Source of the DNA: Labilithrix sp.
GTDB taxonomy: Bacteria; Myxococcota_A; Polyangia; Polyangiales; Polyangiaceae
Direction: 5' to 3'
Assembly: GCA_019637155.1 (NCBI GenBank)
Contig: JAHBWE010000001.1
Location: 248,001-312,000 of the forward strand
Length of the DNA: 64,000 nt
This document shows, piece by piece, positions 1 through 64,000 of the stretch (its first letter is position 1; each line of letters starts with the position of its first letter). The position numbers and the translations under genes were made by a program. The notes under the pieces were generated by a model. That model did no database searches. It was not told where the DNA came from and saw only the letters and a program-made list of their open reading frames with translations.

Positions 1-2463
1 AAGCGCGCGGCGGAGGTGGTGCTCCGGATCACGATCGGCGCGACGGGCCGGGTCGAGGCGGCGGAGGTGGTGGAGTCGGCGGGTCCCGTCCTCGACGCGG
101 CGGCGCTCGCGGCGATCCGCGACTCCGTCTTCGAGCCCGCCGAGATCGACGGCAAACCGTCGCCGATCAAGTTGCTATTTCGTTATGCCTTCACGATCGC
201 GGAGGAGGCGCCGACGACCGCGACCTTCGAGGGGATCGTCCGCGATCGCGCCACGCGTAAACCCATTGGCGGCGTCGAAATCGAGGTCGGAGGCCTCTCC
301 GCTTCGACCGACGATAGTGGCCATTTCTCGCTCACCGGCGTCGCGCCGGGCAAACAAGCCATTACGCTCTCGGGCGCGGGGTTGACCGCGCTCCGGACGG
401 AGGAGACCTTCGAGGCGGGGAAGAAGCTCGAGGCGGTCTACGACGTCGCGGCGCCGGCGGCGGCCGGCGACGCGGCGGGGGACGGGGACGACCTCGAGAT
501 CGTCGTCACCGCGCCGGCGCTCGAGAAGCACGTCGTCGCGACGGAGGTGACGGCGGAGGAGGGGCGCCGCCTCCCCGGCACGCAGGGTGACGTGCTGAAG
601 GTGATCGAGAGCATGCCCGGCGTCGCGCGCGCGCAGGTCGGCTCGGGCGCGCTCGTGGTGTGGGGCGCGGCGCCGGAGGACACGCGCGTCTACGTCGACG
701 GCGTGCGCGTCCCGCGCCTCTACCACGGCGGCGGCCTGCGCTCCGTCGTCGCGACCGATCTCGTCGAGTCGGTCGAGCTCGCGCCGGGGGGCTACGGCGC
801 CGCGTTCGGCCGCGGCCTCGGCGGCCTCGTGACGGTGCGGACGCGGCGCCTCACCGAGCCGCGCCTCCACGCGAGCGCGGGCGTCGACCTCCTCGACGCG
901 TCCGCCGCGCTGCGCGCCCCGATCGGCGAGCGGCTCCACGTCGCGATCGCGGCGCGCCGGAGCCACCTCGACGCGGTGCTGAACCCGATCACCGGCGGCG
1001 ACGCGAAGGACTTCTTCCCGATCCCCCGCTACGAGGACGCGCAGGCGCGCGTCGCCTACGAGGTCGCGAAGGACGAGCGGGTCGAGGTCACGTGGCTCCA
1101 CTCGAGCGACGACGTCGAGCGCGTCGCGACGAGCACCGATCCGCTCCTCCGCAAGCTCGATCGCCGCGTGCTCGCGTTCGAGCGCGTCTACGCGCGCTGG
1201 GAGCGCGGCGGCGCGAGCGTGGTCCCGTGGTTCGGCCTCGACCGCGCGCGGCGCGAGGACCGCTTCGGCGAGGTGCCCGCCTTCTCGCGCCAGGACACGA
1301 CGCTCTACGGCCTCCGCGCCTCCTATCGCGGATCGATCGCGAAAGACGTCTCCGTCGCGGTGGGCCTCGACGCCGAGGTCGACGACGCCCGCCTGACGCG
1401 CAGCGGCTCGATCACCACCCCGCCGCGCGAGGGCGATCTCCGCGTCTTCGGTCAGGCGCCGGCCGATCGCGTGAACGCCGATCGATGGAAGGTCGTGACC
1501 GCGGGGATCGCGCCCTATTCGGAGTTCGATATTGGCCTGTTCGGCGGGCGCGTCCACGTCGCGCCGGGCCTCCGCTTCGATCCCTACTTCGTGAGCGTGA
1601 GCCGCAAGACCCCGGCGGTGGGCGACACGCCGGGGCTCGGCGCGTTTCGCCAGGGCGCCGCGCTCGAGCCCCGGCTCGCGGTGCGATGGCAAGCGGAGCC
1701 GCGCCTCCTGCTCCGCGCGGCGTATGGCCGATATCACCAGCTCCCCGCGGCGGAGGACCTCTCGTCGGTGTTCGGCAATCCGGCGTTGCCGGCGGCGGGA
1801 GGCGACCATTTCGTCCTCGGCGGAGCCTTCAAGGTATTTCCCAAAACGGCGCTCGAGACGACCTCGTTCCTCACGCTGTCGTCCGATCTCTCGATGCGCA
1901 ACCCCGCCGCCGCGCCGCTCCTCGCGGAGGCGCTCCTCCCGGTCGGCGACGGCCGCGCGTACGGCGTGCAGACGCTGCTGCGCCAAGAGCTCTCGCGCCG
2001 CGTCGCGGGCTGGGTGAGCTACGCCGTCACGCGCAGCGAGCGCCGCGACACGCCGGCCGGCGCGTGGCGCCCCTCGGACTATGACCAGACCCACGTGCTC
2101 TCCGCGGTGGGCCGCGTGGAGCTCGGCAAGGGCTGGGAGGTCGGCGCGCGCGCGCGCTGGTCGAGCGGCTTCGCGCGCACGCGCGTCGGCGCCGCGATCT
2201 ACGACGCGCGCCGCGACGTCTACGCGCCCCTCTTCGACCCGAAGAACCGCGATCGTCTCCCGGCGTTCTTCCAGCTCGACCTCCGCGGTAGCAAGCGCTG
2301 GACCCTCGGCGCCGCGGGCGCGCTCGAGGCCTACCTCGAGGTCCAGAACGTCACGAACCGCGAGAACCCGGAGGAGGTCGTGTACTCGTCGAGCTACCGC
2401 CGCCGCGCCTACGTCACGGGCCTCCCGCTCCTCCCGGTCGCCGGCCTCCGGTGGGAACGATGA
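1..2463 (+). CDS. TonB C-terminal domain fused to a TonB-dependent outer-membrane receptor (5' end outside window)
   Basis: The reading frame is open to base 1, and the first in-frame start (GTG at 16) falls inside a TonB C-terminal-type domain, so the true start lies upstream. Counting from that GTG: about residues 1-62 look like a TonB C-terminal domain (pattern LDAAALAAI, then FEPAEIDGKP); 67-145 resemble a carboxypeptidase-regulatory-like beta domain (GIVRDRATRKPIGGVEI); about 160-275 form the receptor plug (GDVLKVIESMPGV); the rest is a long beta-barrel of alternating aromatic strands. The family imports a large ligand through the outer membrane using inner-membrane energy; the ligand here is unknown. 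Carrying the transducer-type domain on the receptor itself is unusual. The stop overlaps the start of the next gene (ATGA), suggesting a coupled lipoprotein partner. Confidence 0.9.
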   Translation, partial: KRAAEVVLRITIGATGRVEAAEVVESAGPVLDAAALAAIRDSVFEPAEIDGKPSPIKLLFRYAFTIAEEAPTTATFEGIVRDRATRKPIGGVEIEVGGLSASTDDSGHFSLTGVAPGKQAITLSGAGLTALRTEETFEAGKKLEAVYDVAAPAAAGDAAGDGDDLEIVVTAPALEKHVVATEVTAEEGRRLPGTQGDVLKVIESMPGVARAQVGSGALVVWGAAPEDTRVYVDGVRVPRLYHGGGLRSVVATDLVESVELAPGGYGAAFGRGLGGLVTVRTRRLTEPRLHASAGVDLLDASAALRAPIGERLHVAIAARRSHLDAVLNPITGGDAKDFFPIPRYEDAQARVAYEVAKDERVEVTWLHSSDDVERVATSTDPLLRKLDRRVLAFERVYARWERGGASVVPWFGLDRARREDRFGEVPAFSRQDTTLYGLRASYRGSIAKDVSVAVGLDAEVDDARLTRSGSITTPPREGDLRVFGQAPADRVNADRWKVVTAGIAPYSEFDIGLFGGRVHVAPGLRFDPYFVSVSRKTPAVGDTPGLGAFRQGAALEPRLAVRWQAEPRLLLRAAYGRYHQLPAAEDLSSVFGNPALPAAGGDHFVLGGAFKVFPKTALETTSFLTLSSDLSMRNPAAAPLLAEALLPVGDGRAYGVQTLLRQELSRRVAGWVSYAVTRSERRDTPAGAWRPSDYDQTHVLSAVGRVELGKGWEVGARARWSSGFARTRVGAAIYDARRDVYAPLFDPKNRDRLPAFFQLDLRGSKRWTLGAAGALEAYLEVQNVTNRENPEEVVYSSSYRRRAYVTGLPLLPVAGLRWER

Positions 2464-3389
2464 GCGCCCCCCGCCCCATCATGATCGCGCCGGCACCGGC
2501 TCGCGCGAGTGCGCATGCGGATCGCGTGAGTGGGGGCGTGCTCGTCGGCGTGGTGAGCGTGATGCTGGCCGTGTCGTGCACGCCGGCGCTCGAGGACGAC
2601 GCGAGCCGCGCCGACGAGCCGCGGGTCCTCGCGGTGCGCGCGGAGCCGGCGGAGGCGCGGCCGGGCGAGAGCGTGACCTTGACCGCGCTCGCGACGGACG
2701 GCACCTCCGTCGCGTGGAGCCTCTGCCTCGCGCGGAAGGCGCTCGCGGAGTCCGGCCCCATCGCGAACGAGTGCCTCGTGTACCCGGAGTCGAGCGTCGC
2801 GCTCGGCGGCGGGCCCTCCGTGCGCGCGGAGCTGCCGCGCGACGCGTGCCGCAACTTCGGGCCGGACCCTCCCCTCGGCACGAACGGCCGCCCCGCCGAT
2901 CCCGACGGCACCGGCGGCTATTACCAACCAGGCCTCGCCGCCGGCGCGGCGTTCTCGATTCGTGTCCGCTGCGGCCTCGCGGGCGCCACCCAGGCGCAGG
3001 TCGCCGAATTCGAATCGCGATATCGAATCAACGAAAACCCCGAGATCGCGCACGTGCTCGCCGACGGCGTCCTGACCACCGGCGCCCTCCGCGCGCGCCC
3101 CGGCGCGCGGCTCAGGCTCCGCGTGACCTGGCCCGCCTCGGCGGCCGAGCCCTACGTGGCGTTCGACCCCGCCGCGCGCACGGTGGTCGACCGCCGCGAG
3201 TCCCTCCGCGTCTCGTGGCTCGCGACGGCCGGCACCTTCGCCACGTCACGCACCGGCGTCGACGAGGCCGACCCCGCGACGCAGAGCGAGAACGACTTCA
3301 CCGTCGCCGGCGACGCCACCCTCTATTTCGTATTGCGCGACTCCCGCGGCGGCGTCGCCTTCCGCGCCCTCCGCGTCATCGTCGATTGA
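2460..3389 (+). CDS. Lipoprotein of unknown function, coupled to the receptor gene
   Basis: The ATG overlaps the receptor stop codon (ATGA), which favours this start over an in-frame GTG three codons earlier. The N-terminus is long, with a hydrophobic segment and a possible lipobox ending VSC at about residue 40, followed by an acidic stretch. The body contains an Ig-like pattern (VLAVRAEPAEARPGESVTLTA) and several cysteines. I recognise no catalytic motif. The position suggests an outer-membrane or periplasmic accessory of the TonB-dependent receptor; this is inference from context. The last 14 bases overlap the convergent glycosyltransferase gene. Confidence 0.8.
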   Translation: MSAPRPIMIAPAPARASAHADRVSGGVLVGVVSVMLAVSCTPALEDDASRADEPRVLAVRAEPAEARPGESVTLTALATDGTSVAWSLCLARKALAESGPIANECLVYPESSVALGGGPSVRAELPRDACRNFGPDPPLGTNGRPADPDGTGGYYQPGLAAGAAFSIRVRCGLAGATQAQVAEFESRYRINENPEIAHVLADGVLTTGALRARPGARLRLRVTWPASAAEPYVAFDPAARTVVDRRESLRVSWLATAGTFATSRTGVDEADPATQSENDFTVAGDATLYFVLRDSRGGVAFRALRVIVD

Positions 3390-4146
3390 CCGCCCCGCCG
3401 GCGCGGCGGAGCACGAGCGTCTTGCCGAGGAGCGCGAGGAACGCGGAGTTCGTGACGAGGTAGCGTTTCCAGAGCTTCTTCGGCTCCATCGCGAGGCGCC
3501 AGGCCCACTCCATGCCGGCCTCCTGCATGAGGCGGGGCGCGCGCGGGACGAACCCCGCCATCACGTCGAACGCGCCGCCGACGCCGAGCATGCAGGGCGT
3601 CGCGATCGCGTCGCGATGCTCCTCGCACCAGATCTCCTTGAACGGCGCCGGCATCCCGACGAGCAAGAGGTCCGCCTTCGACTCGCGGATCGTCTCCGTC
3701 ACCGCCGGGTAATCCGGCGCCTTGAAGTAGCCATTCCGCGCCCCCGCGATCGTGACGCCCGGATACCGCGCCTCGATCACCTTGACGAGCACGTCGAGCC
3801 GCTCCTGCGTCGTGCCGAGCAGGAAGATGCGGAGGCCGCGGCGGTCGCCCTCCTCGAGCAGCCGCCGCATCAGGTCGACGCCCGACACCTTGTGCGGGAC
3901 CGGGGCGCCGAGCCACTTCGACGTCCACACCAGCGGCTTGCCGTCGACGACGACGAGGTCCGCTTTGTCGATCGCGTCCGCGAGCTTCGGATCCTCTTTG
4001 GCCATCATCAAAATGGCCACGTTCACCGTGATGATGTGGTGGCTCTTCCGCTCCGGATCCTCGATCCAGCGAAAGACGAGGTCGACCGTCGCGTCCTCCG
4101 TGATCGCGTCGAAGGGGCAGCCGAGGAGGTCGATTCGCTCAGACAC
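3376..4146 (-). CDS. WecG/TagA/CpsF-family glycosyltransferase
   Basis: This is a 256-residue protein, normal length for the family, which transfers N-acetylmannosamine or a related sugar from UDP to a polyprenyl-linked acceptor at the inner face of the membrane. Visible family features are VNVAILMMA (41-49), VVVDGKPLVW with the likely catalytic Asp68, GVGGAFDVMAG (188-198) and the C-terminal basic region EWAWRLAMEPKKLWKRYL. Its start overlaps the 3' end of the upstream UDP-GlcNAc 2-epimerase gene by 8 bases, so the pair is almost certainly one operon: the epimerase makes UDP-ManNAc and this enzyme would use it. The product, a surface polysaccharide or linkage unit, is not identifiable from the window. 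Confidence 0.9.
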   Translation of the reverse strand: MSERIDLLGCPFDAITEDATVDLVFRWIEDPERKSHHIITVNVAILMMAKEDPKLADAIDKADLVVVDGKPLVWTSKWLGAPVPHKVSGVDLMRRLLEEGDRRGLRIFLLGTTQERLDVLVKVIEARYPGVTIAGARNGYFKAPDYPAVTETIRESKADLLLVGMPAPFKEIWCEEHRDAIATPCMLGVGGAFDVMAGFVPRAPRLMQEAGMEWAWRLAMEPKKLWKRYLVTNSAFLALLGKTLVLRRAGGAVNRR

Positions 4147-5287
4147 GCTTCAATATCTCGACGATGCGTTGGTTGGCTTTCCCGTCGCCGTACGGGTTGT
4201 GCGCGCGGCTCATCGACGCGTAGTGGTCATCGTCGTCGAGGAGGCGGAGCGACTCCTCGACGATGCGCTCGCGCTTCGTCCCGATCAGCTTCGCCGTCCC
4301 CGCCTCGACCGCCTCCGGCCGCTCCGTGTCGTTGCGCGTGACGAGGCACGGCTTCGCGAGCGACGGGGCCTCTTCTTGCACGCCGCCGCTGTCGGTGACG
4401 ATGAAATGACACCGCTTCATCAAATAAACGAAAGGCAGGTATTCGACCGGGTCGATGAGGTGGATCCGCCCGCGGAGCTCCGCGTCCGCCGCGGCGAGGA
4501 TCGCCTTCACCGGCGCCTGCACGTTGGGATTCAGGTGCACCGGATAACAGATCTCGACGTCGGGCCGCGCGCGCACGATGTCGACGAAGGCGTTGCACAT
4601 GTCCTCGAACGGCTTTCCGAAGTTCTCGCGCCGGTGCCCGGTGATCAGGATGAGACGCCGCTTCGGGTCGAGCATCGAGAACCGCTCGTCCAGCGCCGCG
4701 CGCGCGGCCGCGTCGTCGTCGAGCTTCTTCGACACCCAGAGGAGCGCGTCGACGACGGTGTTGCCGGTGACGTGGACGCGCTCCGCCGGCACGTTCTCGG
4801 CGAGGAGCGCCGCGCGCGAGCGCTCCGTCGGCGGCAGGTGCAGGTCGGCGATGCGGCCGACGAGCTGCCGGTTCATCTCCTCCGGCCACGGCGAGTACTT
4901 GAAGCCGGTGCGGAGCCCCGCCTCCACGTGCGCGACCGACACCTTCTCGTAGAACGCCGCGAGCGCCGCGACGAACGCCGTCGTCGTGTCCCCCTGGACG
5001 ATGATCCAGTCCGGCCGCCACTCGCGGATCACGCCCGTCATCCCGTCGAGGATGCGCGCCGTCAAATCCGCGAGGCCCTGGTTCGCCTTCATCAGATCGA
5101 GGTCGAACCGCGGCTTCACGTCGAAGATGGAGAGCACCTGATCGAGCATCGAACGATGCTGCGCGGTGACGCACACCGCCGCCTCGAATGCCGCATCGGC
5201 CTCGAGCGCCTTCGAGAGCAGCGCCATCTTGATCGCCTCGGGCCGCGTGCCGAACACAGAGAGGACGCGCTTCTTCCGCTCGGACAT
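4139..5287 (-). CDS. wecB: UDP-N-acetylglucosamine 2-epimerase (non-hydrolysing)
   Basis: At 382 residues it has the typical length for this cytoplasmic enzyme, which interconverts UDP-GlcNAc and UDP-ManNAc. The diagnostic motifs are all present: GTRPEAIK (13-20), TAQHR (41-45), QGDTTT (98-103), HVEAGLRT (120-127), PEEMNR (135-140), then GHRREN and SGGVQEE further on. The start ATG lies 26 bases from the divergent glycosyltransferase start at 5314, so the two transcription units share a short intergenic region. It overlaps the TagA/WecG-like gene downstream, its likely consumer of UDP-ManNAc. Confidence 0.95.
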   Translation of the reverse strand: MSERKKRVLSVFGTRPEAIKMALLSKALEADAAFEAAVCVTAQHRSMLDQVLSIFDVKPRFDLDLMKANQGLADLTARILDGMTGVIREWRPDWIIVQGDTTTAFVAALAAFYEKVSVAHVEAGLRTGFKYSPWPEEMNRQLVGRIADLHLPPTERSRAALLAENVPAERVHVTGNTVVDALLWVSKKLDDDAAARAALDERFSMLDPKRRLILITGHRRENFGKPFEDMCNAFVDIVRARPDVEICYPVHLNPNVQAPVKAILAAADAELRGRIHLIDPVEYLPFVYLMKRCHFIVTDSGGVQEEAPSLAKPCLVTRNDTERPEAVEAGTAKLIGTKRERIVEESLRLLDDDDHYASMSRAHNPYGDGKANQRIVEILKRV

Positions 5288-5313
5288 GAAGGCGGCGATG
5301 GTAGCGTGCGCGC

Positions 5314-6573
5314 ATGCGCGTCGTCCATCTCACGACCGAGTTCCCGTGGCCGGCGACGAGCGGCGGCCCCGTCCGCACGCTCTCGCAGCTCCGCATCATC
5401 GCGTCGCTGCCGGAGGTCACGTCGATCACGCTCCTCTCGGTCCGCGAGACCGACGTGCCGAGCGTCCACGTCGACGCGCTCGCCCACGCCTTCGACGCGG
5501 ACGGCTCCGCGGGCAAGCTCCTCGTCGAGCCCCCCGTCTTCCACCCGATCCACCTCTTCGACTTCAAGCAATACGTCCCGCGCGTCATTGCGCTCCGTCT
5601 CCTCGGCACGCCGTACCTCGCCGGCAAGTGGGACTCGAAGCACCTCCGCCCCAGGCTCCGCGCCGCCCTCACGCGCGATCGCCCCGACGTCGTCTACATC
5701 GATCACCTCGGCATGGCGGAGTACCTGCCCGACGTGAAGGCGGTCTGCCCCCGCGCGCGCGTCGTCCTCGATCAGCACAACGTCGAGAGCGACTTCTTCA
5801 AGCAGTTCGCCGGCGAGAAGACGGGCCCGAAGAAGCTCGTCGCCCGGGCCGAGCACCGCGCCGCCGCGGCGTTCGAGAAGCACGTCCTCCGCACCGTCGA
5901 CGCCGTCGTCGCGATCTCGAACGAAGACGCGAAGGTCTTCGCCGACTTCGTCCCCTCCGTGCGCGCGCACGTCGTCCCGGTCGTCATGACCTTCGACGAG
6001 AAGCAGCGCCCCCACCCCGGTCGCCCGCACTTCTGCTACGTCGGTAGCCTCCGCTGGAAGCCCAACGTCCTCGGCCTCGATTGGTTCTGCCAAAAGGTCT
6101 GGCCCCTCGTCCGCGCGCGCGTCCCGAATGCCACCTTCGAGATCGCCGGCGTCGGCCTGAAACCGGATGACAATGGCAAGTTGCCAATCCCCGAAACCTG
6201 GAGAGCCCCCGGCATCGAGACGGTGGGCTTCCTCGAAGACCTCGAGCCCCTCTACGCGCGCTCCCTCGGGATGATCGCCCCCATCACCGGCGGCTCGGGC
6301 GTGCGGATGAAGCTCCTCGAGGGCTTCCGCGCCGGCCTCTCCGTCGTCACGACCCCGGACGGAGCTTTCGGATTGCCGCTCACCGACGGCAAGGAGGCAC
6401 TCATCACGCAGGACCCGGCCGCCTTCGCCGAGCGCGTCGCGCGCATCGTGGACGACGGCGACCTCCGCGCGCGCCTCGTCCAGGCCGGCTACGACTTCCT
6501 CGAAACGCACCACTCCCTCCGCGTCGCGCAAGACGTGATGCGCGACGCCCTCGGAGCTCCGATTCCCAAATAG
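5314..6573 (+). CDS. Glycosyltransferase family 4 (GT-B fold)
   Basis: The protein is 419 residues. The N-terminal Rossmann half begins MRVVHLTTEFPWPATSGG, the glycine-rich acceptor loop of GT4 enzymes, and contains DQHNVES near residue 155. The second half has FCYVGSLRWKPN, then a donor-binding region ending PITGGSGVRMKLLEGFRAG, matching the GT4 E-x7-E area. The N-terminal sequence recalls transferases of exopolysaccharide clusters. It is divergent from wecB, so it may act in the same polysaccharide pathway; donor and acceptor sugars cannot be read from sequence. Confidence 0.85.
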   Translation: MRVVHLTTEFPWPATSGGPVRTLSQLRIIASLPEVTSITLLSVRETDVPSVHVDALAHAFDADGSAGKLLVEPPVFHPIHLFDFKQYVPRVIALRLLGTPYLAGKWDSKHLRPRLRAALTRDRPDVVYIDHLGMAEYLPDVKAVCPRARVVLDQHNVESDFFKQFAGEKTGPKKLVARAEHRAAAAFEKHVLRTVDAVVAISNEDAKVFADFVPSVRAHVVPVVMTFDEKQRPHPGRPHFCYVGSLRWKPNVLGLDWFCQKVWPLVRARVPNATFEIAGVGLKPDDNGKLPIPETWRAPGIETVGFLEDLEPLYARSLGMIAPITGGSGVRMKLLEGFRAGLSVVTTPDGAFGLPLTDGKEALITQDPAAFAERVARIVDDGDLRARLVQAGYDFLETHHSLRVAQDVMRDALGAPIPK

Positions 6574-6584
6574 CGACGATCGAG

Positions 6585-7148
6585 GTGAGCTTCTTCATCG
6601 CGTTTTCGACCGACGGCGGCGACTGGTTCGAGCGCCTCGACCCTCCCGCCGGCGCGCGCAAGGAGACCGTCCCGAACCTTCATCTCACGCTCGCGTTCCT
6701 CGGCCGCATCCCCGAAGACCTCGCCCGCGCCGCCTTCGAGCGCGTCCGCGCGTGGCCGCCCTTCACCTGGGCCGGAACGGTAGGCCCCATCATCCCGCTC
6801 GGCCCGCCGCACAAGCCCTCCGTCCTCGCCGCCACCATCGCCGACAACCGCGCCCCGCTCGCGGCGTTCATGACCGCGCATCGCGACGAGCTCACCGACG
6901 CCGTCGGCGCGCCGCGCGAGCAGAAGCCCGCGCTCCCCCACGTCACGGTGGCTCGCTTCCACTGGAAGACGACGCCCGCCGAGCGCGCCGCCGGCGTGGC
7001 GTGGGGGCGCGCGACCGATCTCCATGCCCCGCCCATCTCCCTCGGCGAGCTCGCGCTCTACGGACCGGCGCCCGAGCCGCGCGTCCCGCGCTACCGCATC
7101 TTCGCTCGAACCGCTGCGCCGCTCGGAGTCAGAGCTGGAAGTCTTTGA
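6585..7148 (+). CDS. thpR: RNA 2',3'-cyclic phosphodiesterase (2'-5' RNA ligase family)
   Basis: This 187-residue protein of the 2H phosphoesterase superfamily has both HxT motifs: LHLTLAFLG at about residue 29 and LPHVTVARF at about residue 119. Such enzymes open 2',3'-cyclic phosphates on RNA ends and can join tRNA half-molecules in vitro. The start is GTG with GAGG just upstream, 11 bases after the glycosyltransferase stop. The 3' end overlaps the convergent lipoprotein gene by 20 bases. No functional link to the polysaccharide genes is evident. Confidence 0.88.
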   Translation: MSFFIAFSTDGGDWFERLDPPAGARKETVPNLHLTLAFLGRIPEDLARAAFERVRAWPPFTWAGTVGPIIPLGPPHKPSVLAATIADNRAPLAAFMTAHRDELTDAVGAPREQKPALPHVTVARFHWKTTPAERAAGVAWGRATDLHAPPISLGELALYGPAPEPRVPRYRIFARTAAPLGVRAGSL

Positions 7149-8097
7149 CGACCGCCATGTGCTGCATGTTCTTCGCGCTGCTGTCGGTCGCCATGACCGG
7201 CGCGACGTCGGCGAGCGGCGTGTAGACGCGGCTGTCGAAGACGAGGCCCTTCTCGAAGCTGTTCGCGCCGATGACGGTCGGCACCTGGTGCGGGGCGAGG
7301 TTCGGCGAGGCGAGGACCCAGTCGTAGGGCTTGCCGCGCGGCGCGTTCGTGTTGCCGTTGCCGTCCGCGTCGGCGGGCTGCGCGCCCTTGGCGTCGACGA
7401 TCTCGTCCAGCGTCGTGATGCAGGTCTCGCCGCGCGTGTCGGTGTTGAGGTCGCCGCCGACGATCACGTACTCGCCGTCCTTCACGACCTCCTTCAGCTT
7501 CGCGACGAGGTCTCGCGCCGAGTTGTTGCGCGTCGTCGCGTTCGCGGTGAGAAGGTGCACGCTGACCGCCCAGAGATCGCGATCGCCCGGCACGTCGAGC
7601 TTCGCGTACACGAAGCCGCGGTCCGGCGCGTCCGGCCAGCGGCCCGACTCGAGGATCGGGAAGCGGCTGACGACGCCGTTCGGGATGTTCAGGCCCGTCC
7701 CCGCCTCGCGGTAGTAGTTGTAATCTGCACCGAATGTCTCGGTGACCCAGCCGCGGAGCGCGGCGTCGGACTTGTCGCCGACGTTGAGCTCCTGGACGAG
7801 GGCGATGTCCGCGCGGAGCCCCTTGAAGATGCGGCTGCCGGGGCCCTCGTCGTAGGTCGGTCGATCGCCGCTCGTCAGGTTGCCCGCGACGACGCGGACG
7901 TTCGCGGCGCTGCCCGGCGGCGAGCCTCCCTCCGTACCGCCGTCCCGCTTCGGCGCGCCGGAGCTCCCGCCCGAGCTGGAGCTGCTCGAGGCGTTGTCGC
8001 TCGGAGCGCCCGACGAGCCGCCGGCCGGCGTCGCCGCGCCTCCGTCTCCACACGCGCCGGCGAGGACGACGACGAACGCGAGGCAGACGGCGCGCAT
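7129..8097 (-). CDS. Endonuclease/exonuclease/phosphatase-fold lipoprotein
   Basis: A 322-residue secreted protein. The N-terminus is a lipoprotein signal ending LAGAC (Cys16), followed by a Gly/Ser linker to about residue 65. The catalytic domain shows the EEP pattern: DIALVQELN (metal-ligand Glu), VVSRFPIL, VSVHLL, GGDLNTDT, and a C-terminal QHMAVV with the final His. The superfamily includes DNases, sphingomyelinases and inositol phosphatases, so the substrate is open. A GN-rich stretch (DADGNGNTNAP) is inserted before YDWVLAS. It would act on the outside of the cell or in the periplasm. Confidence 0.85.
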   Translation of the reverse strand: MRAVCLAFVVVLAGACGDGGAATPAGGSSGAPSDNASSSSSSGGSSGAPKRDGGTEGGSPPGSAANVRVVAGNLTSGDRPTYDEGPGSRIFKGLRADIALVQELNVGDKSDAALRGWVTETFGADYNYYREAGTGLNIPNGVVSRFPILESGRWPDAPDRGFVYAKLDVPGDRDLWAVSVHLLTANATTRNNSARDLVAKLKEVVKDGEYVIVGGDLNTDTRGETCITTLDEIVDAKGAQPADADGNGNTNAPRGKPYDWVLASPNLAPHQVPTVIGANSFEKGLVFDSRVYTPLADVAPVMATDSSAKNMQHMAVVKDFQL

Positions 8098-8106
8098 CCG
8101 CCGATG

Positions 8107-8778
8107 TTAGCGCAGCTCGGGCCGAAGCAGCTCCGCATCGCCGTCGACGTCGACGCAGCTCGAGCCGTGGCAGAGGAAGAGCGTTCCTCCCGGGCTCACC
8201 GCGAAGCTCGTCGGCGGCCACACGCACGGGAGCGGCGGGTCCGCGGACTTCTTGCACGCCGCGATCACCTCCGCCTCGCCCGCGTTCGGCATGAGCACGT
8301 CGGCGAGGGTGAGCTCCTCGATCTTGCCGCGGACGACGCGGAGCGTGATCGACTCGTACTTCACGGTCGGCTTCGCCGCGTCGGGCGCGCCCGCGTCCGT
8401 CTCGGCGTCGAGCGACGAGCACGTGATGCTGACGAAGCTCGTCTTCGCCGTCTGCGCGTGGCAGTCGATCGCCGCGCCGGTCGCGACGGCGGCCTCCTCG
8501 CGCGCCGCGAGCCACTCGCGCAGCTTCGCCTGCATCGCCTGGTCCGGGTGATCGACGCGGATCGATCGCTGGTTCAGCGCGCCGTCGCCGAGCTCCAGCT
8601 CCTTCACGTCGAGGACGAGGTCCCCCGCGGCGTCGTACGGCTCCTCCGCGAGCGCGGCCTCCGCCGCCGCGTCGCCCGCCGGGCTCGCCGGATTCTCCTC
8701 GTCGCCGCGCCGCGCGATCAGCACCATGACCGCCACGGCGAGCACCACTCCGAGGACGGCGAGAGCAACGCGTTTCAC
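8107..8778 (-). CDS. Hypothetical protein with one N-terminal membrane anchor
   Basis: The protein is 223 residues, with one hydrophobic helix at residues 4-22 and then a soluble, acidic, Ala-rich domain. Four or more cysteines (DCHAQT, ITCSSL, IAACKK, PCVWPP, FLCHGSSC) suggest a disulphide-bonded periplasmic domain. I do not recognise the family. It lies 9 bases upstream of the EEP lipoprotein on the same strand, so the two are probably cotranscribed. Confidence 0.7.
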   Translation of the reverse strand: MKRVALAVLGVVLAVAVMVLIARRGDEENPASPAGDAAAEAALAEEPYDAAGDLVLDVKELELGDGALNQRSIRVDHPDQAMQAKLREWLAAREEAAVATGAAIDCHAQTAKTSFVSITCSSLDAETDAGAPDAAKPTVKYESITLRVVRGKIEELTLADVLMPNAGEAEVIAACKKSADPPLPCVWPPTSFAVSPGGTLFLCHGSSCVDVDGDAELLRPELR

Positions 8779-8830
8779 GGCGCCGCCAGCATCGCATACC
8801 GCCCCGTTCTCGGGTATAGGACCCGCGCCG

Positions 8831-9994
8831 ATGCGTCTTCTGTTCGCTGTCCTCTTCAGCCTCGCCGCGCTCGTCTTCGTTCGCGAAGCGAGGGCGGACG
8901 AGCCGGAGCCGCCGCCGACGGTCTACCTCTACACGATCGGGCCGCACAGCGACTTCCCCTCCCGGCTCGGGCACGCGTTGCTCTGCGCGCGCGAGGCGGG
9001 GCACGACGAGCCCGCGCACGGTCGCTGCTTCGATTACGGCGTCGCCGACAGCGAAGACATGTTCGAGGTGGGCTGGACCGCGATGCGGGGGCGTCCGAAC
9101 TTCGTGCCGGTCGTCATCGGTGAGAGCGTCATGCTCGAGTTCTTCAAGGAGAGGGGGCGCGCGATCGAGCGGCAGAGCCTCCCGCTCTCCGGCCAGGAGG
9201 CGGCGAGCCTCGTCGGCGCGATGGAGCGGGAGGTGAGCTCCGGCAAGCCCTTCGCGTACCACCCGTACTGGGCGAACTGCACGACCAAGCTCCGCGATCA
9301 CATCGACGTCGCGACGAACGGCAAGCTCCGGCCGGGCCCCTCGACGATCCCGCCCGGCACGCTGCGCGACTACTTCGAAGAAGGGCACAGCGGACGCATC
9401 GCCATCCTCACCGCGATGGCGATCTACTTCGGCGAAGGCAACGACCACCGGCCGACGCCGTGGGAGGCGATGCTCGTCCCCGCCATCTTGCGCGACGGCG
9501 TCGCGGAGCGGTTCGGCGTGCCGCCGGAGCAGGTCGCGGAGCGGCTCGAGCCGGTGCTGCCGACGAGCCGCGCGCTCGGTCGCATCGTCGTGTTCGTCGT
9601 CGCGTTCGCGCTGTTCCTCACCGTGCGCTTCTGCGCGCGGAGGGATCGGCTCGGGCTCGCGCTCAAGATCGTCGGCGGCACGCTCGGGACGCTCGCGGTC
9701 ACGGTGGAGATGACGAGCGCGCTCGTGAAGTGGCCGGAGATCAGCCACAACTGGGCGCTCCTCCTCTTGTGGCCGATCGACCTCGCGCTGCCATACCTCG
9801 GCAAGCGGCTCGCGCTCTACTTGAAGATCCGGATCGCGGTCACGGTCGTGGTGGCCGTCCTCGAGATCGTGAGCGTCGCGCACCAGCCGCTCCTCCAGCT
9901 CGTCGCGCTCGTCGTGCTCCCGTTCGCGGCCCTCCTCTCCGCCCTCAAGTCCGCGAAACCGGTGACGGAAACGGAGCCCGCTCCCGCGGTGTAA
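8831..9994 (+). CDS. DUF4105-family membrane protein
   Basis: The ATG at 8831 starts a clean signal sequence (MRLLFAVLFSLAALVF, cleavage near ADEP), so a longer in-frame start at 8726 is unlikely. The extracytoplasmic domain (about 25-240) has LGHALLC (His48) and the motif YWANCTTKLRD (Cys150), matching the DUF4105/Lnb-like His and Cys positions, which may form a thiol hydrolase dyad. Residues 245-380 contain about five hydrophobic helices, a common extension in this family. The first part faces the periplasm; the substrate is not known for most members. Confidence 0.8.
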   Translation: MRLLFAVLFSLAALVFVREARADEPEPPPTVYLYTIGPHSDFPSRLGHALLCAREAGHDEPAHGRCFDYGVADSEDMFEVGWTAMRGRPNFVPVVIGESVMLEFFKERGRAIERQSLPLSGQEAASLVGAMEREVSSGKPFAYHPYWANCTTKLRDHIDVATNGKLRPGPSTIPPGTLRDYFEEGHSGRIAILTAMAIYFGEGNDHRPTPWEAMLVPAILRDGVAERFGVPPEQVAERLEPVLPTSRALGRIVVFVVAFALFLTVRFCARRDRLGLALKIVGGTLGTLAVTVEMTSALVKWPEISHNWALLLLWPIDLALPYLGKRLALYLKIRIAVTVVVAVLEIVSVAHQPLLQLVALVVLPFAALLSALKSAKPVTETEPAPAV

Positions 9995-10024
9995 GGCCGT
10001 GCTCGACGCCCGCGTTGATCGGGC

Positions 10025-11242
10025 ATGCGAACGAGCTCGGTCCTTGCGGTGATGGCGTCGGTGGTGGCGGTGGCGTGCGGCGGCTCGATGGATCGCGCGC
10101 CCAAGTCTGCGGCGGCGCCCGCGGCCGAGCCCTCCGGCGGCGCCGCGTACGCGCCGTCGGAGTCGGAGTCCGCGAGCTACGCGCAGCCCGGCTACCCCGC
10201 CGCGACGCCCTCTCCCGCCGCTCCGCCGCCCGCCGCCGGCGCGCCTTCGCCCGTCGTCTCGGCGAGCTCCGCGAAGGAAGAGGCGCGCGCGGCCGACGCG
10301 CCGATCGCAGTGTCGCCGCGGTCCGAGCCGCGCCGCCTCCCGCAGCCCGGCCAGCTCACCGCCGGCATCTGGGACGACAACCGTAACTACGAGTTCTGGA
10401 AGCCCTACGCCCTCGGCTTCCGGCGCGACAACGGCGGCGACTTCTCGATGTTCACGGAGCAGGAGATGGAGACCGCGCGCGACGCCGCGAACGCGGCGCA
10501 GTCGCCGCGCGGCGAGCTCGACGTGCAGCTCGTGCTCGACACGACCGGCAGCATGGGCGACGAGCTCTCGTACCTGCAGAGCGAGTTCGACTCGATCGCG
10601 GCGCGGATCAAGACGCGCTTTCCGCAGATGACCCCGCGCTGGAGCCTCGTCCTCTATCGCGACAAGGGCGACGAATACGTGACGCGGCAGTTCGACTTCA
10701 CGACCGACACGAACAAGTTCCGCGCCGACCTCCGCGCGCAGTCGGCGTCCGGCGGCGGCGACACGCCCGAGGCGGTGGTGCAGGGCCTCGACGCCGGCGC
10801 GAAGATGAGCTGGCGCGCGCAGCAGAGCAACGTCGCGAAGGTCGCGTTCTGGGTCGCCGACGCGCCCGCGCATCCGGGGGAGGGGAAGCAGCTCGCGAGC
10901 GTCGTCAAGAACCTCAAGGCGAAGGGCGTCCACGTCTACCCGGTCGCGTCGAGCGACACCGACGACGCGGCCGAGTACCAGATGCGCAGCGCCGCGCAGC
11001 TGACCGGCGGCCGCTACGTGTTCCTCACGAACGACTCGGGCATCGGCAACGCGCACGCGGAGCCGCACATCCCGTGTTACGCGGTCACGCGCCTCGACAG
11101 CGCGATCCTGCGCTCGATCGAGACGGAGATGACGGGCCGCCGCGTGGAGCCGTCGAACGAGGACGTCCTCCGCACCGTCGGCAAGCCCGACGCGCAGGGC
11201 AAGTGCAAGCTCTCGAGCGGCGCGCTCGTCGCGAGCTTCTAG
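10025..11242 (+). CDS. Lipoprotein with a von Willebrand factor A domain
   Basis: This is a 405-residue lipoprotein with signal and lipobox VAVAC (Cys18). A Pro/Ala/Ser-rich linker runs to about residue 100. The VWA domain begins DVQLVLDTTGSMGDE, a variant MIDAS motif (Asp-x-Thr-x-Ser changed to DTTGS), followed by GGGDTPEAVVQGL and FWVADAPAHPGEG, where the second and third metal ligands fall. VWA domains bind proteins through a metal ion; this one is probably displayed on the outer or inner membrane. The 3' end overlaps the convergent lipoprotein gene by 4 bases. Confidence 0.85.
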   Translation: MRTSSVLAVMASVVAVACGGSMDRAPKSAAAPAAEPSGGAAYAPSESESASYAQPGYPAATPSPAAPPPAAGAPSPVVSASSAKEEARAADAPIAVSPRSEPRRLPQPGQLTAGIWDDNRNYEFWKPYALGFRRDNGGDFSMFTEQEMETARDAANAAQSPRGELDVQLVLDTTGSMGDELSYLQSEFDSIAARIKTRFPQMTPRWSLVLYRDKGDEYVTRQFDFTTDTNKFRADLRAQSASGGGDTPEAVVQGLDAGAKMSWRAQQSNVAKVAFWVADAPAHPGEGKQLASVVKNLKAKGVHVYPVASSDTDDAAEYQMRSAAQLTGGRYVFLTNDSGIGNAHAEPHIPCYAVTRLDSAILRSIETEMTGRRVEPSNEDVLRTVGKPDAQGKCKLSSGALVASF

Positions 11243-12042
11243 CGGTTGCCTTCGACCTTCAGCGTCCACTTCTCGGTGGCGCTGCACGTGCCCGAGACGT
11301 GGCGGACCTCGATCATCACGAGGTAGTCGTCGTCCGCGCCGAGCGTGGCGTCGGGCTGCGAGTGCGAGATCACGTCGTCGCCGGTCAGCTTCGTCGAGCT
11401 CTTCGTCGCGGTGCTGCACGACCGCGTGTGGATGAAGAGGTCGTAGTTCGTGCCCGGCGGCGACGTCAGCGTCGCGCGCACGCGGAGCGGCCGCCCCGAC
11501 CAGCTGTCCTCGCCGACGACGACCTTCATCCAGTACGAGGTCGAGCCGGTGGCGCGCGCGACGTCCGAGTACGAGTCGCCGCTGACGTAGCCGAGGTTGA
11601 GCGACGTGCCGGAGCACGTCGACGACGAGCCGCACACCGACGCGTCGCCGCCCGACGACGAACCCGACGACGAAGAAGACGAGGAAGAACTGGAGGAAGA
11701 AGACGTAGAAGAAGAGGACGAGCCGGTGGAAGAGGAGCTCGACCCGGACGCAGCACCAGAAGAAGAGGACGAGGACGTCGCTCCAGAGCTGCTGCTGCTC
11801 GACGTCGTCGACGCGCCTGCGTCGCCCGTCTCGTCCGCCTCCTGCTCCTCGTCCTCCGGCAGCTTCGTCGGCGGCTTCGTCTTCGGTATCTTCTTGCTCG
11901 ACGAAGGATCGACCTCCGGCGTTTCGTCGATGGGCTCGGCCGGAAGGAGCCCCATCATCGGGTCGGCGTCCGGCGAATCGGCGCACCCGAACACCGCGAG
12001 ACCAACCAACGCCGCCGCCAAGAGGGTGCCCCCATGTTTCAT
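11239..12042 (-). CDS. Lipoprotein with a long poly-serine linker and C-terminal beta domain
   Basis: I chose the ATG at 12042 because it begins a proper lipoprotein signal (MKHGGTLLAAALVGLAVFGC); an upstream in-frame start would add 17 polar residues. After the lipid-modified Cys comes an acidic/Pro region and a Ser/Thr/Gly-only stretch of about 50 residues. The C-terminal about 120 residues include two early cysteines and VRATLTSPPGTNYDLFIH, resembling pre-peptidase C-terminal (PPC)-type beta-sandwich domains. The linker probably spaces the domain from the membrane. Ligand unknown. Confidence 0.8.
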   Translation of the reverse strand: MKHGGTLLAAALVGLAVFGCADSPDADPMMGLLPAEPIDETPEVDPSSSKKIPKTKPPTKLPEDEEQEADETGDAGASTTSSSSSSGATSSSSSSGAASGSSSSSTGSSSSSTSSSSSSSSSSSSSGSSSGGDASVCGSSSTCSGTSLNLGYVSGDSYSDVARATGSTSYWMKVVVGEDSWSGRPLRVRATLTSPPGTNYDLFIHTRSCSTATKSSTKLTGDDVISHSQPDATLGADDDYLVMIEVRHVSGTCSATEKWTLKVEGNR

Positions 12043-12105
12043 GGCGTCGCGTATAGCGCATGAAATGTCCGGCGCTGTCGGCTTTTTCACCACACTCTGA
12101 AAGTC

Positions 12106-12126
12106 TGAAAAACGGCAGCGTTTTCA
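12106..12126. promoter_or_regulatory. Inverted repeat in divergent promoter region
   Basis: The 158-base gap between the divergent lipoprotein and chitosanase genes is markedly more AT-rich than its surroundings. It holds an imperfect palindrome, TGAAAA ... TTTTCA, with a 9-base centre, and CTGAAA recurs at about 12098, 12105 and 12153. This could be an operator for one or both genes; no protein can be assigned. Confidence 0.3.
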
Positions 12127-12200
12127 TTCGGTTGTCGTGGGACGGCGAATCTGAAATCGTCCGGGCGCTTCCGGTACGCGTCCTGCTCTGAGGGCTCTTC

Positions 12201-13034
12201 ATGGAGCTTTTCGGGGCTGATCTTCGGGACGTGGCGCGACTGGGGGGTGATCTTCGCGCGGGGACGCGGGCGTGTCGCGAGCACCGCATCGGTGGCGGCC
12301 GGACCCTTCGGCACATCCTCGCCGTGATCTCGGCGAGCATCCTGATGACGACGGTCAGCGGGTGCGCGGCACCCACCGAGGACGTCGGCGAGGACGAGGC
12401 GGCGACGACCTCGCTCGAGGAGACCGAGCCGACCAGCGCGGCCGGTCCGACCGGTCCGACCCCGGCGGAGGTGATGGCGAAGCTCGCGACGTGCCGCAAG
12501 CTGAACGCGAGCCGCTACGCGAAGGACGCCGGCGGCGCGGCGACGATCGACGTCTGCGGAGGCCCGAACGGCGTCGTCTTCTTCACCGCCGACATGGACA
12601 TCGACTGCGACGGCAAGCAGAGCGCGGTCTGCAACAGGAACACGGACGCCTCGTACCAGCCGCAGACGGCGGGCGTGGACTCGAAGGGCAAGCCGCTCGA
12701 CGCGGCGGCGCTCCCGTTCATCGTCGTGCCCGGCGTGAGCTCGCGCTGGAGCTACAAGAGCGCGGGGATCAAGATGGGGACGGTCGCGGCCGTCATCTAC
12801 GACGGCAAGATCGAGTACGGCATCGTCGGCGACGTCGGCCCGCAAGCGATCATCGGCGAGGCGTCGTACGCGATGGCGAAGCGCCTCGGGATCAACCCGC
12901 ACCCGTCCTACGGCGGCACGTCGAGCGGCGTCACGTACGTCATCTTCCCCGACGCAAAGGTCACGAAGAACGAAGACCACGCCCAGGCGGTGCGCCTCGG
13001 CGTCGAGCGCGCTCGCCATCTCGTCGGCGAGTGA
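12201..13034 (+). CDS. GH75-type chitosanase lipoprotein
   Basis: A 277-residue protein. The ATG has GAGGG six bases upstream. The N-terminus is long before the hydrophobic segment HILAVISASILMTT and lipobox VSGC (Cys55), so a later start is possible. The catalytic domain matches glycoside hydrolase family 75: ADMDIDCDG (130-138), LPFIVVPG (171-178), AVIYDGKIEYGIVGDVGP and IIGEAS. Asp211 and Glu220 are nine residues apart, as for the catalytic pair known in the fungal family member. It would hydrolyse chitosan outside the cell, consistent with a predatory or saprophytic lifestyle. Confidence 0.82.
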   Translation: MELFGADLRDVARLGGDLRAGTRACREHRIGGGRTLRHILAVISASILMTTVSGCAAPTEDVGEDEAATTSLEETEPTSAAGPTGPTPAEVMAKLATCRKLNASRYAKDAGGAATIDVCGGPNGVVFFTADMDIDCDGKQSAVCNRNTDASYQPQTAGVDSKGKPLDAAALPFIVVPGVSSRWSYKSAGIKMGTVAAVIYDGKIEYGIVGDVGPQAIIGEASYAMAKRLGINPHPSYGGTSSGVTYVIFPDAKVTKNEDHAQAVRLGVERARHLVGE

Positions 13035-13124
13035 CACGCGCCCGGCAGCACACGACCGCTGGCCGCTCCCGGCTCGTCGGAGCGCGATACGAAGGTCACG
13101 CCGCTGCGCGAGGGCTGCTCGAGG

Positions 13125-13358
13125 TCACCAACGCCACCAGCGCTTCTTGGGCTTGCGCTTGGGGCGAGGCTCCGGGAAGCCGAGCTCGTACCAGAGCCCG
13201 CGGTTGCGTCGCGCAGTGCTTGCGCCCGCGCGCAGCGCTTCGAGCTCGACTTCGTCGTGGGCCTCGAGCGCTTTCCGGCGGTGCTTCTTGTCGCTGTGGC
13301 TGCGGGGCGTTGGTCGAAGCGCGAGGTCGGTGAGCTTTCAGTTTTGACGGTTTCTCAT
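13125..13358 (-). pseudogene. Small basic ORF interrupted by an in-frame TGA
   Basis: Within the 336-base gap between the chitosanase and the next lipoprotein, the minus strand has ATG at 13358, six codons (MRNRQN), TGA at 13338-13340, then 70 uninterrupted codons ending RWWRW and TGA at 13125. The 70-codon part starts KLTDLALRP, contains HSDKKHRRKALEAHDE and GLWYELGFPEPRPK, and has high third-position GC, as in real genes here. No other ATG, GTG or TTG lies early in the frame. It looks like a recently broken small gene or one using an unusual start. I do not recognise the family. Confidence 0.4.
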
Positions 13359-13370
13359 TACAATTTGCCA

Positions 13371-14366
13371 ATGCGGGATCGCAGCACCCGTACGGCGAGC
13401 CTCCGCGGCAGTTGGTTCGTGCTGGTGCTCGCTTCATGCAACGCCATCGCCGGTCTCGACGGCGAATATGGGGTCAACGAGAGTCTGCCGGACAGCGGAC
13501 CCGCAGAACCCCCCGAGGCCGGGGGAGCCACCAGCAGCAGTTCGTCGTCGTCGAGCAGCAGTGGATCGTCCTCGTCGTCGTCGAGTAGCTCGTCGGGGAG
13601 CACGGACGCGGCGCCGGACGTAAGTGACCCTCCTGACGCCGCCCCGGATGCCACCGATCCGCCGGACGCGGCTCCGGACGCCGCGCCGGACGCCGCGCCC
13701 GATGCTGGACTCTCGTTCTGCCAGCGAACGACTGCCCCGTTCTGTAAAGACTTCGAGGACGGAAAGGAGCCGCCGAGCTTTGGCTGGGCTCCCCCGTCTC
13801 CCGTCCTCCAACGGGGAACACTCACGCTCGTCGTGAACGAGCTCGAGGGGACCAGTCTTCGCGCGGCGGTCACTCCCGATGGAACTCCGGGCGCGGTCGT
13901 CCTCTGGTCGACCGGGACGATGCCGCCGAGCAAACACCTCCGGCTCCGCTTTCGCCTCCGCGTCCCCACCGGAGCCAAGACCTACGCCGTCGTCGGCGCG
14001 CTGAGAGTGGGCAATCACGGGATGGAACACGGCCTCGCGGTCGATCCGTGTCCAGAGAGCACGAACGGCTGCTTCCGGGAGAACCAACCGGACGGCCGCA
14101 CGCCCGGCAGCGGAGGCACCAGGGTCCCGATCGATCCGGGCGTCGTCCACGACGCCGAAGTCACCCTCCGTTGGAGCGGTACGGAGTGGGCAGGCACGGT
14201 CTCTGTGAATGGAACGCTCCTCCGCGCCCGACCGAACGCTCTGCCGAACCTGACGACGAGCAACGCCGGGACGCACTTGGTCGGCGTCGGCGCCTTCTAT
14301 ACCGGCAGGCAACCTGGGACGACCGAGGTCATCGTGGACAACGTGTATGTCACTCACGAGCCGTAG
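13371..14366 (+). CDS. Lipoprotein with poly-serine and DAAPD-repeat linker and a LamG-like domain
   Basis: The ATG at 13371 gives a short basic N-terminus and lipobox VLASC (about Cys22), so a longer in-frame start at 13257 is not needed. After a lipid anchor with CNAIAGLDGEY, a pattern I associate with Polyangia lipoproteins, come a Ser/Gly tract and imperfect repeats of PDAAPDA/DPPDAAPD to about residue 115. The C-terminal about 210 residues form a beta-rich domain (CKDFEDG, LRLRFRLRVP, VIVDNVYV) like concanavalin/LamG-type jelly rolls. It is probably a carbohydrate- or surface-binding exported protein. Confidence 0.8.
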   Translation: MRDRSTRTASLRGSWFVLVLASCNAIAGLDGEYGVNESLPDSGPAEPPEAGGATSSSSSSSSSSGSSSSSSSSSSGSTDAAPDVSDPPDAAPDATDPPDAAPDAAPDAAPDAGLSFCQRTTAPFCKDFEDGKEPPSFGWAPPSPVLQRGTLTLVVNELEGTSLRAAVTPDGTPGAVVLWSTGTMPPSKHLRLRFRLRVPTGAKTYAVVGALRVGNHGMEHGLAVDPCPESTNGCFRENQPDGRTPGSGGTRVPIDPGVVHDAEVTLRWSGTEWAGTVSVNGTLLRARPNALPNLTTSNAGTHLVGVGAFYTGRQPGTTEVIVDNVYVTHEP

Positions 14367-14502
14367 GCTTCGTTCGTCGCGCTCCTCGCTCTTCCACTTC
14401 CAGATCGGGCTGTGGGCGAACCTCCATCAGGTCCTCATCCACGAGTCGCTGCCGCCGAGGCGGGGCTTCAGGCCCGGCACGGCGTGCACGATCGCCTGGT
14501 GA
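14347..14502 (+). pseudogene. Possible N-terminal remnant of a larger gene
   Basis: A 51-codon frame starting at ATG 14347, inside the end of the preceding gene, reads LFHFQIGLWANLHQVLIHES in its middle. This looks protein-like and His-rich, unlike typical shadow translations, and resembles from memory the N-terminal region of secreted proteins in this group. It stops at a TGA at 14500 without a recognisable domain. The rest of the gap to 14552 shows no gene. It may be a decayed gene fragment; chance is not excluded. Confidence 0.3.
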
Positions 14503-14552
14503 TTCCCGTCGTCCACCGCTCGCACGGCTCGAGGGAGCGCGCTCGCCGACGT

Positions 14553-16460
14553 TCAGGCGCCGGACTTCTTCGCTTCGAGCTGCTCCCAGCGCGCGGTGAG
14601 CTTCGCGGCGTGGGCGCGCGCTTCGTCGAGGCGTGACTGGACCGCGACGGCGGCGCCGGCCGCCGCGCCGGGGGCGTAGGCTGCGCCGAGCTCCGCTTCG
14701 AGCGCAAGGGCCGCCTGCTCCGCCGCGTCGATCTGGTCCATGATGCCGTCGAGCTCGCGCTGCTCGTTCTTCGAGAGGCCGGACGGCTTGGGCTTCTCGA
14801 CCGGCTTCGCGACCGGCGCCTTCGCCGGGACCGCCGCCGCTCGCGCGCGCGCCGCCGCGTAGGCCTGGTACGCGCCGGCGTATTGCGTCACGCGGCCGTC
14901 GCCCTCGAACGAGAGGATGCCGGTCGTCACGCGATCGAGGAGGTAGCGATCGTGCGTGACGACGAGGAGCGAGCCCTCGTAGGTGGAGAGGAACTCCTCG
15001 AGCGCCGAGAGCGTGTCGGTGTCGAGGTCGTTCGAGGGCTCGTCGAGGAGGAGCAGGTTCGCGGCGGAGGCGAGGAGCTGTGCGAGCGCGAGCCGTGCGC
15101 GCTCGCCGCCCGAGAGCGCGCCGACCTTCTTCCGCTGCGCGTGCGAGTCGAACATGAAGCGCTCGAGGTAGCTCCGCGGATCGACCCGCTCCTTCTCGAC
15201 GCTCGGCACCGCGCGCGCGACGGTCTCGAAGATCGAGAGGTCCGGGTCGAGCGACGCGCGCTCCTGATCGAGGTAGCCCACGCGCACGCGGCGGCCGAGG
15301 CCGATCGTGCCCTCGGTCGTGACGTGTTTGCCGAGCGCGTCGGGATCGCCCGCGGCGGCGAGGATCGCGCGCATGAGCGTGGTCTTGCCCGCGCCGTTCG
15401 GGCCGAGGATGCCGAGGCGCTCGCCGCTCGTCATCGCGAGGTCGAGGCTGCGAACGAGGACGCGCTCGCCCATCTTCATCGTGAAGCCGCGCACGTCGAG
15501 GATGCTCTTGCCCGCCTCCGCGACGTCGGCGCCGAGCTCGACGCGGCCCTCGTCGCGGACCGGCTTCGCGCCCTTCGCCTCTTCGGCGCGTTCGATGCGC
15601 GCCTTCTGCTTCGTCGTGCGCGCCTTCGGCTGGCGGCGGAGCCACTCGAGCTCGGTGCGGAGGAAGTTCTGGCGGTTCTTCTCCGTGCGCTCGGCCATCG
15701 CCATGCGCTCCGCCTTCGCCTCGAGGTACGCGGCGTAGCCGCCCTCGTAGGCGTAGACCTGCCCGCGCTCGACCTCGATCGTGCGGTCGGCGATGCGGTC
15801 GAGGAGCCAGCGATCGTGCGTGACGAAGAGGACCGCGCCGCGGAACTCGTCGGCGAGGAACTTCTCGAGCCAGTCGATCGTGTCGGCGTCGAGGTGGTTG
15901 GTCGGCTCGTCGAGGATCATCACGTCGGGCTGACCGACGAGGACCTGCGCGAGCGCGACGCGACGGCGCTGGCCGCCGGAGAGCTGGCCCGCCGCGCGCT
16001 CGATCAAGTCCCCGACCCCGAGGTGATGGAGCACGCGCTCGACCTCGTGCGTGCGATCCCACCCCCCGAGCCGTTCGACCTCGGCGCCGGCCGCGAGCTG
16101 ATCGGAGAGGAGCTCGTCGGTCGCCTCGCCCGCCGCGATGCGGGCGGTGATCTCGTCGTGCCGCTTCTTCGCGTCGAGCCACGCGTCGAGGCCGCGCTCG
16201 ACCGTCGCGCGGACCGAGAGCGCGCCGTCGAGGTCCGGCTCCTGCGCGAGGAACGCGACGCGCGCGCCGCGACGGAGCGCGATCGTGCCGCCGTCCGCGG
16301 GCTCCACGCCGGCGAGGATCTTCGCGAACGTGCTCTTGCCCGCGCCGTTCCTGCCGACGACGCCGACGCGTTCGCCCTCGTCGATCGTGAGCGACGCCTT
16401 CGCGAGGAGCACGCGCTCGCCGTAGGCTTTGTCGACGTCGAGGGCCGCGAGGACGCTCAT
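14553..16460 (-). CDS. uup: ABC-F family ATPase, Uup type
   Basis: The protein has two ATP-binding cassettes in one chain and no membrane segment. The first cassette has Walker A GRNGAGKS, signature LSGGQRRR and Walker B VMILDEPTNHLD; the second has GPNGAGKT, LSGGERAR and LLLLDEPSNDLD. The linker is Lys/Arg-rich. The C-terminal 100 residues form a coiled coil (SKNEQRELDGIMDQIDAAEQ), typical of Uup. ABC-F proteins act on ribosomes or on DNA repair rather than transport. I chose the ATG giving MSVLAALDV; a start five codons upstream (16475) is also possible. The 277-base gap upstream, to 16752, holds no visible gene. Confidence 0.92.
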   Translation of the reverse strand: MSVLAALDVDKAYGERVLLAKASLTIDEGERVGVVGRNGAGKSTFAKILAGVEPADGGTIALRRGARVAFLAQEPDLDGALSVRATVERGLDAWLDAKKRHDEITARIAAGEATDELLSDQLAAGAEVERLGGWDRTHEVERVLHHLGVGDLIERAAGQLSGGQRRRVALAQVLVGQPDVMILDEPTNHLDADTIDWLEKFLADEFRGAVLFVTHDRWLLDRIADRTIEVERGQVYAYEGGYAAYLEAKAERMAMAERTEKNRQNFLRTELEWLRRQPKARTTKQKARIERAEEAKGAKPVRDEGRVELGADVAEAGKSILDVRGFTMKMGERVLVRSLDLAMTSGERLGILGPNGAGKTTLMRAILAAAGDPDALGKHVTTEGTIGLGRRVRVGYLDQERASLDPDLSIFETVARAVPSVEKERVDPRSYLERFMFDSHAQRKKVGALSGGERARLALAQLLASAANLLLLDEPSNDLDTDTLSALEEFLSTYEGSLLVVTHDRYLLDRVTTGILSFEGDGRVTQYAGAYQAYAAARARAAAVPAKAPVAKPVEKPKPSGLSKNEQRELDGIMDQIDAAEQAALALEAELGAAYAPGAAAGAAVAVQSRLDEARAHAAKLTARWEQLEAKKSGA

Positions 16461-16752
16461 GCGCCCGTGAGTCATACCCGAGGAGCGCGCCGAAATGCGA
16501 AGGATCTTCGCATCTTGGCGACTGGATCGCCGCGGTTGCTCGGGCTACGGCGGCTGCTAAGCTTGCTCGAGGCACGGCTGGTCACGGGCACGGTTTGAGG
16601 TCTCTCGGAAAATTTAGAGGGGAATCGGGCACGACTCGCAGACGGACTGTCGGCGTGGTGGGCACCGCTACGCATTTCCATCCGCCGATTGAACGGCTCG
16701 CGTCGGGTGGACTTCGGGAACGGGATCTGAGCCGGTTGGAAACGGGATTCGA

Positions 16753-17211
16753 ATGAGCTCGCGCCTCTACGTAGGAAACCTCTCCTACGACACCGATACG
16801 GAGACGCTCCGTCAGGCCTTTTCCGCGAGTGGCGAAGTTACCGACGCCCACGTCGTGATGGACCGCGAGAGCGGCCGTTCGCGTGGCTTCGGCTTCGTCA
16901 CGATGGCGACGCCCGATCTCGCGAAGAAGGCCATCGAGACCATGAACGGCACCATGCTCGACGGCCGCGCCATCCGCGTGAACGAGGCCGAGGAGCGTCC
17001 GCGCGGCGGCGGCGGCGGCTTCGGCGGCCCGCGCAGCGATCGCGGAGGCGGCGGCTTCGGCGGCGGGGGAGGTGGTCGCGGCGGCGGCGGCTTCGGCGGC
17101 GGCGGCGGCGGCTTCGACGGCAGCCGCGGTCGCGGCGGTGGCCGTGGCGGTGGTGGCGGCGACTTCGGCGGCGGTCGCGGCGGCGGTGGCCGCGGCGCGC
17201 GCGGTCGCTGA
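16753..17211 (+). CDS. RNA-binding protein: one RRM plus glycine-rich tail
   Basis: A 152-residue protein. Residues 3-80 form an RNA recognition motif with RNP2 (LYVGNL) and RNP1 (SRGFGFVTM). Residues 85-152 are almost entirely Gly with Arg, Phe and Asp (GGGGFGG-type repeats), as in eukaryotic and cyanobacterial glycine-rich RNA-binding proteins, which often respond to cold. The tail may drive self-association or add RNA contacts. About 270 bases without a gene precede it, so a long regulated leader is possible. Confidence 0.92.
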
Positions 17212-17267
17212 AGCAGCACGATCGCTGCGACGCGCACGGTCGCTGAGGCGCTCGGTCTTCCGGCGCG

Positions 17268-18137
17268 TCAAGGCGACTTCGACGAGCTCGATTCTTCGGA
17301 AGGGCCGGCGGCTTTGCTGCCGGCCTCTTTCTTTCGCGCGGCGAGCGCGGTGAGCGCGCGGCGGCGGAGGCGATCGGACCAGGGCGGCGCGGCGAAGTGG
17401 AGGTCGCGCGCGTTCGGGGTGGCGAAGCGGAGCTCGCGGTCGCCGCGGAGCGTGATGACGCCCTCGTCGACGTCGACGGCCTGCACGCTCTCGATCGCGA
17501 ACGACTCGCTGTCGAACGCGCTCCGCAGCTCGAAGGAGCTCCCGCGGACGACGAGCTGCCGCGCGAGCAGGAACGTACGGAGCTCGATCGCGAAGAAGAC
17601 CAGCACGAAGGCGCCGTACCAGGCGTGCGCGGCGAGGAGCACGAGCGTCACCGCGACGAAGCGGAACGGCGCGAGGAGATCGCCCTTGCGCGGCCGGTTC
17701 CCCGCGACGACCTCGTGCCCGCCGAGCGCGCGCGCGAACCGCTTCGCCTGCTCCCGGTTCTCGAACCACAGCGCGAGGAGCGCGAGGTCTCCGCCGTGGC
17801 CGCGTGACTCACGCGGCACGCGCTCCCGAAGGTCGCAGAGGCCGATCACGACGCGCGGCTCGAGCGGATCGTCGTCGAGCCACACGTCGCGGACGTCGTC
17901 ACGCGCGATGAGCTTGCCGCCGACGTCGAGCGCGCGGTCCTCCGTCACGACGACGTGCTGCGGCGTCGAGCCGAAGCGCCGGCCGACCGAGCTCGCGACG
18001 AGGAACGGCAGCATCACGAACGCGGGCACGAGCCCCAGCGCGACCGCGATGCCCGCGACGACGACGAGCGCCGCCGCCGCGTTCGCCCACGGCGGCCGCC
18101 GCTCGACCTCGACGTCGAACGGAAGCGCGTCGCTCAG
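17268..18137 (-). CDS. Membrane protein with two PH-like halves
   Basis: The frame has no ATG, GTG or TTG between the upstream kinase stop and the first helix. The best candidate is CTG at 18137 (CTGA overlapping the PPK2 stop), giving 289 residues. Layout: a first membrane pair (about 15-45), a beta-rich stretch with VVVTEDRALDVGGKLI, a second membrane pair (AVTLVLLAAHAWYGAFVLVFFAIEL), a second beta-rich stretch, and a Lys/Ser tail. It matches a second protein in this window (43445-44623), so they are paralogues by architecture. Function unknown. Cotranscription with ppk2 is likely. Confidence 0.72.
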   Translation of the reverse strand: MSDALPFDVEVERRPPWANAAAALVVVAGIAVALGLVPAFVMLPFLVASSVGRRFGSTPQHVVVTEDRALDVGGKLIARDDVRDVWLDDDPLEPRVVIGLCDLRERVPRESRGHGGDLALLALWFENREQAKRFARALGGHEVVAGNRPRKGDLLAPFRFVAVTLVLLAAHAWYGAFVLVFFAIELRTFLLARQLVVRGSSFELRSAFDSESFAIESVQAVDVDEGVITLRGDRELRFATPNARDLHFAAPPWSDRLRRRALTALAARKKEAGSKAAGPSEESSSSKSP

Positions 18138-19642
18138 AACGTGTCCTTGAGGCGCTGGGTGAGGGTCTCGAGGACCTTCACCCGCGCGTAGTACTTGTCG
18201 TTCGCCTCGACCGTCGTCCACGGCGCGTAGGCGGTGCTCGTGCGGTCGATCATGTCGCTCGCGGCGACGACGTAGTCGTCCCACTTCTTCCGGTTGCGCC
18301 AGTCCTCGGCCGTGATCTTGAACTGCTTCCGCTTCGTCGCCTCGCGCTCCTTGAAGCGCTTCATCTGCTCTTCTTTCGTCACCGCGAGCCAGAACTTCGC
18401 GACGACGTAGCCGCTCTGCGAGAGCTGCTCCTCGAACTCGTTGATCTCGCGGTACGCGCGCGACCACGCGTCCTCCGTCGCGAAGCCCTCGACGCGCTCG
18501 ACGAGGACGCGCCCGTACCACGAGCGATCGAAGATGACGAAGCGGCCGAGGCGCGGGACCTGACGCCAGAAGCGCCAGAGGTACGGCTGCGCGCGCTCCT
18601 CCTCCGTCGGCGCGGCGATCGGGATGACGTGGTACATGCGCGCGTCGATCGCCTGCGTGATGCGCCGGATCGCGCCGCCCTTGCCGCCGGCGTCCATGCC
18701 CTCGAACACGAGGACGATGGAGTGCTTCTGCATCCCGCGGTGGCGCGAGAGGCGCCCGAGGGTCTCCTGCGCGCGCTTGAGGCGCTTCTTGTAGTCGTCC
18801 TTCTGGAGCGCGCGCGAGTAGTCGAGGTTCTTGAGGAGCCCGGTCGTGTCGATCGTGTTCAGCATCGACACCGCCGACGCCGGCATCGCGCGCGCGCCCG
18901 TCGCCTTCCCGTTCGTCTTGGACTTCGGCGTCGCGCCGAGCCGCCCGCGGATGGCGGCGAGGAGCGCGCGCCCGACCGTGAGGGTGCGGTACTTCTCGTT
19001 CGCGCCGTCGATCACGAGCCACGGCGCGGCGCCGGTGCTCGTCTCGCGGAGCGCGTGGGCCGACACGCGGCGGAAGCGATCGTACTTCTCGAAGCTCGCC
19101 CAGTCCGCCTTCGTGACGCGCCAGCGCGTGAGCTTGTCGGCCTCGAGCTCCTTGAGCCGCTTCTTCTGCGCCTTCTTCGAGAGGTGAAACCAGAGCTTCA
19201 CGAGGACGGTGCCGTCGTCGACGAGGACCTGCTCGAAGTGCCGGATCGCTTCGAGCTCGACGTCGAGCCCGCGGTCGTCGGTGCGGCTCTCCACCCGCTC
19301 GTTGATCGGGTTCGTGTACCAGCTGCCGAAGAGGACGCCGATCTTGCCCTTCGGCGGGAGCGCGCTCCAGAAGCGCCACATCGGTGGGCGGAGCCGCTCC
19401 GCCTCCGTCGGCGCGCCGAACGCGGTGCTGCGGACGTGCCGCGGATCGAGCCACTCCTGGAGGAGGTTCACCGTCTCGCCCTTCCCCGCGCCGTCGACGC
19501 CGTTCACGAGGACGATCACGGGGAACGACTTGTCGTCGAGCATCTCGTACTGCGCGTCGAGGAGCGCCTCGCGCAGCGTCTCGATGTCCTTGTCATAGGT
19601 CTTCTGGTTGACCTCGTGGCGCATCTCCGCGGACTCGAACAT
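18134..19642 (-). CDS. Two-domain PPK2-family polyphosphate kinase / polyphosphate:AMP phosphotransferase
   Basis: At 502 residues this is a tandem PPK2 enzyme. Each half has a Walker A-like loop (GVDGAGKGE near residue 49; GMDAGGKGG near residue 315) and a lid/Walker B region (GVLFGSWYTNPI; VIFDRSWYGRVLVERVEG). Two-domain (class II) PPK2 proteins use polyphosphate to phosphorylate AMP to ADP; usually only the second half is active. The second half here keeps DRSWYGR while the first has GSWYTNP, fitting that picture. An internal Met at residue 7 is an alternative start. Confidence 0.92.
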   Translation of the reverse strand: MFESAEMRHEVNQKTYDKDIETLREALLDAQYEMLDDKSFPVIVLVNGVDGAGKGETVNLLQEWLDPRHVRSTAFGAPTEAERLRPPMWRFWSALPPKGKIGVLFGSWYTNPINERVESRTDDRGLDVELEAIRHFEQVLVDDGTVLVKLWFHLSKKAQKKRLKELEADKLTRWRVTKADWASFEKYDRFRRVSAHALRETSTGAAPWLVIDGANEKYRTLTVGRALLAAIRGRLGATPKSKTNGKATGARAMPASAVSMLNTIDTTGLLKNLDYSRALQKDDYKKRLKRAQETLGRLSRHRGMQKHSIVLVFEGMDAGGKGGAIRRITQAIDARMYHVIPIAAPTEEERAQPYLWRFWRQVPRLGRFVIFDRSWYGRVLVERVEGFATEDAWSRAYREINEFEEQLSQSGYVVAKFWLAVTKEEQMKRFKEREATKRKQFKITAEDWRNRKKWDDYVVAASDMIDRTSTAYAPWTTVEANDKYYARVKVLETLTQRLKDTF

Positions 19643-19671
19643 CGACCCAGAGTACGCTAATCGTCAGGGCG

Positions 19672-19830
19672 ATGGCGGACGAGGAACAGCCGAAGGAACC
19701 GCTCGCTCCGGAGGAGCCGGAGGCCCCGCCGAACAAGCTCCACGAGTGGGGAGCGGCCGCCCTCATCATGGTGCTCCTCGCCGGCATCCTCTACACCTTC
19801 CTCAGCTTCATCCGCGGCGCGGGCATGTGA
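19672..19830 (+). CDS. Small single-pass membrane protein (52 residues)
   Basis: The N-terminal half is acidic and Pro/Glu-rich (MADEEQPKEPLAPEEPEAPP), and residues 29-47 form one hydrophobic helix (AALIMVLLAGILYTFLSFI). It ends one base before the TTG start of the DUF218 gene, so the two are probably cotranscribed and coupled. The charge pattern suggests an N-in single-pass protein. Function unknown; it could be a small partner of the downstream membrane protein. Confidence 0.65.
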   Translation: MADEEQPKEPLAPEEPEAPPNKLHEWGAAALIMVLLAGILYTFLSFIRGAGM

Positions 19831-19831
19831 G

Positions 19832-20623
19832 TTGTTCTTCGTCCTCTCGAAGATCCTCGACGTCCTCCTCTCGCCGCTCGCCTGGGCGATGATCTTCGTC
19901 GCGCTCGCGACGCCGTGGCGGCGTCCGCGCCGCCCTGCCCGCTGGAAGCGGCAGCGGCTCTTCGCGGCGCTCGGCCTCGCGACGCTGTACCTGTTCTCGA
20001 CCGACCTCGTCGGCAACTGGCTCTTCCGCCGCCTCGAGCAGCAAGCGGTGTCGACCTACCGCCCGGACGAGGTCTACGACGCGGTCGTCCTCCTCGGCGG
20101 CGTGGGCGACGAGCGCGTCGAGGCCGAGACCGGCGAGCTCGCCTGGAACGACAGCGTCGAGCGCCTCATCACCACCCATCGCGTCCTCGCGGAGGGCCGC
20201 GCCCGCTTCGCGATCCTCTCCGGCGGCTCGCTCGATCCCGCGCTTGTCGACCACACCGAGGCGCGGATGCTCGCGCGCCAGCTCGCGCGCTGGGGGATCG
20301 CGCCGTCGCGGCTCATCGTCGAGGAGCAAGCCAGGAACACGCGTGAGAACGCGGTCTACTCGAAGCGGATCGTGGAGGAGCGCGCGTTCACGAAGGTGCT
20401 CGTCGTCACGAGCGCGTTCCACATGCGCCGCTCGGAGGAGTGCTTCGCCGCGGTGGGGCTCCCGGTCGACACGCTCGCGACGGACTTCCGGGCCCACGGG
20501 TGGCCGCCGGACTCGTGGCTCCCGCGCGCGTCGTCGTTCCAGATGTCGACCGCCGCGCTCCGCGAGACGTTTGGACTCTACATCTATCGCGCGCGGGGTT
20601 ACGCGCGCGCGGCGAACAGGTAG
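19832..20623 (+). CDS. DUF218 (SanA/ElyC/YdcF-like) membrane protein
   Basis: A 263-residue protein with two N-terminal membrane helices (residues 3-24 and 42-60) and a DUF218 domain: YDAVVLLGGVGD, FAILSGGSLD, ARNTRENAVYSK and VVTSAFHMRRS. The ElyC/SanA group is linked to cell-envelope integrity and lipid-carrier use, but the reaction is not established. The only suitable start is TTG, two bases after the stop of the 52-residue membrane protein. The kinase fusion gene begins 10 bases downstream on the same strand. Confidence 0.85.
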   Translation: MFFVLSKILDVLLSPLAWAMIFVALATPWRRPRRPARWKRQRLFAALGLATLYLFSTDLVGNWLFRRLEQQAVSTYRPDEVYDAVVLLGGVGDERVEAETGELAWNDSVERLITTHRVLAEGRARFAILSGGSLDPALVDHTEARMLARQLARWGIAPSRLIVEEQARNTRENAVYSKRIVEERAFTKVLVVTSAFHMRRSEECFAAVGLPVDTLATDFRAHGWPPDSWLPRASSFQMSTAALRETFGLYIYRARGYARAANR

Positions 20624-20632
20624 GATCCACGC

Positions 20633-23422
20633 GTGGAAGACGACGGCCGGACGGTGGCGGGGATCGGCGTGGCCCCCGAGCCCGCGGCCGAGCGCACCGT
20701 CCGCGGCGGGACGCCGGCCGGGATGGAGCCGCGCGAGCCGAGGCCGAGCATCGCCGGCATTCGGCGGATCGGCCGCGGCGGCATGGGCGTCGTCTGGGAG
20801 GCGCACGAGCATCGCTTCGAGCGCCCCGTCGCGATCAAGGTCCACGCCGACGGCGGTCCCGAGCGGTCGAAGGACGAGCTGTTCGCGGAGGCGTTCGTCG
20901 CGGCGAAGATCGGCGATCCCGGCATCGTCCGCGTGCTCGACGTCGGCTACACGCTCGACGAGCAGCCGTACTACGCGATGGAGCTCGTCGCTGGGACCGA
21001 CCTCGCGGTGCTCCTCGCCGACGGCGCGCTCTCGCCGCGCCGCGCGATCGACGTCGCCGCCGACATCGCGCGCGCGGCCGCCGCCGCGCACGAGCACGGC
21101 GTCATCCATCGTGACCTGAAGCCGCGCAACGTCATCATCGACGTGAGCGGGCGCGCGCGCGTGCTCGACTTCGGCATCGCGCTCAACGTGCGGGCGGGGG
21201 ATCGCTTCGAGGGCGTCGTCACCGGCTCGCCGAGCTACATGGCGCCCGAGCAGGCGCTCGGTCAGAAGATGGGGCCGCAGACGGACATCTTCGCGATCGG
21301 CCTCGTCCTCTACGAGATGCTGACCGGCACGCGCGCCTTCACCGGCGCGACGATCCCGGAGCTCCTCGCCGCGATCTGCACCGCGGAGCCGGAGCCGCCG
21401 TCGGCGCGGAACCCGGCCGTGCACGAGGACCTCGACACCGTCGTCCTCCGCTGCCTCGCGAAGGACCCCGCCGAGCGCTTCACGAGCGCGCGCGTCCTCT
21501 TCGAGACGCTGCGCGCGCTCGCGGAGGGCAAGAGCATCGACGTCACGCCGCTCAGCATGCGGCGACCGTCGTACACGCCGAAGGTCCTCACGCCGCCGCC
21601 GCCCGATCGGCCGCGGCGCGAGGACGCGAAGAAGCACCTCGCGTGGACGTGGAAGCTCGCGTCGTCGCCGCAGGCGCTCTGGCCGTACGTCGCGAACACC
21701 GAGCGCGTGAACCGCGCGGTCGGCCTCACGCCGGTGAACTTCACCGACGAGCCGAGCCCGGAGGGCGGGGCGATCCGCACCGGCGAGATGCGGGTGATGG
21801 GCCTCGCGCTCCGCTGGCGCGAGTACCCGTTCGAGTGGGTGAAGGACCGCGAGCACTCCGTGTTCCGCTGGTACTCGAGCGGACCCGTCGCCGCGCTCTG
21901 GAACCGCGTCGCGCTCGAGCCGCTCGACGGCGGCGGCTGCGAGCTCCGTCACGACGTCTGGATGAGCCCGCGCGGCGTGATCGGGCAGCTCGCCGCCTTC
22001 GTCGAGACGACGAAGCTCGGGTCGGCGTTCGATCGCTTCTATCGCCACCTCGACGAGGTGCTCGTCGCCGGCAACGGCGCCGATCCGTTCGAGGAGCCGC
22101 ACGCTCCGACGCCGGAGGTCCGCGCCGCGGTCGATCGCGGCTCTGTGAAGCTGCGCGGGGAGGGGTTCGAGCGGACGCTCGTCGAGAAGCTCGCGCTCCA
22201 CCTCCTCTTCGCGCCCGAGGCCTCGCTCCGCCGCATGCGACCTTACGAGCTCGCCGACACGTGGGGGACCGATCGCGGCGAGACCCTCGACCTCATGATC
22301 CACGCCGCGCACGAGCACCTCCTCGAGCCGGCGTGGGACGTGGTGTGCCCGAAGTGCATGCTCGCGCACGAGACGCTGCGCGAGCTCGCGCACGTGACGC
22401 GGATGGGCACGTGCAAGGCGTGCGTCCGCGCGTTCGAGCGCGATCTGCGCGAGTCGGTGGAGCTCGTCTTCGAGCCGCACGCGGCGCTGCGCGCGGTGGA
22501 CCGAGCGACGTTCTGCGCCGGCGCGCCCGCGCTCCGCCCGCACGTGCTCGTCCAGCAGGTCATCGATCCCGGGTCGGAGCGGCAGGTCGCGGTGGAGCTG
22601 CCGCGCGGCACGTACCGCGTCGCCGGCGCGGTCGCCGGTGTCCCCGCCGAGCTCGTGGCGAGCCCGGTCGGGTTCGCGACCAACGTGGTGGTCCTCATCC
22701 AGGGCGATCGGATCGAGGCGCGCCCCGCGATCGTCCGCGCGGGCGAGGTCACGGTCGAGATCCGCAACCTGAGCGAGCACGAGGAGACGCTCCGCGTCGA
22801 GGTGCCGGGCGCGCGCGCCGACGGCGTCGCGGCCTCGATCGCGATTACGCACCCGTCGTTCCGCGAGCTCTACGACGAGCAGCTCCTCGCGCGCGGCGAG
22901 CTCGTGCCGGTGAGCGAGCTCGCCTTCGTGTTCGTCGCGATGAAGGACGCGAGCGCGCTCTACGAGGAGCTCGGCGACGCGGCGGCGTGCGCGGAGCTCT
23001 CGCGCCTCGACGAGCTCGTGCGCGCGACGTCGCGCGAGCACGAGGGCACGGTGGTTCCGTCGTCGCTCGACACGCTCGTCGTCGCGTTCCCGAGCGCGGC
23101 GCGCGCGTTCAAGGCCGCGCTCGCCGTCCGGCGCGAGATCGCGGCCGCGAAGCTCGGCGGCGCGATCGGCGTCGCGTGCCACGGCGGCCGCTGCATCGCG
23201 CTGACGCGGGCGGGCAAGGCGGAGTTCTTCGGCGAGACGCTGCACCGCGGTCAGGCGCTGATCGCGGACTGCCCGCCGGGCGGCCTCGCGCTCAGCGCCT
23301 CGATGACGGCGGACCGCGCCGTCGCGGTCGCGGTGCACGAGTCGGGGCTCGCGATGTCGGTCGGCAAGTCGGGCGCGGGCCCCTACGCCGGCCGCCGCGT
23401 CACGCTCCTCACTTCGGCGTGA
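20633..23422 (+). CDS. Ser/Thr kinase - SRPBCC - DUF5939 - degenerate class III cyclase fusion
   Basis: A 929-residue cytoplasmic protein starting at GTG. The kinase (about 42-295) looks complete: IGRGGMG, AIK (Lys69), HRDLKPRN (159-166), DFG (179-181), APE (204-206). Residues 336-480 resemble a START/SRPBCC domain; about 510-755 match the DUF5939 type that precedes cyclases, with a CxxC pair (572/575 and 594/597) likely binding zinc. Residues 763-929 have the class III cyclase fold pattern, but the first metal Asp is replaced (FVAMKDAS, Ala769) and the Lys-containing motif is altered (VVPSSLDT; Asp813 remains). The cyclase is therefore probably inactive and may sense nucleotide. No membrane segment. 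The END overlaps the convergent esterase gene by 14 bases. Confidence 0.88.
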   Translation: MEDDGRTVAGIGVAPEPAAERTVRGGTPAGMEPREPRPSIAGIRRIGRGGMGVVWEAHEHRFERPVAIKVHADGGPERSKDELFAEAFVAAKIGDPGIVRVLDVGYTLDEQPYYAMELVAGTDLAVLLADGALSPRRAIDVAADIARAAAAAHEHGVIHRDLKPRNVIIDVSGRARVLDFGIALNVRAGDRFEGVVTGSPSYMAPEQALGQKMGPQTDIFAIGLVLYEMLTGTRAFTGATIPELLAAICTAEPEPPSARNPAVHEDLDTVVLRCLAKDPAERFTSARVLFETLRALAEGKSIDVTPLSMRRPSYTPKVLTPPPPDRPRREDAKKHLAWTWKLASSPQALWPYVANTERVNRAVGLTPVNFTDEPSPEGGAIRTGEMRVMGLALRWREYPFEWVKDREHSVFRWYSSGPVAALWNRVALEPLDGGGCELRHDVWMSPRGVIGQLAAFVETTKLGSAFDRFYRHLDEVLVAGNGADPFEEPHAPTPEVRAAVDRGSVKLRGEGFERTLVEKLALHLLFAPEASLRRMRPYELADTWGTDRGETLDLMIHAAHEHLLEPAWDVVCPKCMLAHETLRELAHVTRMGTCKACVRAFERDLRESVELVFEPHAALRAVDRATFCAGAPALRPHVLVQQVIDPGSERQVAVELPRGTYRVAGAVAGVPAELVASPVGFATNVVVLIQGDRIEARPAIVRAGEVTVEIRNLSEHEETLRVEVPGARADGVAASIAITHPSFRELYDEQLLARGELVPVSELAFVFVAMKDASALYEELGDAAACAELSRLDELVRATSREHEGTVVPSSLDTLVVAFPSAARAFKAALAVRREIAAAKLGGAIGVACHGGRCIALTRAGKAEFFGETLHRGQALIADCPPGGLALSASMTADRAVAVAVHESGLAMSVGKSGAGPYAGRRVTLLTSA

Positions 23423-24170
23423 CGGGCGCTTCCTTCATCGTGCGAACGCCGGTGACGAGCGCGTCGTGCCAGTCGGCGCGCATCTCTGGCGTGATGGTGT
23501 GGCCGACGCCCTCGTACTCCTTGAGCTCGGCGTCGTTCCCCTCCGCCTTGAACGCGGCGATGGTCTCGCGGTCCCACTTGATCTCGAGGACGGTGTCGGT
23601 CGTGCCGTGGAGCGCGACGACGGGCGCGGCCTTCGATTTGTTCTTCGGGAGGAGCGGTCCGGGGCACGCGCCCGAGACCGGCACCGCGCGCAGGACGACG
23701 TCGGGGTGACGCGACGCCATCGCGTACGAGAGGATGCCGCCTTGCGAGAAGCCGGTGACGACCATCCGCCGTCCGGCCGCGACCTCGAGGAGCGCGGGCC
23801 ACAGCTTCGCCTCCGCCTCGCCGACGGCGGCGCCGAACTGCTCGTCCGTCATCCCGTCCTCGAAGCGGAACCACGAGAAGCCGCCGCCGTGCGGGGTGAA
23901 CGCGCGCGGGAGGACGAGGTGCGCCTGGGCGGGGAAGGCCTTCAGGCCCTCGACCCAGTGCTGAGGCCGATCGCCGAGGCCGTGGACGAGGACCACGAGC
24001 GGCGATCGCTCGTCCGCGTCGCGCGGGAAGAGCTCGATCATCTCGACGCCGGCGTGGGTCGTCGTCCGCGGCCACGCCGGCTTCGGCGGAGGCGGCGGCG
24101 TCTCTTTGCGCGTGCACGCGAGGGTCGCGAGCGGGGCGGCGAGCAGGATCTGACGTCGCGAAAGGAGCAC
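23409..24170 (-). CDS. Alpha/beta hydrolase (phospholipase/carboxylesterase type), exported
   Basis: The GTG at 24170 gives an N-terminus SRRQILLAAPLATLAC, a twin-arginine-like lipoprotein signal; a longer in-frame ATG at 24212 would overlap the divergent gene start. The mature domain has VVLVHGLGDRP, the nucleophile motif GFSQGG, HGTTDTVLEI for the acid and GVGHTIT for the histidine, a complete catalytic triad. The pattern fits the phospholipase/carboxylesterase or dienelactone-hydrolase class. Substrate unknown. It is divergent from the phosphoesterase operon with only 23 bases between. Confidence 0.82.
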   Translation of the reverse strand: MLLSRRQILLAAPLATLACTRKETPPPPPKPAWPRTTTHAGVEMIELFPRDADERSPLVVLVHGLGDRPQHWVEGLKAFPAQAHLVLPRAFTPHGGGFSWFRFEDGMTDEQFGAAVGEAEAKLWPALLEVAAGRRMVVTGFSQGGILSYAMASRHPDVVLRAVPVSGACPGPLLPKNKSKAAPVVALHGTTDTVLEIKWDRETIAAFKAEGNDAELKEYEGVGHTITPEMRADWHDALVTGVRTMKEAPVTPK

Positions 24171-24193
24171 CGCCCGATGGTACAATCTCCGCC

Positions 24194-25759
24194 GTGCTTC
24201 GCTTCGTCGCATTCGGCGCCTTCGTCGCGCTCGCCTTCCTCGCGTGCGCGGACAGCGGTGACGGGGGCGGCGGCGCAGGGCTCGACGCCGGTCCGCCGCC
24301 GGCGCCGACGATCGCGCCGTTGACCGAGACGCCGCCCACGACGGTGGACAAGACGCTGGTCCCGAAGACGGCGCGCGTCGATCCGTCCACGACGAAGAAC
24401 CCCTCGTTCCCCGACGTGCTGGCGGGGATGCTCGAGCAGGGCTTCGGCGAGCTCGGCGCGGGGAGCGGCGACGCGTACGTGACGCGCACGCTCGACGACT
24501 CGACGCCGCCGCCGCCGGGGCCCAACGCCAAGCGGCTCACGCGCTTCGTCCACCTCGCCGATCTCCAGATCGCGGACGACGAGACGCCGACGCGCCTCGG
24601 CAACTTCGACTCCCCCGGGCTCACGTCCTCCGCGCTCCGCCCCCAGGACCCGTACCTCTGCCGGATGGGCAACGCCGCCGTCCGCACGATCAACGCGCTC
24701 CATGCGAAGGACCCGATCGACTTCACCGTGACCGGCGGCGACAACGCCGACAACGCGCAGGTGAACGAGGTCGACTGGGTGCTCGGCTTCCTCTCCGGCT
24801 CCCCGAGCGTGAAGTGCGACTCGGGCGACGACACCGACCTCGTGCCCGGTCCGGCGAACGATCCGAAGGACGCCTTCGCGGCGGAGGGGCTCGCGATGCC
24901 GTGGTGGTGGGTGACCGGCAATCACGACATCCTCGTTCAGGGCAACTTCGATATCGCGCTTCGTAATTCGGTCGCGATCGGCACCGACGCGAGCGGCGGT
25001 ACTCGCAATTACCGGGACGGCAAGCCGGGCACGGTCGAGAGCGGCAATTTCGTCGTGCCCGATCCGCGGCGCGCGCTCCTCTCCCGCAAAGACCTGATGG
25101 CCAAAGTCGGCGCGGACAAAGACGGCCACGGCATCGGCGCGAAAGAGAAGGAGACGGGGCGCGCGACGTACACCTTCGACGTGGAGGGGACGCCGCTCCG
25201 GTTCTTGATCCTCGACACCGCGCACGAGACCGGCGGCGCCGAGGGCGTCATCACGCGGCGTCACGTCGACGACCACATCAAGGAGATGCTCGACACCGCG
25301 AAGCGCGACGGCAAATTCGTCATCCTCTCTTCCCATCACGCCGCGACGAGCCTCTCGAAGGGCGACGGCCTCGGCGGGAGCCCGGAGCCGGACGCGCTCC
25401 TCACCCAGGACTGGGCGGACTTCATTGGCAACTACGACAACGTCGTCTTCAGCATGGTCGGCCACTCGCATCGTCATCGTGTGCAGGCCGTGCGCGCCAC
25501 GAACGGCCACGCCTACTGGGAGGTGATGACCGCGGCGATCGCGGATTATCCGCACCAGTTCCGGATCGCGGAGATCTACGATCAGGACAACGGGTGGCTC
25601 ATGCTCCGCGCGACCGGCGTCGACATCGCGGTGGAGGGCGACGAGGTCGCGGAGGAGGGGCGCCGCCGCGGCGTCGTCGACTTCACGAGCGGCTGGCTCC
25701 CGGTCGATGACGTGACGGCGAAGGACAAGAACGTCGAGGTGTGGGTCAAGAAGCCGTGA
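24194..25759 (+). CDS. Calcineurin-like metallophosphoesterase lipoprotein
   Basis: A 521-residue protein from GTG, with a lipoprotein signal ending FLAC (Cys18). Metallophosphoesterase motifs occur in order: HLADLQIAD, VTGGDNADN, WWVTGNHD, LSSHHA and MVGHSHRHR, giving the usual two-metal site. The spacing between the first two motifs and NHD is long (inserts from about residue 150 to 240), resembling the large secreted phosphoesterases of actinobacteria. Likely substrates are phosphodiesters or phosphomonoesters outside the cytoplasm. It is first in a GTGA-coupled run of four genes. Confidence 0.88.
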   Translation: MLRFVAFGAFVALAFLACADSGDGGGGAGLDAGPPPAPTIAPLTETPPTTVDKTLVPKTARVDPSTTKNPSFPDVLAGMLEQGFGELGAGSGDAYVTRTLDDSTPPPPGPNAKRLTRFVHLADLQIADDETPTRLGNFDSPGLTSSALRPQDPYLCRMGNAAVRTINALHAKDPIDFTVTGGDNADNAQVNEVDWVLGFLSGSPSVKCDSGDDTDLVPGPANDPKDAFAAEGLAMPWWWVTGNHDILVQGNFDIALRNSVAIGTDASGGTRNYRDGKPGTVESGNFVVPDPRRALLSRKDLMAKVGADKDGHGIGAKEKETGRATYTFDVEGTPLRFLILDTAHETGGAEGVITRRHVDDHIKEMLDTAKRDGKFVILSSHHAATSLSKGDGLGGSPEPDALLTQDWADFIGNYDNVVFSMVGHSHRHRVQAVRATNGHAYWEVMTAAIADYPHQFRIAEIYDQDNGWLMLRATGVDIAVEGDEVAEEGRRRGVVDFTSGWLPVDDVTAKDKNVEVWVKKP

Positions 25760-26373
25760 AGCATCGTCTCCTCTTCTCCTTCTTCGTGCTGCTCGGGCCG
25801 GCGCTCGCCTGCAACGAGAAGAAGCCGCAGGTCGAGCCGACGCCGGTGATCGACTCCGCGCCGATGCCGGTCCCGCCGGTCGCGATCAGCGGCGTGCCGG
25901 TGAGCACCTTCGTCGACGCCGCGCTCCCCACCACGCCGTACGAGCAGGCGCGGCAATACGAGGAGAACGGCCAGCACTGGATGGCGCGCCTCGTCCTCGA
26001 GCCGAAGGCGTTCGGGGCGGAGGGGACGAAGCCGGAGATCGAGCTGCTCGCGCACGTGTGCAACGAGCAGGGCGACGAGGTCTGCGTCGACAAGTGCGCG
26101 CAGAAGCTCGGGGTGAAGAAGCTGAAGCTCGACGGCGGCCTCCCGAAGACGCCGCCGGCGGAGGTCCTGCTCGAACACAAGGAGCCGGACACCGACGCGG
26201 CGAAGGCGCGCGACCTGTTCCTCAAGAAGAAGACGAAGGAGGCGCGCGACATCCTCGAGCCGAAGGTGGTGGAGGGGAAGGCGTCGACGGACGAGATCCG
26301 CCTCCTCAAGACGATCTGCAAAGAGCAAGGCGACCGCATGTGCGTCGCCCTCTGCGACGCGAAGCTGAAGTGA
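25756..26373 (+). CDS. Lipoprotein with duplicated Cys-containing segments
   Basis: The GTG at 25756 overlaps the previous stop (GTGA) and begins KHRLLFSFFVLLGPALAC, a lipoprotein signal. The mature part repeats a unit: EIELLAHVCNEQGDEVCVDKCAQKL near residue 105 and EIRLLKTICKEQGDRMCVALCDAKL at the C-terminus. The duplicated segments look like tetratricopeptide-type helices with conserved cysteines. I do not recognise the family. Coupling suggests it works with the phosphoesterase or with the DUF455 protein that follows. Confidence 0.78.
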   Translation: MKHRLLFSFFVLLGPALACNEKKPQVEPTPVIDSAPMPVPPVAISGVPVSTFVDAALPTTPYEQARQYEENGQHWMARLVLEPKAFGAEGTKPEIELLAHVCNEQGDEVCVDKCAQKLGVKKLKLDGGLPKTPPAEVLLEHKEPDTDAAKARDLFLKKKTKEARDILEPKVVEGKASTDEIRLLKTICKEQGDRMCVALCDAKLK

Positions 26374-27137
26374 CGGTCGAGGCCTGGGCGCGCGCGTACG
26401 TCGAGTCGACGGACCTCGCGCACAAGCTCGCGCCGCCCGATCCGCCGGAGGAGTGGTCGGTCGCGCCGGTGCCGCCGCTCCGCCTCGCCGCGCCGGGCCG
26501 TCCGCCCGAGCTCCAGGTCACGGCGCGGGCGGAGAAGACGCGCGGCCTCAACGCGCCGTCGGGCCGGGCGCGCGCGCTCCACACGTTCCTCCATCACGAG
26601 CTGCAGGCGGCGGAGCTGATGCTCTGGGCGCTCCTCGCGTTCCCGAGCACGCCGCGCGACTTCCGCGCCGGCCTCGTCCGCGTCGCGCTCGACGAGGCGC
26701 GCCACATGCGGATGTACGCGGCGCGCATCGAGGCGCTGGGCCATCGCGTGGGCGACTTCGCGGTGCGCGACTGGTTCTGGGAGCGCGTGCCGACGTGCGA
26801 GGACGCGGCGAGCTTCTGCGCGGTGATGGGGCTCGGCCTGGAGAGCGCGAACCTCGAGCACGCCGCGACGTTCGCGGATCGCTTCCGCGCCGCGGGCGAC
26901 GACGAGAGCGCGCGCGTGCAGGAGCTCGTCGGGCTGGAGGAGATCGCGCACGTCCGCTTCGGCGTGCGCTGGTTCACGGAGCTCACCGGCGGCCTCGATT
27001 TCGCGACGTGGAGCCGCTGCTTGCCCGCGCCGCTCACGCCGCTCCTGATGCGGGGGCGTCCCTTGGCGCGGGGCGCGCGTAAGAAGGCGGGGCAGAGCGA
27101 CGCGTTCCTCGACGCGCTCGACGCGTGGGAGCCGTGA
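26370..27137 (+). CDS. DUF455 ferritin-like di-iron protein
   Basis: A 255-residue protein from the GTG that overlaps the previous stop. The C-terminal three quarters form a ferritin-like helical bundle with likely metal ligands in HHELQAAELMLW, ALDEARHMRMY, LESANLEHAATF and LEEIAHVRFGV. This is the DUF455 pattern, related to ferritin-like oxygenases and hydroxylases. The reaction is not established for the family. The GTGA overlap with the ATP-grasp gene downstream suggests the two proteins act in one pathway. Confidence 0.85.
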   Translation: MTVEAWARAYVESTDLAHKLAPPDPPEEWSVAPVPPLRLAAPGRPPELQVTARAEKTRGLNAPSGRARALHTFLHHELQAAELMLWALLAFPSTPRDFRAGLVRVALDEARHMRMYAARIEALGHRVGDFAVRDWFWERVPTCEDAASFCAVMGLGLESANLEHAATFADRFRAAGDDESARVQELVGLEEIAHVRFGVRWFTELTGGLDFATWSRCLPAPLTPLLMRGRPLARGARKKAGQSDAFLDALDAWEP

Positions 27138-28099
27138 GCGGCGAGCACGTCGCGTGGGTGTTGAACCTCGACGCCGACCTCGAGCTCGCGGCGGGGAAGG
27201 AGTACGCGCCTTCGAAGGGCGTGCTCGGCGCGATGGCGCAGCACGTGGCGAAGCTCGCGCGCTCGCTGGTGGGCCCGGACGACGTGGTGCTGGCGGGGGA
27301 CACGTCGCGGCTCGGCGTGGGGGCGGCGGCGCTCCGCGGGCGCGCGTTCTGTCCGACGCCGCGCGCGATCGCGCTCATGCGTCGCCACGGCGTGGAGCCG
27401 GAGGTGCATCCGGCGTTCGAGGTGTTGCGGCGGGTGAACGGGCGAGGGTTCTGCGCGGAGCTCGGGCAGACGCTCGCCGGCGCGGTGTTCGTCGTGTCGG
27501 TGGAGGAGGCGGCGAGGACGGTGGCGGCGCTGCCGCCGATCGGTCGGCAGTGGCGCGCGAAGCGCGCGTACGGGATGGCGGGGCGAGGCCAGCGGCCGAT
27601 CGCGCCCGGCGCGCTGAGCGGGGCCGATCGGCGCTTCATCGCCGCGAGCATCGAGCGGGACGGCGGGCTCCAGATCGAGCCGGAGGTCGCGATCGTGCGG
27701 GAGCTCACGGTGCACGGGATGCTCGCCGCGGACGGGACGCTCCGGCTCGGACGCGTCGTCGAGCAACGCTGCGACGCGAGCGGCCAGTGGCGCGAGAGCG
27801 CGCCGCTCGACGCGGAGGGGCCGGAGGACATCCTGGTACCGTCGCTCGGCGACCTCGGCGACCTCGGCGACGAGGCGCGGCGTGTCGCGTCCGCGCTGCA
27901 CGCCGCGGGCTACTTCGGTCCGTTCGGCGTCGACGCGTTCGAGCATCGCGACGGCGATCGCATCGTGCTCAATCCGCGGAGCGAGATCAACGCGCGCTAC
28001 TCGATGGGCTTCCCTGCGAGCGGGCTCCTCGCGGGGCGCGCTTCGGTCGCGGCGCGCGCTCAGGACGCTCCGATCGCTCCGCCCGTTCAGCGCCCGTAG
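27134..28099 (+). CDS. ATP-grasp-like protein paired with DUF455
   Basis: I chose the GTG at 27134, which again overlaps the previous stop, over one three codons upstream. The 321-residue protein has RAKRAYGMAGRGQRPI in the nucleotide-binding area and YFGPFGVDAFEHRDGD followed by LNPRSEINARYSMGF; the Glu and Asn of this last motif fit ATP-grasp metal ligands. ATP-grasp enzymes join a carboxylate to an amine or thiol. Substrates cannot be predicted. A short LGDLGDLGD repeat sits near residue 240. The 3' end overlaps the convergent membrane gene by 13 bases. Confidence 0.78.
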   Translation: MSGEHVAWVLNLDADLELAAGKEYAPSKGVLGAMAQHVAKLARSLVGPDDVVLAGDTSRLGVGAAALRGRAFCPTPRAIALMRRHGVEPEVHPAFEVLRRVNGRGFCAELGQTLAGAVFVVSVEEAARTVAALPPIGRQWRAKRAYGMAGRGQRPIAPGALSGADRRFIAASIERDGGLQIEPEVAIVRELTVHGMLAADGTLRLGRVVEQRCDASGQWRESAPLDAEGPEDILVPSLGDLGDLGDEARRVASALHAAGYFGPFGVDAFEHRDGDRIVLNPRSEINARYSMGFPASGLLAGRASVAARAQDAPIAPPVQRP

Positions 28100-28509
28100 A
28101 CGAAGCGCCAGACCTCGGGCGCGGCTTCGCGCCAGAGGAGCGCCGAGCCGACGCCGCACACGACGGCGATGAGGACGAAGAGCGCGGTGGCGGAGCGGCT
28201 GAAGCGCGCGAACGGCCTCGCGCTGAGGAGCATCGGCGCGGTGCCCGCCGCCGCGATGAGCCAGAAGAAGGAGGGGCCCATCTTGAGCGCCGCTGCCGAC
28301 GCGAAGGCCACCGCCGACGCGAACGCGAGGCCGACGCCCCACGTCCGCGCGCGGAGCGCGGCGGTGGCGCCGAACAGCATGGCCGCCGCGGCGAGCGCGG
28401 TCGACGCCGCGAGCACGTGGACGGGGATCTGCACCGCCGCGCGGCAAAACGCGTAGAGGCCTGCGATCTGCGCGACGAAGAGGGCGGCTTGAAGGCGGTG
28501 GAGGCGCAT
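28087..28509 (-). CDS. Small multi-pass membrane protein
   Basis: From the ATG at 28509 the protein is 140 residues with about four to five hydrophobic helices (roughly 9-28, 33-53, 58-76, 78-95, 108-126). There are no charged catalytic motifs, and I do not recognise it. An upstream in-frame start (28551) would run into the divergent GNAT gene, so I reject it. Convergent with the ATP-grasp gene, overlapping by 13 bases. Confidence 0.7.
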   Translation of the reverse strand: MRLHRLQAALFVAQIAGLYAFCRAAVQIPVHVLAASTALAAAAMLFGATAALRARTWGVGLAFASAVAFASAAALKMGPSFFWLIAAAGTAPMLLSARPFARFSRSATALFVLIAVVCGVGSALLWREAAPEVWRFVYGR

Positions 28510-28531
28510 GAAGGGAGCGTAGCATCGAGCG

Positions 28532-29032
28532 ATGAGGATTCGCGCCGTCACGCTGGAAGACCTTTCGGTTTGGGAGGAGCTCTGGCTCGGCTACCAACGC
28601 TTCTACGAGGCGGAGATTCCCCAAACCGTCACGCAGCGCACGTGGGCGCGCTTCCTCGATCCGACGGAGCCGATGTGGGCCGCGCTCGCGTTCGACGCCG
28701 ATCGCGCGGTGGGCCTCGTGCACTGGCTCTTCCATCGTTCGACGTGGACCGCCGGAGACTACTGCTACCTCCAGGACCTCTTCGTCTCCGCCGGCGCGCG
28801 CGGCGCCGGCGTGGGCCGCGCGCTGATCGACCACGTCGCGACGGACGCGAAGCGCAGCGGCGCCGAGCGGCTCTACTGGCTCACGCACGAGACCAACGAG
28901 ACGGCAATGAAGCTCTACGACGCCGTCGCCGAGCGCAGCGGCTTCGTGCAATACCGAAAGCGACTCGAGCCGCCCCCGGTCAGTGGGCCTTCTCGACACC
29001 CACCGCCCACGCGATCACGAGGAGGAGCGTAG
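28532..29032 (+). CDS. GNAT-family N-acetyltransferase
   Basis: A 166-residue protein with the acetyl-CoA-binding core CYLQDLFVSAGARGAGVGRALIDHV (split here for length: LQDLFV, then RGAGVGRALI), the Q/RxxGxG/A motif. The C-terminal half has RLYWLTHETNETAMKLYD, the usual strand-helix seen in small-molecule or peptide acetyltransferases. The last 20 residues are Pro/Arg-rich and overlap a small antisense gene, so the conserved domain ends near residue 148. Substrate unknown. Confidence 0.85.
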   Translation: MRIRAVTLEDLSVWEELWLGYQRFYEAEIPQTVTQRTWARFLDPTEPMWAALAFDADRAVGLVHWLFHRSTWTAGDYCYLQDLFVSAGARGAGVGRALIDHVATDAKRSGAERLYWLTHETNETAMKLYDAVAERSGFVQYRKRLEPPPVSGPSRHPPPTRSRGGA

Positions 29033-29099
29033 CCAGGAGGACGACCCCGACCGTGACGAGGAAGATGGCATTCCTGCGAAGTGACTCCCCCAACGTCAT
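28980..29099 (-). CDS. 39-residue single-pass membrane peptide coupled to the rhodanese gene
   Basis: The ATG at 29099 overlaps the rhodanese stop codon (ATGA). The product starts MTLGESLRRNAIFLVTVG and continues as one hydrophobic helix (residues 12-33) with a short polar end (GVEKAH). The arginines before the helix indicate N-in orientation. Its 3' half overlaps the end of the convergent GNAT gene by 53 bases. The coupling and clean topology make it a credible small gene; function unknown. Confidence 0.6.
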   Translation of the reverse strand: MTLGESLRRNAIFLVTVGVVLLATLLLVIAWAVGVEKAH

Positions 29100-30508
29100 C
29101 GCGGCCCTCCATCCGCGCGCCCTGACGGCGGCGCCGCGCCCTTCACGTCTCTTCGGTCGAGCCGCCCCGGTGTCGTCGCCGCGCTCTCCGTGTCTCGCCG
29201 GCCTGGTGGTGGGCTCTCTGCATCGCGTCGGCCCTGGCGTGGAGTTGGCGACGTGGACTTTGCATCTCGTCGGTCCAGGCGATCTGGCGGCGCCGCTTCC
29301 GCTTTGTCGCCGTCGGAGGCGTTCTGCTCCGGTCCGGCCATATCGGTCTTTGCGTCGGCCGTTGCCTTTGCGGCTTTCGATTCACGGTCTGCAGATTCGG
29401 CCTGCTTCTCTGTCGTCGCGTCGAGCGTCGCAGCACCGCCTGCGTCCGTCTTCGAGGCGCCGTCGCTCTCCGCTCGCTTCGCGGCCGCGGCGCCTGCCTC
29501 CGCGGGCTCCGATTCGGCGTCGGCCGATTCAGCTTCAGCCCGTTTCTCGCTCGTTGTGTCGCTCTTCGCCGTTGCTGCCTTCGATTCGGCGTCGGCCGCT
29601 TTGGCCTGTTGGTCGCTCTTTGCGTCGGTCGTCGTCGTCGCCGCCGTCGATTCGGCGTTGGAAGCTTCAGGCCGTTCCTCGCTCGCCGCGTCGTTCGTCG
29701 CATCGGCCGCTGCCTTTGCGGCTTTCGATTCAAGGTCTGCGGATTCGGCCTGCTTCTCTGTCGTCGCGTCGAGCGTCGCTGCGCCGCCTGCGTCCGTCTT
29801 CGACGCGCCGTCGCTCTCCGCTCGCTTCGCGGCCGCGGCGTCCGCCTCCGCCGGCTCCGATTCAGCTTCAGTCCGCTTCTCGCTCGTTGTGTCGCTCTTC
29901 GCCGTTGCTGCCTTCGGTTCGACGTCGGGCGCTTCGGTCTGTTCCTCGCGGCTCGCAGCTTCGGTTTGCTCCTTGGTCGCCGTGCCGTGCGCCGGTTCCC
30001 TGTCCGCGTTCGCTGTCTTCGGTTCGTCGCTCGCGGCGTTGGCTTGCGGGGGCTCGGTCGATGTCGTGCCTTCCGCATGGCGGGTGGACGCGAGGTGGGC
30101 GCGGGCGCGCGTGAGCGGGTTGTCGGCTTCGGTCGATCGCTCGATCGGGAGATCGTGCTTTTGCCACGCGGCGAAGCCGCCCTCGAGCTCGGCGACACGA
30201 TAGCCTTTTGCGGCGAACGTGGCGGCGGCGCGCGCCGCTAGTCGGCAATCGGCGGAATAACAAAGGAGCACGTTTTGGCGCTCGCGCGAGAGGCCGTGCT
30301 CGGTGTCCCACGCGTCCTCCGGGAGGTTCACGGAGCCCGGAATATGGGCTCGATCGAAGTCCTCTTTCGCGCGTACGTCGACGACGTGCACGGCGCCGTC
30401 CTTCATCGCGGACGACAGCTCCGCAGGGCCGGTCGTGAAGGCCAATCGTTCTTCGAAGTATCTCCGTGCACGCTCGGGGTCGGCCGCCTTGCTCGTATTC
30501 ATGAGCAC
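29096..30508 (-). CDS. Rhodanese-domain protein with a long repetitive low-complexity tail
   Basis: A 470-residue protein. Residues 25-125 form a single rhodanese domain: HVVDVRAKEDFDRAHIPGSVN, then the active loop CYSADCR (Cys83, C-x5-R) and GYRVAELEGGFAAWQK. It would hold a persulphide sulphur. Residues 130-470 are Ala/Glu/Lys/Ser/Thr-rich with no hydrophobic core, containing two near-copies of a segment with TTSEKR..AES and GASKTDAGGAATLDATTEKQ, and a Pro/Arg/Asp-rich end. The tail looks intrinsically disordered. An ATGA overlap links it to a 39-residue membrane peptide downstream, which may be its anchor. Confidence 0.85.
   Translation of the reverse strand: MLMNTSKAADPERARRYFEERLAFTTGPAELSSAMKDGAVHVVDVRAKEDFDRAHIPGSVNLPEDAWDTEHGLSRERQNVLLCYSADCRLAARAAATFAAKGYRVAELEGGFAAWQKHDLPIERSTEADNPLTRARAHLASTRHAEGTTSTEPPQANAASDEPKTANADREPAHGTATKEQTEAASREEQTEAPDVEPKAATAKSDTTSEKRTEAESEPAEADAAAAKRAESDGASKTDAGGAATLDATTEKQAESADLESKAAKAAADATNDAASEERPEASNAESTAATTTTDAKSDQQAKAADAESKAATAKSDTTSEKRAEAESADAESEPAEAGAAAAKRAESDGASKTDAGGAATLDATTEKQAESADRESKAAKATADAKTDMAGPEQNASDGDKAEAAPPDRLDRRDAKSTSPTPRQGRRDAESPPPGRRDTESAATTPGRLDRRDVKGAAPPSGRADGGPR
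29353..29940 (-). repeat. Internal duplication in the rhodanese tail
   Basis: A segment of roughly 230 bases beginning near 29353 recurs near 29701 (period 348 bases at the shared word TGCCTTTGCGG, 29363 and 29711). The copies differ by substitutions and in-frame indels of multiples of three, so the reading frame survives. The pattern indicates an old tandem duplication still drifting under frame selection only. Confidence 0.7.
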
Positions 30509-30546
30509 GTTGGCCTGCAGCGAGCGTGCCGAATCGCGAACGAGGT

Positions 30547-30996
30547 ATGGACGTTGCAGCTGGTGGGCTCATGGGCCGGAGATCGCTTCCCGAAGAATCA
30601 CCCGAATCACACGAAGAATCCCTCCCCGGAGAATCCGTAGAATCGCTGAGCTCGCGCGTCGTCGCCGGCGGCGGTGTGACGGACGCCGAGGTGGACCGTG
30701 CGATCCGCGCCACCTTGGGCGCGCTCGTGGCGCGGATGTCGCCCGAGCTCGCGGAGCGCGTGCGGCGCTCGTTGCCGCCCGCGCTCGCGGCGCACGTGCA
30801 CGGCCCGCGCTTCGGCGGGGCGCTCGACGTCGCCGAGCTCTACGCGCACGTCGGTGAGCTCGAGGACGTCGCGCCGGAGACCGCGCAGCTCCACGCTCGC
30901 GCCGTCTGCGGCGCCCTCGCGCGCTCCCTCCCACGCGCCGTCCTCGCCGCCCTGCGACGCGAGCTCGGCCCCGAAATCGCCGCCACGTTCGGATAG
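30547..30996 (+). CDS. DUF2267-like helical protein
   Basis: The start is uncertain: ATG 30547, GTG 30526 or ATG 30571 are all in frame and the first 45 residues are low-complexity Glu/Ser. From about residue 45 the sequence VTDAEVDRAIRATLGALVARMSPELAERVRRSLPPALAAHV fits the DUF2267 pattern, with a second weaker half ending ELGPEIAATFG. Function of this family is not known. The last codons, including the stop, are part of a 47-base tandem duplication. Confidence 0.65.
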   Translation: MDVAAGGLMGRRSLPEESPESHEESLPGESVESLSSRVVAGGGVTDAEVDRAIRATLGALVARMSPELAERVRRSLPPALAAHVHGPRFGGALDVAELYAHVGELEDVAPETAQLHARAVCGALARSLPRAVLAALRRELGPEIAATFG

Positions 30997-31074
30997 ACGC
31001 GACGTCGAGCACGCCCCTCGAAATCGCCGCCACGTTCGGATAGACGCGACGTCGAGCACGGCCCCGAATCGCCC
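30972..31074. repeat. 47-base tandem duplication across a stop codon
   Basis: The 42 bases at 30972-31013, which include the last six codons and TAG of the preceding gene, recur exactly at 31019-31060 (period 47). A third, shortened copy begins near 31065. The duplication supplies two further stop codons downstream of the gene. Confidence 0.9.
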
Positions 31075-31098
31075 GCGCGGACGCGTGCGTGCGAGCGA

Positions 31099-32358
31099 TC
31101 AGCTTGCTTCGGCGATGAGCTGTTCCAGGCGGGTGTAGGCCTTGTCGAGGCTCTCCTGGCTGGGGCCGAAGGAGAAGCGCACGTAGTCGCGGAGGCGGCT
31201 CGCGCGGTTGTGGCCGTGGCGGCGCTTGCCTGGGTTCACGTCGAAGAACTCCCCCGGCACCGTGATGACCTTCTTCGTCAGGCCCGCGCGGAAGAGGCCC
31301 ATGCCGTCGCTCAGCGGCGCGGGGAGCGCCGCGACGTTGCCCCAACAGTAGAACGTGCCGTCGGGGACGCGGTCGAAGCGGACCCCCAGGCGCTCGAGGC
31401 GCGAGAGCATCTTGTCGCGCTTGTCGCGGAAGCTGTTCTGGATCGCGAGCGTCTCCTTCGTGACGTAGTCGTCGTCGAAGAGCGGGATCGCGGCGCGCTG
31501 GAGCGGCTTCGAGCCCCCGCCGTCGAGGAACGAGCCCGCGCTCGCGAAGCGATCGACGACCGACCTCGGCGCGAGCGCCCACGTGATGCGCCAGCCCGGG
31601 TAGCGCCAGTTCTTCGTGAAGCCGTCGAAGACGACGACCGGATCGCGATCGACGTCCTTCACGTAGCGCGCCGCGCTCTCGACCGGGAGCTGGCCCGGGC
31701 GGCCGCGATAGATGTAGTGCGAATAGAACTCGTCGAGGAGGAGCGTGCAGTCGAGCTCGCGCGCGACGCCGACCCAGCGCTCGAGCTCCTCGCCGGCGAC
31801 GAGCTTGCCGGTCGGGTTGCAGGGGTTCGAGAGGAGGAGCGCGGAGAGGCCGCGTCCGAGGACCTCGCGCCGGAGATCGTCGGCGGTGAAGGAGTAGCCG
31901 CGCTCGCCGTCGAGGAGGATCGGGATGCTCGTGAACGCCTTGAAGATGTCGAGGAGCTCCTCGTACGCGGTGTAGTCCGGGATGAAGTGCCCGAGGTTGA
32001 TGCTGCCGAGGCTCGCCGCGGCGCGGGTGAGCGCGGCGCGACCGCCGCCGGAGATGCAGACGTTCTCCGCGCTGTACTGCGACGGCAGGCCCTTGCGATA
32101 GAGGCGGTTGTAGAGCCCAGCGATCGCCTCGCGCAGCTCCCAGAGGCCCGCGACCGGCGCGTACTCCTGATCGTCGGGGTGGATCCCGAGCGTGTGCACG
32201 CGCGCCGGCGCGCCGGGGAGCTCGCCCGTCTCGGGTTGCCCCTGTCCCAGATTGCACCAGTCGGGATCGCTCGACGAGAAGCCGAGCTTGGTCGCTTCGC
32301 TCGTGACGAAGATGACGCCGGTCTTGGGGACCGGACGAAACGCGTGCAATTCCTCCAT
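31099..32358 (-). CDS. Class I/II aminotransferase (fold-type I PLP enzyme)
   Basis: A 419-residue protein from ATG 32358. PLP-enzyme features are SNPCNPTGK (177-185), LLLDEFYSHYIY with Asp209, and DGFTKNWRYPGWRITW with the PLP-binding Lys249; a final SFGPSQES provides the arginine/carboxylate region. It would transfer an amino group between amino acid and keto acid, or act as a related beta-elimination enzyme; the substrate is not assigned. A longer in-frame upstream extension exists but lacks conserved sequence and overlaps the divergent lipoprotein gene. Confidence 0.9.
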   Translation of the reverse strand: MEELHAFRPVPKTGVIFVTSEATKLGFSSSDPDWCNLGQGQPETGELPGAPARVHTLGIHPDDQEYAPVAGLWELREAIAGLYNRLYRKGLPSQYSAENVCISGGGRAALTRAAASLGSINLGHFIPDYTAYEELLDIFKAFTSIPILLDGERGYSFTADDLRREVLGRGLSALLLSNPCNPTGKLVAGEELERWVGVARELDCTLLLDEFYSHYIYRGRPGQLPVESAARYVKDVDRDPVVVFDGFTKNWRYPGWRITWALAPRSVVDRFASAGSFLDGGGSKPLQRAAIPLFDDDYVTKETLAIQNSFRDKRDKMLSRLERLGVRFDRVPDGTFYCWGNVAALPAPLSDGMGLFRAGLTKKVITVPGEFFDVNPGKRRHGHNRASRLRDYVRFSFGPSQESLDKAYTRLEQLIAEAS

Positions 32359-32388
32359 CGCGGCCCACGCTAGCACTACTCTTTCGCC

Positions 32389-33297
32389 GTGCGCGTTTGG
32401 TCGCTGCTCGCCGTCACCGTCGCCGTGTTCGCGGTGGCGGGCGCGTGCGGTCCGAGCGATCGCGAGGTCTGCATCGACATGCAGACCGCGTATTGCCAGC
32501 GCCTCGCCGAGTGCTCGCCGTTCACCCTCGCCGTCACCTGGGGCGACGAGAAGACGTGCGCCGCTCGGCGGATGGAAGACTGCCGCCGCGACCTCGACGT
32601 CGACGACACCGACACGACGCAGAGCAGCGTCGAAGACTGCGCCCGCGCCTTGCGCGCCGCGACCTGCGAGGACCTCTTCGGCGTGCGGCAGCTCCCGGAG
32701 CGCTGCGCGCCGCGCGGCGATCGGGACGACGGTGAGCCCTGCTCCACGAGCGCGCAGTGCCTCGGCGGCCGCTGCCAGATCGACGTCGCGGGCACCTGCG
32801 GGCGATGCGTCTCGCTCGGCGCGGCCGGCGCGCCGTGCGCCAGCGCCGACGACTGCGCGGCGGGGCACGGATGCACGCGCGGCCTCTGCGCGCCGCTCGG
32901 GCGCGCCGGGGCTCCGTGCGACGCGACGAACCGCTGCGGGCTCGGGCTCGCGTGCGCCGGCGGCGTCTGCGCGGCGCCGCTCGCCCTCGGCGCGGAGTGC
33001 TCGCTCGTCGACTCCGGTTGCGACGCGCTGCGGGGGCACGTCTGCGCCGACGCGAAGTGCGTCGCGCGCACCATCGTCCCCGCCGGCGCCGGCTGCGCCG
33101 CGCTCCCCGACGGCGGCCTGGGGACCTGCGGCGCCGGCGGCCGCTGCGAGCTCCGCGAAGGCGCGACGACGGTATGCGAGGCGCCCGCCGCGGACGGCGC
33201 CGCGTGCGATGACGTCCGCGGTCCGCGCTGCCTCTCTCCCGCGATCTGCGTCGACGGCCGCTGCCGCCTCGCGAGGAACGAGCTCTCGTGCGACTGA
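32389..33297 (+). CDS. Cys-rich lipoprotein
   Basis: A 302-residue protein from GTG with lipobox VAGAC (Cys20). About 32 cysteines occur in repeating patterns such as GEPCSTSAQCLGGRC, GAPCASADDCAAGHGC and GAPCDATNRCGLGLAC, a small-disulphide-repeat arrangement common in secreted Polyangia proteins. Probably a surface-exposed, disulphide-stabilised protein. No enzyme motif. It is divergent from the aminotransferase with 30 bases between. Confidence 0.82.
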   Translation: MRVWSLLAVTVAVFAVAGACGPSDREVCIDMQTAYCQRLAECSPFTLAVTWGDEKTCAARRMEDCRRDLDVDDTDTTQSSVEDCARALRAATCEDLFGVRQLPERCAPRGDRDDGEPCSTSAQCLGGRCQIDVAGTCGRCVSLGAAGAPCASADDCAAGHGCTRGLCAPLGRAGAPCDATNRCGLGLACAGGVCAAPLALGAECSLVDSGCDALRGHVCADAKCVARTIVPAGAGCAALPDGGLGTCGAGGRCELREGATTVCEAPAADGAACDDVRGPRCLSPAICVDGRCRLARNELSCD

Positions 33298-33322
33298 GGT
33301 TGGAACGTCTCTCTCGGCGGGA

Positions 33323-33413
33323 CCGTCTCTCTCGGGGGCCGGGGGCGGCGAGCGCGTCTTCGCGCGAGATTCCCCCGGCGGGGAGAGCTCGAGAGGGGCA
33401 GAGCCCCTCTCGA
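33323..33413. repeat. GC-rich dispersed repeat, copy A, with a perfect 11-bp hairpin
   Basis: Between two convergent genes lies a sequence also found, in two tandem copies, at 42387-42587. Order of parts: CTCTCGGGGG, a CCGGGGG/CCCCCGG stem around a GCGCG-type hairpin, GGGGAGAG, then the hairpin TCGAGAGGGGC-AGA-GCCCCTCTCGA (33389-33413). There is no long T-tract. It may be a bidirectional terminator or a REP-like element. Confidence 0.8.
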
Positions 33414-33415
33414 AA

Positions 33416-34450
33416 CTAGAAAGAGACGCCGGCGATGCTGCAGCCGAGCTCGGAGAGCATCGTCACCGCCGCGCCGTAGCTCGCGGCGTCGTCGGAGGAC
33501 GCGTTGCCTTGCAGGCTCCGCGCGTAGACGCCTTGCGCGATCGCGGCGAGGCGGAAGATGCCGAACGACATGAAGAACGAGAAGCCTTCGATGCGGTCCC
33601 GCTTCGTGAGCTCTTTGTATTGCGCAACTATCTCGTCCTCGGTCGGGATCCCGAGCGCGCCGACGTCGACGCCCGCGAGCCCCCCGCGCCCCGGCAGGTT
33701 GAAGCGGTAGCCGAGGCACGCGTACGCGAGGTCGCTGAGCGGATGACCGAGGGTGGAGAGCTCCCAGTCGATGACGCCGATGATGCGCGGCGCGTCGGGG
33801 GCGACGAGGAGGTTGTCGATCCGGTAGTCGCCGTGGATGAGCGTCGTCTCGTCGGAGGCGGGGACGTTCGCGCGGAGCCACGTCATGAGCGCTTCCATCG
33901 GCGCGATCGTGCTCGTGCGCGAGGCCTCGTATTGCTTCGACCAGCGATCGACCTGGCGCGCGACGAAGCCGCCGATCTTGCCGAAGTCGCCGAGGCCGGC
34001 GCGCTCGACGTCGATCCGATGCATCGCCGCGAGCACGCGCACGTAGTCGGCGTAGAAGGTCTTGCGTTCGTCGTTCGACGCGAGCTCCGGCAGCGTCGGG
34101 TCCCAGAAGATGCGGTTCGGCACCCATCGCATCACGAAGAACGGCGTCCCGATGACGGCCTCGTCGGTACAGAGCGAGATCGCGTCGGGCACCGGCACGT
34201 CGGTGTCCCTCAGCGCGCGCATCACGCGGTACTCGCGCTCGACCGCGTGCGCGGAGGGGAGGAGCTTCCCGGGCGGCTTCTTCCGCACGACGAACGCCTC
34301 GTCGCCGGCGCCGACCCAGTAGGTGGGGTTCGACTGCCCGCCCTTGAACTGCAGCACCTCCACCTTCTCGACCCCGAGCCACCGCGCGAGCGCGTCCGCG
34401 TCGATCTTGTGAGCTTCGCGCGGCGGTCGCGTATTCGCAGGCGGCGTCAT
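33416..34450 (-). CDS. Aminoglycoside-phosphotransferase-fold kinase (ACAD10/11 N-domain-like)
   Basis: A 344-residue protein from ATG 34450. Kinase features: FKGGQSNPTY (glycine loop), FVVRKKPPGKLL (Lys), HGDYRIDN (206-213) and GVIDWELSTLGHPLSDLAY (Asp228). FVVRKKPPGKLLPSAHAVEREY is characteristic of the kinase domain fused to an acyl-CoA dehydrogenase in animal ACAD10/ACAD11 and of the LvaA-type kinase of bacterial levulinate catabolism, which phosphorylates the 4-hydroxyl of hydroxyacyl-CoA. An acyl-CoA dehydrogenase lies 680 bases away, divergently. The stop is 3 bases from repeat copy A. Confidence 0.85.
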   Translation of the reverse strand: MTPPANTRPPREAHKIDADALARWLGVEKVEVLQFKGGQSNPTYWVGAGDEAFVVRKKPPGKLLPSAHAVEREYRVMRALRDTDVPVPDAISLCTDEAVIGTPFFVMRWVPNRIFWDPTLPELASNDERKTFYADYVRVLAAMHRIDVERAGLGDFGKIGGFVARQVDRWSKQYEASRTSTIAPMEALMTWLRANVPASDETTLIHGDYRIDNLLVAPDAPRIIGVIDWELSTLGHPLSDLAYACLGYRFNLPGRGGLAGVDVGALGIPTEDEIVAQYKELTKRDRIEGFSFFMSFGIFRLAAIAQGVYARSLQGNASSDDAASYGAAVTMLSELGCSIAGVSF

Positions 34451-34507
34451 GCCGCCGGATTGTAGTCGATGCGACCCACCGAATCGCGCGGTGGTAGGTT
34501 TTCGAGG

Positions 34508-35086
34508 ATGCTCGATGTGTCCGCGAAGATGACGGCGGACGAGTTCCTCGCATGGGAGCGCGAGCAACCCGGCCGTCATCACTACGTTCGCGGCGACGTC
34601 GTCGAGGTGGCAGGCGGCTCGCCGCGGCACAACCGGCTGAGCGCGCGGGCGACGTCGGCCCTCGACCGTGCCGCGGTCGGCACGGCGTGCGGGGCGTTCA
34701 GCTCGGACCAGAAGCTCGGTCTCCACGACGATGAATTCGTTTGCGCCGACGGGAGCGTCGTCTGCGGGCCGCTTCAGCTGCGTCCCGGCACGAAGGACGT
34801 CATCACGAATCCGTCGCTCGTCGTCGAGGTCCTCTCGAAGAGCACGGAAGGGTATGACCGCGGGGACAAGCAGAGAGGTTACCTCGCGCTCCAGTCGCTC
34901 GTGCACCTCCTCTTCGTCTCCCAGCGCGAGGTGCGCGTCGAGGTGTATACGCGTCAGGACGACGGCAGCTTCCGTTTCGAGGTGCTCGGAGCCGGGGCCA
35001 CGATCGCGCTCCAGCAGCCCGCGGCGACGCTCTCGGTCGACGCGATCTACGCCGGCGTGTTCGATCTCCCGGCCGACGACGGATGA
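34508..35086 (+). CDS. Uma2-family (DUF820) PD-(D/E)XK nuclease-like protein
   Basis: A 192-residue protein from ATG 34508. The Uma2 fold is visible: MTADEFLAWEREQPGRHHYV, NRLSARATSALDRA, SSDQKLGL and the active-site stretch PSLVVEVLSKSTEGYDRGDKQRGY. Such proteins are abundant in cyanobacteria and Polyangia; their role is not settled. It sits between the two halves of a likely ACAD10/11-type pathway and appears unrelated to it. An in-frame ATG at 34469 is an alternative start. Confidence 0.85.
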   Translation: MLDVSAKMTADEFLAWEREQPGRHHYVRGDVVEVAGGSPRHNRLSARATSALDRAAVGTACGAFSSDQKLGLHDDEFVCADGSVVCGPLQLRPGTKDVITNPSLVVEVLSKSTEGYDRGDKQRGYLALQSLVHLLFVSQREVRVEVYTRQDDGSFRFEVLGAGATIALQQPAATLSVDAIYAGVFDLPADDG

Positions 35087-35128
35087 CGCCGTCCTTCGCG
35101 CCGAGGCGAGCGCGTATGCTGCTGCGTC

Positions 35129-36322
35129 ATGTCCTTCGGGTTTCCTCCGCAGCTGGCCGAGCTTCGTACGCGTGTTCGTGCCTTCGTCGATGACGAGGTG
35201 ATTCCTGCCGAGAAGGCGATCCTCAAAGAGGACGAGACGAAGGAGCGGACCACGCTGAACGCGCTCCGCGTGAAGGCGCGTGCGGCGGGGCTCTTCGTCC
35301 CGCACCTGCCCACCGAGCACGGCGGGCTCGGGCTCGGCATCATGGGGATGTGCGCGCTCTTTCGTGAGATGGGGCGCTCGCCCGTCGGCGCGGCGTGCTT
35401 CAACTGCGACGCGCCCGATCAAGGGAACATGGACCTCCTCCTCCGCTCCGGCAGCGAGGCGGTGAAGGCGCGGTGGCTCGCGCCGCTCGCGCGCGGCGAG
35501 ATCACGAGCGGCTTCTCGATGACGGAGCCCGCGCCCGGCGCCGGCGCCGATCCCTCGAACCTCAAGACGCGTGCGACGAAGACCGACGGAGGATGGGTCG
35601 TCGACGGTCACAAGTGGTACACGACCGGCGGCGGCGACGCGGCGTTCCTCATCGTGATGGCGCGGACGAGCGACGATCCGCGCACCGGCGCGACGATGTT
35701 CGTCGTCGACCGCAAGGCGAAGGGCGTGGAGCACGTGCGCGACGTCCCCGTGATGAGCCCGCCGATCTTGCAGCACCGCGAGGCGGAGCTCCGCTTCCAC
35801 GCGGTCGAGGTCGGCGACGACGCGGTGCTGGGCGAGGTGGGGCAGGGGTTCATGCTCGCGCAGAAGCGGCTCGTCCCCGCGCGGCTCACGCACTGCATGC
35901 GGTGGCTCGGGTGGGCCGATCGCGCGCTCGCGATGTGCCGCGACTACGTGCTGACGCGCGAGAGCTTCGGCAAGACGCTCGCGCATCACCAGCTGATCCA
36001 GAAGAAGATCGCCGACGCGGTGCACGGCATCCACGCCGGCAACCTGATGACGATCCACTGCGCCTCGATGCTCGAGGCCGGCCTCGACAAGGAGGCGCGG
36101 CCCTACTCGTCGATGGCGAAGAACCACGTCGCGAAGACGCTCTGCCAGCTCCTCGACGATGCGATCCAGATGCACGGCTCCCTCGGATACAGCGAAGATC
36201 TGCCGTTTTCCCTCTGGTATCGGTTCGCGCGGTCGGCGCGGATCGCCGACGGGCCCGACGAGGTGCACGACGTGGTGGTCGCGCGCGACTTCCTACGTGG
36301 CGCGTTGACGACGCTCGTCTGA
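35129..36322 (+). CDS. Acyl-CoA dehydrogenase (ACAD10/11-type)
   Basis: A 397-residue FAD enzyme. Features: LPTEHGGLGLGIMG, CDAPDQGNMDLL, SGFSMTEPAPGAGADPSNL, GHKWYTTGGGDA, and the C-terminal MHGSLGYSEDLPFSLWYRFARSARIADGPDEVH. The segment with APDQGNM and DPSNL is typical of the ACAD11/LvaC-like subgroup rather than short- or medium-chain dehydrogenases. With the nearby kinase (33416-34450) it could handle 4-hydroxyacyl-CoA via a phosphorylated intermediate. It starts a run of plus-strand genes with short gaps. Confidence 0.9.
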   Translation: MSFGFPPQLAELRTRVRAFVDDEVIPAEKAILKEDETKERTTLNALRVKARAAGLFVPHLPTEHGGLGLGIMGMCALFREMGRSPVGAACFNCDAPDQGNMDLLLRSGSEAVKARWLAPLARGEITSGFSMTEPAPGAGADPSNLKTRATKTDGGWVVDGHKWYTTGGGDAAFLIVMARTSDDPRTGATMFVVDRKAKGVEHVRDVPVMSPPILQHREAELRFHAVEVGDDAVLGEVGQGFMLAQKRLVPARLTHCMRWLGWADRALAMCRDYVLTRESFGKTLAHHQLIQKKIADAVHGIHAGNLMTIHCASMLEAGLDKEARPYSSMAKNHVAKTLCQLLDDAIQMHGSLGYSEDLPFSLWYRFARSARIADGPDEVHDVVVARDFLRGALTTLV

Positions 36323-36341
36323 TCTTCGATCCTGCCGCCCC

Positions 36342-37502
36342 ATGAATTCTGCGGCCGAAGTCCTCGACCTGCTCGCCAAGGACAGCAGCGAAGGCACAGT
36401 CACGCGCGTCTGCGCCGAGATCGCCGACTGGGCGAAGGAGGGGCACGCCGCCGAGCTCACGAGCTTGGCGCGCGGCCTCGAGGCCGCCGCGACGTCCGAC
36501 AAGACCGACGCCTACGAGACCGTCGTCGATCTCGTCGAGGACCAGCTCGCGTTGACGCAGGATCCGGTCGCGATCGACGGCATCCTCGCGCTCGCGAGCG
36601 AGCCGCGGCTGAAGTCCCTCGTCGATCCTCGCACCGAGGGGGAGCGCCAGTGCGCGTTCGCCTCGCGCCTCGGGTACGCGCAGACGAAGGAGGCGTTCGC
36701 GGCCGCCTTCGATCGCGCGGGCGGCAAGCAGCGCGAGCTGTTCGCGTGCTGGATGCACGAGCTGGTGCTCCGGCGCGTGAGCCTCGCCTCCGTCCCCGCA
36801 GCGCAGGCGCTCGCGGAGGAGCTCGCGAAGGACGGTCATCCGCTCGGCGGCCTGCCGCTCGCGCTGCGACCGCTCGAACGCGAAGCACCTTCGTACATGC
36901 CGCTCTACGGCGATCGCGGTCTCACCGGCGTGCTCGAGGCGCTCGCGAGCGGCCCGATGTCGGCGCGCTCGATGCCGCCGCCGGACGAGAGCAAGGACGT
37001 GAAGATGACGGAGGTCGCTGTCGACCCCGCGATCGCGAGCGCGGTGAAGCCGTGGGGCTCGGGGAAGAAGGGCAAGATCGAGATGCGCGCGTTCGAGGTC
37101 ACGGCCCCGATCGAGGCGCGCCTGCTCGGCAGCTGGCTCCTCCGCGCGCTCCCGCTCGAGTCGACGAAGGACGTCCCGCGCTCGGGCCTCGAGTGCAAGC
37201 GCGTGACGACCGACGCCGTGTTCGGCACCCTCTTCGCCGCGGCGGCGAACGGCGGCGCGCACTCGACCGGCCTCGGCGGCGCGTACGGCCGGCGCGCGGC
37301 GTGGACGTCGCTCGCCGTCCTCGCCGGCGCGGCGCCGGACGCGAGCATCGAGGCGATCGAGGCCGCCGCGGGGCGCGCGGTGTTCCTCTCCTTCGGCGCG
37401 TCGGGACCGTGGTTCCACGACGTCGCGTGGGACCTCGGCGTCCTCGCGCTCCACGGCGACGGGCGAAAGGTCGTCGTCCTCGCCGCGACCGACGCCGAGT
37501 GA
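36342..37502 (+). CDS. Hypothetical protein, possibly DUF6183-like
   Basis: A 386-residue soluble protein. The first 200 residues are helical and Ala/Leu-rich (AELTSLARGLEAAATSDKTD; RQCAFASRLGYAQTKEAFAAAF), and the C-terminal half contains EMRAFEVTAPIEARLLGSWLLRALPLE and AANGGAHSTGLGGAYGRRAAW. No signal peptide or catalytic motif is evident. From memory the latter segment resembles DUF6183, but I am unsure. It lies 13 bases upstream of the HemQ-like gene and 19 after the dehydrogenase, so a shared transcript is likely. Confidence 0.72.
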   Translation: MNSAAEVLDLLAKDSSEGTVTRVCAEIADWAKEGHAAELTSLARGLEAAATSDKTDAYETVVDLVEDQLALTQDPVAIDGILALASEPRLKSLVDPRTEGERQCAFASRLGYAQTKEAFAAAFDRAGGKQRELFACWMHELVLRRVSLASVPAAQALAEELAKDGHPLGGLPLALRPLEREAPSYMPLYGDRGLTGVLEALASGPMSARSMPPPDESKDVKMTEVAVDPAIASAVKPWGSGKKGKIEMRAFEVTAPIEARLLGSWLLRALPLESTKDVPRSGLECKRVTTDAVFGTLFAAAANGGAHSTGLGGAYGRRAAWTSLAVLAGAAPDASIEAIEAAAGRAVFLSFGASGPWFHDVAWDLGVLALHGDGRKVVVLAATDAE

Positions 37503-37515
37503 TAAGGACGAGAGC

Positions 37516-38295
37516 ATGAGCGAGGCTTCCACTCAGCCAGGCCTGCCGACGATCGACGTCAACGAGTACGGCGGCAAGAAGGACGGCGTGAAGCAGCAGA
37601 TGAACCGGCGGCTGTTCATGCAGCTGCTCGTGTTCCGCACGCGCCCCGGTCCGCACGCGCTGAGCGGCGGTCCGCACAGCGCGCCCGAGTCCCTCGGGCA
37701 GGAGCTCCTCGACGCGCTGCGGAAGCGGAAGACCGCGGGCGTCGTTTACGCCGACACGATGGACCCGCGCGGGCTCGCGCTCCTCACGTGGAGCGAGGAC
37801 CCGAGCCACTTCGTGAAGGAGGTGCGCCCGCTCTTCACCGAGTCGTTCATGGCGCGGGTGAAGCTGCGTCACGACTACGGGATGCTCGGGCGTACGTACG
37901 CGACGGGACACGAGCCGGAGCTCGAGTGGACGCTCCTCAAGCGGCCGATCGAGAACGTCACGAACCCCTCCTATCCGTGGCACGTCTGGTACCCGCTCCG
38001 GCGAAAAGGGACCTTCGCGAAGCTCGAGCCGATCGAGCAGAGCCACACGCTCCGTGAGCACGCGGCGCTCGGCATCGCCTACGGCCAGGCCGAGCTCGCG
38101 CACGACGTCCGGCTCGCGTGCCACGGCATCGACGCGGGTGACAACGAGTTCGTGATCGGCCTCGTCGGCAAGGACCTCCACCCGCTCTCGCACCTCGTGC
38201 AGGCGATGCGCAAGACGCGTCAGACGAGCGAGTTCATCGAGAAGATGGGACCGTTCTTCGTCGGCTGGGTCCTCGGGACGAGCACCGGCGCATGA
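37516..38295 (+). CDS. Chlorite-dismutase/HemQ-family heme protein
   Basis: A 259-residue protein. The family pattern is clear: NRRLFMQLLVFRT (30-42), MDPRGLALLTWSEDP, RHDYGMLGRTYATGHE, SYPWHVWYPLRRKGTFAKLEP, EQSHTLREHAALG with the likely proximal-side histidine, and GIDAGDNEFVIGLVGKDLHPLSHLVQAMRKTRQTS. Relatives are chlorite dismutase, dye-decolourising peroxidases and coproheme decarboxylase (HemQ). The catalytic arginine of chlorite dismutases is not obvious here. The ATGA overlap with an FmdE-like lipoprotein downstream is unusual for HemQ. Confidence 0.85.
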   Translation: MSEASTQPGLPTIDVNEYGGKKDGVKQQMNRRLFMQLLVFRTRPGPHALSGGPHSAPESLGQELLDALRKRKTAGVVYADTMDPRGLALLTWSEDPSHFVKEVRPLFTESFMARVKLRHDYGMLGRTYATGHEPELEWTLLKRPIENVTNPSYPWHVWYPLRRKGTFAKLEPIEQSHTLREHAALGIAYGQAELAHDVRLACHGIDAGDNEFVIGLVGKDLHPLSHLVQAMRKTRQTSEFIEKMGPFFVGWVLGTSTGA

Positions 38296-38804
38296 GGCTC
38301 TGGCCGCTCGCGGCGCTCCTCGTCGCGTGCGCTTCGACCCCGGCACCTGCGCCCGCTCCGGCGGTCGGGACGGCGCCCGCTCCGGCGGTCGATCCGCTCG
38401 ACGAGGTCGCGCGCGTTCATGGTGCGCCGGGGCCTTGGGCGGTCGCGGGGTACCGCATGAGCGAGTACGCGCTGAACAAGCTCGGGCTCTCGCGCGGCAG
38501 CTTCGACCTCCGGATCACGCATCACACGCCGCCGAAGGTGAAGTACTCGTGCATCGCGGACGGCGCGGCGGCGCAGTCGGGGGCGAGCCTCGGGAAGCTG
38601 AACCTCTCGCTCGTCGACGCGTCGGAAGAGGACGTCCTCACCGAGTACGAGAACAAGAAGACAGGACAGAAGGTCGTTCTCCGACCGGCGGCGTCGTTCC
38701 GCGCGCGCTACGCGGACACGCCGCGCGACAAGGCGCGCGAGCTCGGGCGCGAGGTGCTCGGCCTTCCGGCGGAGCAGGTCTTCGAAGAGGTGCCCTCGTC
38801 GTGA
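38292..38804 (+). CDS. FmdE-domain lipoprotein
   Basis: A 170-residue protein with ATG overlapping the HemQ-like stop. Lipobox LLVAC gives Cys13, followed by an Ala/Pro linker to about 40. The rest matches the FmdE domain (subunit E of formylmethanofuran dehydrogenase and stand-alone relatives): HGAPGPWAVAGYRM where the family has HGHxCPG, and PPKVKYSCIADGAAAQSGASLGKLNLSL. The usual cysteine in the first motif is absent. A membrane-anchored periplasmic version suggests a metal- or cofactor-binding role, not methanofuran chemistry. Coupled to the next gene by GTGA. Confidence 0.75.
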   Translation: MRLWPLAALLVACASTPAPAPAPAVGTAPAPAVDPLDEVARVHGAPGPWAVAGYRMSEYALNKLGLSRGSFDLRITHHTPPKVKYSCIADGAAAQSGASLGKLNLSLVDASEEDVLTEYENKKTGQKVVLRPAASFRARYADTPRDKARELGREVLGLPAEQVFEEVPSS

Positions 38805-39208
38805 CGGCGGCCTGGATCACGGGGTGGCTCGCGATCGTCGCGATCGTGTTCTCCGTGGTCGTCCCCGTCGTGCAGCGCGTCCGCTTCGGCAAGCGCGCCG
38901 CGCCGGGCTCGCCTTCGATCCGCACGCACGTGTACGTCGGGCTCGCGACGGCGGCGCTCGCGTTCCTCCACACCATCGTCGTGATCCCGGAGCTCGGCTC
39001 CCCGGCCGCGACCGCAGGCGGGATGACCGCGCTCCTCCCCGGCGGCATCGCGTTCTTCCTCCTCGTCGCGCACGCGGGCCTCGGCCTGCAGCTCCGCAAC
39101 CCGAAGCTGAAGGACCGTACCCGCGTCCGCCGCTCCCACACCACCACGGCGATCCTCATCAGCCTCGCCGTCGCCGCCCACGCGCTCGCGTTGCGCGCGG
39201 CGGGTTGA
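38801..39208 (+). CDS. Four-helix membrane protein with diheme-type His pairs
   Basis: I place the start at GTG 38801, overlapping the previous stop, giving 135 residues and about four membrane helices (7-26, 42-63, 76-95, 113-131). Five histidines occur: 43 and 57, spaced 14, in the second helix; 113 and 127, spaced 14, in the fourth; and 91. Two helices each with His-x13-His is the arrangement that binds two stacked b-type hemes in ferric reductases and NADPH oxidases. No flavin or NAD(P)H domain is present, so a partner protein is needed. A minimal membrane cytochrome is likely. Confidence 0.75.
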   Translation: MTAAWITGWLAIVAIVFSVVVPVVQRVRFGKRAAPGSPSIRTHVYVGLATAALAFLHTIVVIPELGSPAATAGGMTALLPGGIAFFLLVAHAGLGLQLRNPKLKDRTRVRRSHTTTAILISLAVAAHALALRAAG

Positions 39209-39217
39209 GCGAAGCCG

Positions 39218-39565
39218 TCAGTTCAAGCTGCTCGGCTTGCGGGTGGCGAAGACCTCGTCCCAGTTGTCGCGGTAGGCCTTCGTCGCGACCTGGGCTGGGC
39301 CCTTGTGCGTGGGCGGAAGGGCGGGCGCTTGCGCGGGCGGAAGGGCGGGGGCGCGGTAGCTGTCGGTGACGTCGCAGACGCGGGGGTTCTCTTTTCGCGG
39401 CTGGAGCGTGACGAGCTCGCCGGTGAGGGGCCGGCCCTCTTCGACGTTGCGGAGCTCGCCCGCTTCGAGGCGCTGATCGCGCGCGCGGAGGACGTGAACG
39501 CCGCCGCCGTCGGCGGTGGGCGGACCGAGCAGTACGACGTCTTTCGGCTTCTCGTCCTCCGCCAT
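39218..39565 (-). CDS. Hypothetical 115-residue protein
   Basis: The protein begins MAEDEKPKDVVLLGPPTADG and has GRPLTGELVTLQPRKENPRVCDV, then a stretch with two APALPP(A/T) repeats and an AYRDNWDEVFATRK end. No signal peptide or membrane segment. The strong internal composition bias toward Pro in the middle suggests a flexible linker. I do not recognise the family. It is followed at 17 bases by the next minus-strand gene, so the two may be an operon. Confidence 0.65.
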   Translation of the reverse strand: MAEDEKPKDVVLLGPPTADGGGVHVLRARDQRLEAGELRNVEEGRPLTGELVTLQPRKENPRVCDVTDSYRAPALPPAQAPALPPTHKGPAQVATKAYRDNWDEVFATRKPSSLN

Positions 39566-39583
39566 GAAATGAGGATAGCCCGC

Positions 39584-40168
39584 TCAGCGGTAAGGCGCAT
39601 GCGGCGCGTGACGCGCGGCGATGAGCACGAGGGCGTCGCGGGCGGCGTCGAGGACGATGGGATCGCTCTCCGTTCCGCGCCACGAGATCGTCACCTTGTG
39701 CCCGTCGGAGCGGAGCCATACGCCGGTGCGGAGCTCGTCGAGCTTGAGGAGGAGGGGGCGCACCTCGCGCAGGACGTCGGCGTCCTCGGCCGCTCCTTCG
39801 AGCACGACGTACGCGCGATCGAAGTCGGCGTCGCCGAGCGCGAGGACGCCTTCGCGCTCCCACACGAACGCGCCGCGCTGACCCACCGACAGCACGGCGG
39901 CGCGGCCGCGCGGCGCGTCGGTCGAGACGCGCGTGCGGATGTCGCCGTGGAGGCGATAGAGGTCGATCGCGAAGACGATGCCGTCCTTCGTCCCGTTCAC
40001 GCGCGGGCTCGCGCCGCGTGGCTTCGACGTCGCAGGGACGAAGAGGAGCCCGCGCGAAACGGCGTAGAGGTTCAGCGCGCGCGCCGCCGCCGTCCGGCGG
40101 TGAACGCCGCTCCCCGCCGCCCACGCGGCGAGGGTCAACGTCGCCCCGAGGACGAGGAGCTCGAGCAC
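39584..40168 (-). CDS. Hypothetical protein with one N-terminal helix
   Basis: A 194-residue protein with one hydrophobic segment (residues 2-20) and a soluble domain of alternating strands (IVFAIDLYRLHGDIRT, AAVLSVGQRGAFVWEREG, VWLRSDGHKVTISWRG). It probably has a periplasmic or cytoplasmic beta domain anchored to the membrane. Family not recognised. Pairs with the 115-residue gene downstream. Confidence 0.65.
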   Translation of the reverse strand: MLELLVLGATLTLAAWAAGSGVHRRTAAARALNLYAVSRGLLFVPATSKPRGASPRVNGTKDGIVFAIDLYRLHGDIRTRVSTDAPRGRAAVLSVGQRGAFVWEREGVLALGDADFDRAYVVLEGAAEDADVLREVRPLLLKLDELRTGVWLRSDGHKVTISWRGTESDPIVLDAARDALVLIAARHAPHAPYR

Positions 40169-40211
40169 GAGCGAGGGGACAACCCTCGCGCGCGAAGGTT
40201 CCGCGCGTTCC

Positions 40212-40931
40212 CTAGATCGTCTTGCAGCCGCAGCCGCAGCCGTTCTGGAAGTGCACCTGGCCGGGGCCGCACGTGAAGCTGATGTCCTGGCACTGCGCCG
40301 GCGACGCGACGTAGTGCACGCCGGGAGACGGGCTGTGCGGGTCGCACGCGCAGATCTTCTTCGTGCACGTGATGCCGCCCGGGCCGCAGGTGCACGTGTT
40401 GCAGCCGTCGGCCGACGGGAACGTGTCGCCGCTCAGGTGGAGCGCGCTGCCGTACGAGCACGTGACGCTCGGACGAACGTCGACCGACGTCGTGAACATG
40501 GCGGGGAGGAGCTGGTAGTCCTCGAACACGACGCGGAACGTGGTGTTGGGCGCCACGCTCGGCGGGACGACGAAGCGGATGCGCGCGTCGTGCGTGCCCG
40601 GCTCCGCGTCGTCGTTGTACGCGAGCACGTTCCACTGCGCGTCGGTCAAGAACGCGACCGCGTCGCCGACCGGCGAGCGGACCCAGACCGTGAGCTGATC
40701 GCCGCCGCGCGCGGTGAACGTCCACGCGCTCCGCCGCGGCGGCATGTAGCGCCCGGCGTGGACGCCGCCCGGCTCGAGCCGGCCGAGCACCGTCGCGGTG
40801 CGAAGCGTGAGCTCGGCCTCGCTCACGTCGACGGGCTCCTTCTCCTCGTCCACCTCGCTCGAACAGCCCGCGCCGCCGACGATCCCGAAGGCGGCGAGCA
40901 GACCCAAGACAAAGAGGCGCGGTGACGTCAT
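40212..40931 (-). CDS. Lipoprotein with a pacifastin-like disulphide module
   Basis: A 239-residue protein with signal and lipobox GGAGC (Cys23). After a beta-rich domain (30-150; AYNDDAEPGTHDARI) the C-terminal 80 residues carry a Cys pattern with DGCNTCTCGPGGITCTKKIC, close to the pacifastin protease-inhibitor motif of arthropods, then PGQVHFQNGCGCGCKTI. In secreted bacterial proteins similar Cys modules are of unknown role. Protease inhibition is a guess only. The start overlaps the divergent gene by ten bases or fewer, depending on start choice. Confidence 0.72.
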   Translation of the reverse strand: MTSPRLFVLGLLAAFGIVGGAGCSSEVDEEKEPVDVSEAELTLRTATVLGRLEPGGVHAGRYMPPRRSAWTFTARGGDQLTVWVRSPVGDAVAFLTDAQWNVLAYNDDAEPGTHDARIRFVVPPSVAPNTTFRVVFEDYQLLPAMFTTSVDVRPSVTCSYGSALHLSGDTFPSADGCNTCTCGPGGITCTKKICACDPHSPSPGVHYVASPAQCQDISFTCGPGQVHFQNGCGCGCKTI

Positions 40932-40978
40932 GTGGAGGACCGGCGCGGTCTAGCACCGGTCGGTGTATGGTCAAGGCG

Positions 40979-42343
40979 ATGACGACCCGGGTAGCGATCG
41001 GTTTTTACGCCACTTTTCTAGTTGCAGCGTGCGGCGGCGCCGACGCTCCGTCGCCGAAGACGCCCGTTTCTCCCGCGCCGGCTCCCGCGGCGGCCGCCTC
41101 CGCGCCGGTCGCGACGCCGAGCGCGTGGACGTTGCCGGAAGGCCCGCGTGACGCGGAAAAGACGCCGCCCGCCGTCCCCGCCTACAAGCTCGAGACTTGG
41201 AAGAGCGCGATCGGGAAGGTCAAGGGTGTGCCGGCGCCGGCCGCCGAGTGCAAGGACTGGCAGAAGCGCACGGCTTCTGAAAACGACGAAGCGACGGCGA
41301 AGAAGGCGGCCGCGGGCGACGTTCCGCCCGGCTGCGCGGACGCGATCGTCGATCGGTTCCTCCTCGATCCGAAGCGCGGCGACGCGACGGACGAGACCTC
41401 GCACCGCCTCGTCGGGCTCTCGCTCGCGGGACGCCTCGCGCGCACCGCCGCGAGCGCGCCGGTGATGAAGGACGCGTCCGACAAGGAGAAGGTGAAGAAG
41501 TTCATCCAGGGTCCGCTCCGCACGTGGATGATGGAGCAGGCGACCGCGATCGACACGCTGAGCGCGGCGGGCACGACGCTCGCGCCGGCGGGGCGCGCGA
41601 TCGTCGCGACGGAGGCGGGCATGGCGGATCTGCGCCTCGTCGACAAGATCCGCAGCGCGCCGACCCCCTCGACGTGGGACAAGGAGCTGAAGGCGGTGTA
41701 CGAAGCCGCCCTCGACGAGGCGCTCGAGCCGCGCAAGACACGCGGTCGCGACGCGGCTCTCGTCGGCCTCTCCGACTTCGCCGCGCTCGGCGTCGCGACC
41801 GACGCGCGCGTCGATCGTGCGCGCGCGCTCCTCTCGAAGATGTACGGCGGGCGCCGCGTCGACGCGCTCGACGGGCTCTTCCTCCCGAAGGAGTCGCCCG
41901 CGATCGCGCGCTCGTGGCCGCGCTTCGAGCTCGGGCGGAAGTACTGGCGCAAGGTCGACTTCGTCGAAGCGGCGCACGCGGCGGCGAAGGAGGAAGGTGA
42001 CGACGCGCGCCTCGTCCTCGCGCTCTCGCTCGCCCTCGCGCACGGTCCGAACAGCGTGAAGGACATGATGGCCGCGCCGTCCCCCGCCACGCTGGGCCTC
42101 GATCGCACCGACGCCCTCGACGACCTCGCCGCGAAGGGAGGCCTCAACGCCGGCGACGCCGCCTACGACGCCGCGTACCTCCGCTCGCTCGCGGTCCCCG
42201 ACGGCGCCGCCGCCTCCGCCCACCTCACCGACGTCGCGTCGCGCGCCCACAAGGCCGCCGCCCTCCTGACCGACCCCGCAAAAAAGAAGGCCGCCGAACA
42301 ACTCGCCACCGACACCGAAGCCGCCGCCAAAGCAACGAAGTAG
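40979..42343 (+). CDS. Hypothetical lipoprotein, helical
   Basis: The ATG at 40979 has AAGG upstream and begins TTRVAIGFYATFLVAACGG, a lipoprotein signal; two earlier in-frame Mets would lengthen the n-region. The mature protein is about 440 residues: a Pro/Ala linker to about 60, then Ala/Leu-rich helical sequence with few aromatics, ending in KKKAAEQLATDTEAAAK. No catalytic motif. The helices might form a TPR-like or repeat fold. The 240 bases downstream contain the GC-rich repeat pair. Confidence 0.75.
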   Translation: MTTRVAIGFYATFLVAACGGADAPSPKTPVSPAPAPAAAASAPVATPSAWTLPEGPRDAEKTPPAVPAYKLETWKSAIGKVKGVPAPAAECKDWQKRTASENDEATAKKAAAGDVPPGCADAIVDRFLLDPKRGDATDETSHRLVGLSLAGRLARTAASAPVMKDASDKEKVKKFIQGPLRTWMMEQATAIDTLSAAGTTLAPAGRAIVATEAGMADLRLVDKIRSAPTPSTWDKELKAVYEAALDEALEPRKTRGRDAALVGLSDFAALGVATDARVDRARALLSKMYGGRRVDALDGLFLPKESPAIARSWPRFELGRKYWRKVDFVEAAHAAAKEEGDDARLVLALSLALAHGPNSVKDMMAAPSPATLGLDRTDALDDLAAKGGLNAGDAAYDAAYLRSLAVPDGAAASAHLTDVASRAHKAAALLTDPAKKKAAEQLATDTEAAAKATK

Positions 42344-42386
42344 CGCCGGCCCAGACCGCCGTCAGGGGAACAAGCGCCAAGGGGAC

Positions 42387-42493
42387 ACCCCTCTCGGGGG
42401 TCCGGGGGCGTCGTAGCGCGCGCCCAGCGCGCGCGAAGAACCCCCCCGGCGGGGAGAGCTTGAGAGGGGCAGAGCGGCAGAGCCCCTCTCGAA
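42387..42493. repeat. GC-rich dispersed repeat, copy B1
   Basis: First of two tandem copies, 103 bases apart, of the element also at 33323-33413. It has an 8-base insertion (AGAGCGGC) in the loop of the terminal hairpin (42460-42492), where the closing pair reads T opposite G. The neighbouring sequence contains the palindrome GCGCGCG-CCCA-GCGCGCGC. Confidence 0.85.
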
Positions 42494-42494
42494 T

Positions 42495-42587
42495 CTGCGG
42501 GGGTCCGGGGGCGTCGTAGCGCGCGCCCAGCGCGCGCGAAGAAACCCCCGGCGGGGAGAGCTTGAGAGGGGCAGAGCCCCTCTCAAA
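42495..42587. repeat. GC-rich dispersed repeat, copy B2, with a perfect 11-bp hairpin
   Basis: Terminal hairpin TTGAGAGGGGC-AGA-GCCCCTCTCAA at 42562-42586. Its second pair is T-A where copy A has C-G, a compensating change. The minus-strand phosphatase gene takes its TGA stop (42583-42585) from this arm. Confidence 0.85.
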
Positions 42588-43392
42588 CAAGATGAAGCAG
42601 CACGGCGGTCACGTTGTCGGCGCCGACCTGTTCGTCGGCGGCTTGGACGAGCGCGTCGCAGCGGGACGAGAGGTCCTCCTCGTCGTTCGAGATGATGGCG
42701 CGGATCGTGTAGTCGTCGAGCTGGCGCGTGATGCCGTCGGAGCAGAGGAGGTAGAGGTCGTTCGCGAGGAGCGGGAAGTAGCTCACCGAGACGTCGAGGT
42801 CGGGACGAATGCCGACGATGCGCGTCACCACGTTCGGGTGCTGCTGATCGATCTCCGCCGCCTGATCGAGCGTCGCGCCGGTGCGCCACATCTCGAGCGC
42901 GAGCACGTCGTCCATGCTGAGACGCCGGAGCTCGCCGCCCGTCTCGTCGGCCGACGCGTACGTCGCCGGATCGTAGCCGCGGCGGTAGCGATAGAGCCGG
43001 CAGTCACCGGCCGACACCGAGATGAGCCACGGCGGCGCGAGGCGGAGGCCGATGAGCGCGCAGCCCATCCCGACGCTGTCGCCGACCGCGTTCTGCAGGA
43101 TGCGCGTGTTCGCCTCGAGCACCGCGACCGCGAGCGGATCCGCGCCCGGCGGCGCGAGGCCGCCCTGCGACATGCCCGCTTCGCGGCCCGAGAAGTAGCG
43201 GCGGAAGCTCGTCACCGCGAGGTCCGCCGCCATGCGCCCCGACGACTCGCCGCCCCCGCCGTCCGCGACGATGAACACGCTCGCGCTCTCGATCGCGCCC
43301 CACGCGTCTTCGTTGATCTCTCGGTGCCGCCCCGTGACCGACGCGCCCGCGTAGTCGATGACGGTGCGCGTGCCGGGCATGCGGTACGGCAT
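42583..43392 (-). CDS. PP2C-family serine/threonine phosphatase
   Basis: A 269-residue PPM phosphatase. Metal-site motifs are INEDAWG, FIVADGGGGESSG, GMGCALIGL, SAGDCRLYRY, LCSDGI and GADNVTAVLL. No membrane segment. It would remove phosphate from Ser/Thr set by the kinases of this window (the one at 47862 is nearest). It lies 52 bases from, and divergent to, the PH-like/TrmY/FHA operon. The stop comes from the repeat arm. Internal Met at 43380 is an alternative start. Confidence 0.92.
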   Translation of the reverse strand: MPYRMPGTRTVIDYAGASVTGRHREINEDAWGAIESASVFIVADGGGGESSGRMAADLAVTSFRRYFSGREAGMSQGGLAPPGADPLAVAVLEANTRILQNAVGDSVGMGCALIGLRLAPPWLISVSAGDCRLYRYRRGYDPATYASADETGGELRRLSMDDVLALEMWRTGATLDQAAEIDQQHPNVVTRIVGIRPDLDVSVSYFPLLANDLYLLCSDGITRQLDDYTIRAIISNDEEDLSSRCDALVQAADEQVGADNVTAVLLHLV

Positions 43393-43444
43393 GGGCCTAC
43401 GATCCTACGCGAATCGGAGCGGTCTCGGGGGATATCCTCGGAGG

Positions 43445-44623
43445 ATGATCCGCTTCGGCGCCACCGACGTCCGCGTTCGACGCCGTCCGCGCGTCGCGTG
43501 GATCGTGGCGCTGGCGCTCGCGGTGCCGGCGCTCCTCGCGGCGGTGGGGCTCGAGCTCGCCGCCGGTCTGCTCCTGCTCGGCGGGCTCTTCCTCTTCTTC
43601 ATGCTCCCCGCCGTGCTGTACGAGGACTCGCTCCTCGGCGAGCGAAACGTCCCGGTGCTGTCGGCCGATCGCGCGGGGATCGCGTTCGGGAAGCGCCTCG
43701 TCCTCCGTCGCGAGCGCATCGACGCGGCCTTCGTCGAGCCGCTCGCGGACGGCGGGCGTCAGGTGCACCTCTGGGGCAAGCGCGAGCGCGACGACCTCGT
43801 GCTCTTCCTCGACGACGAGAAGCGGGCCGCGCTCCTCCTCGACGCGCTCGGCCTCACCCCCGACGCGCACGCCGCGCGCTTCGTCGTCGAGAGCGCGCCG
43901 CTTCGATCGCGCGCGAGGCAACGGCTCGCGGCCGCGCTGCGGATGGCGGGCGGCTTCGCGATCGCCGGCGCGGTCGTGTGGGCGATGGGTCACGTGCCGC
44001 TCGCGGGCTTCTCGCTCGTGCCGCTGCTCTGGCTCTACGGCGTGCTCGTTCGCTTCCTGCGCCGTCACCGCCGCGTCACGCTCGGCAGCGACGCGCTCGT
44101 CGTGGAGGAGGAGATCCCGTTCGCCGCGATCGCGAAGGTGAGCGCGGTGGGCGATCGCGACGCGCACGTGGAGCGCATCGCGGGCGATCGGATCGTGCTG
44201 CGGTTCGACGGCCGCGAGGCGAAGGACAAGCGGGCGACGTTCATCGAGCGCCTCCAGCAGAGCGTCGCGCGCGCGGCGGGGGCGACCCACCTCGGCGCGC
44301 TCCTCGCGCCGGGAGGGCGCAGCTCGGAGGCGTGGCTCGCGGAGCTGCGGCGCATGAGCGGCGGCGAGGGATACCGCGGCCCGAGCCTGCCGCCGGAGGA
44401 GCTGTGGCGCGTCGTCCTGCACCCCGGCGCGGAGGCGGGGGCGCGGGCCGGCGCGCTCGCGGCGCTCGTCGCCGGCTTCGACGAGGACGACCGCGTCCGC
44501 GTGGGGACGATGAGCGAGAGCACGGTGCGGGTCGATCTCCGCGCCGCGCTCGCCGCCGCCGCGCGCGAAGGCGCGACCGACGACGCGGTGGTGACGGCGT
44601 TCCTCGGCGCGAGCGAGCGATGA
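43445..44623 (+). CDS. Membrane protein with PH-like halves, paralogue of 17268-18137
   Basis: From ATG 43445, 392 residues. Layout: a membrane pair (about 15-60), a beta-rich stretch (LSADRAGIAFGKRLVLRRERIDAAFVEPL), a second membrane pair (about 170-205), a second beta-rich stretch (LGSDALVVEEEIPFAAIAKVSAV), then an Arg/Ala-rich C-terminus with RMSGGEGYRGPSLPPEELWRVV. An in-frame start 29 codons upstream would overlap the phosphatase gene. Function unknown. It overlaps trmY by ATGA and leads a four-gene coupled operon. Confidence 0.8.
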   Translation: MIRFGATDVRVRRRPRVAWIVALALAVPALLAAVGLELAAGLLLLGGLFLFFMLPAVLYEDSLLGERNVPVLSADRAGIAFGKRLVLRRERIDAAFVEPLADGGRQVHLWGKRERDDLVLFLDDEKRAALLLDALGLTPDAHAARFVVESAPLRSRARQRLAAALRMAGGFAIAGAVVWAMGHVPLAGFSLVPLLWLYGVLVRFLRRHRRVTLGSDALVVEEEIPFAAIAKVSAVGDRDAHVERIAGDRIVLRFDGREAKDKRATFIERLQQSVARAAGATHLGALLAPGGRSSEAWLAELRRMSGGEGYRGPSLPPEELWRVVLHPGAEAGARAGALAALVAGFDEDDRVRVGTMSESTVRVDLRAALAAAAREGATDDAVVTAFLGASER

Positions 44624-45234
44624 CGAGGAGCTTCGTCGTCGTCGGACAGAAGGCGATCGCGAGCGACGACTTCCTGCTCGACGATCTGCCGGGGACGAGC
44701 GGGCGCATCGACGTGCTCGTGCGCTGCTTGCGCGCGACGCTCCTCTCGTCGCACGGCCTCCGCCGCGACTGCATCGCGTACCTCGTGCTCCTCGGCGGAC
44801 CGCGCGCGCCCCGCGTCGTCCGCGTCGACGGCGCGACGGCGCAGTTCATCCGGCCCGACGAGCGCGCCCTCGGCGGGATGGTGAAGAAGGTGCTCGCGAC
44901 GCACGACGACGACGACCGCGAGGGCTTCGTCCTCGTGAAGCCCGGCGTCGCCGTCGCGCGCGGCGGGATCGACGCCGTCCTCGCCGACGTCGCCGGCGCG
45001 GCGCTCTTCGTGCTCGCGGAGGAGGCGGAGGACATCCGCGCGGCGCCGATCGATCCCGCGTCCGACGTCGTCTTCGTCGCGGGCGATCACGTCGGCCTCC
45101 CCGACGACGTGCGCGCGCGGCTCGACGCCGCCGGCGCGCGTCCGGTCTCGCTCGGCCCCGTCAGCGTGCACGCCGACGACGCGATCGCGATTGCGATGAA
45201 CGAGCTGGATCGGCGAGCTATCCTGACGCCATGA
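44620..45234 (+). CDS. trmY: TrmY-like SPOUT methyltransferase (tRNA pseudouridine-54 N1-methyltransferase family)
   Basis: A 204-residue protein with ATG overlapping the previous stop. It matches archaeal TrmY closely: SFVVVGQKAIASDDFLLDDLPGTSGRIDVL at the N-terminus, SHGLRRDC, LVLLGG, RVDGATAQFIRPDERALGGM, and the knot end DHVGLPDDV, SLGPVSVHADDAIAIAMNELDR. TrmY uses S-adenosylmethionine to methylate N1 of pseudouridine 54 in archaeal tRNA. Bacteria usually carry m5U at position 54, so the bacterial substrate is unclear. It is translationally linked to a membrane protein and a lipoprotein, not to RNA genes. Confidence 0.88.
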   Translation: MTRSFVVVGQKAIASDDFLLDDLPGTSGRIDVLVRCLRATLLSSHGLRRDCIAYLVLLGGPRAPRVVRVDGATAQFIRPDERALGGMVKKVLATHDDDDREGFVLVKPGVAVARGGIDAVLADVAGAALFVLAEEAEDIRAAPIDPASDVVFVAGDHVGLPDDVRARLDAAGARPVSLGPVSVHADDAIAIAMNELDRRAILTP

Positions 45235-45743
45235 CGCCCGCGCGCACGCTCGTCCTCGTGGGCGCGATCGCGCTCGTGGGCTGTCTGTTCCCGTCCTTCG
45301 ACGACTTGAAGAGCGACACCAAGACGACGCCGCGACCGGACGCGGGCAGCGACGGCGACGACGATGACGGCGACGACGACGACGCCACGCCGCCCGACGC
45401 CGGCGGGACGAAGCTGCCCGACGGCGGCGACTTCCCCGCGCGGCACATCGACTGCAACGACGTCTGTCCGATCGCGGACGCGCTCTGCTGCACGACGGTG
45501 GGCGGCGCGAGCTGCCAGCCGCTCGAGGCCGAGACCTTCTGCCCGGTCCAGGGCGGCGAGGTCTTCAAGTGCGACGGCGACGAGGACTGCGACCCGGGAC
45601 AGGTATGCTGCTACGCCGAGAAGAGAGGGACGTGCAGCGCGACGTGCGCGGGGCAGCAGCTCTGTCACGGCTCGCCCGGCTCGTGCCCTCCCGGTAAGAC
45701 TTGCACCGGCACGATCGCCGGCCATTTCAAGGCCTGCCAATGA
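45231..45743 (+). CDS. Cys-rich lipoprotein
   Basis: A 170-residue protein with ATG overlapping the TrmY stop. Lipobox LVGC gives Cys18. An Asp/Gly-rich acidic linker (GSDGDDDDGDDDD) runs to about 65. The C-terminal about 105 residues contain 16 cysteines in disulphide-like pairs (CNDVCPIADALCC, CDGDEDCDPGQVCCY, CSATCAGQQLC). Likely outside the inner membrane. Function unknown. Coupled to the FHA protein downstream. Confidence 0.8.
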   Translation: MTPARTLVLVGAIALVGCLFPSFDDLKSDTKTTPRPDAGSDGDDDDGDDDDATPPDAGGTKLPDGGDFPARHIDCNDVCPIADALCCTTVGGASCQPLEAETFCPVQGGEVFKCDGDEDCDPGQVCCYAEKRGTCSATCAGQQLCHGSPGSCPPGKTCTGTIAGHFKACQ

Positions 45744-47050
45744 CGCGCGAAGAAGAGACCCGCAGCCTGATCAACCGTGCGCCGCGCGATCCGGACGCGC
45801 CGCGGCCGTCGTTCTCCCTCACCGTCGTCTCGGGCGCCGATCGCGGGCTCGTCGTCGAGCTCGACGGCGCGACCGCGGCGTCGCGCACGCTCGTCGGCGC
45901 CTCGCCCGCGTGCACGTTGCGGCTGACCGATCCGCTCGTCTCGCGCCGTCACGCCGCGTTCGAGGTCGAGGCGGACGGCCTCCGCGTGCAGGACCTCGGC
46001 TCGAAGAACGGCACCGTCGTGAACGGCCTCCGCGTCACCGACGCGCTCCTCGCCGGCGGCGAGGTCGTGCGCGTCGGCGCGACCATGATCAAGGCGGAGC
46101 GCCTCGCGCGCGTCTCGACGACGAAGACGCCGACCGCGATGGCGTTCGGCCGCGTCGTCGGCGGGAGCCCGGAGATGCGTCGGCTCTATCCGCTCTTGCA
46201 GTCGCTCGCGGCGTCGACCGATCCGGTGCTGATCGAAGGAGAGACCGGCACCGGCAAGGAGCTCCTCGCGGAGGCGCTCCACGAGAAGGGCCCGCGCTCG
46301 GCGGGGCCGTTCGTGGTGTTCGACTGCGCGTCGCGGACCGGCGGGAGCGCGATCGCGGCGCTCTTCGGGGTGGAGGGCGGCGCGGCGGGCGTGTTCGAGC
46401 AAGCGCGCGGCGGCACGCTCCTCCTCGACGAGGTCGCGGAGCTCGAGCCCGAGGCGCAGGCCGGCCTCCTCGACGCGCTCGCGCAGGGTCGCATCCTCCG
46501 CGAGGGCGCGCGCGACTTCGCGCCGATCGACGTGCGCCTCCTCGTCGCCACGCGCCGCGATCTCGACGCGGAGGTGCAGGAGGGACGCTTCCGCGAGGAC
46601 GTCCTCGCGTGGCTCGCGCCTCATCGCGTCGAGCTCCCGCCGCTGCGGAAGCGGCAGGGCGACGTCGGCCTCCTCGCGCGCCACTTCTGGCGCGTGATCG
46701 GCGGCGGCGACACGCTGCCCGCCGACTTCGCCGCGCGGCTCGAGACGTACGCGTGGCCCGGCAACGTCCGCGAGCTCGCGAACATGGTCGCGCGCCGCTT
46801 CGCGAGCGGCCAGGACGAGGCGGAGGCGATCCCGCACGCGGGCACCGACGCGACGCTCGGCGCCGCGCTCGAGAAGATCCTCGAGAGCGACATGCCGTTC
46901 TCGAGCGCCCGCTCCGCCGCCCTCGCCGAGTTCGAGAAGCGCTACGTCGCGCGCGTGCTCGCCCGCCACGGCGGCCACGTCGGCCGCGCCGCCGCCGCGT
47001 CGGGCATCGCGCGCCGCTACTTCCAGGTCCTGCGCGGTCGGAGCCGCTGA
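45740..47050 (+). CDS. FHA domain - AAA+ sigma-54-activator-like protein without GAFTGA
   Basis: A 436-residue protein with ATG overlapping the previous stop. An FHA domain (about 30-115; SRRHAAF and GSKNGTVVNG) binds phosphothreonine. The AAA+ part has Walker A GETGTGKE (167-174), Walker B GTLLLDE (225-231), RFRED and GNVREL (341-346). Where activators have the sigma-54-contacting GAFTGA loop, this has LFGVEGGAAGVFEQ (208-221). The C-terminus resembles a Fis-type helix-turn-helix (about 402-432). It may bind DNA without activating sigma-54, or use an altered contact. Convergent with the kinase/PEGA operon, 5 bases apart. Confidence 0.9.
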   Translation: MTREEETRSLINRAPRDPDAPRPSFSLTVVSGADRGLVVELDGATAASRTLVGASPACTLRLTDPLVSRRHAAFEVEADGLRVQDLGSKNGTVVNGLRVTDALLAGGEVVRVGATMIKAERLARVSTTKTPTAMAFGRVVGGSPEMRRLYPLLQSLAASTDPVLIEGETGTGKELLAEALHEKGPRSAGPFVVFDCASRTGGSAIAALFGVEGGAAGVFEQARGGTLLLDEVAELEPEAQAGLLDALAQGRILREGARDFAPIDVRLLVATRRDLDAEVQEGRFREDVLAWLAPHRVELPPLRKRQGDVGLLARHFWRVIGGGDTLPADFAARLETYAWPGNVRELANMVARRFASGQDEAEAIPHAGTDATLGAALEKILESDMPFSSARSAALAEFEKRYVARVLARHGGHVGRAAAASGIARRYFQVLRGRSR

Positions 47051-47055
47051 GCGAC

Positions 47056-47859
47056 TCAGAACTCGAAGCGGAGCGGACGGAGCGCGGTCGCCGCCGGCTT
47101 GCGTGCAAAATACACGATCGCGGCGGCCCCGAGCGCGAGGACGGAGATGCCGAGGCTGACGCCGGAGGCGATGAACTGCGTCTTCACCGGGTCGATGTCG
47201 GCGTCGGTGCAGCCGGCGGCCGTCTTCGCGCAGCCGTTCTCGAGGTCGCTGTAGCCGGAGCGCCCCAGCACCTGGAAGACGACGAACGACACCAGCGCGA
47301 CGCCGCCGACGACGCCGAGCGTGAGCGGGACGACGTTGGAGTCACCCGGGGCCTCCGTTGAATCATCGATTTTCGGTTCTTTCGTCTCTTTCGTTTCGGC
47401 GGGTCTCTCGTCCGCGAGGCGGACCTCGACCACCCGCTTCTTCTCGCCGAGCGCGACGAGGACCTTCTCCTCCGCCGCCTCGCCGCTCTTCGACCGCGCC
47501 TTGATCGTGCGCGGACCGGGGTCGACCTCGACCGGGTTGCCGTCGAGCGCGACCGGCGCGTCGTCGACCGTGACGTGCGCGCCGAGGACGTCCTTGCCGG
47601 AGGCGTCGACGACGCGGACGATGATGGTGGGCGTCTCCTCGTCGACCTCGCGGAGCCACTTCTCGCAGTCGGTGCGGATGACCTCCTTGCAGCTCTTCTG
47701 CGCGCAGACGAGGAGCTGCGCGCGCGCCTCGTGGAGCTTGCCCTGCTTCTTGAGGTCCTGCGCGCTGTCGGCCGCGTCACGGCAGCCGGCCGCGTCCGCG
47801 ACGGAGGCGAACGAGAGCACGACGAGGGCGGTCGCTACGAGCGCCGCCGCGCTGGGCAA
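47056..47859 (-). CDS. PEGA-like domain membrane protein
   Basis: From TTG 47859, with AGGAG 11 bases upstream and just after the kinase stop; a TTG at 47871 is another option. The 267-residue protein has a signal sequence (ALVATALVVLSFASVADA), a Cys pair region (LLVCAQKSCKEVIRTDCEKW), a PEGA-like beta domain at about 70-140 (VTVDDAPVALDGNPVEVDPGPRTIKA, split by the usual PEGA pattern), a Lys/Glu linker, and two C-terminal membrane helices (about 180-205 and 232-256). Likely an envelope protein partnered with the kinase. Confidence 0.75.
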   Translation of the reverse strand: MPSAAALVATALVVLSFASVADAAGCRDAADSAQDLKKQGKLHEARAQLLVCAQKSCKEVIRTDCEKWLREVDEETPTIIVRVVDASGKDVLGAHVTVDDAPVALDGNPVEVDPGPRTIKARSKSGEAAEEKVLVALGEKKRVVEVRLADERPAETKETKEPKIDDSTEAPGDSNVVPLTLGVVGGVALVSFVVFQVLGRSGYSDLENGCAKTAAGCTDADIDPVKTQFIASGVSLGISVLALGAAAIVYFARKPAATALRPLRFEF

Positions 47860-47861
47860 CG

Positions 47862-49535
47862 TCAGTCGCAATCTCCTTGGTATATCTTCTTCCCGCTCGC
47901 GGGATCGATCTTCGAGACGCAGGGCGCCTTCGCCGGCGCGCGCGGCTTGACGACGACGGAGGGCCTTCGCGGCGCGGGCGGCGGCGGCGGCGGCGCGGGG
48001 GTCGAGAGCGACGGCGACGGCGCGGGCGCGGGGACGATCGGATCCGCGGTCGTCGGCGCGGGCTCCGGCGCCGGCGTCGCGGTGGGAAGTGGGTCGAAGG
48101 CCGGGGCGCGCGTCGGTGGCGGCGCGATCTTCGACCACGAGAGGGCGACGATCAGCGTGAGGAGCGCCGCGAGGCCGAAGACGGCGTACGCGATCCGGTC
48201 GACGCGCGAGCGCGCGGGCGGCGGAGGAGGTGGGGCGTGCGGGAGCTCGACGTGGTTCTTCGTGATCGGCTCGCCCCACGACGTCATCGTCGCTTCGTTC
48301 TCGATCCCGGCGAGACCCGGCGCGGGAGGCGGGCCGACGAGCGACGGCCCCGTGATCGGCTCGGGCACGATGATGTGTCGCGGCTCCGCCTCCGTCGCGC
48401 GAGGCTCCGTCGTGCGAGGCTCCGTCGTGCGAGGCTCCGTCGTGCGAGGCTCCGAGATGCGCTCCGTGGGGGTCATGAGCGTCCCCGAAGGAGGAGGCTT
48501 CGCGTAGTCGGAGCGGCGCGGCGTCGTCGGGAGCTCCGCGACCTCGGGGATGGAGGCGGCGGTCGATCTCGGCGAGCCCTCTTCCTCCGCCCGCGCGACC
48601 GCCGCGCGTCGGGTCGCGAGCGTGTCGGCGGCGGTGGCCTCGACCCAGGCCGCGACGTCGCGGCCGAGCGCACGCTGGACCGCGTCTTCGAGCGCGACCG
48701 CCATCGCGCGCGCGGTCTCGAAGCGGTTCGCCGGCTCCGCGTCGAGGGCGCGCATCACGATGTCGTCGAGCGCGGACGGAAGATCGGAGGCGTGTGTGCT
48801 CGGCGGCTGCACCCAACCGACGAGGATCTTCTCCATCGTCGCCGCCTCGCTCTCGGAGGCGAAGAGGCGTCTCCCGGTGAGGAGCTCCCACAGCACGATG
48901 CCCGCGGCGTAGACGTCCGTGCGGCGGCTCACCTGATCGCGCCGCAGCTGCTCCGGCGCCATGTACGCGAGCTTGCCCTTGAGGTCGTTCTCGCCCGTCG
49001 CCTCCTGGCGCTTCTTCGCGTTCGCGCGCGCGATGCCGAAGTCGACGAGGCGTGCGACGCCGTCGGCGCCGACGAGGACGTTCTGCGGGGACACGTCGCG
49101 GTGGACGATCTCGAGCGGCTTGCCCGTCTCGCTCTTCGCCTCGTGCGCGGAGTGGAGGCCATGCAGCATCTCCGACACGACCGCGACGACGATGGGGAGC
49201 GGGACGCGCCTCCCTTCGCTGCGGCGAAGGAGCGCGGAGAGCGCTTCGCCGTCGACGTACTCCATGACGATGAGGAGCTCGCCGTCGGTCGAGACGACGT
49301 CCAGGGTGGGGACGACGTTCGGGTGCCGGATGCGCGCGGCGAGCCGCGCCTCGTCGGCGAACGCGGCGGCGAAGGAGGGATCGGTGCAGAGGTGCGGGTG
49401 GAGGCGTTTGATCGCGACCGTGCGCGAGAAGCCCGCCGAGCCCACGAGCCGGCCGAGGTGCACGGTCGCCATGCCGCCGGCAGCGATGCGCTGACCGAGC
49501 GCGTAACGGCCGACGTTCACGGGGGAGCTCGCCAT
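47862..49535 (-). CDS. Ser/Thr kinase with one membrane helix and proline-rich tail
   Basis: A 557-residue protein. The kinase (about 10-280) has IAAGGMATVH, AIKRLHP (Lys43), HRDVSPQN (145-152) with Ser149 in place of the usual Lys of HRDxK, DFGIA (165-169) and APEQ. The HRDVSPQN form is frequent in myxobacterial kinases and is probably active. After a linker with three to four EPRTT repeats comes one membrane helix (about 440-465; AYAVFGLAALLTLIVALSW), then a Pro/Ala-rich extracytoplasmic tail ending KIYQGDCD. Operon with the PEGA protein downstream. Confidence 0.9.
   Translation of the reverse strand: MASSPVNVGRYALGQRIAAGGMATVHLGRLVGSAGFSRTVAIKRLHPHLCTDPSFAAAFADEARLAARIRHPNVVPTLDVVSTDGELLIVMEYVDGEALSALLRRSEGRRVPLPIVVAVVSEMLHGLHSAHEAKSETGKPLEIVHRDVSPQNVLVGADGVARLVDFGIARANAKKRQEATGENDLKGKLAYMAPEQLRRDQVSRRTDVYAAGIVLWELLTGRRLFASESEAATMEKILVGWVQPPSTHASDLPSALDDIVMRALDAEPANRFETARAMAVALEDAVQRALGRDVAAWVEATAADTLATRRAAVARAEEEGSPRSTAASIPEVAELPTTPRRSDYAKPPPSGTLMTPTERISEPRTTEPRTTEPRTTEPRATEAEPRHIIVPEPITGPSLVGPPPAPGLAGIENEATMTSWGEPITKNHVELPHAPPPPPPARSRVDRIAYAVFGLAALLTLIVALSWSKIAPPPTRAPAFDPLPTATPAPEPAPTTADPIVPAPAPSPSLSTPAPPPPPPAPRRPSVVVKPRAPAKAPCVSKIDPASGKKIYQGDCD
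48403..48447 (-). repeat. 15-base tandem repeat encoding EPRTT
   Basis: Three perfect copies of a 15-base unit (GGCTCCGTCGTGCGA on the plus strand) inside the kinase linker, with partial copies on both sides. Copy number may vary between strains without breaking the frame. Confidence 0.9.
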
Positions 49536-49634
49536 CGTGCGGTCTCTTCGGAGCGTACCAAGAAGCGCACGCGACGTCGTCGCTCGAGCTGGCTCGACGA
49601 TTGCCAGTGGAGGGGATCCGAAAGCGAGGTCATC

Positions 49635-51197
49635 GTGCGTTTCGATCGTTCATCTGCCATTCCTTTTCTCCTCACCAGCGCTCTCTTGGTCGTCGCGTGC
49701 TCGTCGTCGAACGACGGGGACGGCTCCTCTTCGAGCGGCGGCAGCTCCACGGGAGGTGTCGGAAATAGCAGCGGAACCTCGACCACGGTGGACCCCAAGG
49801 ACCCGAACCCGGACGCGGGCTCGAACGGCACCGTCGGCGAGGGAGGCACGGTGGAGGACGGCTGCGGCGCGAACGGCTCCGTCAAGTGCGCGCAAGGCCA
49901 GCCGTGCAAGGAAGACGCAGACTGCAATGGGGCATGCAGCTACGCCGGGACGTGCGTGGACGCCCCGAGCTGCAAGTACCACCTCGGCGGCGACACCTGC
50001 GGCAAAGGCGAGGTCGGCACCGACCTCGCGCAGCACGAGAACTGCTGCCGCACGCTCCCGGTGAAGGGCTTCACCGACGGCGCGCACCCCGGCAAGGAGG
50101 TCTACCTCGACAAGTACGAGATCACGGCTGGCCGCGTGCGCGCCTTCCTCGACGCGATGAACGCGCGGTACGGCAAGGTCGACATGCAGCGCTGGGTCAA
50201 CGAGAACGCTCCGCCGCAATGGAACCCGAACTGGACGCCGTTCCTCCCCGCCGATCGCGACGCCGGCGCGCTCCTCGTGAAGAAGGAGAACCTCGGCGAT
50301 CCGCGGCCCGCGCCGGACAGCATGCAGCCGGTCCCGACGAGCGATCAGAACAAGCACACCGGCTCGGACTACCAGTTCAACGCGGAGCTCCTCCTCTATC
50401 TCCACGGCAACAACTGCGGGACGCAGCAGCAGTCCTACGGCTTCCCGACCTTCTTCTATCCCGGCGACGTCCTCGCGAAGCTGAACGTGGGCACGACGAC
50501 GTTCCCGCCGCGCGCGGACGGCAAGGACGACAACGGCGTGCTCATCCCGGCGAGCGAGCACCTCGACGTGAAGTCGATGAACTGCATCACGAACGCGATG
50601 CTCGTCGCGTTCTGCGCGTGGGACGGCGGTCAGCTCGCGACGGAGGAGGTGCTCGACTACGTGACGGGCACGCCCGCGTCGCTCGGCGACAAGGCCGGCT
50701 GCGGGACGCAGTCGAACGGCACCGATCCGCCGGAGACCGACGCGCAGATGAAGGGCGGTCGCTGCGCGGACCTCGACAAGATCAACGCGACGTTCGACGC
50801 GGGCGGCCAGCTCCCGCGCCCCGATCACCCGGCCAACACGTACAACTACATGTTCCCGTTCCTCGGCGACGCGGTGAGCCACGACAAGTCGTGGGTCATC
50901 GCCGCGCCGGGCCGCGGCACGTGGGCGACGAACAAGGAGCCGGCCGACATGGTCCGCATCGATCCCGCCGACGAGCCGTGGATGGACCTCCACGGCAACG
51001 TGATGGAGGCCGCGCTGAAGACGACGAACGGCCAATCGACGGGCCAGTTCGCGATGAAGTACCGCGGCATCGGCTACCAGAGCGCGCGCTCGCACCTCAA
51101 CATCGACGTCGAGTGGGGCGTCGACGGCATCAAGCGCATCGCGCGCGCCGAGGCAAAGGCCGCCTTCACCGGCGGCCGCTGCATGCGCTTCAAGTGA
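49635..51197 (+). CDS. Formylglycine-generating-enzyme-like (SUMF1/FGE-sulfatase fold) lipoprotein
   Basis: From GTG 49635, 520 residues, with lipobox VVAC. A Ser/Gly/Thr linker runs to about 60, then Cys-rich sequence (CGANGSVKCAQGQPCKEDADC) followed by KYEITAGRVRAFLDAMNARYG and MNCITNAMLVAFCAWDGGQLATEEVL, the hallmark of the FGE/EgtB/PvdO fold, and a C-terminal RCMRFK. The last 90 residues include WMDLHGNVMEAAL. The catalytic cysteine pair of true formylglycine enzymes cannot be confirmed by eye. A sulphatase partner is not in the window. Confidence 0.82.
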   Translation: MRFDRSSAIPFLLTSALLVVACSSSNDGDGSSSSGGSSTGGVGNSSGTSTTVDPKDPNPDAGSNGTVGEGGTVEDGCGANGSVKCAQGQPCKEDADCNGACSYAGTCVDAPSCKYHLGGDTCGKGEVGTDLAQHENCCRTLPVKGFTDGAHPGKEVYLDKYEITAGRVRAFLDAMNARYGKVDMQRWVNENAPPQWNPNWTPFLPADRDAGALLVKKENLGDPRPAPDSMQPVPTSDQNKHTGSDYQFNAELLLYLHGNNCGTQQQSYGFPTFFYPGDVLAKLNVGTTTFPPRADGKDDNGVLIPASEHLDVKSMNCITNAMLVAFCAWDGGQLATEEVLDYVTGTPASLGDKAGCGTQSNGTDPPETDAQMKGGRCADLDKINATFDAGGQLPRPDHPANTYNYMFPFLGDAVSHDKSWVIAAPGRGTWATNKEPADMVRIDPADEPWMDLHGNVMEAALKTTNGQSTGQFAMKYRGIGYQSARSHLNIDVEWGVDGIKRIARAEAKAAFTGGRCMRFK

Positions 51198-51221
51198 GGA
51201 ACGCGCGAGCGCGAAGCGGCA

Positions 51222-51860
51222 CTACCAGATGTCGGCTTCGCGCTCCGCCACCACGGCGCGGACGAGCCATCGCAGCAGGTCGACGTCCGTGCAGTCCTTG
51301 ATGCGAGCGCGCCCCGCCGCCGAGATGCGGAGCGAGCGCGCCCTGATGACCGCGAGGAGCGAGCTCCGCGTGCCCTTGGCGACGCCCTTCGCTACGCCGT
51401 CCTTCATCCCATTGCCGTAGAGCCTCTTCGCGGTCGGCCCTTGGTACACGTAGTCGAAGAGCGGCATGAGCTTCCCGTATCGGTGGAGGAGCCGGCGATG
51501 AACGGCTTCGAGGAGATCAGCGTAGGTCCCCGCCCGTTCCACGTCCAGGCGGCGAGCGGCGTCGAGCGCGGCGACCATCGCGTCCTCGCCGCGCGCTTCA
51601 TGCGCATGCACGAGCGCGCTGACCATCGCGAGCTCGGCGAAGCGCGCCGCGTCTTCTCGACGCGTGATGAGAGGGATCTGCTCCGGCCCGAGCACGATGG
51701 GGCGGAGCGGGCTCTCCGGCTGAAGCGACGCGATCGGCCGCGCCGCCCAGCGCGCGACCCGCGCGTTCGGCGCGATCACGACGAGGCGGCAGGGGCAGCG
51801 TAAGCGCGCGTGGAGCGACGCGAGGTAGAGCGGCCACGCGAACTGCTTCGCGCGCGTCAG
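51222..51860 (-). pseudogene. 5'-truncated Rpn/PD-(D/E)XK-type nuclease
   Basis: The protein-like frame continues upstream of the usual GTG (51779) to CTG 51860, reading LTRAKQFAWPLYLASLHARLRCPCRLVVIAPNARVARWAARPI, broken by a TAG just beyond at about 51933. From memory this matches the middle of a large Polyangia family whose N-terminus carries the nuclease active site; that part is missing. The rest (VLGPEQIPLITRREDAARFAELAMVSALVHA) fits the family C-terminus. It is therefore likely a remnant. The gap beyond, 51861-51948, is a GGGCCAG-rich sequence without a gene. Confidence 0.55.
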
Positions 51861-51948
51861 GGGTGGCCGGGGCCAGAACGGGCCAGGCCAGGGGCCAGGG
51901 GAGGCGGGGCTTGGTCTCGGGGCGAGATCGCGCTAAGCGGCTGCCGCG

Positions 51949-53775
51949 GTGCGGTTCTGGCTGTTTCTCGTCGTCCCGGTCTTCGGGCTGGTCTTGCTCG
52001 TCGCCTGCGGGAATCGCGCGAAGCACGAGGAAGCGGTGCCGACGGCGTCGGACGCCTCGACCACGGCGGCGGAGCTCGACGCCGCACCGCTCGGCGCGGC
52101 CGACGCGGGAGCGCAAGAGCGTCGCCTCGTCATGCAGCTCGCCGCCGCGAACTTCGTCGCGTCGGTGAGCGATCAGCCCGACTGGCCCGAGAACGACGCC
52201 GGCGCGCGGCGCATGGGGTACCTCCGCAACGGCGCCGTCGTCGACGCGTACGACCCGCCGGTCAAGAACGACGAGTGCAAGGACGGCTGGTACGAGCTCG
52301 TCACCGGCGGCTACGTCTGCGGCAAGCACGCGACGATCGACCTCACCAACCCGCGCGTCCGCCTCGCGCCGAAGCAGCCCGATCGCGACGCCGGCATGCC
52401 CTATCGCTACGGCGTCAACGTCTCGGACGGGACGCCGCTCTACCGCCGCGTCCTCAACGCCGAAGACCGCCGGCGCTACGAGCACCCCGCGCGGCCCAAG
52501 CCCGCCGCGAGCGCCGAGCCTGCGAGCGAGGCGAAGGAGGAAGAGCCCGCCGCCGCCGCTGCCGCCGAGCCGGTCGAGCCCGCGCCGCCGGCCGAGGCGA
52601 AGGACGACGAGCCGCCGCTCTCGCAGGAAGAAGAGCCTCCGCCGCAGCGAAAGCACACGAAGGACAAGCATCGTCCCTCCGCGAAGAAGGACAAACACGC
52701 GAAGAAGGACAAGGACGAGAAGAAGGACCTCAAGCCCGTCGCCGATCCGTTCAAGGACCGGAGCAAGGGCGATCGCCCCTCGCTCAAGGAGCTGAAGGGG
52801 CGCGGCGTCCTCGTGCGGAAGCTCGCGCGCGGGTTCACCATCGCGCTCGATCGCGAGTTCAAGGGGGCGGGCACGCGCTGGTGGCGGACCACCTTCGGCT
52901 TCGCCGTCCCGTTCGATCGCGTCGCGGTCCAGGCGGGGCAGACGAAACATCAGGGCAACTGGTTCAACGGCGCGAACGCCGTCGCCCCGATGATGCCGCT
53001 GCCGGCCTATCCGAACCTCGCCGAGCTCGACGCGAGCGCAGAGGTCGTCACCCCCGACGCCGGCGCGCCGATCGCGGGCACCGTCGGCTTCATCATGTTC
53101 AGCGGCGCGAGCAAGCTGGAGATCAAGGAAGACGAGAAGGGAAACCTCAAGGTCGGCTGGGGAGCGCAGCCGCTCCCGAAGCGAAGCGCGGTCCTGCTCT
53201 CGGGCCGCACCCAGGTCGTCAACGGCGCGACGTACTACGAGACCGTCGGCGGCTTCTACGTGCTGCTCCCGCAGCTGAAGCTCACGCGCCCGCAGATCCC
53301 CGCCGACGTCGGCGAAGGCGAGAAGTGGATCGACGTCGACGTCACGCGCCAGCAGCTCGTCGCCTTCGAGGGGCGCCGGCCCGTCTTCGCGACCCTCATC
53401 TCCTCGGGGCGCAAGAACGAGGGCGATCCGGAGCACAACTACGCCACGCCGCCCGGCGTCTACCGCGTCCGCGAGAAGCACGTGACCGCGACGATGGACG
53501 CCGACACCGCCGCGGACGGCCCGTACTCGATCGAGGACGTGCCCTGGGTCATGTACTTCCAGGGCAGCTACGCGCTCCACGGCGCCTTCTGGCACGACAG
53601 CTTCGGCAACCAGCGCAGCCACGGCTGCGTGAACATGAGCCCCGACGACGCGCGCAGGCTGTTCGACTGGGCCGATCCGCCGCTCCCGAACGGCTGGCAC
53701 GGCGTCTTCAGCAAGGACGACAACAGCGGCTCCCGCGTCGTCGTCCACGAAGACCCGCCGCCCAAGCGGCGCTGA
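51949..53775 (+). CDS. L,D-transpeptidase (YkuD-type) lipoprotein
   Basis: A 608-residue protein from GTG with lipobox LLVAC (Cys20). Residues 90-165 contain an SH3-like region (YLRNGAVVDAYDPPVKN). A long Lys/Glu/Pro-rich linker with KHTKDKHRPSAKKDKHAKKD follows (about 175-260). The C-terminal catalytic domain has IDVDVTRQQLVAFEG, then HGAFWHDSFGNQRSHGCVNM with catalytic Cys560. Such enzymes crosslink peptidoglycan 3-3 or attach lipoproteins. The charged linker may span the periplasm. Confidence 0.9.
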   Translation: MRFWLFLVVPVFGLVLLVACGNRAKHEEAVPTASDASTTAAELDAAPLGAADAGAQERRLVMQLAAANFVASVSDQPDWPENDAGARRMGYLRNGAVVDAYDPPVKNDECKDGWYELVTGGYVCGKHATIDLTNPRVRLAPKQPDRDAGMPYRYGVNVSDGTPLYRRVLNAEDRRRYEHPARPKPAASAEPASEAKEEEPAAAAAAEPVEPAPPAEAKDDEPPLSQEEEPPPQRKHTKDKHRPSAKKDKHAKKDKDEKKDLKPVADPFKDRSKGDRPSLKELKGRGVLVRKLARGFTIALDREFKGAGTRWWRTTFGFAVPFDRVAVQAGQTKHQGNWFNGANAVAPMMPLPAYPNLAELDASAEVVTPDAGAPIAGTVGFIMFSGASKLEIKEDEKGNLKVGWGAQPLPKRSAVLLSGRTQVVNGATYYETVGGFYVLLPQLKLTRPQIPADVGEGEKWIDVDVTRQQLVAFEGRRPVFATLISSGRKNEGDPEHNYATPPGVYRVREKHVTATMDADTAADGPYSIEDVPWVMYFQGSYALHGAFWHDSFGNQRSHGCVNMSPDDARRLFDWADPPLPNGWHGVFSKDDNSGSRVVVHEDPPPKRR

Positions 53776-53778
53776 CGT

Positions 53779-55101
53779 TCAGGCGCCGACCGGCTTCGTC
53801 CGCCAGAGCGTCGCGGAGAGCGCGGCCGCGACGACGGCGGCGGCGGCCCAGAACAGGATCGCGGAGTGGAAGTCGGCGTGCTTGAGGAGCCAGCCGGTGA
53901 CGACGTCGCCGCTGAAGGCGCCGACGTAGCCCATGAAGTCGACGAAGCCCGCCGCGGCGGCGGTCGTGCCCTTCTTCGCGAAGTCCTGCGCCGCGGTGCC
54001 GACGAGGAGGATCTGCGCGCCGTAGAGGAAGAAGCCGATCAGCGCGAGGACGAGCACCGTCGGCGCGCTCCCGAGCGGCGCGACGTAGTCGAAGACCAGC
54101 GTGAGCACGCCGACCATCGCGAGCGTGACCGCGATGACGGGCGCGCGGCGCGACTGGAACCAGCGATCCGTCGCCCATCCCGACGCGAGCGCGCCGACGC
54201 CGCCCGCGAGCGGGAACACCGCGACCTTGAGGCCGGCGAGGAGGACCCCCGAGCCGTGGAGCTTCTTGATGTGCCCCGGCGCCCAGTCGAGGAAGCCGTA
54301 GCGCACGATGTCGAGGCCGAAGAGCGCGATCGCGAGGACCCAGATCTTCGGGTTCGTGAACGTGACGAGGAGCGTCTCCTTCACCGAGAGCTTCGCCGCG
54401 GGCTCCGCCGTCACCGGCGCGAGCGCCTCCATCGCCGGCGCCTCGCCCGGCTTCGGCCGCTCCGCCATCCGGAGCCGCGCGTGGACGCCGACGGCGGCGA
54501 GGACGAGGGCGGGGATCACGAACGCCGCGCGCCAGTCGCCGAACACCGTGACGAGCGCGCCCGACGCCGCGATCGTGAGCGCGGAGCCGAGCTGGTAGCT
54601 CGTGCCGATCACGCCCATGATCCGCCCGCGCTGCGTCGGCGTGAACCAGCTCGCCATGATCTTCACCGTCGGCGGCCACCCGCCGGCCTGGAGGAGACCG
54701 TTCGCGAACCAGATCACGAGGAGGACCGCCGCCGTGCGCCCGAGCGTCACGTTCGCCGAGAACACGTGCACGACCGCGTTCACCGGCCCCGCGAGCGGCA
54801 GCGCGTCCGCGATCGACCCCGCGGCGGCGAAGAGGAGGCACGCGGTGACGGAGCCGAACAAACCGTTCAAGAGGATCCGCCGCGGCCCGAAGCGCTCCGC
54901 GAACTGGCCGTTGAGGAGCTGGCCGATCGCGTACCCGATCTTCAGCGAGCCGAGGACGAGCCCCATCTCGAGCGGATCGATCGCGAAGCTCCGCTCGATC
55001 TCGACCCGCGCCGGTCCGATGTTGACGCGGCAAAGGTAGAAGCAGCCGTACGTCAGCCAGACGACGAAGAGCGTGCGTCGCTGCGCCTTCGAGAGATCCA
55101 C
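53779..55101 (-). CDS. MFS transporter, organophosphate:phosphate antiporter (OPA) type
   Basis: A 440-residue, 12-helix transporter. The first half has YGCFYLCRVNIGPARVEIERSF and GRFGPRR-type loop (AERFGPRR), then ANGLLQAGGWPPTVKIMASWF, typical of the GlpT/UhpT/UhpC subgroup with its helix 5 signature. A central cytoplasmic loop includes EAPAMEALAPVTAEPAAK. Substrate could be glycerol-3-phosphate or a sugar phosphate, or it could be a sensor like UhpC; no kinase partner is beside it. Ends 3 bases after the convergent transpeptidase gene. Confidence 0.88.
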   Translation of the reverse strand: MDLSKAQRRTLFVVWLTYGCFYLCRVNIGPARVEIERSFAIDPLEMGLVLGSLKIGYAIGQLLNGQFAERFGPRRILLNGLFGSVTACLLFAAAGSIADALPLAGPVNAVVHVFSANVTLGRTAAVLLVIWFANGLLQAGGWPPTVKIMASWFTPTQRGRIMGVIGTSYQLGSALTIAASGALVTVFGDWRAAFVIPALVLAAVGVHARLRMAERPKPGEAPAMEALAPVTAEPAAKLSVKETLLVTFTNPKIWVLAIALFGLDIVRYGFLDWAPGHIKKLHGSGVLLAGLKVAVFPLAGGVGALASGWATDRWFQSRRAPVIAVTLAMVGVLTLVFDYVAPLGSAPTVLVLALIGFFLYGAQILLVGTAAQDFAKKGTTAAAAGFVDFMGYVGAFSGDVVTGWLLKHADFHSAILFWAAAAVVAAALSATLWRTKPVGA

Positions 55102-55118
55102 GCAGCGGCGAGGCTATC

Positions 55119-56021
55119 TCATCCTGGTCGCCGCCTGCGCGTGATGCACACGAGCCCGACGAGGCCGGCGAACCCCGCCGCGCGGAGCACGCGATCGCCG
55201 GTGCCCTCGCCGCGGTAGCGGTAATCCGCGGCCCGCGGCGGGATCGGCTCCGCGGTGACGAGCGCGGTGAGCGCGGGAGCGCCGTACGCCCGGCCCTCGC
55301 GATCGACGACGACCGTGCGACGGGCGAAGAGCGCTTCCATGACGCGCTCTTCCGTCGGCGCCCCGTCGACGAACACGTACGTGCGGCACAGCCCGAGGAC
55401 GCTGCCCCAGTGGTAGTCGGACGAGCCGATCGGCATCAAGGTCTCCTGGTCCCGCTCGTAGAACGCGCGGAGGTCCTCCCAGCGCCAGCCGAGGCCGCCC
55501 GCGAACGCGAGCGGATGCATCAGCTCGCTGCCGTCGAGCGCGCCGCGCACCGGCTCGTACGCGGACCAGTAGCGCTTCACGGGATGCGCCGCGATCGCGA
55601 TCCCGCGCTGGAGATGGATCTCGGCGATGACGGCGTCGAGCGGCTGGCTCGGCGAGACGGTCTCGTGGATGCCGACCGCGATGAGGTGGAACCGCTTCGA
55701 CGTCACCTCCTCGCCCTGGAGGACGATCGGCGTGCTCCCGCCGCGCCAGCGCGCCCACGCGCGCCCGATCGCGCCCGGGATCGCGGTGTTGTGCTCCGTG
55801 ATCGCGATCACGTCGACGCCGCGGCGCTCGGCTTGCCGCACGACGCCGAGCGGCGTGAGCGAGCCGTCGCTGAGGGTGGTGTGGACGTGGAAGTCCGCCT
55901 CGAGCACGCGGTAGCCGCCGCGGTGGATCTCCGGCCGCTCCGGCGTCGGATCGTAAACGACGCCGCCCGCGAGCCCGGCGACGAAGAGGCCCGCGAACAG
56001 GAGCTTCAGAGGATCGGCCAT
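55119..56021 (-). CDS. PHP-domain metal-dependent hydrolase, exported or membrane-anchored
   Basis: From ATG 56021, 300 residues. One N-terminal helix (LLFAGLFVAGLAGGVVY) may be an anchor or signal. PHP motifs: DFHVHTTLSDGSL, AITEHN, GEEVTSKRFHLI, AAHPVKRY and IGSSDYHWGS. Such enzymes are phosphoesterases or other metal hydrolases. The short hydrophobic C-terminus (AAGFAGLVGLVCI) could be a second helix. It overlaps the upstream membrane gene by 16 bases. Confidence 0.85.
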   Translation of the reverse strand: MADPLKLLFAGLFVAGLAGGVVYDPTPERPEIHRGGYRVLEADFHVHTTLSDGSLTPLGVVRQAERRGVDVIAITEHNTAIPGAIGRAWARWRGGSTPIVLQGEEVTSKRFHLIAVGIHETVSPSQPLDAVIAEIHLQRGIAIAAHPVKRYWSAYEPVRGALDGSELMHPLAFAGGLGWRWEDLRAFYERDQETLMPIGSSDYHWGSVLGLCRTYVFVDGAPTEERVMEALFARRTVVVDREGRAYGAPALTALVTAEPIPPRAADYRYRGEGTGDRVLRAAGFAGLVGLVCITRRRRPG

Positions 56022-56572
56022 AGCTGACCCACCGCGAGGAAGTAGCCGAGGATGAGGACGTGGTTCGTGACCCAGAAGGTCACGTTCGCGAAGGCCGCCG
56101 CGCGCCGCGCGAGACCGAGGCCCGCGCGGAACATCGCGTAGGAGAGGACCATGCTCCAGATCGCCGCGCCGAGCAGCATCGGCCCGAAGAAGAGGAACGC
56201 CGGCCTCTCGGGGTGCGGCGCGAAGAGCACCGTGCCGGTGAAGAACAAGAAGAGGAGGAGCCACGGCCCGACGCCCTCGAGGTAGAAGGCGAGCGCGCGC
56301 CGCCACGGCGCCGCCCGCGCGAAGACGCGGACGACGAGCGCGAGCGAGATCGCGTGGACGAGCGGGAGCCACGCGAACGACACCATCGCGAGCACGAGCT
56401 CTGCGGGCGCGAACCGACCGGTCGCGCTCACCGACACCATCGCTCCCATGACGAGCAGGAACCGCCCCGCGCCGAGGGGAAGCGACGCCTGCGCCGGCTC
56501 CTCCGCGAGCGCGCGGTAGCCGCGGAACGGTCGCGTCATCAGCAGGAGCGGCAGCGCCCACATCCCCCTCAT
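56006..56572 (-). CDS. Multi-pass membrane protein (Yip1-like size and topology)
   Basis: A 188-residue protein with about five hydrophobic helices (roughly 36-55, 58-78, 96-118, 122-142, 162-183). Internal Met at residue 4 is an alternative start. Topology and size recall Yip1-family proteins, but no conserved motif was confirmed. The overlap with the PHP gene suggests one transcript. Confidence 0.72.
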   Translation of the reverse strand: MRGMWALPLLLMTRPFRGYRALAEEPAQASLPLGAGRFLLVMGAMVSVSATGRFAPAELVLAMVSFAWLPLVHAISLALVVRVFARAAPWRRALAFYLEGVGPWLLLFLFFTGTVLFAPHPERPAFLFFGPMLLGAAIWSMVLSYAMFRAGLGLARRAAAFANVTFWVTNHVLILGYFLAVGQLWPIL

Positions 56573-56620
56573 TCTAGGTCGCTCTTAAGAAGAGGATGGC
56601 ACGCGCCGTTCAGCGGCTCC

Positions 56621-57610
56621 GTGACCCGCAGCATCCTCCTCGCTCTCGCCCTCGCCGCCTCCGGCTGCGCGATGAAGAGCGGGAACCTCCCGGCCGAAGA
56701 GGCCCCGACGACCGAGACCGAGACCGCGACCACGAGCACGAAGACGACCCGCATCGCGGACGAGCCGCGCGTGTGCGCTCCGAGCCCCGGTCCTTCCCGC
56801 CGCGAGCAGGTCTGCTGGCGCTGGCGCTGCGACGGCGATGCGTCGCGCCCCGCGACCTGGGGCGGCGACGGCGCGACGTGCGACGCCGCCGATCTCGACG
56901 CCGACGCGGCCGACCGCGCGCTCCGCCGGATCAACGTGCACCGCGCGCTCGCCGATCTGTCGCCCGTCGTCCTCGAAGACGCGTGGACCCCCGCGGCGCA
57001 GGAGTGCGCGCTCATCGCGCACGCGAACGCGAAGCTCTCGCACACGCCGCCGGAGGACTGGGCGTGCTGGTCGCCGCTCGGCGCCGCGACGTCGGAGCTG
57101 AGCCTCGTCGCGAACCGCAGCGCGCCGCTGTCGATCGCGGCGTACTTCGAGGACCCGGGCAACGAGACGACGATGGTGCATCGCCGCTGGCTCCTCGACG
57201 AGGGCCTCACCACGGTGGGCCTCGGCTCGACGAGCAAGTTCTCCTGCGTCGTCGTCGACGGTCGCGCGCTCGGCGGACCGAAGCCGGCGAAGGCCGCCGC
57301 GGGCCGCGGCTGGGCGGCGTGGCCGCCGGCGGGTCCGGTGCCCTTCGACGTGTTCACCGAGGAGAAGCTCGACACCGCGGGCTGGACGATCCAGAGCACG
57401 AGCGACGAGCTCGCGACCGCGGACGTCACCGTCACCGAGGACGGCGAGCCGCGGCCGATCACGATCACGCGGCTCGGCGCGGGCCTCGGCAGCCGCTCGG
57501 CAGTGCGCTTCGTCCCGAACGGCTGGAGCACGGAGGCGGGGCACGCGTACGTCGTGACGGCGGGTGCGATCCAGCTCACCGTCGAGCCGGTCGACTGCGA
57601 CGTCCCGTGA
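56621..57610 (+). CDS. CAP/SCP-domain lipoprotein
   Basis: From GTG 56621, 329 residues; the signal LLALALAASGC gives Cys15 or so, followed by a Thr-rich linker. The CAP (SCP/PR-1) domain is visible: INVHRALADLSPVVLEDAWTPAAQECALIAHANAKLSHT, then MVHRRWLLDEGLTTVGLG. The two His residues in the LSHT and VHRRW positions fit the CAP cavity. Several Cys suggest disulphides (VCWRWRC, CDVP). Role of bacterial CAP proteins is unsettled; adhesion and lipid binding are suggested. Confidence 0.82.
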   Translation: MTRSILLALALAASGCAMKSGNLPAEEAPTTETETATTSTKTTRIADEPRVCAPSPGPSRREQVCWRWRCDGDASRPATWGGDGATCDAADLDADAADRALRRINVHRALADLSPVVLEDAWTPAAQECALIAHANAKLSHTPPEDWACWSPLGAATSELSLVANRSAPLSIAAYFEDPGNETTMVHRRWLLDEGLTTVGLGSTSKFSCVVVDGRALGGPKPAKAAAGRGWAAWPPAGPVPFDVFTEEKLDTAGWTIQSTSDELATADVTVTEDGEPRPITITRLGAGLGSRSAVRFVPNGWSTEAGHAYVVTAGAIQLTVEPVDCDVP

Positions 57611-57638
57611 CGCGGAAAACGAAGGAGGCCGCTCGACT

Positions 57639-57723
57639 GACCACCAAGAAACGCGGTGGTTCGCATGCTCGTGGTGCCGCCGTCACAGTAGCGCGCGGTC
57701 GATCGAGGCCTACCTTGGTGGTC
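57639..57723. promoter_or_regulatory. Inverted repeat upstream of the hemerythrin gene
   Basis: The 176-base gap before the hemerythrin start holds GACCACCAAG at 57639-57648 and its exact inverse CTTGGTGGTC at 57714-57723. A nearer ACCACC...GGTGGT pair (57640-57660) adds a short hairpin. The arrangement could be paired operator sites for one regulator; unassigned. Confidence 0.3.
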
Positions 57724-57786
57724 GTCGAACGAGGCAGCGCCGCGCGGATGACCCGCCCGACGGCTCGCCCGAACGAAGAGGTGCCC

Positions 57787-58239
57787 ATGGCCAATCGCCT
57801 GCGCGACGTCGTCGTTGCCCAGCATCGACGGATCCTTGCCGTCATCGATCGAGCGGAGTCCGCGCCGGAGCCCGCCGCGCTCCGTCGCGTCGAGCGCGCG
57901 CTCGTCGCTCACCTCGACGCGGAGGAGGCGGTCATCCATCCGGTCTCGGAGCCGCTGCTCGAGACGGCGCGATACGGACACGAGGCGCACGTCGTCCTGC
58001 GGTTCGCGCTCGATCGCATCTGCGCCGCGGCGACGCCGAACGAGCGAGCGACGCGCCTCCGCGTGCTGCGCGACCTCTTCGTTCATCACACCGAGCGCGA
58101 GGAGTGGATCACGCTCCAGCTCCTCGAGTCGCGCCTCGAGCCGGCGAAGCTCGGCGCGATCGCGCGCCAGCTCGAGGTGCTGTTCGTCCCGGCGCTCCTG
58201 CCGAAGGCGAGTCAGACCGCGCGGCGGAAGGAGCGGTAG
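57787..58239 (+). CDS. Hemerythrin (HHE)-domain protein
   Basis: A 150-residue protein from ATG 57787, with GAAGAGG six bases upstream. The four-helix iron-binding pattern appears: VVAQHRRILAV, LVAHLDAEEAVIHP, YGHEAHVVL and LFVHHTEREEWITL, giving five His and acidic ligands. Hemerythrins bind O2 or sense oxidative stress and iron. The 3' end overlaps the convergent malic-enzyme gene by 28 bases. Upstream in-frame Met 57748 is less likely. Confidence 0.85.
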   Translation: MANRLRDVVVAQHRRILAVIDRAESAPEPAALRRVERALVAHLDAEEAVIHPVSEPLLETARYGHEAHVVLRFALDRICAAATPNERATRLRVLRDLFVHHTEREEWITLQLLESRLEPAKLGAIARQLEVLFVPALLPKASQTARRKER

Positions 58240-59885
58240 ACCGGCGTCCACGCCGTCTTCGCGATGTGGTCCTCGAGGTCGCCGAGCTCGGTGTGCTGCG
58301 CGACGCCGTCGGCCACCGCGCGGCGCGCGACCTTCGCCGCCACGCGCGCGGAGGCGGCGCGGAGGTCCTCGACCGGCGGATAGACGAGCCCCTCGGCGCC
58401 GTAGCGCTCGATCGTGAAGTCCGCGAGCGCCTGCGCCGCCTCCGCGACCATGCCGTCGGTGATCTTCTTCGCGCGGGTGAGGATCGCGCCGAAGCCGAGG
58501 CCGGGGAACACGAACGCGTTGTTGCCCTGCCCGATCGCGCGCGTGACGCCGCCCTCCGTGACCGGCTCGAACGGGCTCCCCGTCGCGACGATCGCGCGCC
58601 CCTGCGTCCAACGGAGCACGTCGGCGGGGACCGCCTCGCACGCGCTGGTGGGGTTCGAGAGCGCGAAGACGATCGGCCGCGACGTGTTCTCCGCCGTCGC
58701 GCGGACGACGCGCTCGTCGAACGACGCGCGCTGGCCGGAGAGGCCGAGGACGGCGGTGACCTTGCCGTTCGCGATCGTCTCGACCAAGGTAGGGATCGGC
58801 CCCGCCATCGTCCAGTCCTTCGTCAGCGCCGCGGGCTGCGCGAAGTCACGTTTGTAGTCCTCCATCGCGCGGCCTTCGACGAGGAGGCCCTTCGAGTCGA
58901 CGACGAAGAGGCGTGCGTGCGCTTCGGCGCGCGAGAGGCCGCTCCGCTCGAGGCCGCCCTGGATCGCGCGCGCGACGCCGATGCCGCCCGCGCCGGCGCC
59001 GAACACGACGAAGCGCTCGTTCGCGATCGTCCCGCCCTTCGCGTGCGCGGCGGCGATGAGGCCCGCGAGCGCGACCGCGCCGGTCCCTTGCACGTCGTCG
59101 TTGAACGACGGGACGACGTCGCGGAACGCGTCGAGCACGCCGAACGCCGTCTCCTTGCCGAAGTCCTCCCACTGGATGATCGCGTTCGGCCACCGCGTCT
59201 TCACCGCCTCGACGAAGCGGCGGACGAACGCGAGGTGGGCCTCGCCGCGGAGGCGCTCCTTGCGCACGCCGAGGTAGGCGGGCTCGTCGCGGAGCGCGGC
59301 GCGATCGGTCCCGACGTCGAGGACGACCGGCACGGTGCGGAGCGGGCTCACGCCGCCGGCGATGGTGTAGAGCGCGAGCTTGCCGATCGAGATCGCGAGG
59401 CCGTTCCAGCCCTGATCGCCGATGCCGAGGATCGCGGACGAGTCGGTCGCGACGATCATCGCGGGGTCTTCGACCGGGTACTCCGCGAGCACCTCCGCGA
59501 AGTCGCGGTCGTCCTCGATCGAGAGCGTGAGCCCGCGCGCCTGCTCGTAGACGTCGGAGAAGCGCTCCACGCCCTCGCCCACGGTCGGGGTGTAGACGAC
59601 GGGGAGCATCTCGCGGAGGTGGCTCGCGAGGAGCGCGTAGTAGAGGACCTCGTTCGTGTCCTGCACGCGACGGAGGAAGCGGTAGCGGCCGAGCGACGTG
59701 CTCTCGAGCGTGAACGCGGCGTACGCGCGCGTGACCTGCTGCTCGAGCGTCTCCACCCGCGGCGGGAGGAGGCCGTCGAGCCCGAGCGCGGCGCGCTCCT
59801 CGCGCGTGAACGCGGTGCCTTTGTTCGTGAGCGGCGAGCGAAGGAGCGCGGCCCCGGTTTCGCGCACGTCGATGAACGCGGTCAT
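58212..59885 (-). CDS. Malic enzyme (malate oxidative decarboxylase), NAD-type
   Basis: A 557-residue protein from ATG 59885, full length for the large subunit type. Features: GTAFTREERAALGLDGLLPP, VVYTPTVGEGVERFSDVY, ATDSSAILGIGDQGWNGLAISIGK, QWEDFGKETAF, NDDVQGTGAVALAGL, FGAGAGGIGVARAI (dinucleotide fold) and ALSNPTSACE. It converts malate to pyruvate, CO2 and NAD(P)H. The GAGAGGIGV loop with later SKG is consistent with NAD preference, though this is not certain. Confidence 0.93.
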   Translation of the reverse strand: MTAFIDVRETGAALLRSPLTNKGTAFTREERAALGLDGLLPPRVETLEQQVTRAYAAFTLESTSLGRYRFLRRVQDTNEVLYYALLASHLREMLPVVYTPTVGEGVERFSDVYEQARGLTLSIEDDRDFAEVLAEYPVEDPAMIVATDSSAILGIGDQGWNGLAISIGKLALYTIAGGVSPLRTVPVVLDVGTDRAALRDEPAYLGVRKERLRGEAHLAFVRRFVEAVKTRWPNAIIQWEDFGKETAFGVLDAFRDVVPSFNDDVQGTGAVALAGLIAAAHAKGGTIANERFVVFGAGAGGIGVARAIQGGLERSGLSRAEAHARLFVVDSKGLLVEGRAMEDYKRDFAQPAALTKDWTMAGPIPTLVETIANGKVTAVLGLSGQRASFDERVVRATAENTSRPIVFALSNPTSACEAVPADVLRWTQGRAIVATGSPFEPVTEGGVTRAIGQGNNAFVFPGLGFGAILTRAKKITDGMVAEAAQALADFTIERYGAEGLVYPPVEDLRAASARVAAKVARRAVADGVAQHTELGDLEDHIAKTAWTPVYRSFRRAV

Positions 59886-59945
59886 GCGCCGCTCCTTACC
59901 ACTTCGGGCACGCCGGATCACGTTGCCGGGTATCCTTTGGTGGTC

Positions 59946-60929
59946 ATGGCCATCACCGAGAGCGAGGCGCTCGCAAGCCTCCGGATCCTGGTCGCGATCG
60001 CGCACGCGGACGGCACCGTCCACGAGGACGAGAGGCGCTCGCTCGCGGCCGCGATCGAGAGCTTGGAGCTCACGAAGGGCGTGCTCGGCGGCGTCACGGT
60101 GGACAGCCTGCTCGCGGAGCCCGTCGACGTCGACGGAGAGCTCGCGCTCCTGGAGAGCGAGGAGGCGCGGGCGCAGATCTACCGCAGCGCCTATTTCATG
60201 GCCAACGCCGACGGCGCCTGCACGCCGGACGAGCAGGTGCTCCTCGAGAAGATCGCGGCGCACGCGGGGACGACCGACGCGGAGCGCGCCACGCTCGATC
60301 GCATCTTCGTCGGTCGCGCGTCGCGCGAAGGCGGTCCGCTCTCGCTCGCGCCGATCGCTCCGCTCGCCGACGCGGGCGAGCGCAGCGCGGAGGTGCGAAA
60401 GCGCGCGCTCCGCTACGCCGTGCTCACCGCCGCGCTCGGCGCGTTCCCGATCCCGGGCCTCGCGATCGCGACCGATCTCGCCGTCGTCGCGGTGCAGCTC
60501 AAGATGATCCGCGACGTCGGCGCGCTCTGGGGCCACACCCTCGACGCGGCGGCGGCGAAGACGCTCCTCTACGGCGTCGGCCTCGGGACCGGCGCGCGCC
60601 TCGCGGTGAACAACCTCGCGAAGCTGATCCCGGGCTGGGGCAGCGTCATCGGCGCGACGACGTCGTTCGTGTCGACGTACGCGCTCGCGACCGTCATCGA
60701 CAAGGTCTTCGCTGACGGTCAGGTCCCCGCGACCGCGAAGCCGGAGGACCTGCGCGCTCGGTTCCGCGCGGCGGAGGAGATCGCGCGCTCCGTCTACAAG
60801 GACCAGGAGGAGGTCATCATCGCGTCGCAGCGCGCGAACAGCGCCGTCTTCGACGCGCTGAGCGAGCAGCTCTCCGAGGGGGTCATCTCGCAGGAGGAGT
60901 TCGACCGCAAGGTCGCCGAGCTCGCGTGA
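59946..60929 (+). CDS. TerB-like plus DUF697 membrane protein
   Basis: A 327-residue protein from ATG 59946. The first 140 residues are a TerB-like helical domain (SLRILVAIAHADGTVHEDERRSL; AYFMANADGACTPDEQVLLEKIA). Residues 155-265 resemble DUF697: LRYAVLTAALGAFPIPGLAIATDLAVVAVQ, GTGARLAVNNLAKLIPGWGSVIGATTSFVSTYALATV. The C-terminus is acidic and helical. TerB domains bind metal in tellurite-resistance systems; this combination also occurs in stress-response and phage-related loci. No Ter operon is present. Confidence 0.8.
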   Translation: MAITESEALASLRILVAIAHADGTVHEDERRSLAAAIESLELTKGVLGGVTVDSLLAEPVDVDGELALLESEEARAQIYRSAYFMANADGACTPDEQVLLEKIAAHAGTTDAERATLDRIFVGRASREGGPLSLAPIAPLADAGERSAEVRKRALRYAVLTAALGAFPIPGLAIATDLAVVAVQLKMIRDVGALWGHTLDAAAAKTLLYGVGLGTGARLAVNNLAKLIPGWGSVIGATTSFVSTYALATVIDKVFADGQVPATAKPEDLRARFRAAEEIARSVYKDQEEVIIASQRANSAVFDALSEQLSEGVISQEEFDRKVAELA

Positions 60930-60953
60930 GTCAGCGCCGGCGGGGACGCCGCG

Positions 60954-62453
60954 TCACGGGGCGGGGACGAGCTCCGTGCCGGTGGCGGCGCAGCCCGTCG
61001 CGACCATGTCTGCGGTCTTGCCGTAGGTGCCGTACGACCACGAGATCTCTTCGACCGTGCTGTATCGCTTGCGGCACCCACCGACGACGCCCTCGCGCGG
61101 GCACGCGGCGGCGCGGAACGTGGACGCGAGCGTCGGCGTGCTCTGGAGCAGACACCACGCCTCGAACTCCTTGACGCCGTCCGGCGTCGTCCCGGTCGCC
61201 TCGCGACAGAGGTCGCCGGAGTACGAGCAGGAGATCGCCGCGGTCGTCGGCGCGGTCGCGGCGCTCGGCGGCGGCGGCGTCTTCTTGCGGTAGGGGACGC
61301 ACGACGGCCCCGCGCACGCGATCGCCGCGCCGGCGAGCTCCTTCGTCGAGGTGAACATGACGTAGACGTCGGCGCCGTGCGGGAACACGTGCGCCGTGAC
61401 CGCGTCGCGGGAGAAGCCGGCCTGGCCCACCGTCACCGCCTCCGCGCCGGAGAGCTTCTGCACCGTCGCCCGTCCTCCGTTCGCCGGATCGGAGAAGCCG
61501 ACGTAGAGCGCGCCCGCGTCGTCGAGGGCGAAGGTGTGTTTGTCGCCGGCGGGGAGCGTGACGCGGACGAGCGCGCCGCCCTCGACGCGGTAGAGGTGCA
61601 CCTCGTCCTCCCTCTGCGCCGCTACGTACGTCGTCTCCTTCACGTTCGCGTTCGCGTTCGCGTTCGCGTGGAGCACGCGGAGCGCGGCGCCGTCGAGGGC
61701 GGCCTCCACCTCGAGCTCGGCGACGCGCTCGAGCGTCGCATCCGCGCGCCGGTACACGGCGAGGAACACGCCGGCGTCGCGCGCCTCGGTCGTCGCGACG
61801 CGCAGGTCGCCGTCCGCCGCGATCCCGAGCGCGATCGACCGCCCGGTCCCCGCCGTCGTCTCCGCCCGCGCCGTCGGGGTCGAGACGCCGAGCGTCGCCG
61901 ACGATCGGTAGGCGTAGGCGAGGCCTTGCGCGTCGACGGGGAAGGCGAGCTGCGGCTCGATCTCGAGCTGGCGCTGATCCGCCCCCGCCGCGCGCGTGAC
62001 GACGTGGCTCCAGCGGCCGTGCGGCGCGAAGATGGTGGCGTTCAGCTGCCCCATCGCGCGCCCGCCTTCGAACCAGTAGCGCGTCCGCAGCCCGTCGAAG
62101 CTCGCGTCGGACGAGAGGTTCGGTTCGACGACGCTGACGTCCGGCCCGTCGACGAACCCGTTCGTGAAGAACCCCGACATCGCGAAGGTGACGGGGCCCT
62201 GCTGAAGGCGCCGCGTCACCTCGATCACCGCGCCCGGCACGCCGTCGTGCACCGTGAAGGCGCGCGGCTGCACCGTCGCGACGCCGTCGACCCCGAGCAC
62301 CGGCACCGGCACGAAGCCGACGTAGGAGTAGCCGCGGCCCTCGATCAGCGCCGCGCGCTCGGCGCGATCGTCGTATCCCTCGCTCGCTTCGTCGCCGGAC
62401 CCGCACGCCGCGACGAGAGCGGCGGCGAGCACGGCCTTCACTTTGGCGCTCAT
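60954..62453 (-). CDS. Lipoprotein, possible beta-propeller, with a Cys-rich end
   Basis: A 499-residue protein with lipobox LVAAC (Cys17). The body has repeating strand pairs such as GVFLAVYRRADATLERVAELEVE and EVHLYRVEGGALVRVTLPAGDKHTFALDDAGALYVGFSD, suggesting a beta-propeller. Residues about 270-277 are the ANANANANV tract from a hexanucleotide repeat. The last 110 residues hold about eight cysteines (CSYSGDLCREATG; CLLQST; CPREGVVGGCRKRY). Function unknown. A 12-base gap precedes the next minus-strand gene. Confidence 0.75.
   Translation of the reverse strand: MSAKVKAVLAAALVAACGSGDEASEGYDDRAERAALIEGRGYSYVGFVPVPVLGVDGVATVQPRAFTVHDGVPGAVIEVTRRLQQGPVTFAMSGFFTNGFVDGPDVSVVEPNLSSDASFDGLRTRYWFEGGRAMGQLNATIFAPHGRWSHVVTRAAGADQRQLEIEPQLAFPVDAQGLAYAYRSSATLGVSTPTARAETTAGTGRSIALGIAADGDLRVATTEARDAGVFLAVYRRADATLERVAELEVEAALDGAALRVLHANANANANVKETTYVAAQREDEVHLYRVEGGALVRVTLPAGDKHTFALDDAGALYVGFSDPANGGRATVQKLSGAEAVTVGQAGFSRDAVTAHVFPHGADVYVMFTSTKELAGAAIACAGPSCVPYRKKTPPPPSAATAPTTAAISCSYSGDLCREATGTTPDGVKEFEAWCLLQSTPTLASTFRAAACPREGVVGGCRKRYSTVEEISWSYGTYGKTADMVATGCAATGTELVPAP
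61644..61667 (-). repeat. Hexanucleotide microsatellite (GTTCGC)4
   Basis: Four exact GTTCGC units on the plus strand encode alternating Ala-Asn in the lipoprotein. The repeat keeps the frame in multiples of two residues and could be hypervariable. Confidence 0.9.
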
Positions 62454-62463
62454 CGCTCACCTT

Positions 62464-63984
62464 CTATCGTGGCGCGACGCGCGGCGGAAGCACGCGGAAC
62501 CCCTCCGTCAGCTGGATCTCCGGGACGCGGCCGGCGTGGACGGGGAGGTCGCCGAGCGCGGCGAGGAGGCGCTCCGGCGCGATCGCCTCGCGCGCGACGT
62601 AGCCCGCGTGGACGCGGCCGCCGCTCTCCCACGCCGCCGCGAGCTGGACCTCCGGGAGCGTGTAGAGTGCATCTTCCACGCGGCGGAGGCTCACGCCGCC
62701 GACGAAGCGCGAGAGCGCGTCGACGAACCAGAGCTTGCCGGTCGCGTCGCGCTCGAGCACGTCGTTCGTCACGAGCCACGTGCCGCCGTCGGCGAACGCG
62801 TTCGCGATCGCGCCGGGGAGGATCTCGTCGGGCTCGACCTTCACCGCGAGGAGCCCCGCCTCCTCCGCGCCCGCGTGGACGAGGTGTCCCGCGCCGTCGC
62901 GCACGACCTGCCGCGTCTCCGGATCGAACGCGACGAGGGTGACCTCCGCGCTGCCGGGGAGGACCGAGCCGAGCGAGCCCGGCGCGTCGCCGGAGGCGTC
63001 GGCGAGGATCGCGCGGTGCGCGGTGCCGGCGTAGAACTCGATCGTGTCGACGCCGAAGCGCTCGCGGAGCCGCGTCGCGAGCGCGGGCCGCATGCCGCTC
63101 CCGGCGAAGAGCCGGACCGGGAGGTGACGATCGGCGCGCTCCTCGAGGAGCGGGCGGAGCATCTCTCCTGTGTAGAATACAATCGTCGCCCCGGCGTGCC
63201 GGATCGCGGCGACGAGCGCGCCCGCGTAGTCCTTGCGCGGCATCTCCACGAGCGCGAGGCGCGCGCCGCCCGCGAGCGCGGCGCCGGCGCTGACGAGGAG
63301 GCCGGTCGGGTGATGGAGCGGCACCGCGCACAGCACCGTGTCGGCGGGCTCCACCGTGCACACCGCCGCCGCGCCGATCGCGGAGAGCGCCCAGCGGTGG
63401 TTGGTGACCGGCACCGCGCGGAGCGCGCCGTCCTGCTCCGAGGGGCGGAGGAGGATCATCGCGAGGTCGCGCGCGGCGCCTTCGTCCGCGTGCTCGAGCG
63501 CGATCTCCGTCACGTCGACCGCCTCCATGTCGAAGGCGCCGTCGATCGCGCGCTTGCTGCCGCCGCCGAGGACGAGCGCGCCCGGGATCCCGACGTGCTC
63601 GGGATCGACGACGATGCGGTCGACGCCCGCGTCGCGGAACGCGTCCTCGACGCCCTCGCGCGGCGCGTCCGGCGGCGCGATGACCGCGATCGCGCCGATG
63701 CGTCCGAGGGCGGTCGCGGTCGAGAGGAGGCTCGGCCGGCTGTGCATCCAGACGCCGACCTTCTCGCCCGGCCGTACGCCGACGAAGGTGAGGCCGCGCG
63801 CGACGTTGCTCACGCGCGTGTCCGCGTCGCGGAACGAGAACGCGCGCCCGCGCCAGAGGAAGAACGTCGCGTCCGGCGTCTCCTTCGCGCGGCGGGCGAG
63901 CTCGCGGCTCGCGCTGATCTTCGTCTCCGGCTCGATGCTCGCGAGGCGGCGGAGGCGCGGCTCCTGCCAGCGCACGGTGTCCAC
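62464..63984 (-). CDS. Degenerate acyl-CoA synthetase-like (adenylate-forming) protein, 5' end possibly outside
   Basis: From GTG 63984; the frame stays open to 64000, so the start may lie beyond the window. The overall layout fits FATP/FadD-type ligases: RDADTRVSNVARGLTFVGVRPGEKVGVWMHSRPS, then VLCAVPLHHPTGLLVSAGAALAGGARL, FYAGTAH and FVDALSRFVGGVSLRRVEDALYTLPEV. However, the phosphate loop (usually T/S-S-G-T-T-G-x-P-K) reads LLRPSEQDGALRAVPV, and the final lysine position (GTFK) reads EGFRVLPPRVAPR. It is probably unable to adenylate a substrate. Confidence 0.8.
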   Translation of the reverse strand: MDTVRWQEPRLRRLASIEPETKISASRELARRAKETPDATFFLWRGRAFSFRDADTRVSNVARGLTFVGVRPGEKVGVWMHSRPSLLSTATALGRIGAIAVIAPPDAPREGVEDAFRDAGVDRIVVDPEHVGIPGALVLGGGSKRAIDGAFDMEAVDVTEIALEHADEGAARDLAMILLRPSEQDGALRAVPVTNHRWALSAIGAAAVCTVEPADTVLCAVPLHHPTGLLVSAGAALAGGARLALVEMPRKDYAGALVAAIRHAGATIVFYTGEMLRPLLEERADRHLPVRLFAGSGMRPALATRLRERFGVDTIEFYAGTAHRAILADASGDAPGSLGSVLPGSAEVTLVAFDPETRQVVRDGAGHLVHAGAEEAGLLAVKVEPDEILPGAIANAFADGGTWLVTNDVLERDATGKLWFVDALSRFVGGVSLRRVEDALYTLPEVQLAAAWESGGRVHAGYVAREAIAPERLLAALGDLPVHAGRVPEIQLTEGFRVLPPRVAPR

Positions 63985-64000
63985 CGTCGCGTTCGCGCTC

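Follow-up and report, generated by a model that had tools for sequence, protein, structure and literature searches.

The coproporphyrin route of heme synthesis has been described mainly for Gram-positive bacteria, and the gene order hemE-hemH-hemY is known from Bacillus. Regarding the myxobacteria, their oxidase PgoX, studied in M. xanthus, has been assigned to the protoporphyrin route, and the Deltaproteobacteria have been noted as exceptions among the Proteobacteria (PMC10740692). Our literature search found no paper on a coproheme decarboxylase (ChdC, also HemQ) in myxobacteria, and chlorite dismutase, Myxococc and heme biosynthesis searched together led only to a paper on CgoN (PMC10965808), in which Myxococc occurs once, in a reference title. 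For the chlorite dismutases (Clds), it has been established that the functional enzymes are defined by a proximal Glu and a distal Arg (PMC4793301). Another family to be considered here is FmdE, in whose solved members two His and two Cys hold the metal (PMC2954224).

The locus of this study lies in a window of 64,000 nucleotides, that is, the whole stretch of DNA that was analysed, which is part of a 10.1 Mb genome (G000) from a Labilithrix-like member of the Polyangiaceae. Three genes are concerned, namely gene 1 (HemQ-like), gene 2 (the FmdE lipoprotein) and gene 3 (the 135-aa membrane protein, hereafter also TM), and they close a same-strand run which is opened by the genes of an acyl-CoA dehydrogenase and of a DUF6183 protein.

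35129..36322, + strand: acyl-CoA dehydrogenase, first gene of the same-strand run (PF00441, PF02770, PF02771; synteny)
36342..37502, + strand: DUF6183 protein (PF19681, 6.8e-81), ending 13 nt upstream of gene 1
37516..38295, + strand: gene 1, divergent chlorite-dismutase-fold protein, probable HemQ/ChdC, 259 aa (PF06778, structure model, fold matches)
38292..38804, + strand: gene 2, lipoprotein with an FmdE domain whose metal site is degenerate, 170 aa (PF02663, ortholog alignment)
38801..39208, + strand: gene 3, membrane protein of four helices, probably a minimal diheme b-type cytochrome, 135 aa, GTG start (invariant His, structure model)

Gene 1 overlaps gene 2 in the ATGA at 38292-38295, and gene 2 overlaps gene 3 in the GTGA at 38801-38804. 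These overlaps had been reported in the initial annotation of the sequence, and our analysis confirmed them along with its coordinates, its three gene families and its histidine spacing; absent from that annotation were the invariant H91 of gene 3, the longer same-strand run and the confinement of the trio to a few species. The DUF6183 gene is also found upstream of HemQ in G002, G004, G005, G006, G007 and G009. The region 35000-39700 was scanned for sigma-70 promoters and terminators without a hit, a result that says little in this organism. Further away in the window, a GC-rich intergenic repeat was observed at 33367-33414 and 42395-42587, with a 59-nt unit occurring twice at a spacing of 103 nt, and a 48-nt repeat that overlaps this unit occurs once more at a distance of about 9 kb.

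For gene 1, a HemQ/chlorite-dismutase fold had been proposed at the outset, and the best 15 fold matches in the PDB bear this out. The Pfam model Chlor_dismutase (PF06778) matches the C-terminal half only, at 2.5e-10 and 40.8 bits (cut-off 25). The NCBIfam HemQ equivalog models score gene 1 far below their thresholds, at 25.8 bits (cut-off 235) and 25.3 bits (cut-off 253), these cut-offs being tests for known subfamilies and not a defining feature of ChdC activity. A single-sequence search of the PDB with gene 1 returned no match; a profile of 29 orthologues reached E = 0.0006, again with the C-terminal half alone aligned. The structure model, which was built from the 29 orthologues (pLDDT 88.9, pTM 0.86), has the two-domain fold of the Cld superfamily, and its 15 best matches in the PDB consist of HemQ/ChdC structures and the T. 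thermophilus homologue 1vdh (Z 17.8-19.6), followed by chlorite dismutases at Z about 17 and by DyP peroxidases at about 13. Gene 1 carries no signal sequence.

The fold by itself would also suit another enzyme. The Z gap between the ChdC and the chlorite dismutase matches is small, with the Clds at about 17 lying close to the ChdCs at 18-19.6, and gene 1 could be read as a chlorite dismutase or a Cld-like peroxidase that detoxifies oxychlorine species or peroxide and takes no part in heme synthesis. In the profile alignment Asp197 apparently occupies the position of the distal Gln187 of Listeria ChdC, and two residues past it stands an invariant Arg199, which may be a distal Arg of the Cld kind and whose nearness to the distal position also favours the detoxification reading. 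Against this reading, Y159, together with H182, is invariant in the 29 orthologues, and the two residues align with the Tyr of the YPM/YPF motif and with the proximal His of known ChdCs, respectively; the tyrosine, which thus matches the catalytic one of ChdC, aligns with Tyr135 of the C. diphtheriae enzyme (a residue that is changed in the Y135A entry).

The heme pathway of the order bears on the same question. Among 58 relatives HemF was detected in none, and HemN exceeded its cut-off in one only, namely G034. The HemN profile hits two proteins of G000, neither of which was accepted as a possible CPO: the first belongs to HemW, whose cut-off of 205.4 it exceeds with 255.6 bits, and the second is another radical-SAM protein that falls below every cut-off listed. 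G000 has a hemE-hemH-hemY gene run (L119:8530-11836, G000:C2), in which HemY scores 297.8 bits against CgoX of B. subtilis (3i6d) and 206.9 against PgoX of M. xanthus (2ivd), and HemH scores 134.6 bits against the ferrochelatase of B. subtilis type, about 120-132 bits against most entries named coproporphyrin III ferrochelatase, and about 85 against the human enzyme, so that it stands nearer to the Bacillus/Listeria-type ferrochelatases. Since a CgoX-like HemY and a CpfC-like HemH are present and both HemF and HemN are missing, the coproporphyrin route is indicated, and this route requires a ChdC.

Homologues of gene 1 occur in 50 of the 58 genomes, usually as the sole Cld-family gene. Of the eight genomes that lack it, G022 and G033 possess a canonical HemQ and G034 possesses HemN, so that all three replacements fall among these eight (p = 0.0018, relatedness uncorrected). 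The canonical HemQ of G033 has its closest match in actinobacterial ChdC and shares 44% identity with that of G022. In G034 (L120:2212-5863, G034:C81), the genes of HemN, HemH and HemY are direct neighbours, and a Cld-family gene is absent; this genome has apparently switched to the protoporphyrin route. G025, G026, G027, G051 and G056 possess HemH but lack a Cld-family gene, and no HemN exceeds its cut-off in them; for these five, two of which are 82-88% complete, another route or an incomplete assembly must be assumed.

Also against a detoxifying role stand the near-universal presence of gene 1 in an order without HemF and HemN but with HemH and HemY, and its replacement by canonical HemQ or by HemN; we regard that role for gene 1 as very improbable. 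Gene 1 is instead the probable, though divergent, coproheme decarboxylase of this Labilithrix-like organism, as its sequence, its model and its genomic setting together suggest. What tells against the assignment is the weak sequence similarity to known ChdCs, the apparent Asp197 at the distal position and the five genomes with HemH but with neither kind of final enzyme. On such an assignment, HemE would lead to coproporphyrinogen III, HemY of the CgoX type would oxidise it, and HemH of the CpfC type would insert the iron; gene 1, holding the iron by the proximal His182 and using Tyr159 as the catalytic tyrosine, would then use H2O2 to strip off the carboxyls of two propionates, which yields heme b. 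We infer this catalysis from the residues and the pathway context described above.

Turning to gene 3, no Pfam family matches it above cut-off. The initial annotation had described about four membrane helices, with His43/57 and His113/127 each 14 residues apart, and the model and 17 orthologues agree with this description. The model (mean pLDDT 87) consists of helices 2-29, 38-65, 68-97 and 106-134, and H43, H57, H91 (in helix 3), H113 and H127 are invariant in the 17 orthologues. As H43 in helix 2 and H113 in helix 4 stand close to the beginning of their helix, and H57 and H127 follow some two-thirds of the way down, the pairs lie at matching depths; the structure prediction proposed with the initial annotation thus gave a four-helix bundle in which a diheme arrangement is likely. 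Conservation clusters on one face of helix 2 (permutation p 0.0005) and of helix 4 (p 0.005), with H57 lying 87 degrees off the centre of the conserved face. Loops 1-2 and 3-4 are basic, which suggests by the positive-inside rule that they face the cytoplasm, and H43/H113 would accordingly be placed towards the cytoplasmic side and H57/H127 towards the periplasmic side.

It is also conceivable that gene 3 is not a cytochrome and that its histidines bind another metal or are structural, a reading which we find fairly unlikely. What speaks for it is that neither profile nor fold searches gave a significant match to a characterised cytochrome. An hhalign comparison of the gene 3 profile with E. 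coli MsrQ and YodB gave no match, and Foldseek with the model gave none at E <= 0.001; among the VIA-align matches listed there are no ferric reductase or NADPH oxidase entries, the top ones being soluble helical bundles, and cytochrome b6 appears at Z 9.8 (1q90_B) and Z 9.7 (2e74_A), where values below 13 are helical-bundle background. The invariance of H91 in the close orthologues points in the same direction, as does FA_desaturase, a weak Pfam match common to most members of the family. The two histidine pairs, each spaced by 14 residues and set at corresponding depths of their helices, are harder to reconcile with it, and so are the weak but repeated sub-cut-off matches to Ferric_reduct and cytochrome b561, each in 5 of the 17 members.

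A distant relative weighs further against a non-cytochrome. In a phylum-wide search a single one was found (G246, E = 5.6e-4), where the gene 3-like domain is the C-terminal part of an NAD(P)H-flavin reductase fusion of 663 aa, which also has pyridine-nucleotide reductase and BFD [2Fe-2S] domains. With hhalign the first two helices of gene 3 were aligned to this domain (E = 1.7e-5, 78.6% probability), and the MAFFT alignment shows that it keeps all four paired histidines and not H91. At L133:4119-7530 (G246:C3) the fusion gene adjoins that of a cytochrome with ten CxxCH, with a globin and a NirB-like gene nearby, and the locus is a candidate trans-membrane electron route. That the four histidines persist in a flavin-reductase fusion whose gene neighbours that of a multiheme cytochrome c agrees with a diheme domain that carries electrons. 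Gene 3 is therefore probably a minimal diheme b-type cytochrome, as judged from the model and the orthologues; H43 would be paired with H113 and H57 with H127 in heme binding, and electrons would be passed across the inner membrane.

Gene 2 matches FmdE (PF02663) at 5.8e-15 and 56 bits (gathering score 22.9), with a weak match to 2gvi, and its N-terminus carries the lipoprotein signal ALLVAC. It keeps H43 and C87, and the second His and Cys of FHGHxC are lost in all orthologues aligned; a solved member of the family, Q2LQ23_SYNAS, likewise lacks two of the four metal ligands. The product would be exported as a lipoprotein of FmdE fold whose metal site is reduced, and it may have a metal-related role. 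In the orthologues L065, L066, L067, L070 and L071, His-rich GHGHGH linkers follow the lipobox; in the window's own gene 2 a Pro/Ala-rich linker stands in their place.

The remaining question is whether the three genes work together. The initial annotation had proposed a three-gene system, in which the HemQ-fold protein, the lipoprotein and the diheme membrane protein would cooperate across the membrane in electron or oxygen-species chemistry that depends on heme. The translational overlaps favour such a system, and so does the adjacency of HemQ and TM, with a variable middle gene or none, in 9 of 12 congeneric genomes. In addition, TM and FmdE-like genes co-occur above expectation (7 shared among 58 genomes, Fisher p = 0.004, uncorrected for relatedness), and all 17 genomes with TM also have gene 1 (p = 0.05).

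The arrangement itself, however, proved to be a local one. The full HemQ-FmdE-TM trio is present only in G000, G003, G004 and G006, four species of one genus, and the middle gene varies: HemQ and TM are adjacent without it in G009 and G010, a 265-aa protein takes its place in G002, G005 and G007, and in G011 HemQ and FmdE stay together with TM elsewhere. The protein of about 265 aa that replaces the FmdE gene (L022:5180-5992, L023:4250-5065, L025:5282-5992) has no Pfam match and, by eye, shows MORN/YwqK-like repeats. HemQ and TM are apart in the other genera that have both (G012, G019, G020, G030, G042, G055) and in G001. In G030, which is a single contig, the HemQ orthologue maps to 10.24 Mb; that of TM follows at 10.60 Mb, a distance of about 0.36 Mb, and that of FmdE at 11.83 Mb, about 1.6 Mb from HemQ. 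Thus the neighbourhood recurs within the genus and, contrary to what a conserved system would lead one to expect, in none of the genomes outside it.

Several further points weaken the idea of a three-part system: 33 genomes have gene 1 without a detected TM, gene 1 has no signal sequence but gene 2 is exported, and the surrounding genes of the genus are also syntenic, which makes the HemQ-TM adjacency there weak evidence of joint function. We consider such a system distinctly unlikely. The adjacency in 9 of 12 congeneric genomes nevertheless leaves room for a functional link, and there is a small chance that within the genus gene 3 is tied to gene 1, by supplying or removing electrons or peroxide at the last heme step or by receiving the new heme directly. 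Of the earlier proposals, joint expression survives as probable co-transcription in a few species, which would arise through local gene order and not from a single machine; of the trans-membrane heme-dependent pathway, the likely diheme arrangement of gene 3 stands, and HemQ is better explained as a cytoplasmic enzyme of heme synthesis.

Taken together, we have good confidence in a joint reading in which gene 1 is the ChdC of the coproporphyrin route, gene 3 a separate minimal diheme cytochrome b and gene 2 an exported FmdE-fold lipoprotein, the three forming no one machine. The locus most likely comprises the gene of a divergent ChdC, accompanied by those of a degenerate FmdE lipoprotein and of what is probably a minimal diheme cytochrome, which look like variable neighbours. 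If gene 1 is a ChdC, most of an order of Gram-negative bacteria with large genomes uses the coproporphyrin route, and the current annotation models score the enzyme of that order far below their cut-offs. Gene 3, for its part, would form a trans-membrane diheme unit that stands alone and is very small, and would make a handy test protein.

Compared with the known ChdC/HemQ enzymes of the Listeria, Geobacillus, Corynebacterium and Streptomyces types, gene 1 shares the two-domain Cld fold, the YP-motif tyrosine and the proximal histidine, as well as a genomic setting in which CgoX- and CpfC-type enzymes are present and CPO is absent; it differs in its divergent sequence, in an apparently different distal residue and in its host, which belongs to a Gram-negative order. 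With the chlorite dismutases of Nitrospira and Dechloromonas it has the fold in common (Z about 17), but its genomic context is heme synthesis. Gene 2 retains the core domain and the HG and CxxDG motifs of the FmdE family (PF02663; 2glz/2gvi), and departs from that family in being a lipoprotein, in the loss of two of four metal ligands and in the His-rich N-terminal linkers of several orthologues. Gene 3, finally, resembles the diheme domains of ferric reductase, cytochrome b561 and cytochrome b6 in having four helices, two of them with His pairs 14 apart at matching depths, and is unlike them in its length of only 135 aa, in the absence of a significant profile match and in its stand-alone form in the Polyangiales.

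Follow-up and report, generated by a model that had tools for sequence, protein, structure and literature searches.

The 204-amino-acid protein encoded on the forward strand at 44620–45234 of the window (the whole 64,000-nucleotide stretch of Labilithrix DNA that was analysed) is an archaeal-type member of the TrmY family of SPOUT methyltransferases, as judged by profile, by comparison with PDB sequences and by predicted structure. In the bacterial clade to which it belongs, the TrmY signature residues are retained, TrmFO, the m5U54 enzyme, is kept and Pus10 is missing; either the site of modification or the synthase must therefore be new. The reading we favour, with about even confidence, is that this is a working SAM-dependent Psi-N1 methyltransferase of euryarchaeal origin acting on a pseudouridine of tRNA other than Psi54. 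Candidates for its partner enzymes are provided by a gene cassette found in relatives, so that the role of bacterial COG1901 proteins becomes directly testable.

Pfam PF04013 aligns with residues 3–199 of the 204 (6.7e-49, 166.7 bits), a full-length match that bears out the preliminary description, in which the protein was said to resemble TrmY over its length. The NCBIfam TrmY model PRK02135 returns 1e-52 and 178.5 bits, 4.5 below its equivalog cut-off of 183. The closest PDB sequences are AF_1056 (2qmm, 5.2e-32) and MJ1640 (3aia, 3.7e-31), with VCA1059 of Vibrio (2qwv) far behind at 4e-13. An AlphaFold2 model with a mean pLDDT of 95.2, for which the input was 44 sequences (the window's and fetched relatives), matches 2qmm with a Z of 30.7 (1.3 Å, 194 aligned residues), 3ai9 with 29.4 and VCA1059 with 24.9, and the next family by fold is Nep1/Emg1 at about 15. 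Placement in another SPOUT family by structure had been named as the outcome that would overturn the assignment, and the comparison came out as TrmY. RsmE, the m3U1498 enzyme, was considered and rejected (19.2 bits against a cut-off of 210; best Z 12.6 versus 30.7). The gene is single copy in the window's genome.

Two known groups invite comparison. With archaeal TrmY (MJ1640, AF_1056; COG1901/DUF358), which forms m1Psi54 in tRNA, the window's protein shares full-length homology, a Z of about 29–31 and the signature residues, but it resides in a bacterial host that has TrmFO and no Pus10, and it has other gene partners. With VCA1059, a bacterial COG1901 protein, it shares fold and sequence homology, but VCA1059 is without the TrmY signature. 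A grouping with proteins of the VCA1059 type was rejected, as the window's protein scores 115 bits to AF_1056 versus 53 to VCA1059, and VCA1059 lies outside in the tree described below. A 2007 paper on COG1901 mentions a few bacterial members, perhaps gained from archaea (PMC1829167), and COG1901 is elsewhere entered under ‘Bacterial unknown methylase’ (PMC5041015). TrmY is found only in archaea according to a review (PMC5372735), and a literature search yielded no report on a myxobacterial TrmY among the papers listed.

Of the 317 Polyangia genomes searched with the PF04013 profile, 42 have a match, all of them in the window's order, that of Labilithrix and the Polyangiaceae, where the distribution is patchy (42/183); none was found in 134 genomes from the other orders of the class. 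A phylum-wide sample of 377 genomes contains 11 matches, again all in this order. The phylogeny of bacterial TrmY called for in the preliminary description was run, and the resulting tree, built from 91 rows, places the Polyangia proteins in a single clade (100/100). The neighbours of this clade are the Methanotrichaceae (97/78), and its stem is long, at 1.05 changes per column; VCA1059 branches far outside on one long branch. The archaea of this tree were found via peptide patterns (80 of 149 relatives), with haloarchaea and others under-sampled, so that the placement beside Methanotrichaceae holds within a limited archaeal sampling; the bootstrap is not fully settled and there are long branches in L261, VCA1059 and L039. 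A second tree made after removal of outliers has no outgroup and sets the Polyangia and a Methanotrichaceae-rich group on the two sides of one branch. We read this pattern as one probable old transfer, in which an ancestor within the order would have gained trmY from a euryarchaeon, nearest to Methanotrichaceae among those sampled, followed by patchy loss. Carriage by phage or plasmid was rejected, since tblastn searches of 50,697 phage and 72,556 plasmid records gave no match.

The TrmY alignment has 40 rows out of 44 matches in the 42 genomes. The partial genes of G189 and G288 and the second gene of G273 were left out; at locus L069 of G262 the gene finder called no TrmY, and the protein of this genome enters the tree as L261. 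One Polyangia bin, G215, contains besides a normal Polyangia TrmY (contig C295) a second one, L039 (G215:C273:6141-6692), on a short contig that is probably a contaminant; L039 shares only 35% identity with the window's protein and falls with an archaeal row in the tree. Methanosaeta sp. PtaB.Bin018 has a pair of closely similar TrmY genes (L230, L231), each on its own contig.

Within the window's genus, four genomes (G254, G259, G260 and G261) offer a lead on function: in them TrmY lies in a cassette between a Methyltransf_32 protein, here called c5, and a TruC-like synthase of the RluA family, with 4-base overlaps at both the c5/TrmY and the TrmY/TruC junctions. Two DTW genes follow, directly in three of the genomes and further off in G260. 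The TruC-like protein retains HRLDR and scores 186–189 bits with the TruC profile, below the equivalog cut-off of 328. In G259 and G254, DGTW and N-terminal cysteines are present in the second DTW protein; the first has a strong Pfam match, and a pattern search gave no clear DTW motif in it. TruC makes Psi65, as mapped in Vibrio (PMC12588516), and DTW proteins are described as transferring acp to RNA, the products being acp3U47 for the tRNA of E. coli and m1acp3Psi for rRNA (PMC7026641). The cassette partners belong to the families of the gammaproteobacterial TruC (Psi65) and TapT/YfiP (acp3U47), both families of tRNA-modifying enzymes. The cassette is a single arrangement in one branch of one genus, and parts of it recur elsewhere: c5 is coupled to DTW in G288 and G238, and TruC adjoins DTW in 15 of 30 TruC loci, including that of the window's own genome (four of the 15 are cassettes, and one cassette has no DTW gene within its stretch). 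In the window's genome c5 (G000:C1:611760-612413), TruC–DTW (contig C5 near 231 kb) and TrmFO (C10) all lie apart from TrmY. TrmY would on this evidence be a member of a loose module for modifying the T-arm and elbow of tRNA, together with TruC, DTW acp-transferases and the Methyltransf_32 enzyme.

The same three kinds of enzyme occur in the Nep1/Emg1–Tsr3 route, in which a pseudouridine is made, methylated at N1 and given an acp group by a DTW-type enzyme, yielding m1acp3Psi in 18S rRNA (PMC7026641). The cassette differs in that its methyltransferase is of another family, its DTW proteins are bacterial and its substrate is likely to be tRNA, not rRNA. It is conceivable, at long odds, that it encodes a bacterial assembly line in which a TruC-like enzyme makes Psi, TrmY converts this to m1Psi and DTW to m1acp3Psi in tRNA, with a further methyl from the Methyltransf_32 enzyme; such a pathway would be the bacterial tRNA counterpart of the eukaryotic snR35–Nep1–Tsr3 route of 18S rRNA. 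Nep1 is counted as one of two known Psi-N1 methylating enzymes (PMC7026641), the other being, as we read it, TrmY. The kinship with Nep1, an rRNA Psi-N1 enzyme and the nearest fold after TrmY itself, also raises the prospect that the Polyangia protein has moved to another RNA, the pseudouridine that it methylates at N1 belonging to rRNA, tmRNA or some other stable RNA, and the long stem branch suggests a changed use. We regard such a move as unlikely, given that the TrmY signature residues are retained and that the genes coupled to TrmY in relatives, TruC and DTW, are of tRNA-modifying families.

Co-occurrence extends the link to c5 beyond the cassette. At E <= 1e-48, c5 is present in 26 of the 42 genomes with TrmY (and absent from 16) against 25 of the 275 others, an odds ratio of 16; shuffles within families lead one to expect 11.0 ± 2.3 genomes with both, and none of 5000 reaches 26. 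Counted by genus in six families, 13 genera have both, eight TrmY only, seven c5 only and 39 neither (p 3e-4). This threshold drops seven weaker c5 matches (G210, G266, G312, G313, G025, G026 and G037), and the presence of TruC and c5, like the family and genus labels, was compiled by eye. Joint presence of TrmY and c5 may be commoner in large genomes; for TruC, put to the same test, the odds ratio is only 2.3 (31/42 versus 151/275), a weak association equalled or exceeded in 236 of 5000 within-family shuffles. The only Pfam match of c5 is Methyltransf_32. Among PDB sequences it has no relative, and its fold is that of a generic class-I methyltransferase (best Z 15.3, to 1wy7). It is a candidate new RNA methyltransferase. 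A representative is encoded at L134:6743-7417 on the reverse strand, a conserved protein co-occurring with TrmY and having no close solved relative. A link to Trm13, suggested by a paralogue with a sub-cut-off match (PF05206, 7.8e-4), is not claimed.

In archaea, Psi54 is supplied to TrmY by Pus10 (PMC9508554, PMC7912444), and m1Psi54 is presented as an archaeal modification (PMC7668247). A search for a Pus10-like enzyme had been proposed from the sequence; when run, the Pus10 model (TIGR01213), which has matches in four archaeal controls, gave none in any of the 42 genomes with TrmY, the window's included. TrmFO is found in 39 of the 42, again including the window's, and in all 26 good assemblies (completeness 90% or more, contamination 5% or less); the three genomes with no match are 72–86% complete. 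The preliminary description was therefore right to call the target doubtful in a bacterium. Because Pus10 is absent and TrmFO is kept, m1Psi54 is an unlikely product of the window's enzyme, which would function without Pus10 and beside an intact TrmFO on a substrate that is most likely not Psi54. A rather improbable alternative is that m1Psi54 remains the product of TrmY, in all tRNAs or some of them, once an unrecognised bacterial synthase has made Psi54. In its favour are the residues conserved with archaeal TrmY, and U54–U55 is kept in 29 of the 30 distinct tRNAs that were read outside a tRNA array in the window's genome (70 tRNA matches). Furthermore, the Thermococcales also carry TrmY-family genes (L268–L280, mostly Thermococcus) and their U54 is reported as m5s2U (PMC7668247), so that both would fit in one cell; the target of their TrmY is, by the same token, likewise in doubt. 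The alternative is opposed by the 26 good assemblies with TrmFO intact, by the missing Pus10 and by the scarcity of any extra TruB. TruB (PF01509) is as a rule single per genome among the 80 genomes searched, with none found in four; the other cases with two matches seem to reflect a single gene in halves or fragments. A second TruB-type synthase was found in two of these genomes only, G139 (C49:687-1067) and G141 (C58:119634-120023), both of family f3 and both with TrmY; as a source of Psi54 it was rejected for this reason.

Two features of the tRNAs of the window's genome are recorded here. In a tRNA-Lys(TTT) gene (L078, at G000:C5:39227-39299, the locus being assigned by output order) the T-loop reads ATCGTTC, A replacing the first U, and this tRNA should therefore escape any U54 enzyme. 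The array mentioned earlier comprises 35 tRNA genes for most amino acids on one strand within 9 kb (L137:2197-11253; about 26–35 kb of G000:C31), has G for U at position 55 in eight of the 35 and looks like the array of a mobile element or phage.

On the favoured reading, a Psi-N1 methyltransferase of tRNA acting away from position 54, an ordinary bacterial synthase would first place Psi in the tRNA and TrmY would then methylate its N1. The candidate sites would be Psi55, made by the nearly always present TruB, and Psi65, made by TruC, the operon partner in four relatives. Psi55 fits the near-universal occurrence of TruB and the preference of archaeal TrmY for the T-arm (PMC9508554). Psi65 agrees with the cassette, though not with genomes from which TruC is absent; 11 of the 42 genomes with TrmY have no TruC match at E <= 1e-40, so TruC cannot be the sole source of substrate. 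With this and its weak association, TruC was rejected as an obligate substrate maker.

The residues themselves were compared between 39 Polyangia rows, L039 of G215 being excluded, and 49 archaeal TrmY rows. Invariant or nearly so in both sets are, among others, R29, D31, R35, S44, H45, R48, PDER at 79–82, K90, GDH at 155–157 and D197; VCA1059 has R29H, D31E, R35H and H45Q at these positions and no PDER. Three swaps run throughout the Polyangia, R for the archaeal K at 65, R for N at 78 and D for H at 187. From these alignments the chemistry of TrmY is probably kept in Polyangia, and its specificity may have drifted, given the three consistent swaps and the long stem. There is a slim chance that the chemistry has instead been lost or changed, either to another base or to no needed function, as the patchy occurrence (42/317) and the clade-wide swaps might suggest; against this stand the retained signature and the conservation of a clade that is divergent yet has a mean column identity of 51%. 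Loss of the C-terminal cysteine, where archaeal HADHC becomes HADDA in Polyangia, was rejected as a sign of lost function, as Thermococcus rows are also without it.

Upstream of TrmY in the window lies a gene for a membrane protein of 421 amino acids (43358–44623, forward strand), with only a sub-threshold match to DUF2244 and not conserved beside TrmY, and downstream are genes on the same strand for a Cys-rich predicted lipoprotein of 170 amino acids (45231–45743; lipobox LVGC read from the sequence, no Pfam match) and for a regulator of 436 amino acids in which Pfam recognizes FHA, sigma-54 AAA+ and Fis-type HTH domains (45740–47050). A gene for a PP2C-type phosphatase, identified by profile matches (42583–43392, reverse strand), diverges from the membrane protein gene and is given as context only. 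The preliminary description had reported ATGA links among TrmY and these neighbours, and there are indeed three such 4-base overlaps, at the membrane protein/TrmY, TrmY/lipoprotein and lipoprotein/regulator junctions; its suggestion of an envelope and signalling operon fared less well. Neighbourhoods were compared at 40 TrmY loci in 39 further genomes (TrmY called in 39), with genes called by a codon-usage script and neighbours clustered by BLAST; 76 of 78 neighbours were used, two short ones beside L041 being excluded. The window's flanking pair occurs in none of the 40 stretches, nor were relatives of the lipoprotein found at these loci. The envelope and signalling context is incidental, because no TrmY locus of the relatives keeps the arrangement. 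That TrmY serves the adjoining operon is thus, for all the ATGA couplings, very improbable, since the arrangement is seen at no other locus and in the close relatives L032 and L034 TrmY follows an upstream gap of its own (150–180 bases, behind opposite-strand genes). The FHA/sigma-54 gene was rejected as a partner: at 4 of the 40 loci TrmY has a member of its cluster, c4, no more than a few genes away, but such genes are very numerous in myxobacteria, and this proximity is not counted as evidence. The pair of phosphatase and membrane protein genes occurs near TrmY in one genome, G251, with two opposite-strand genes between.
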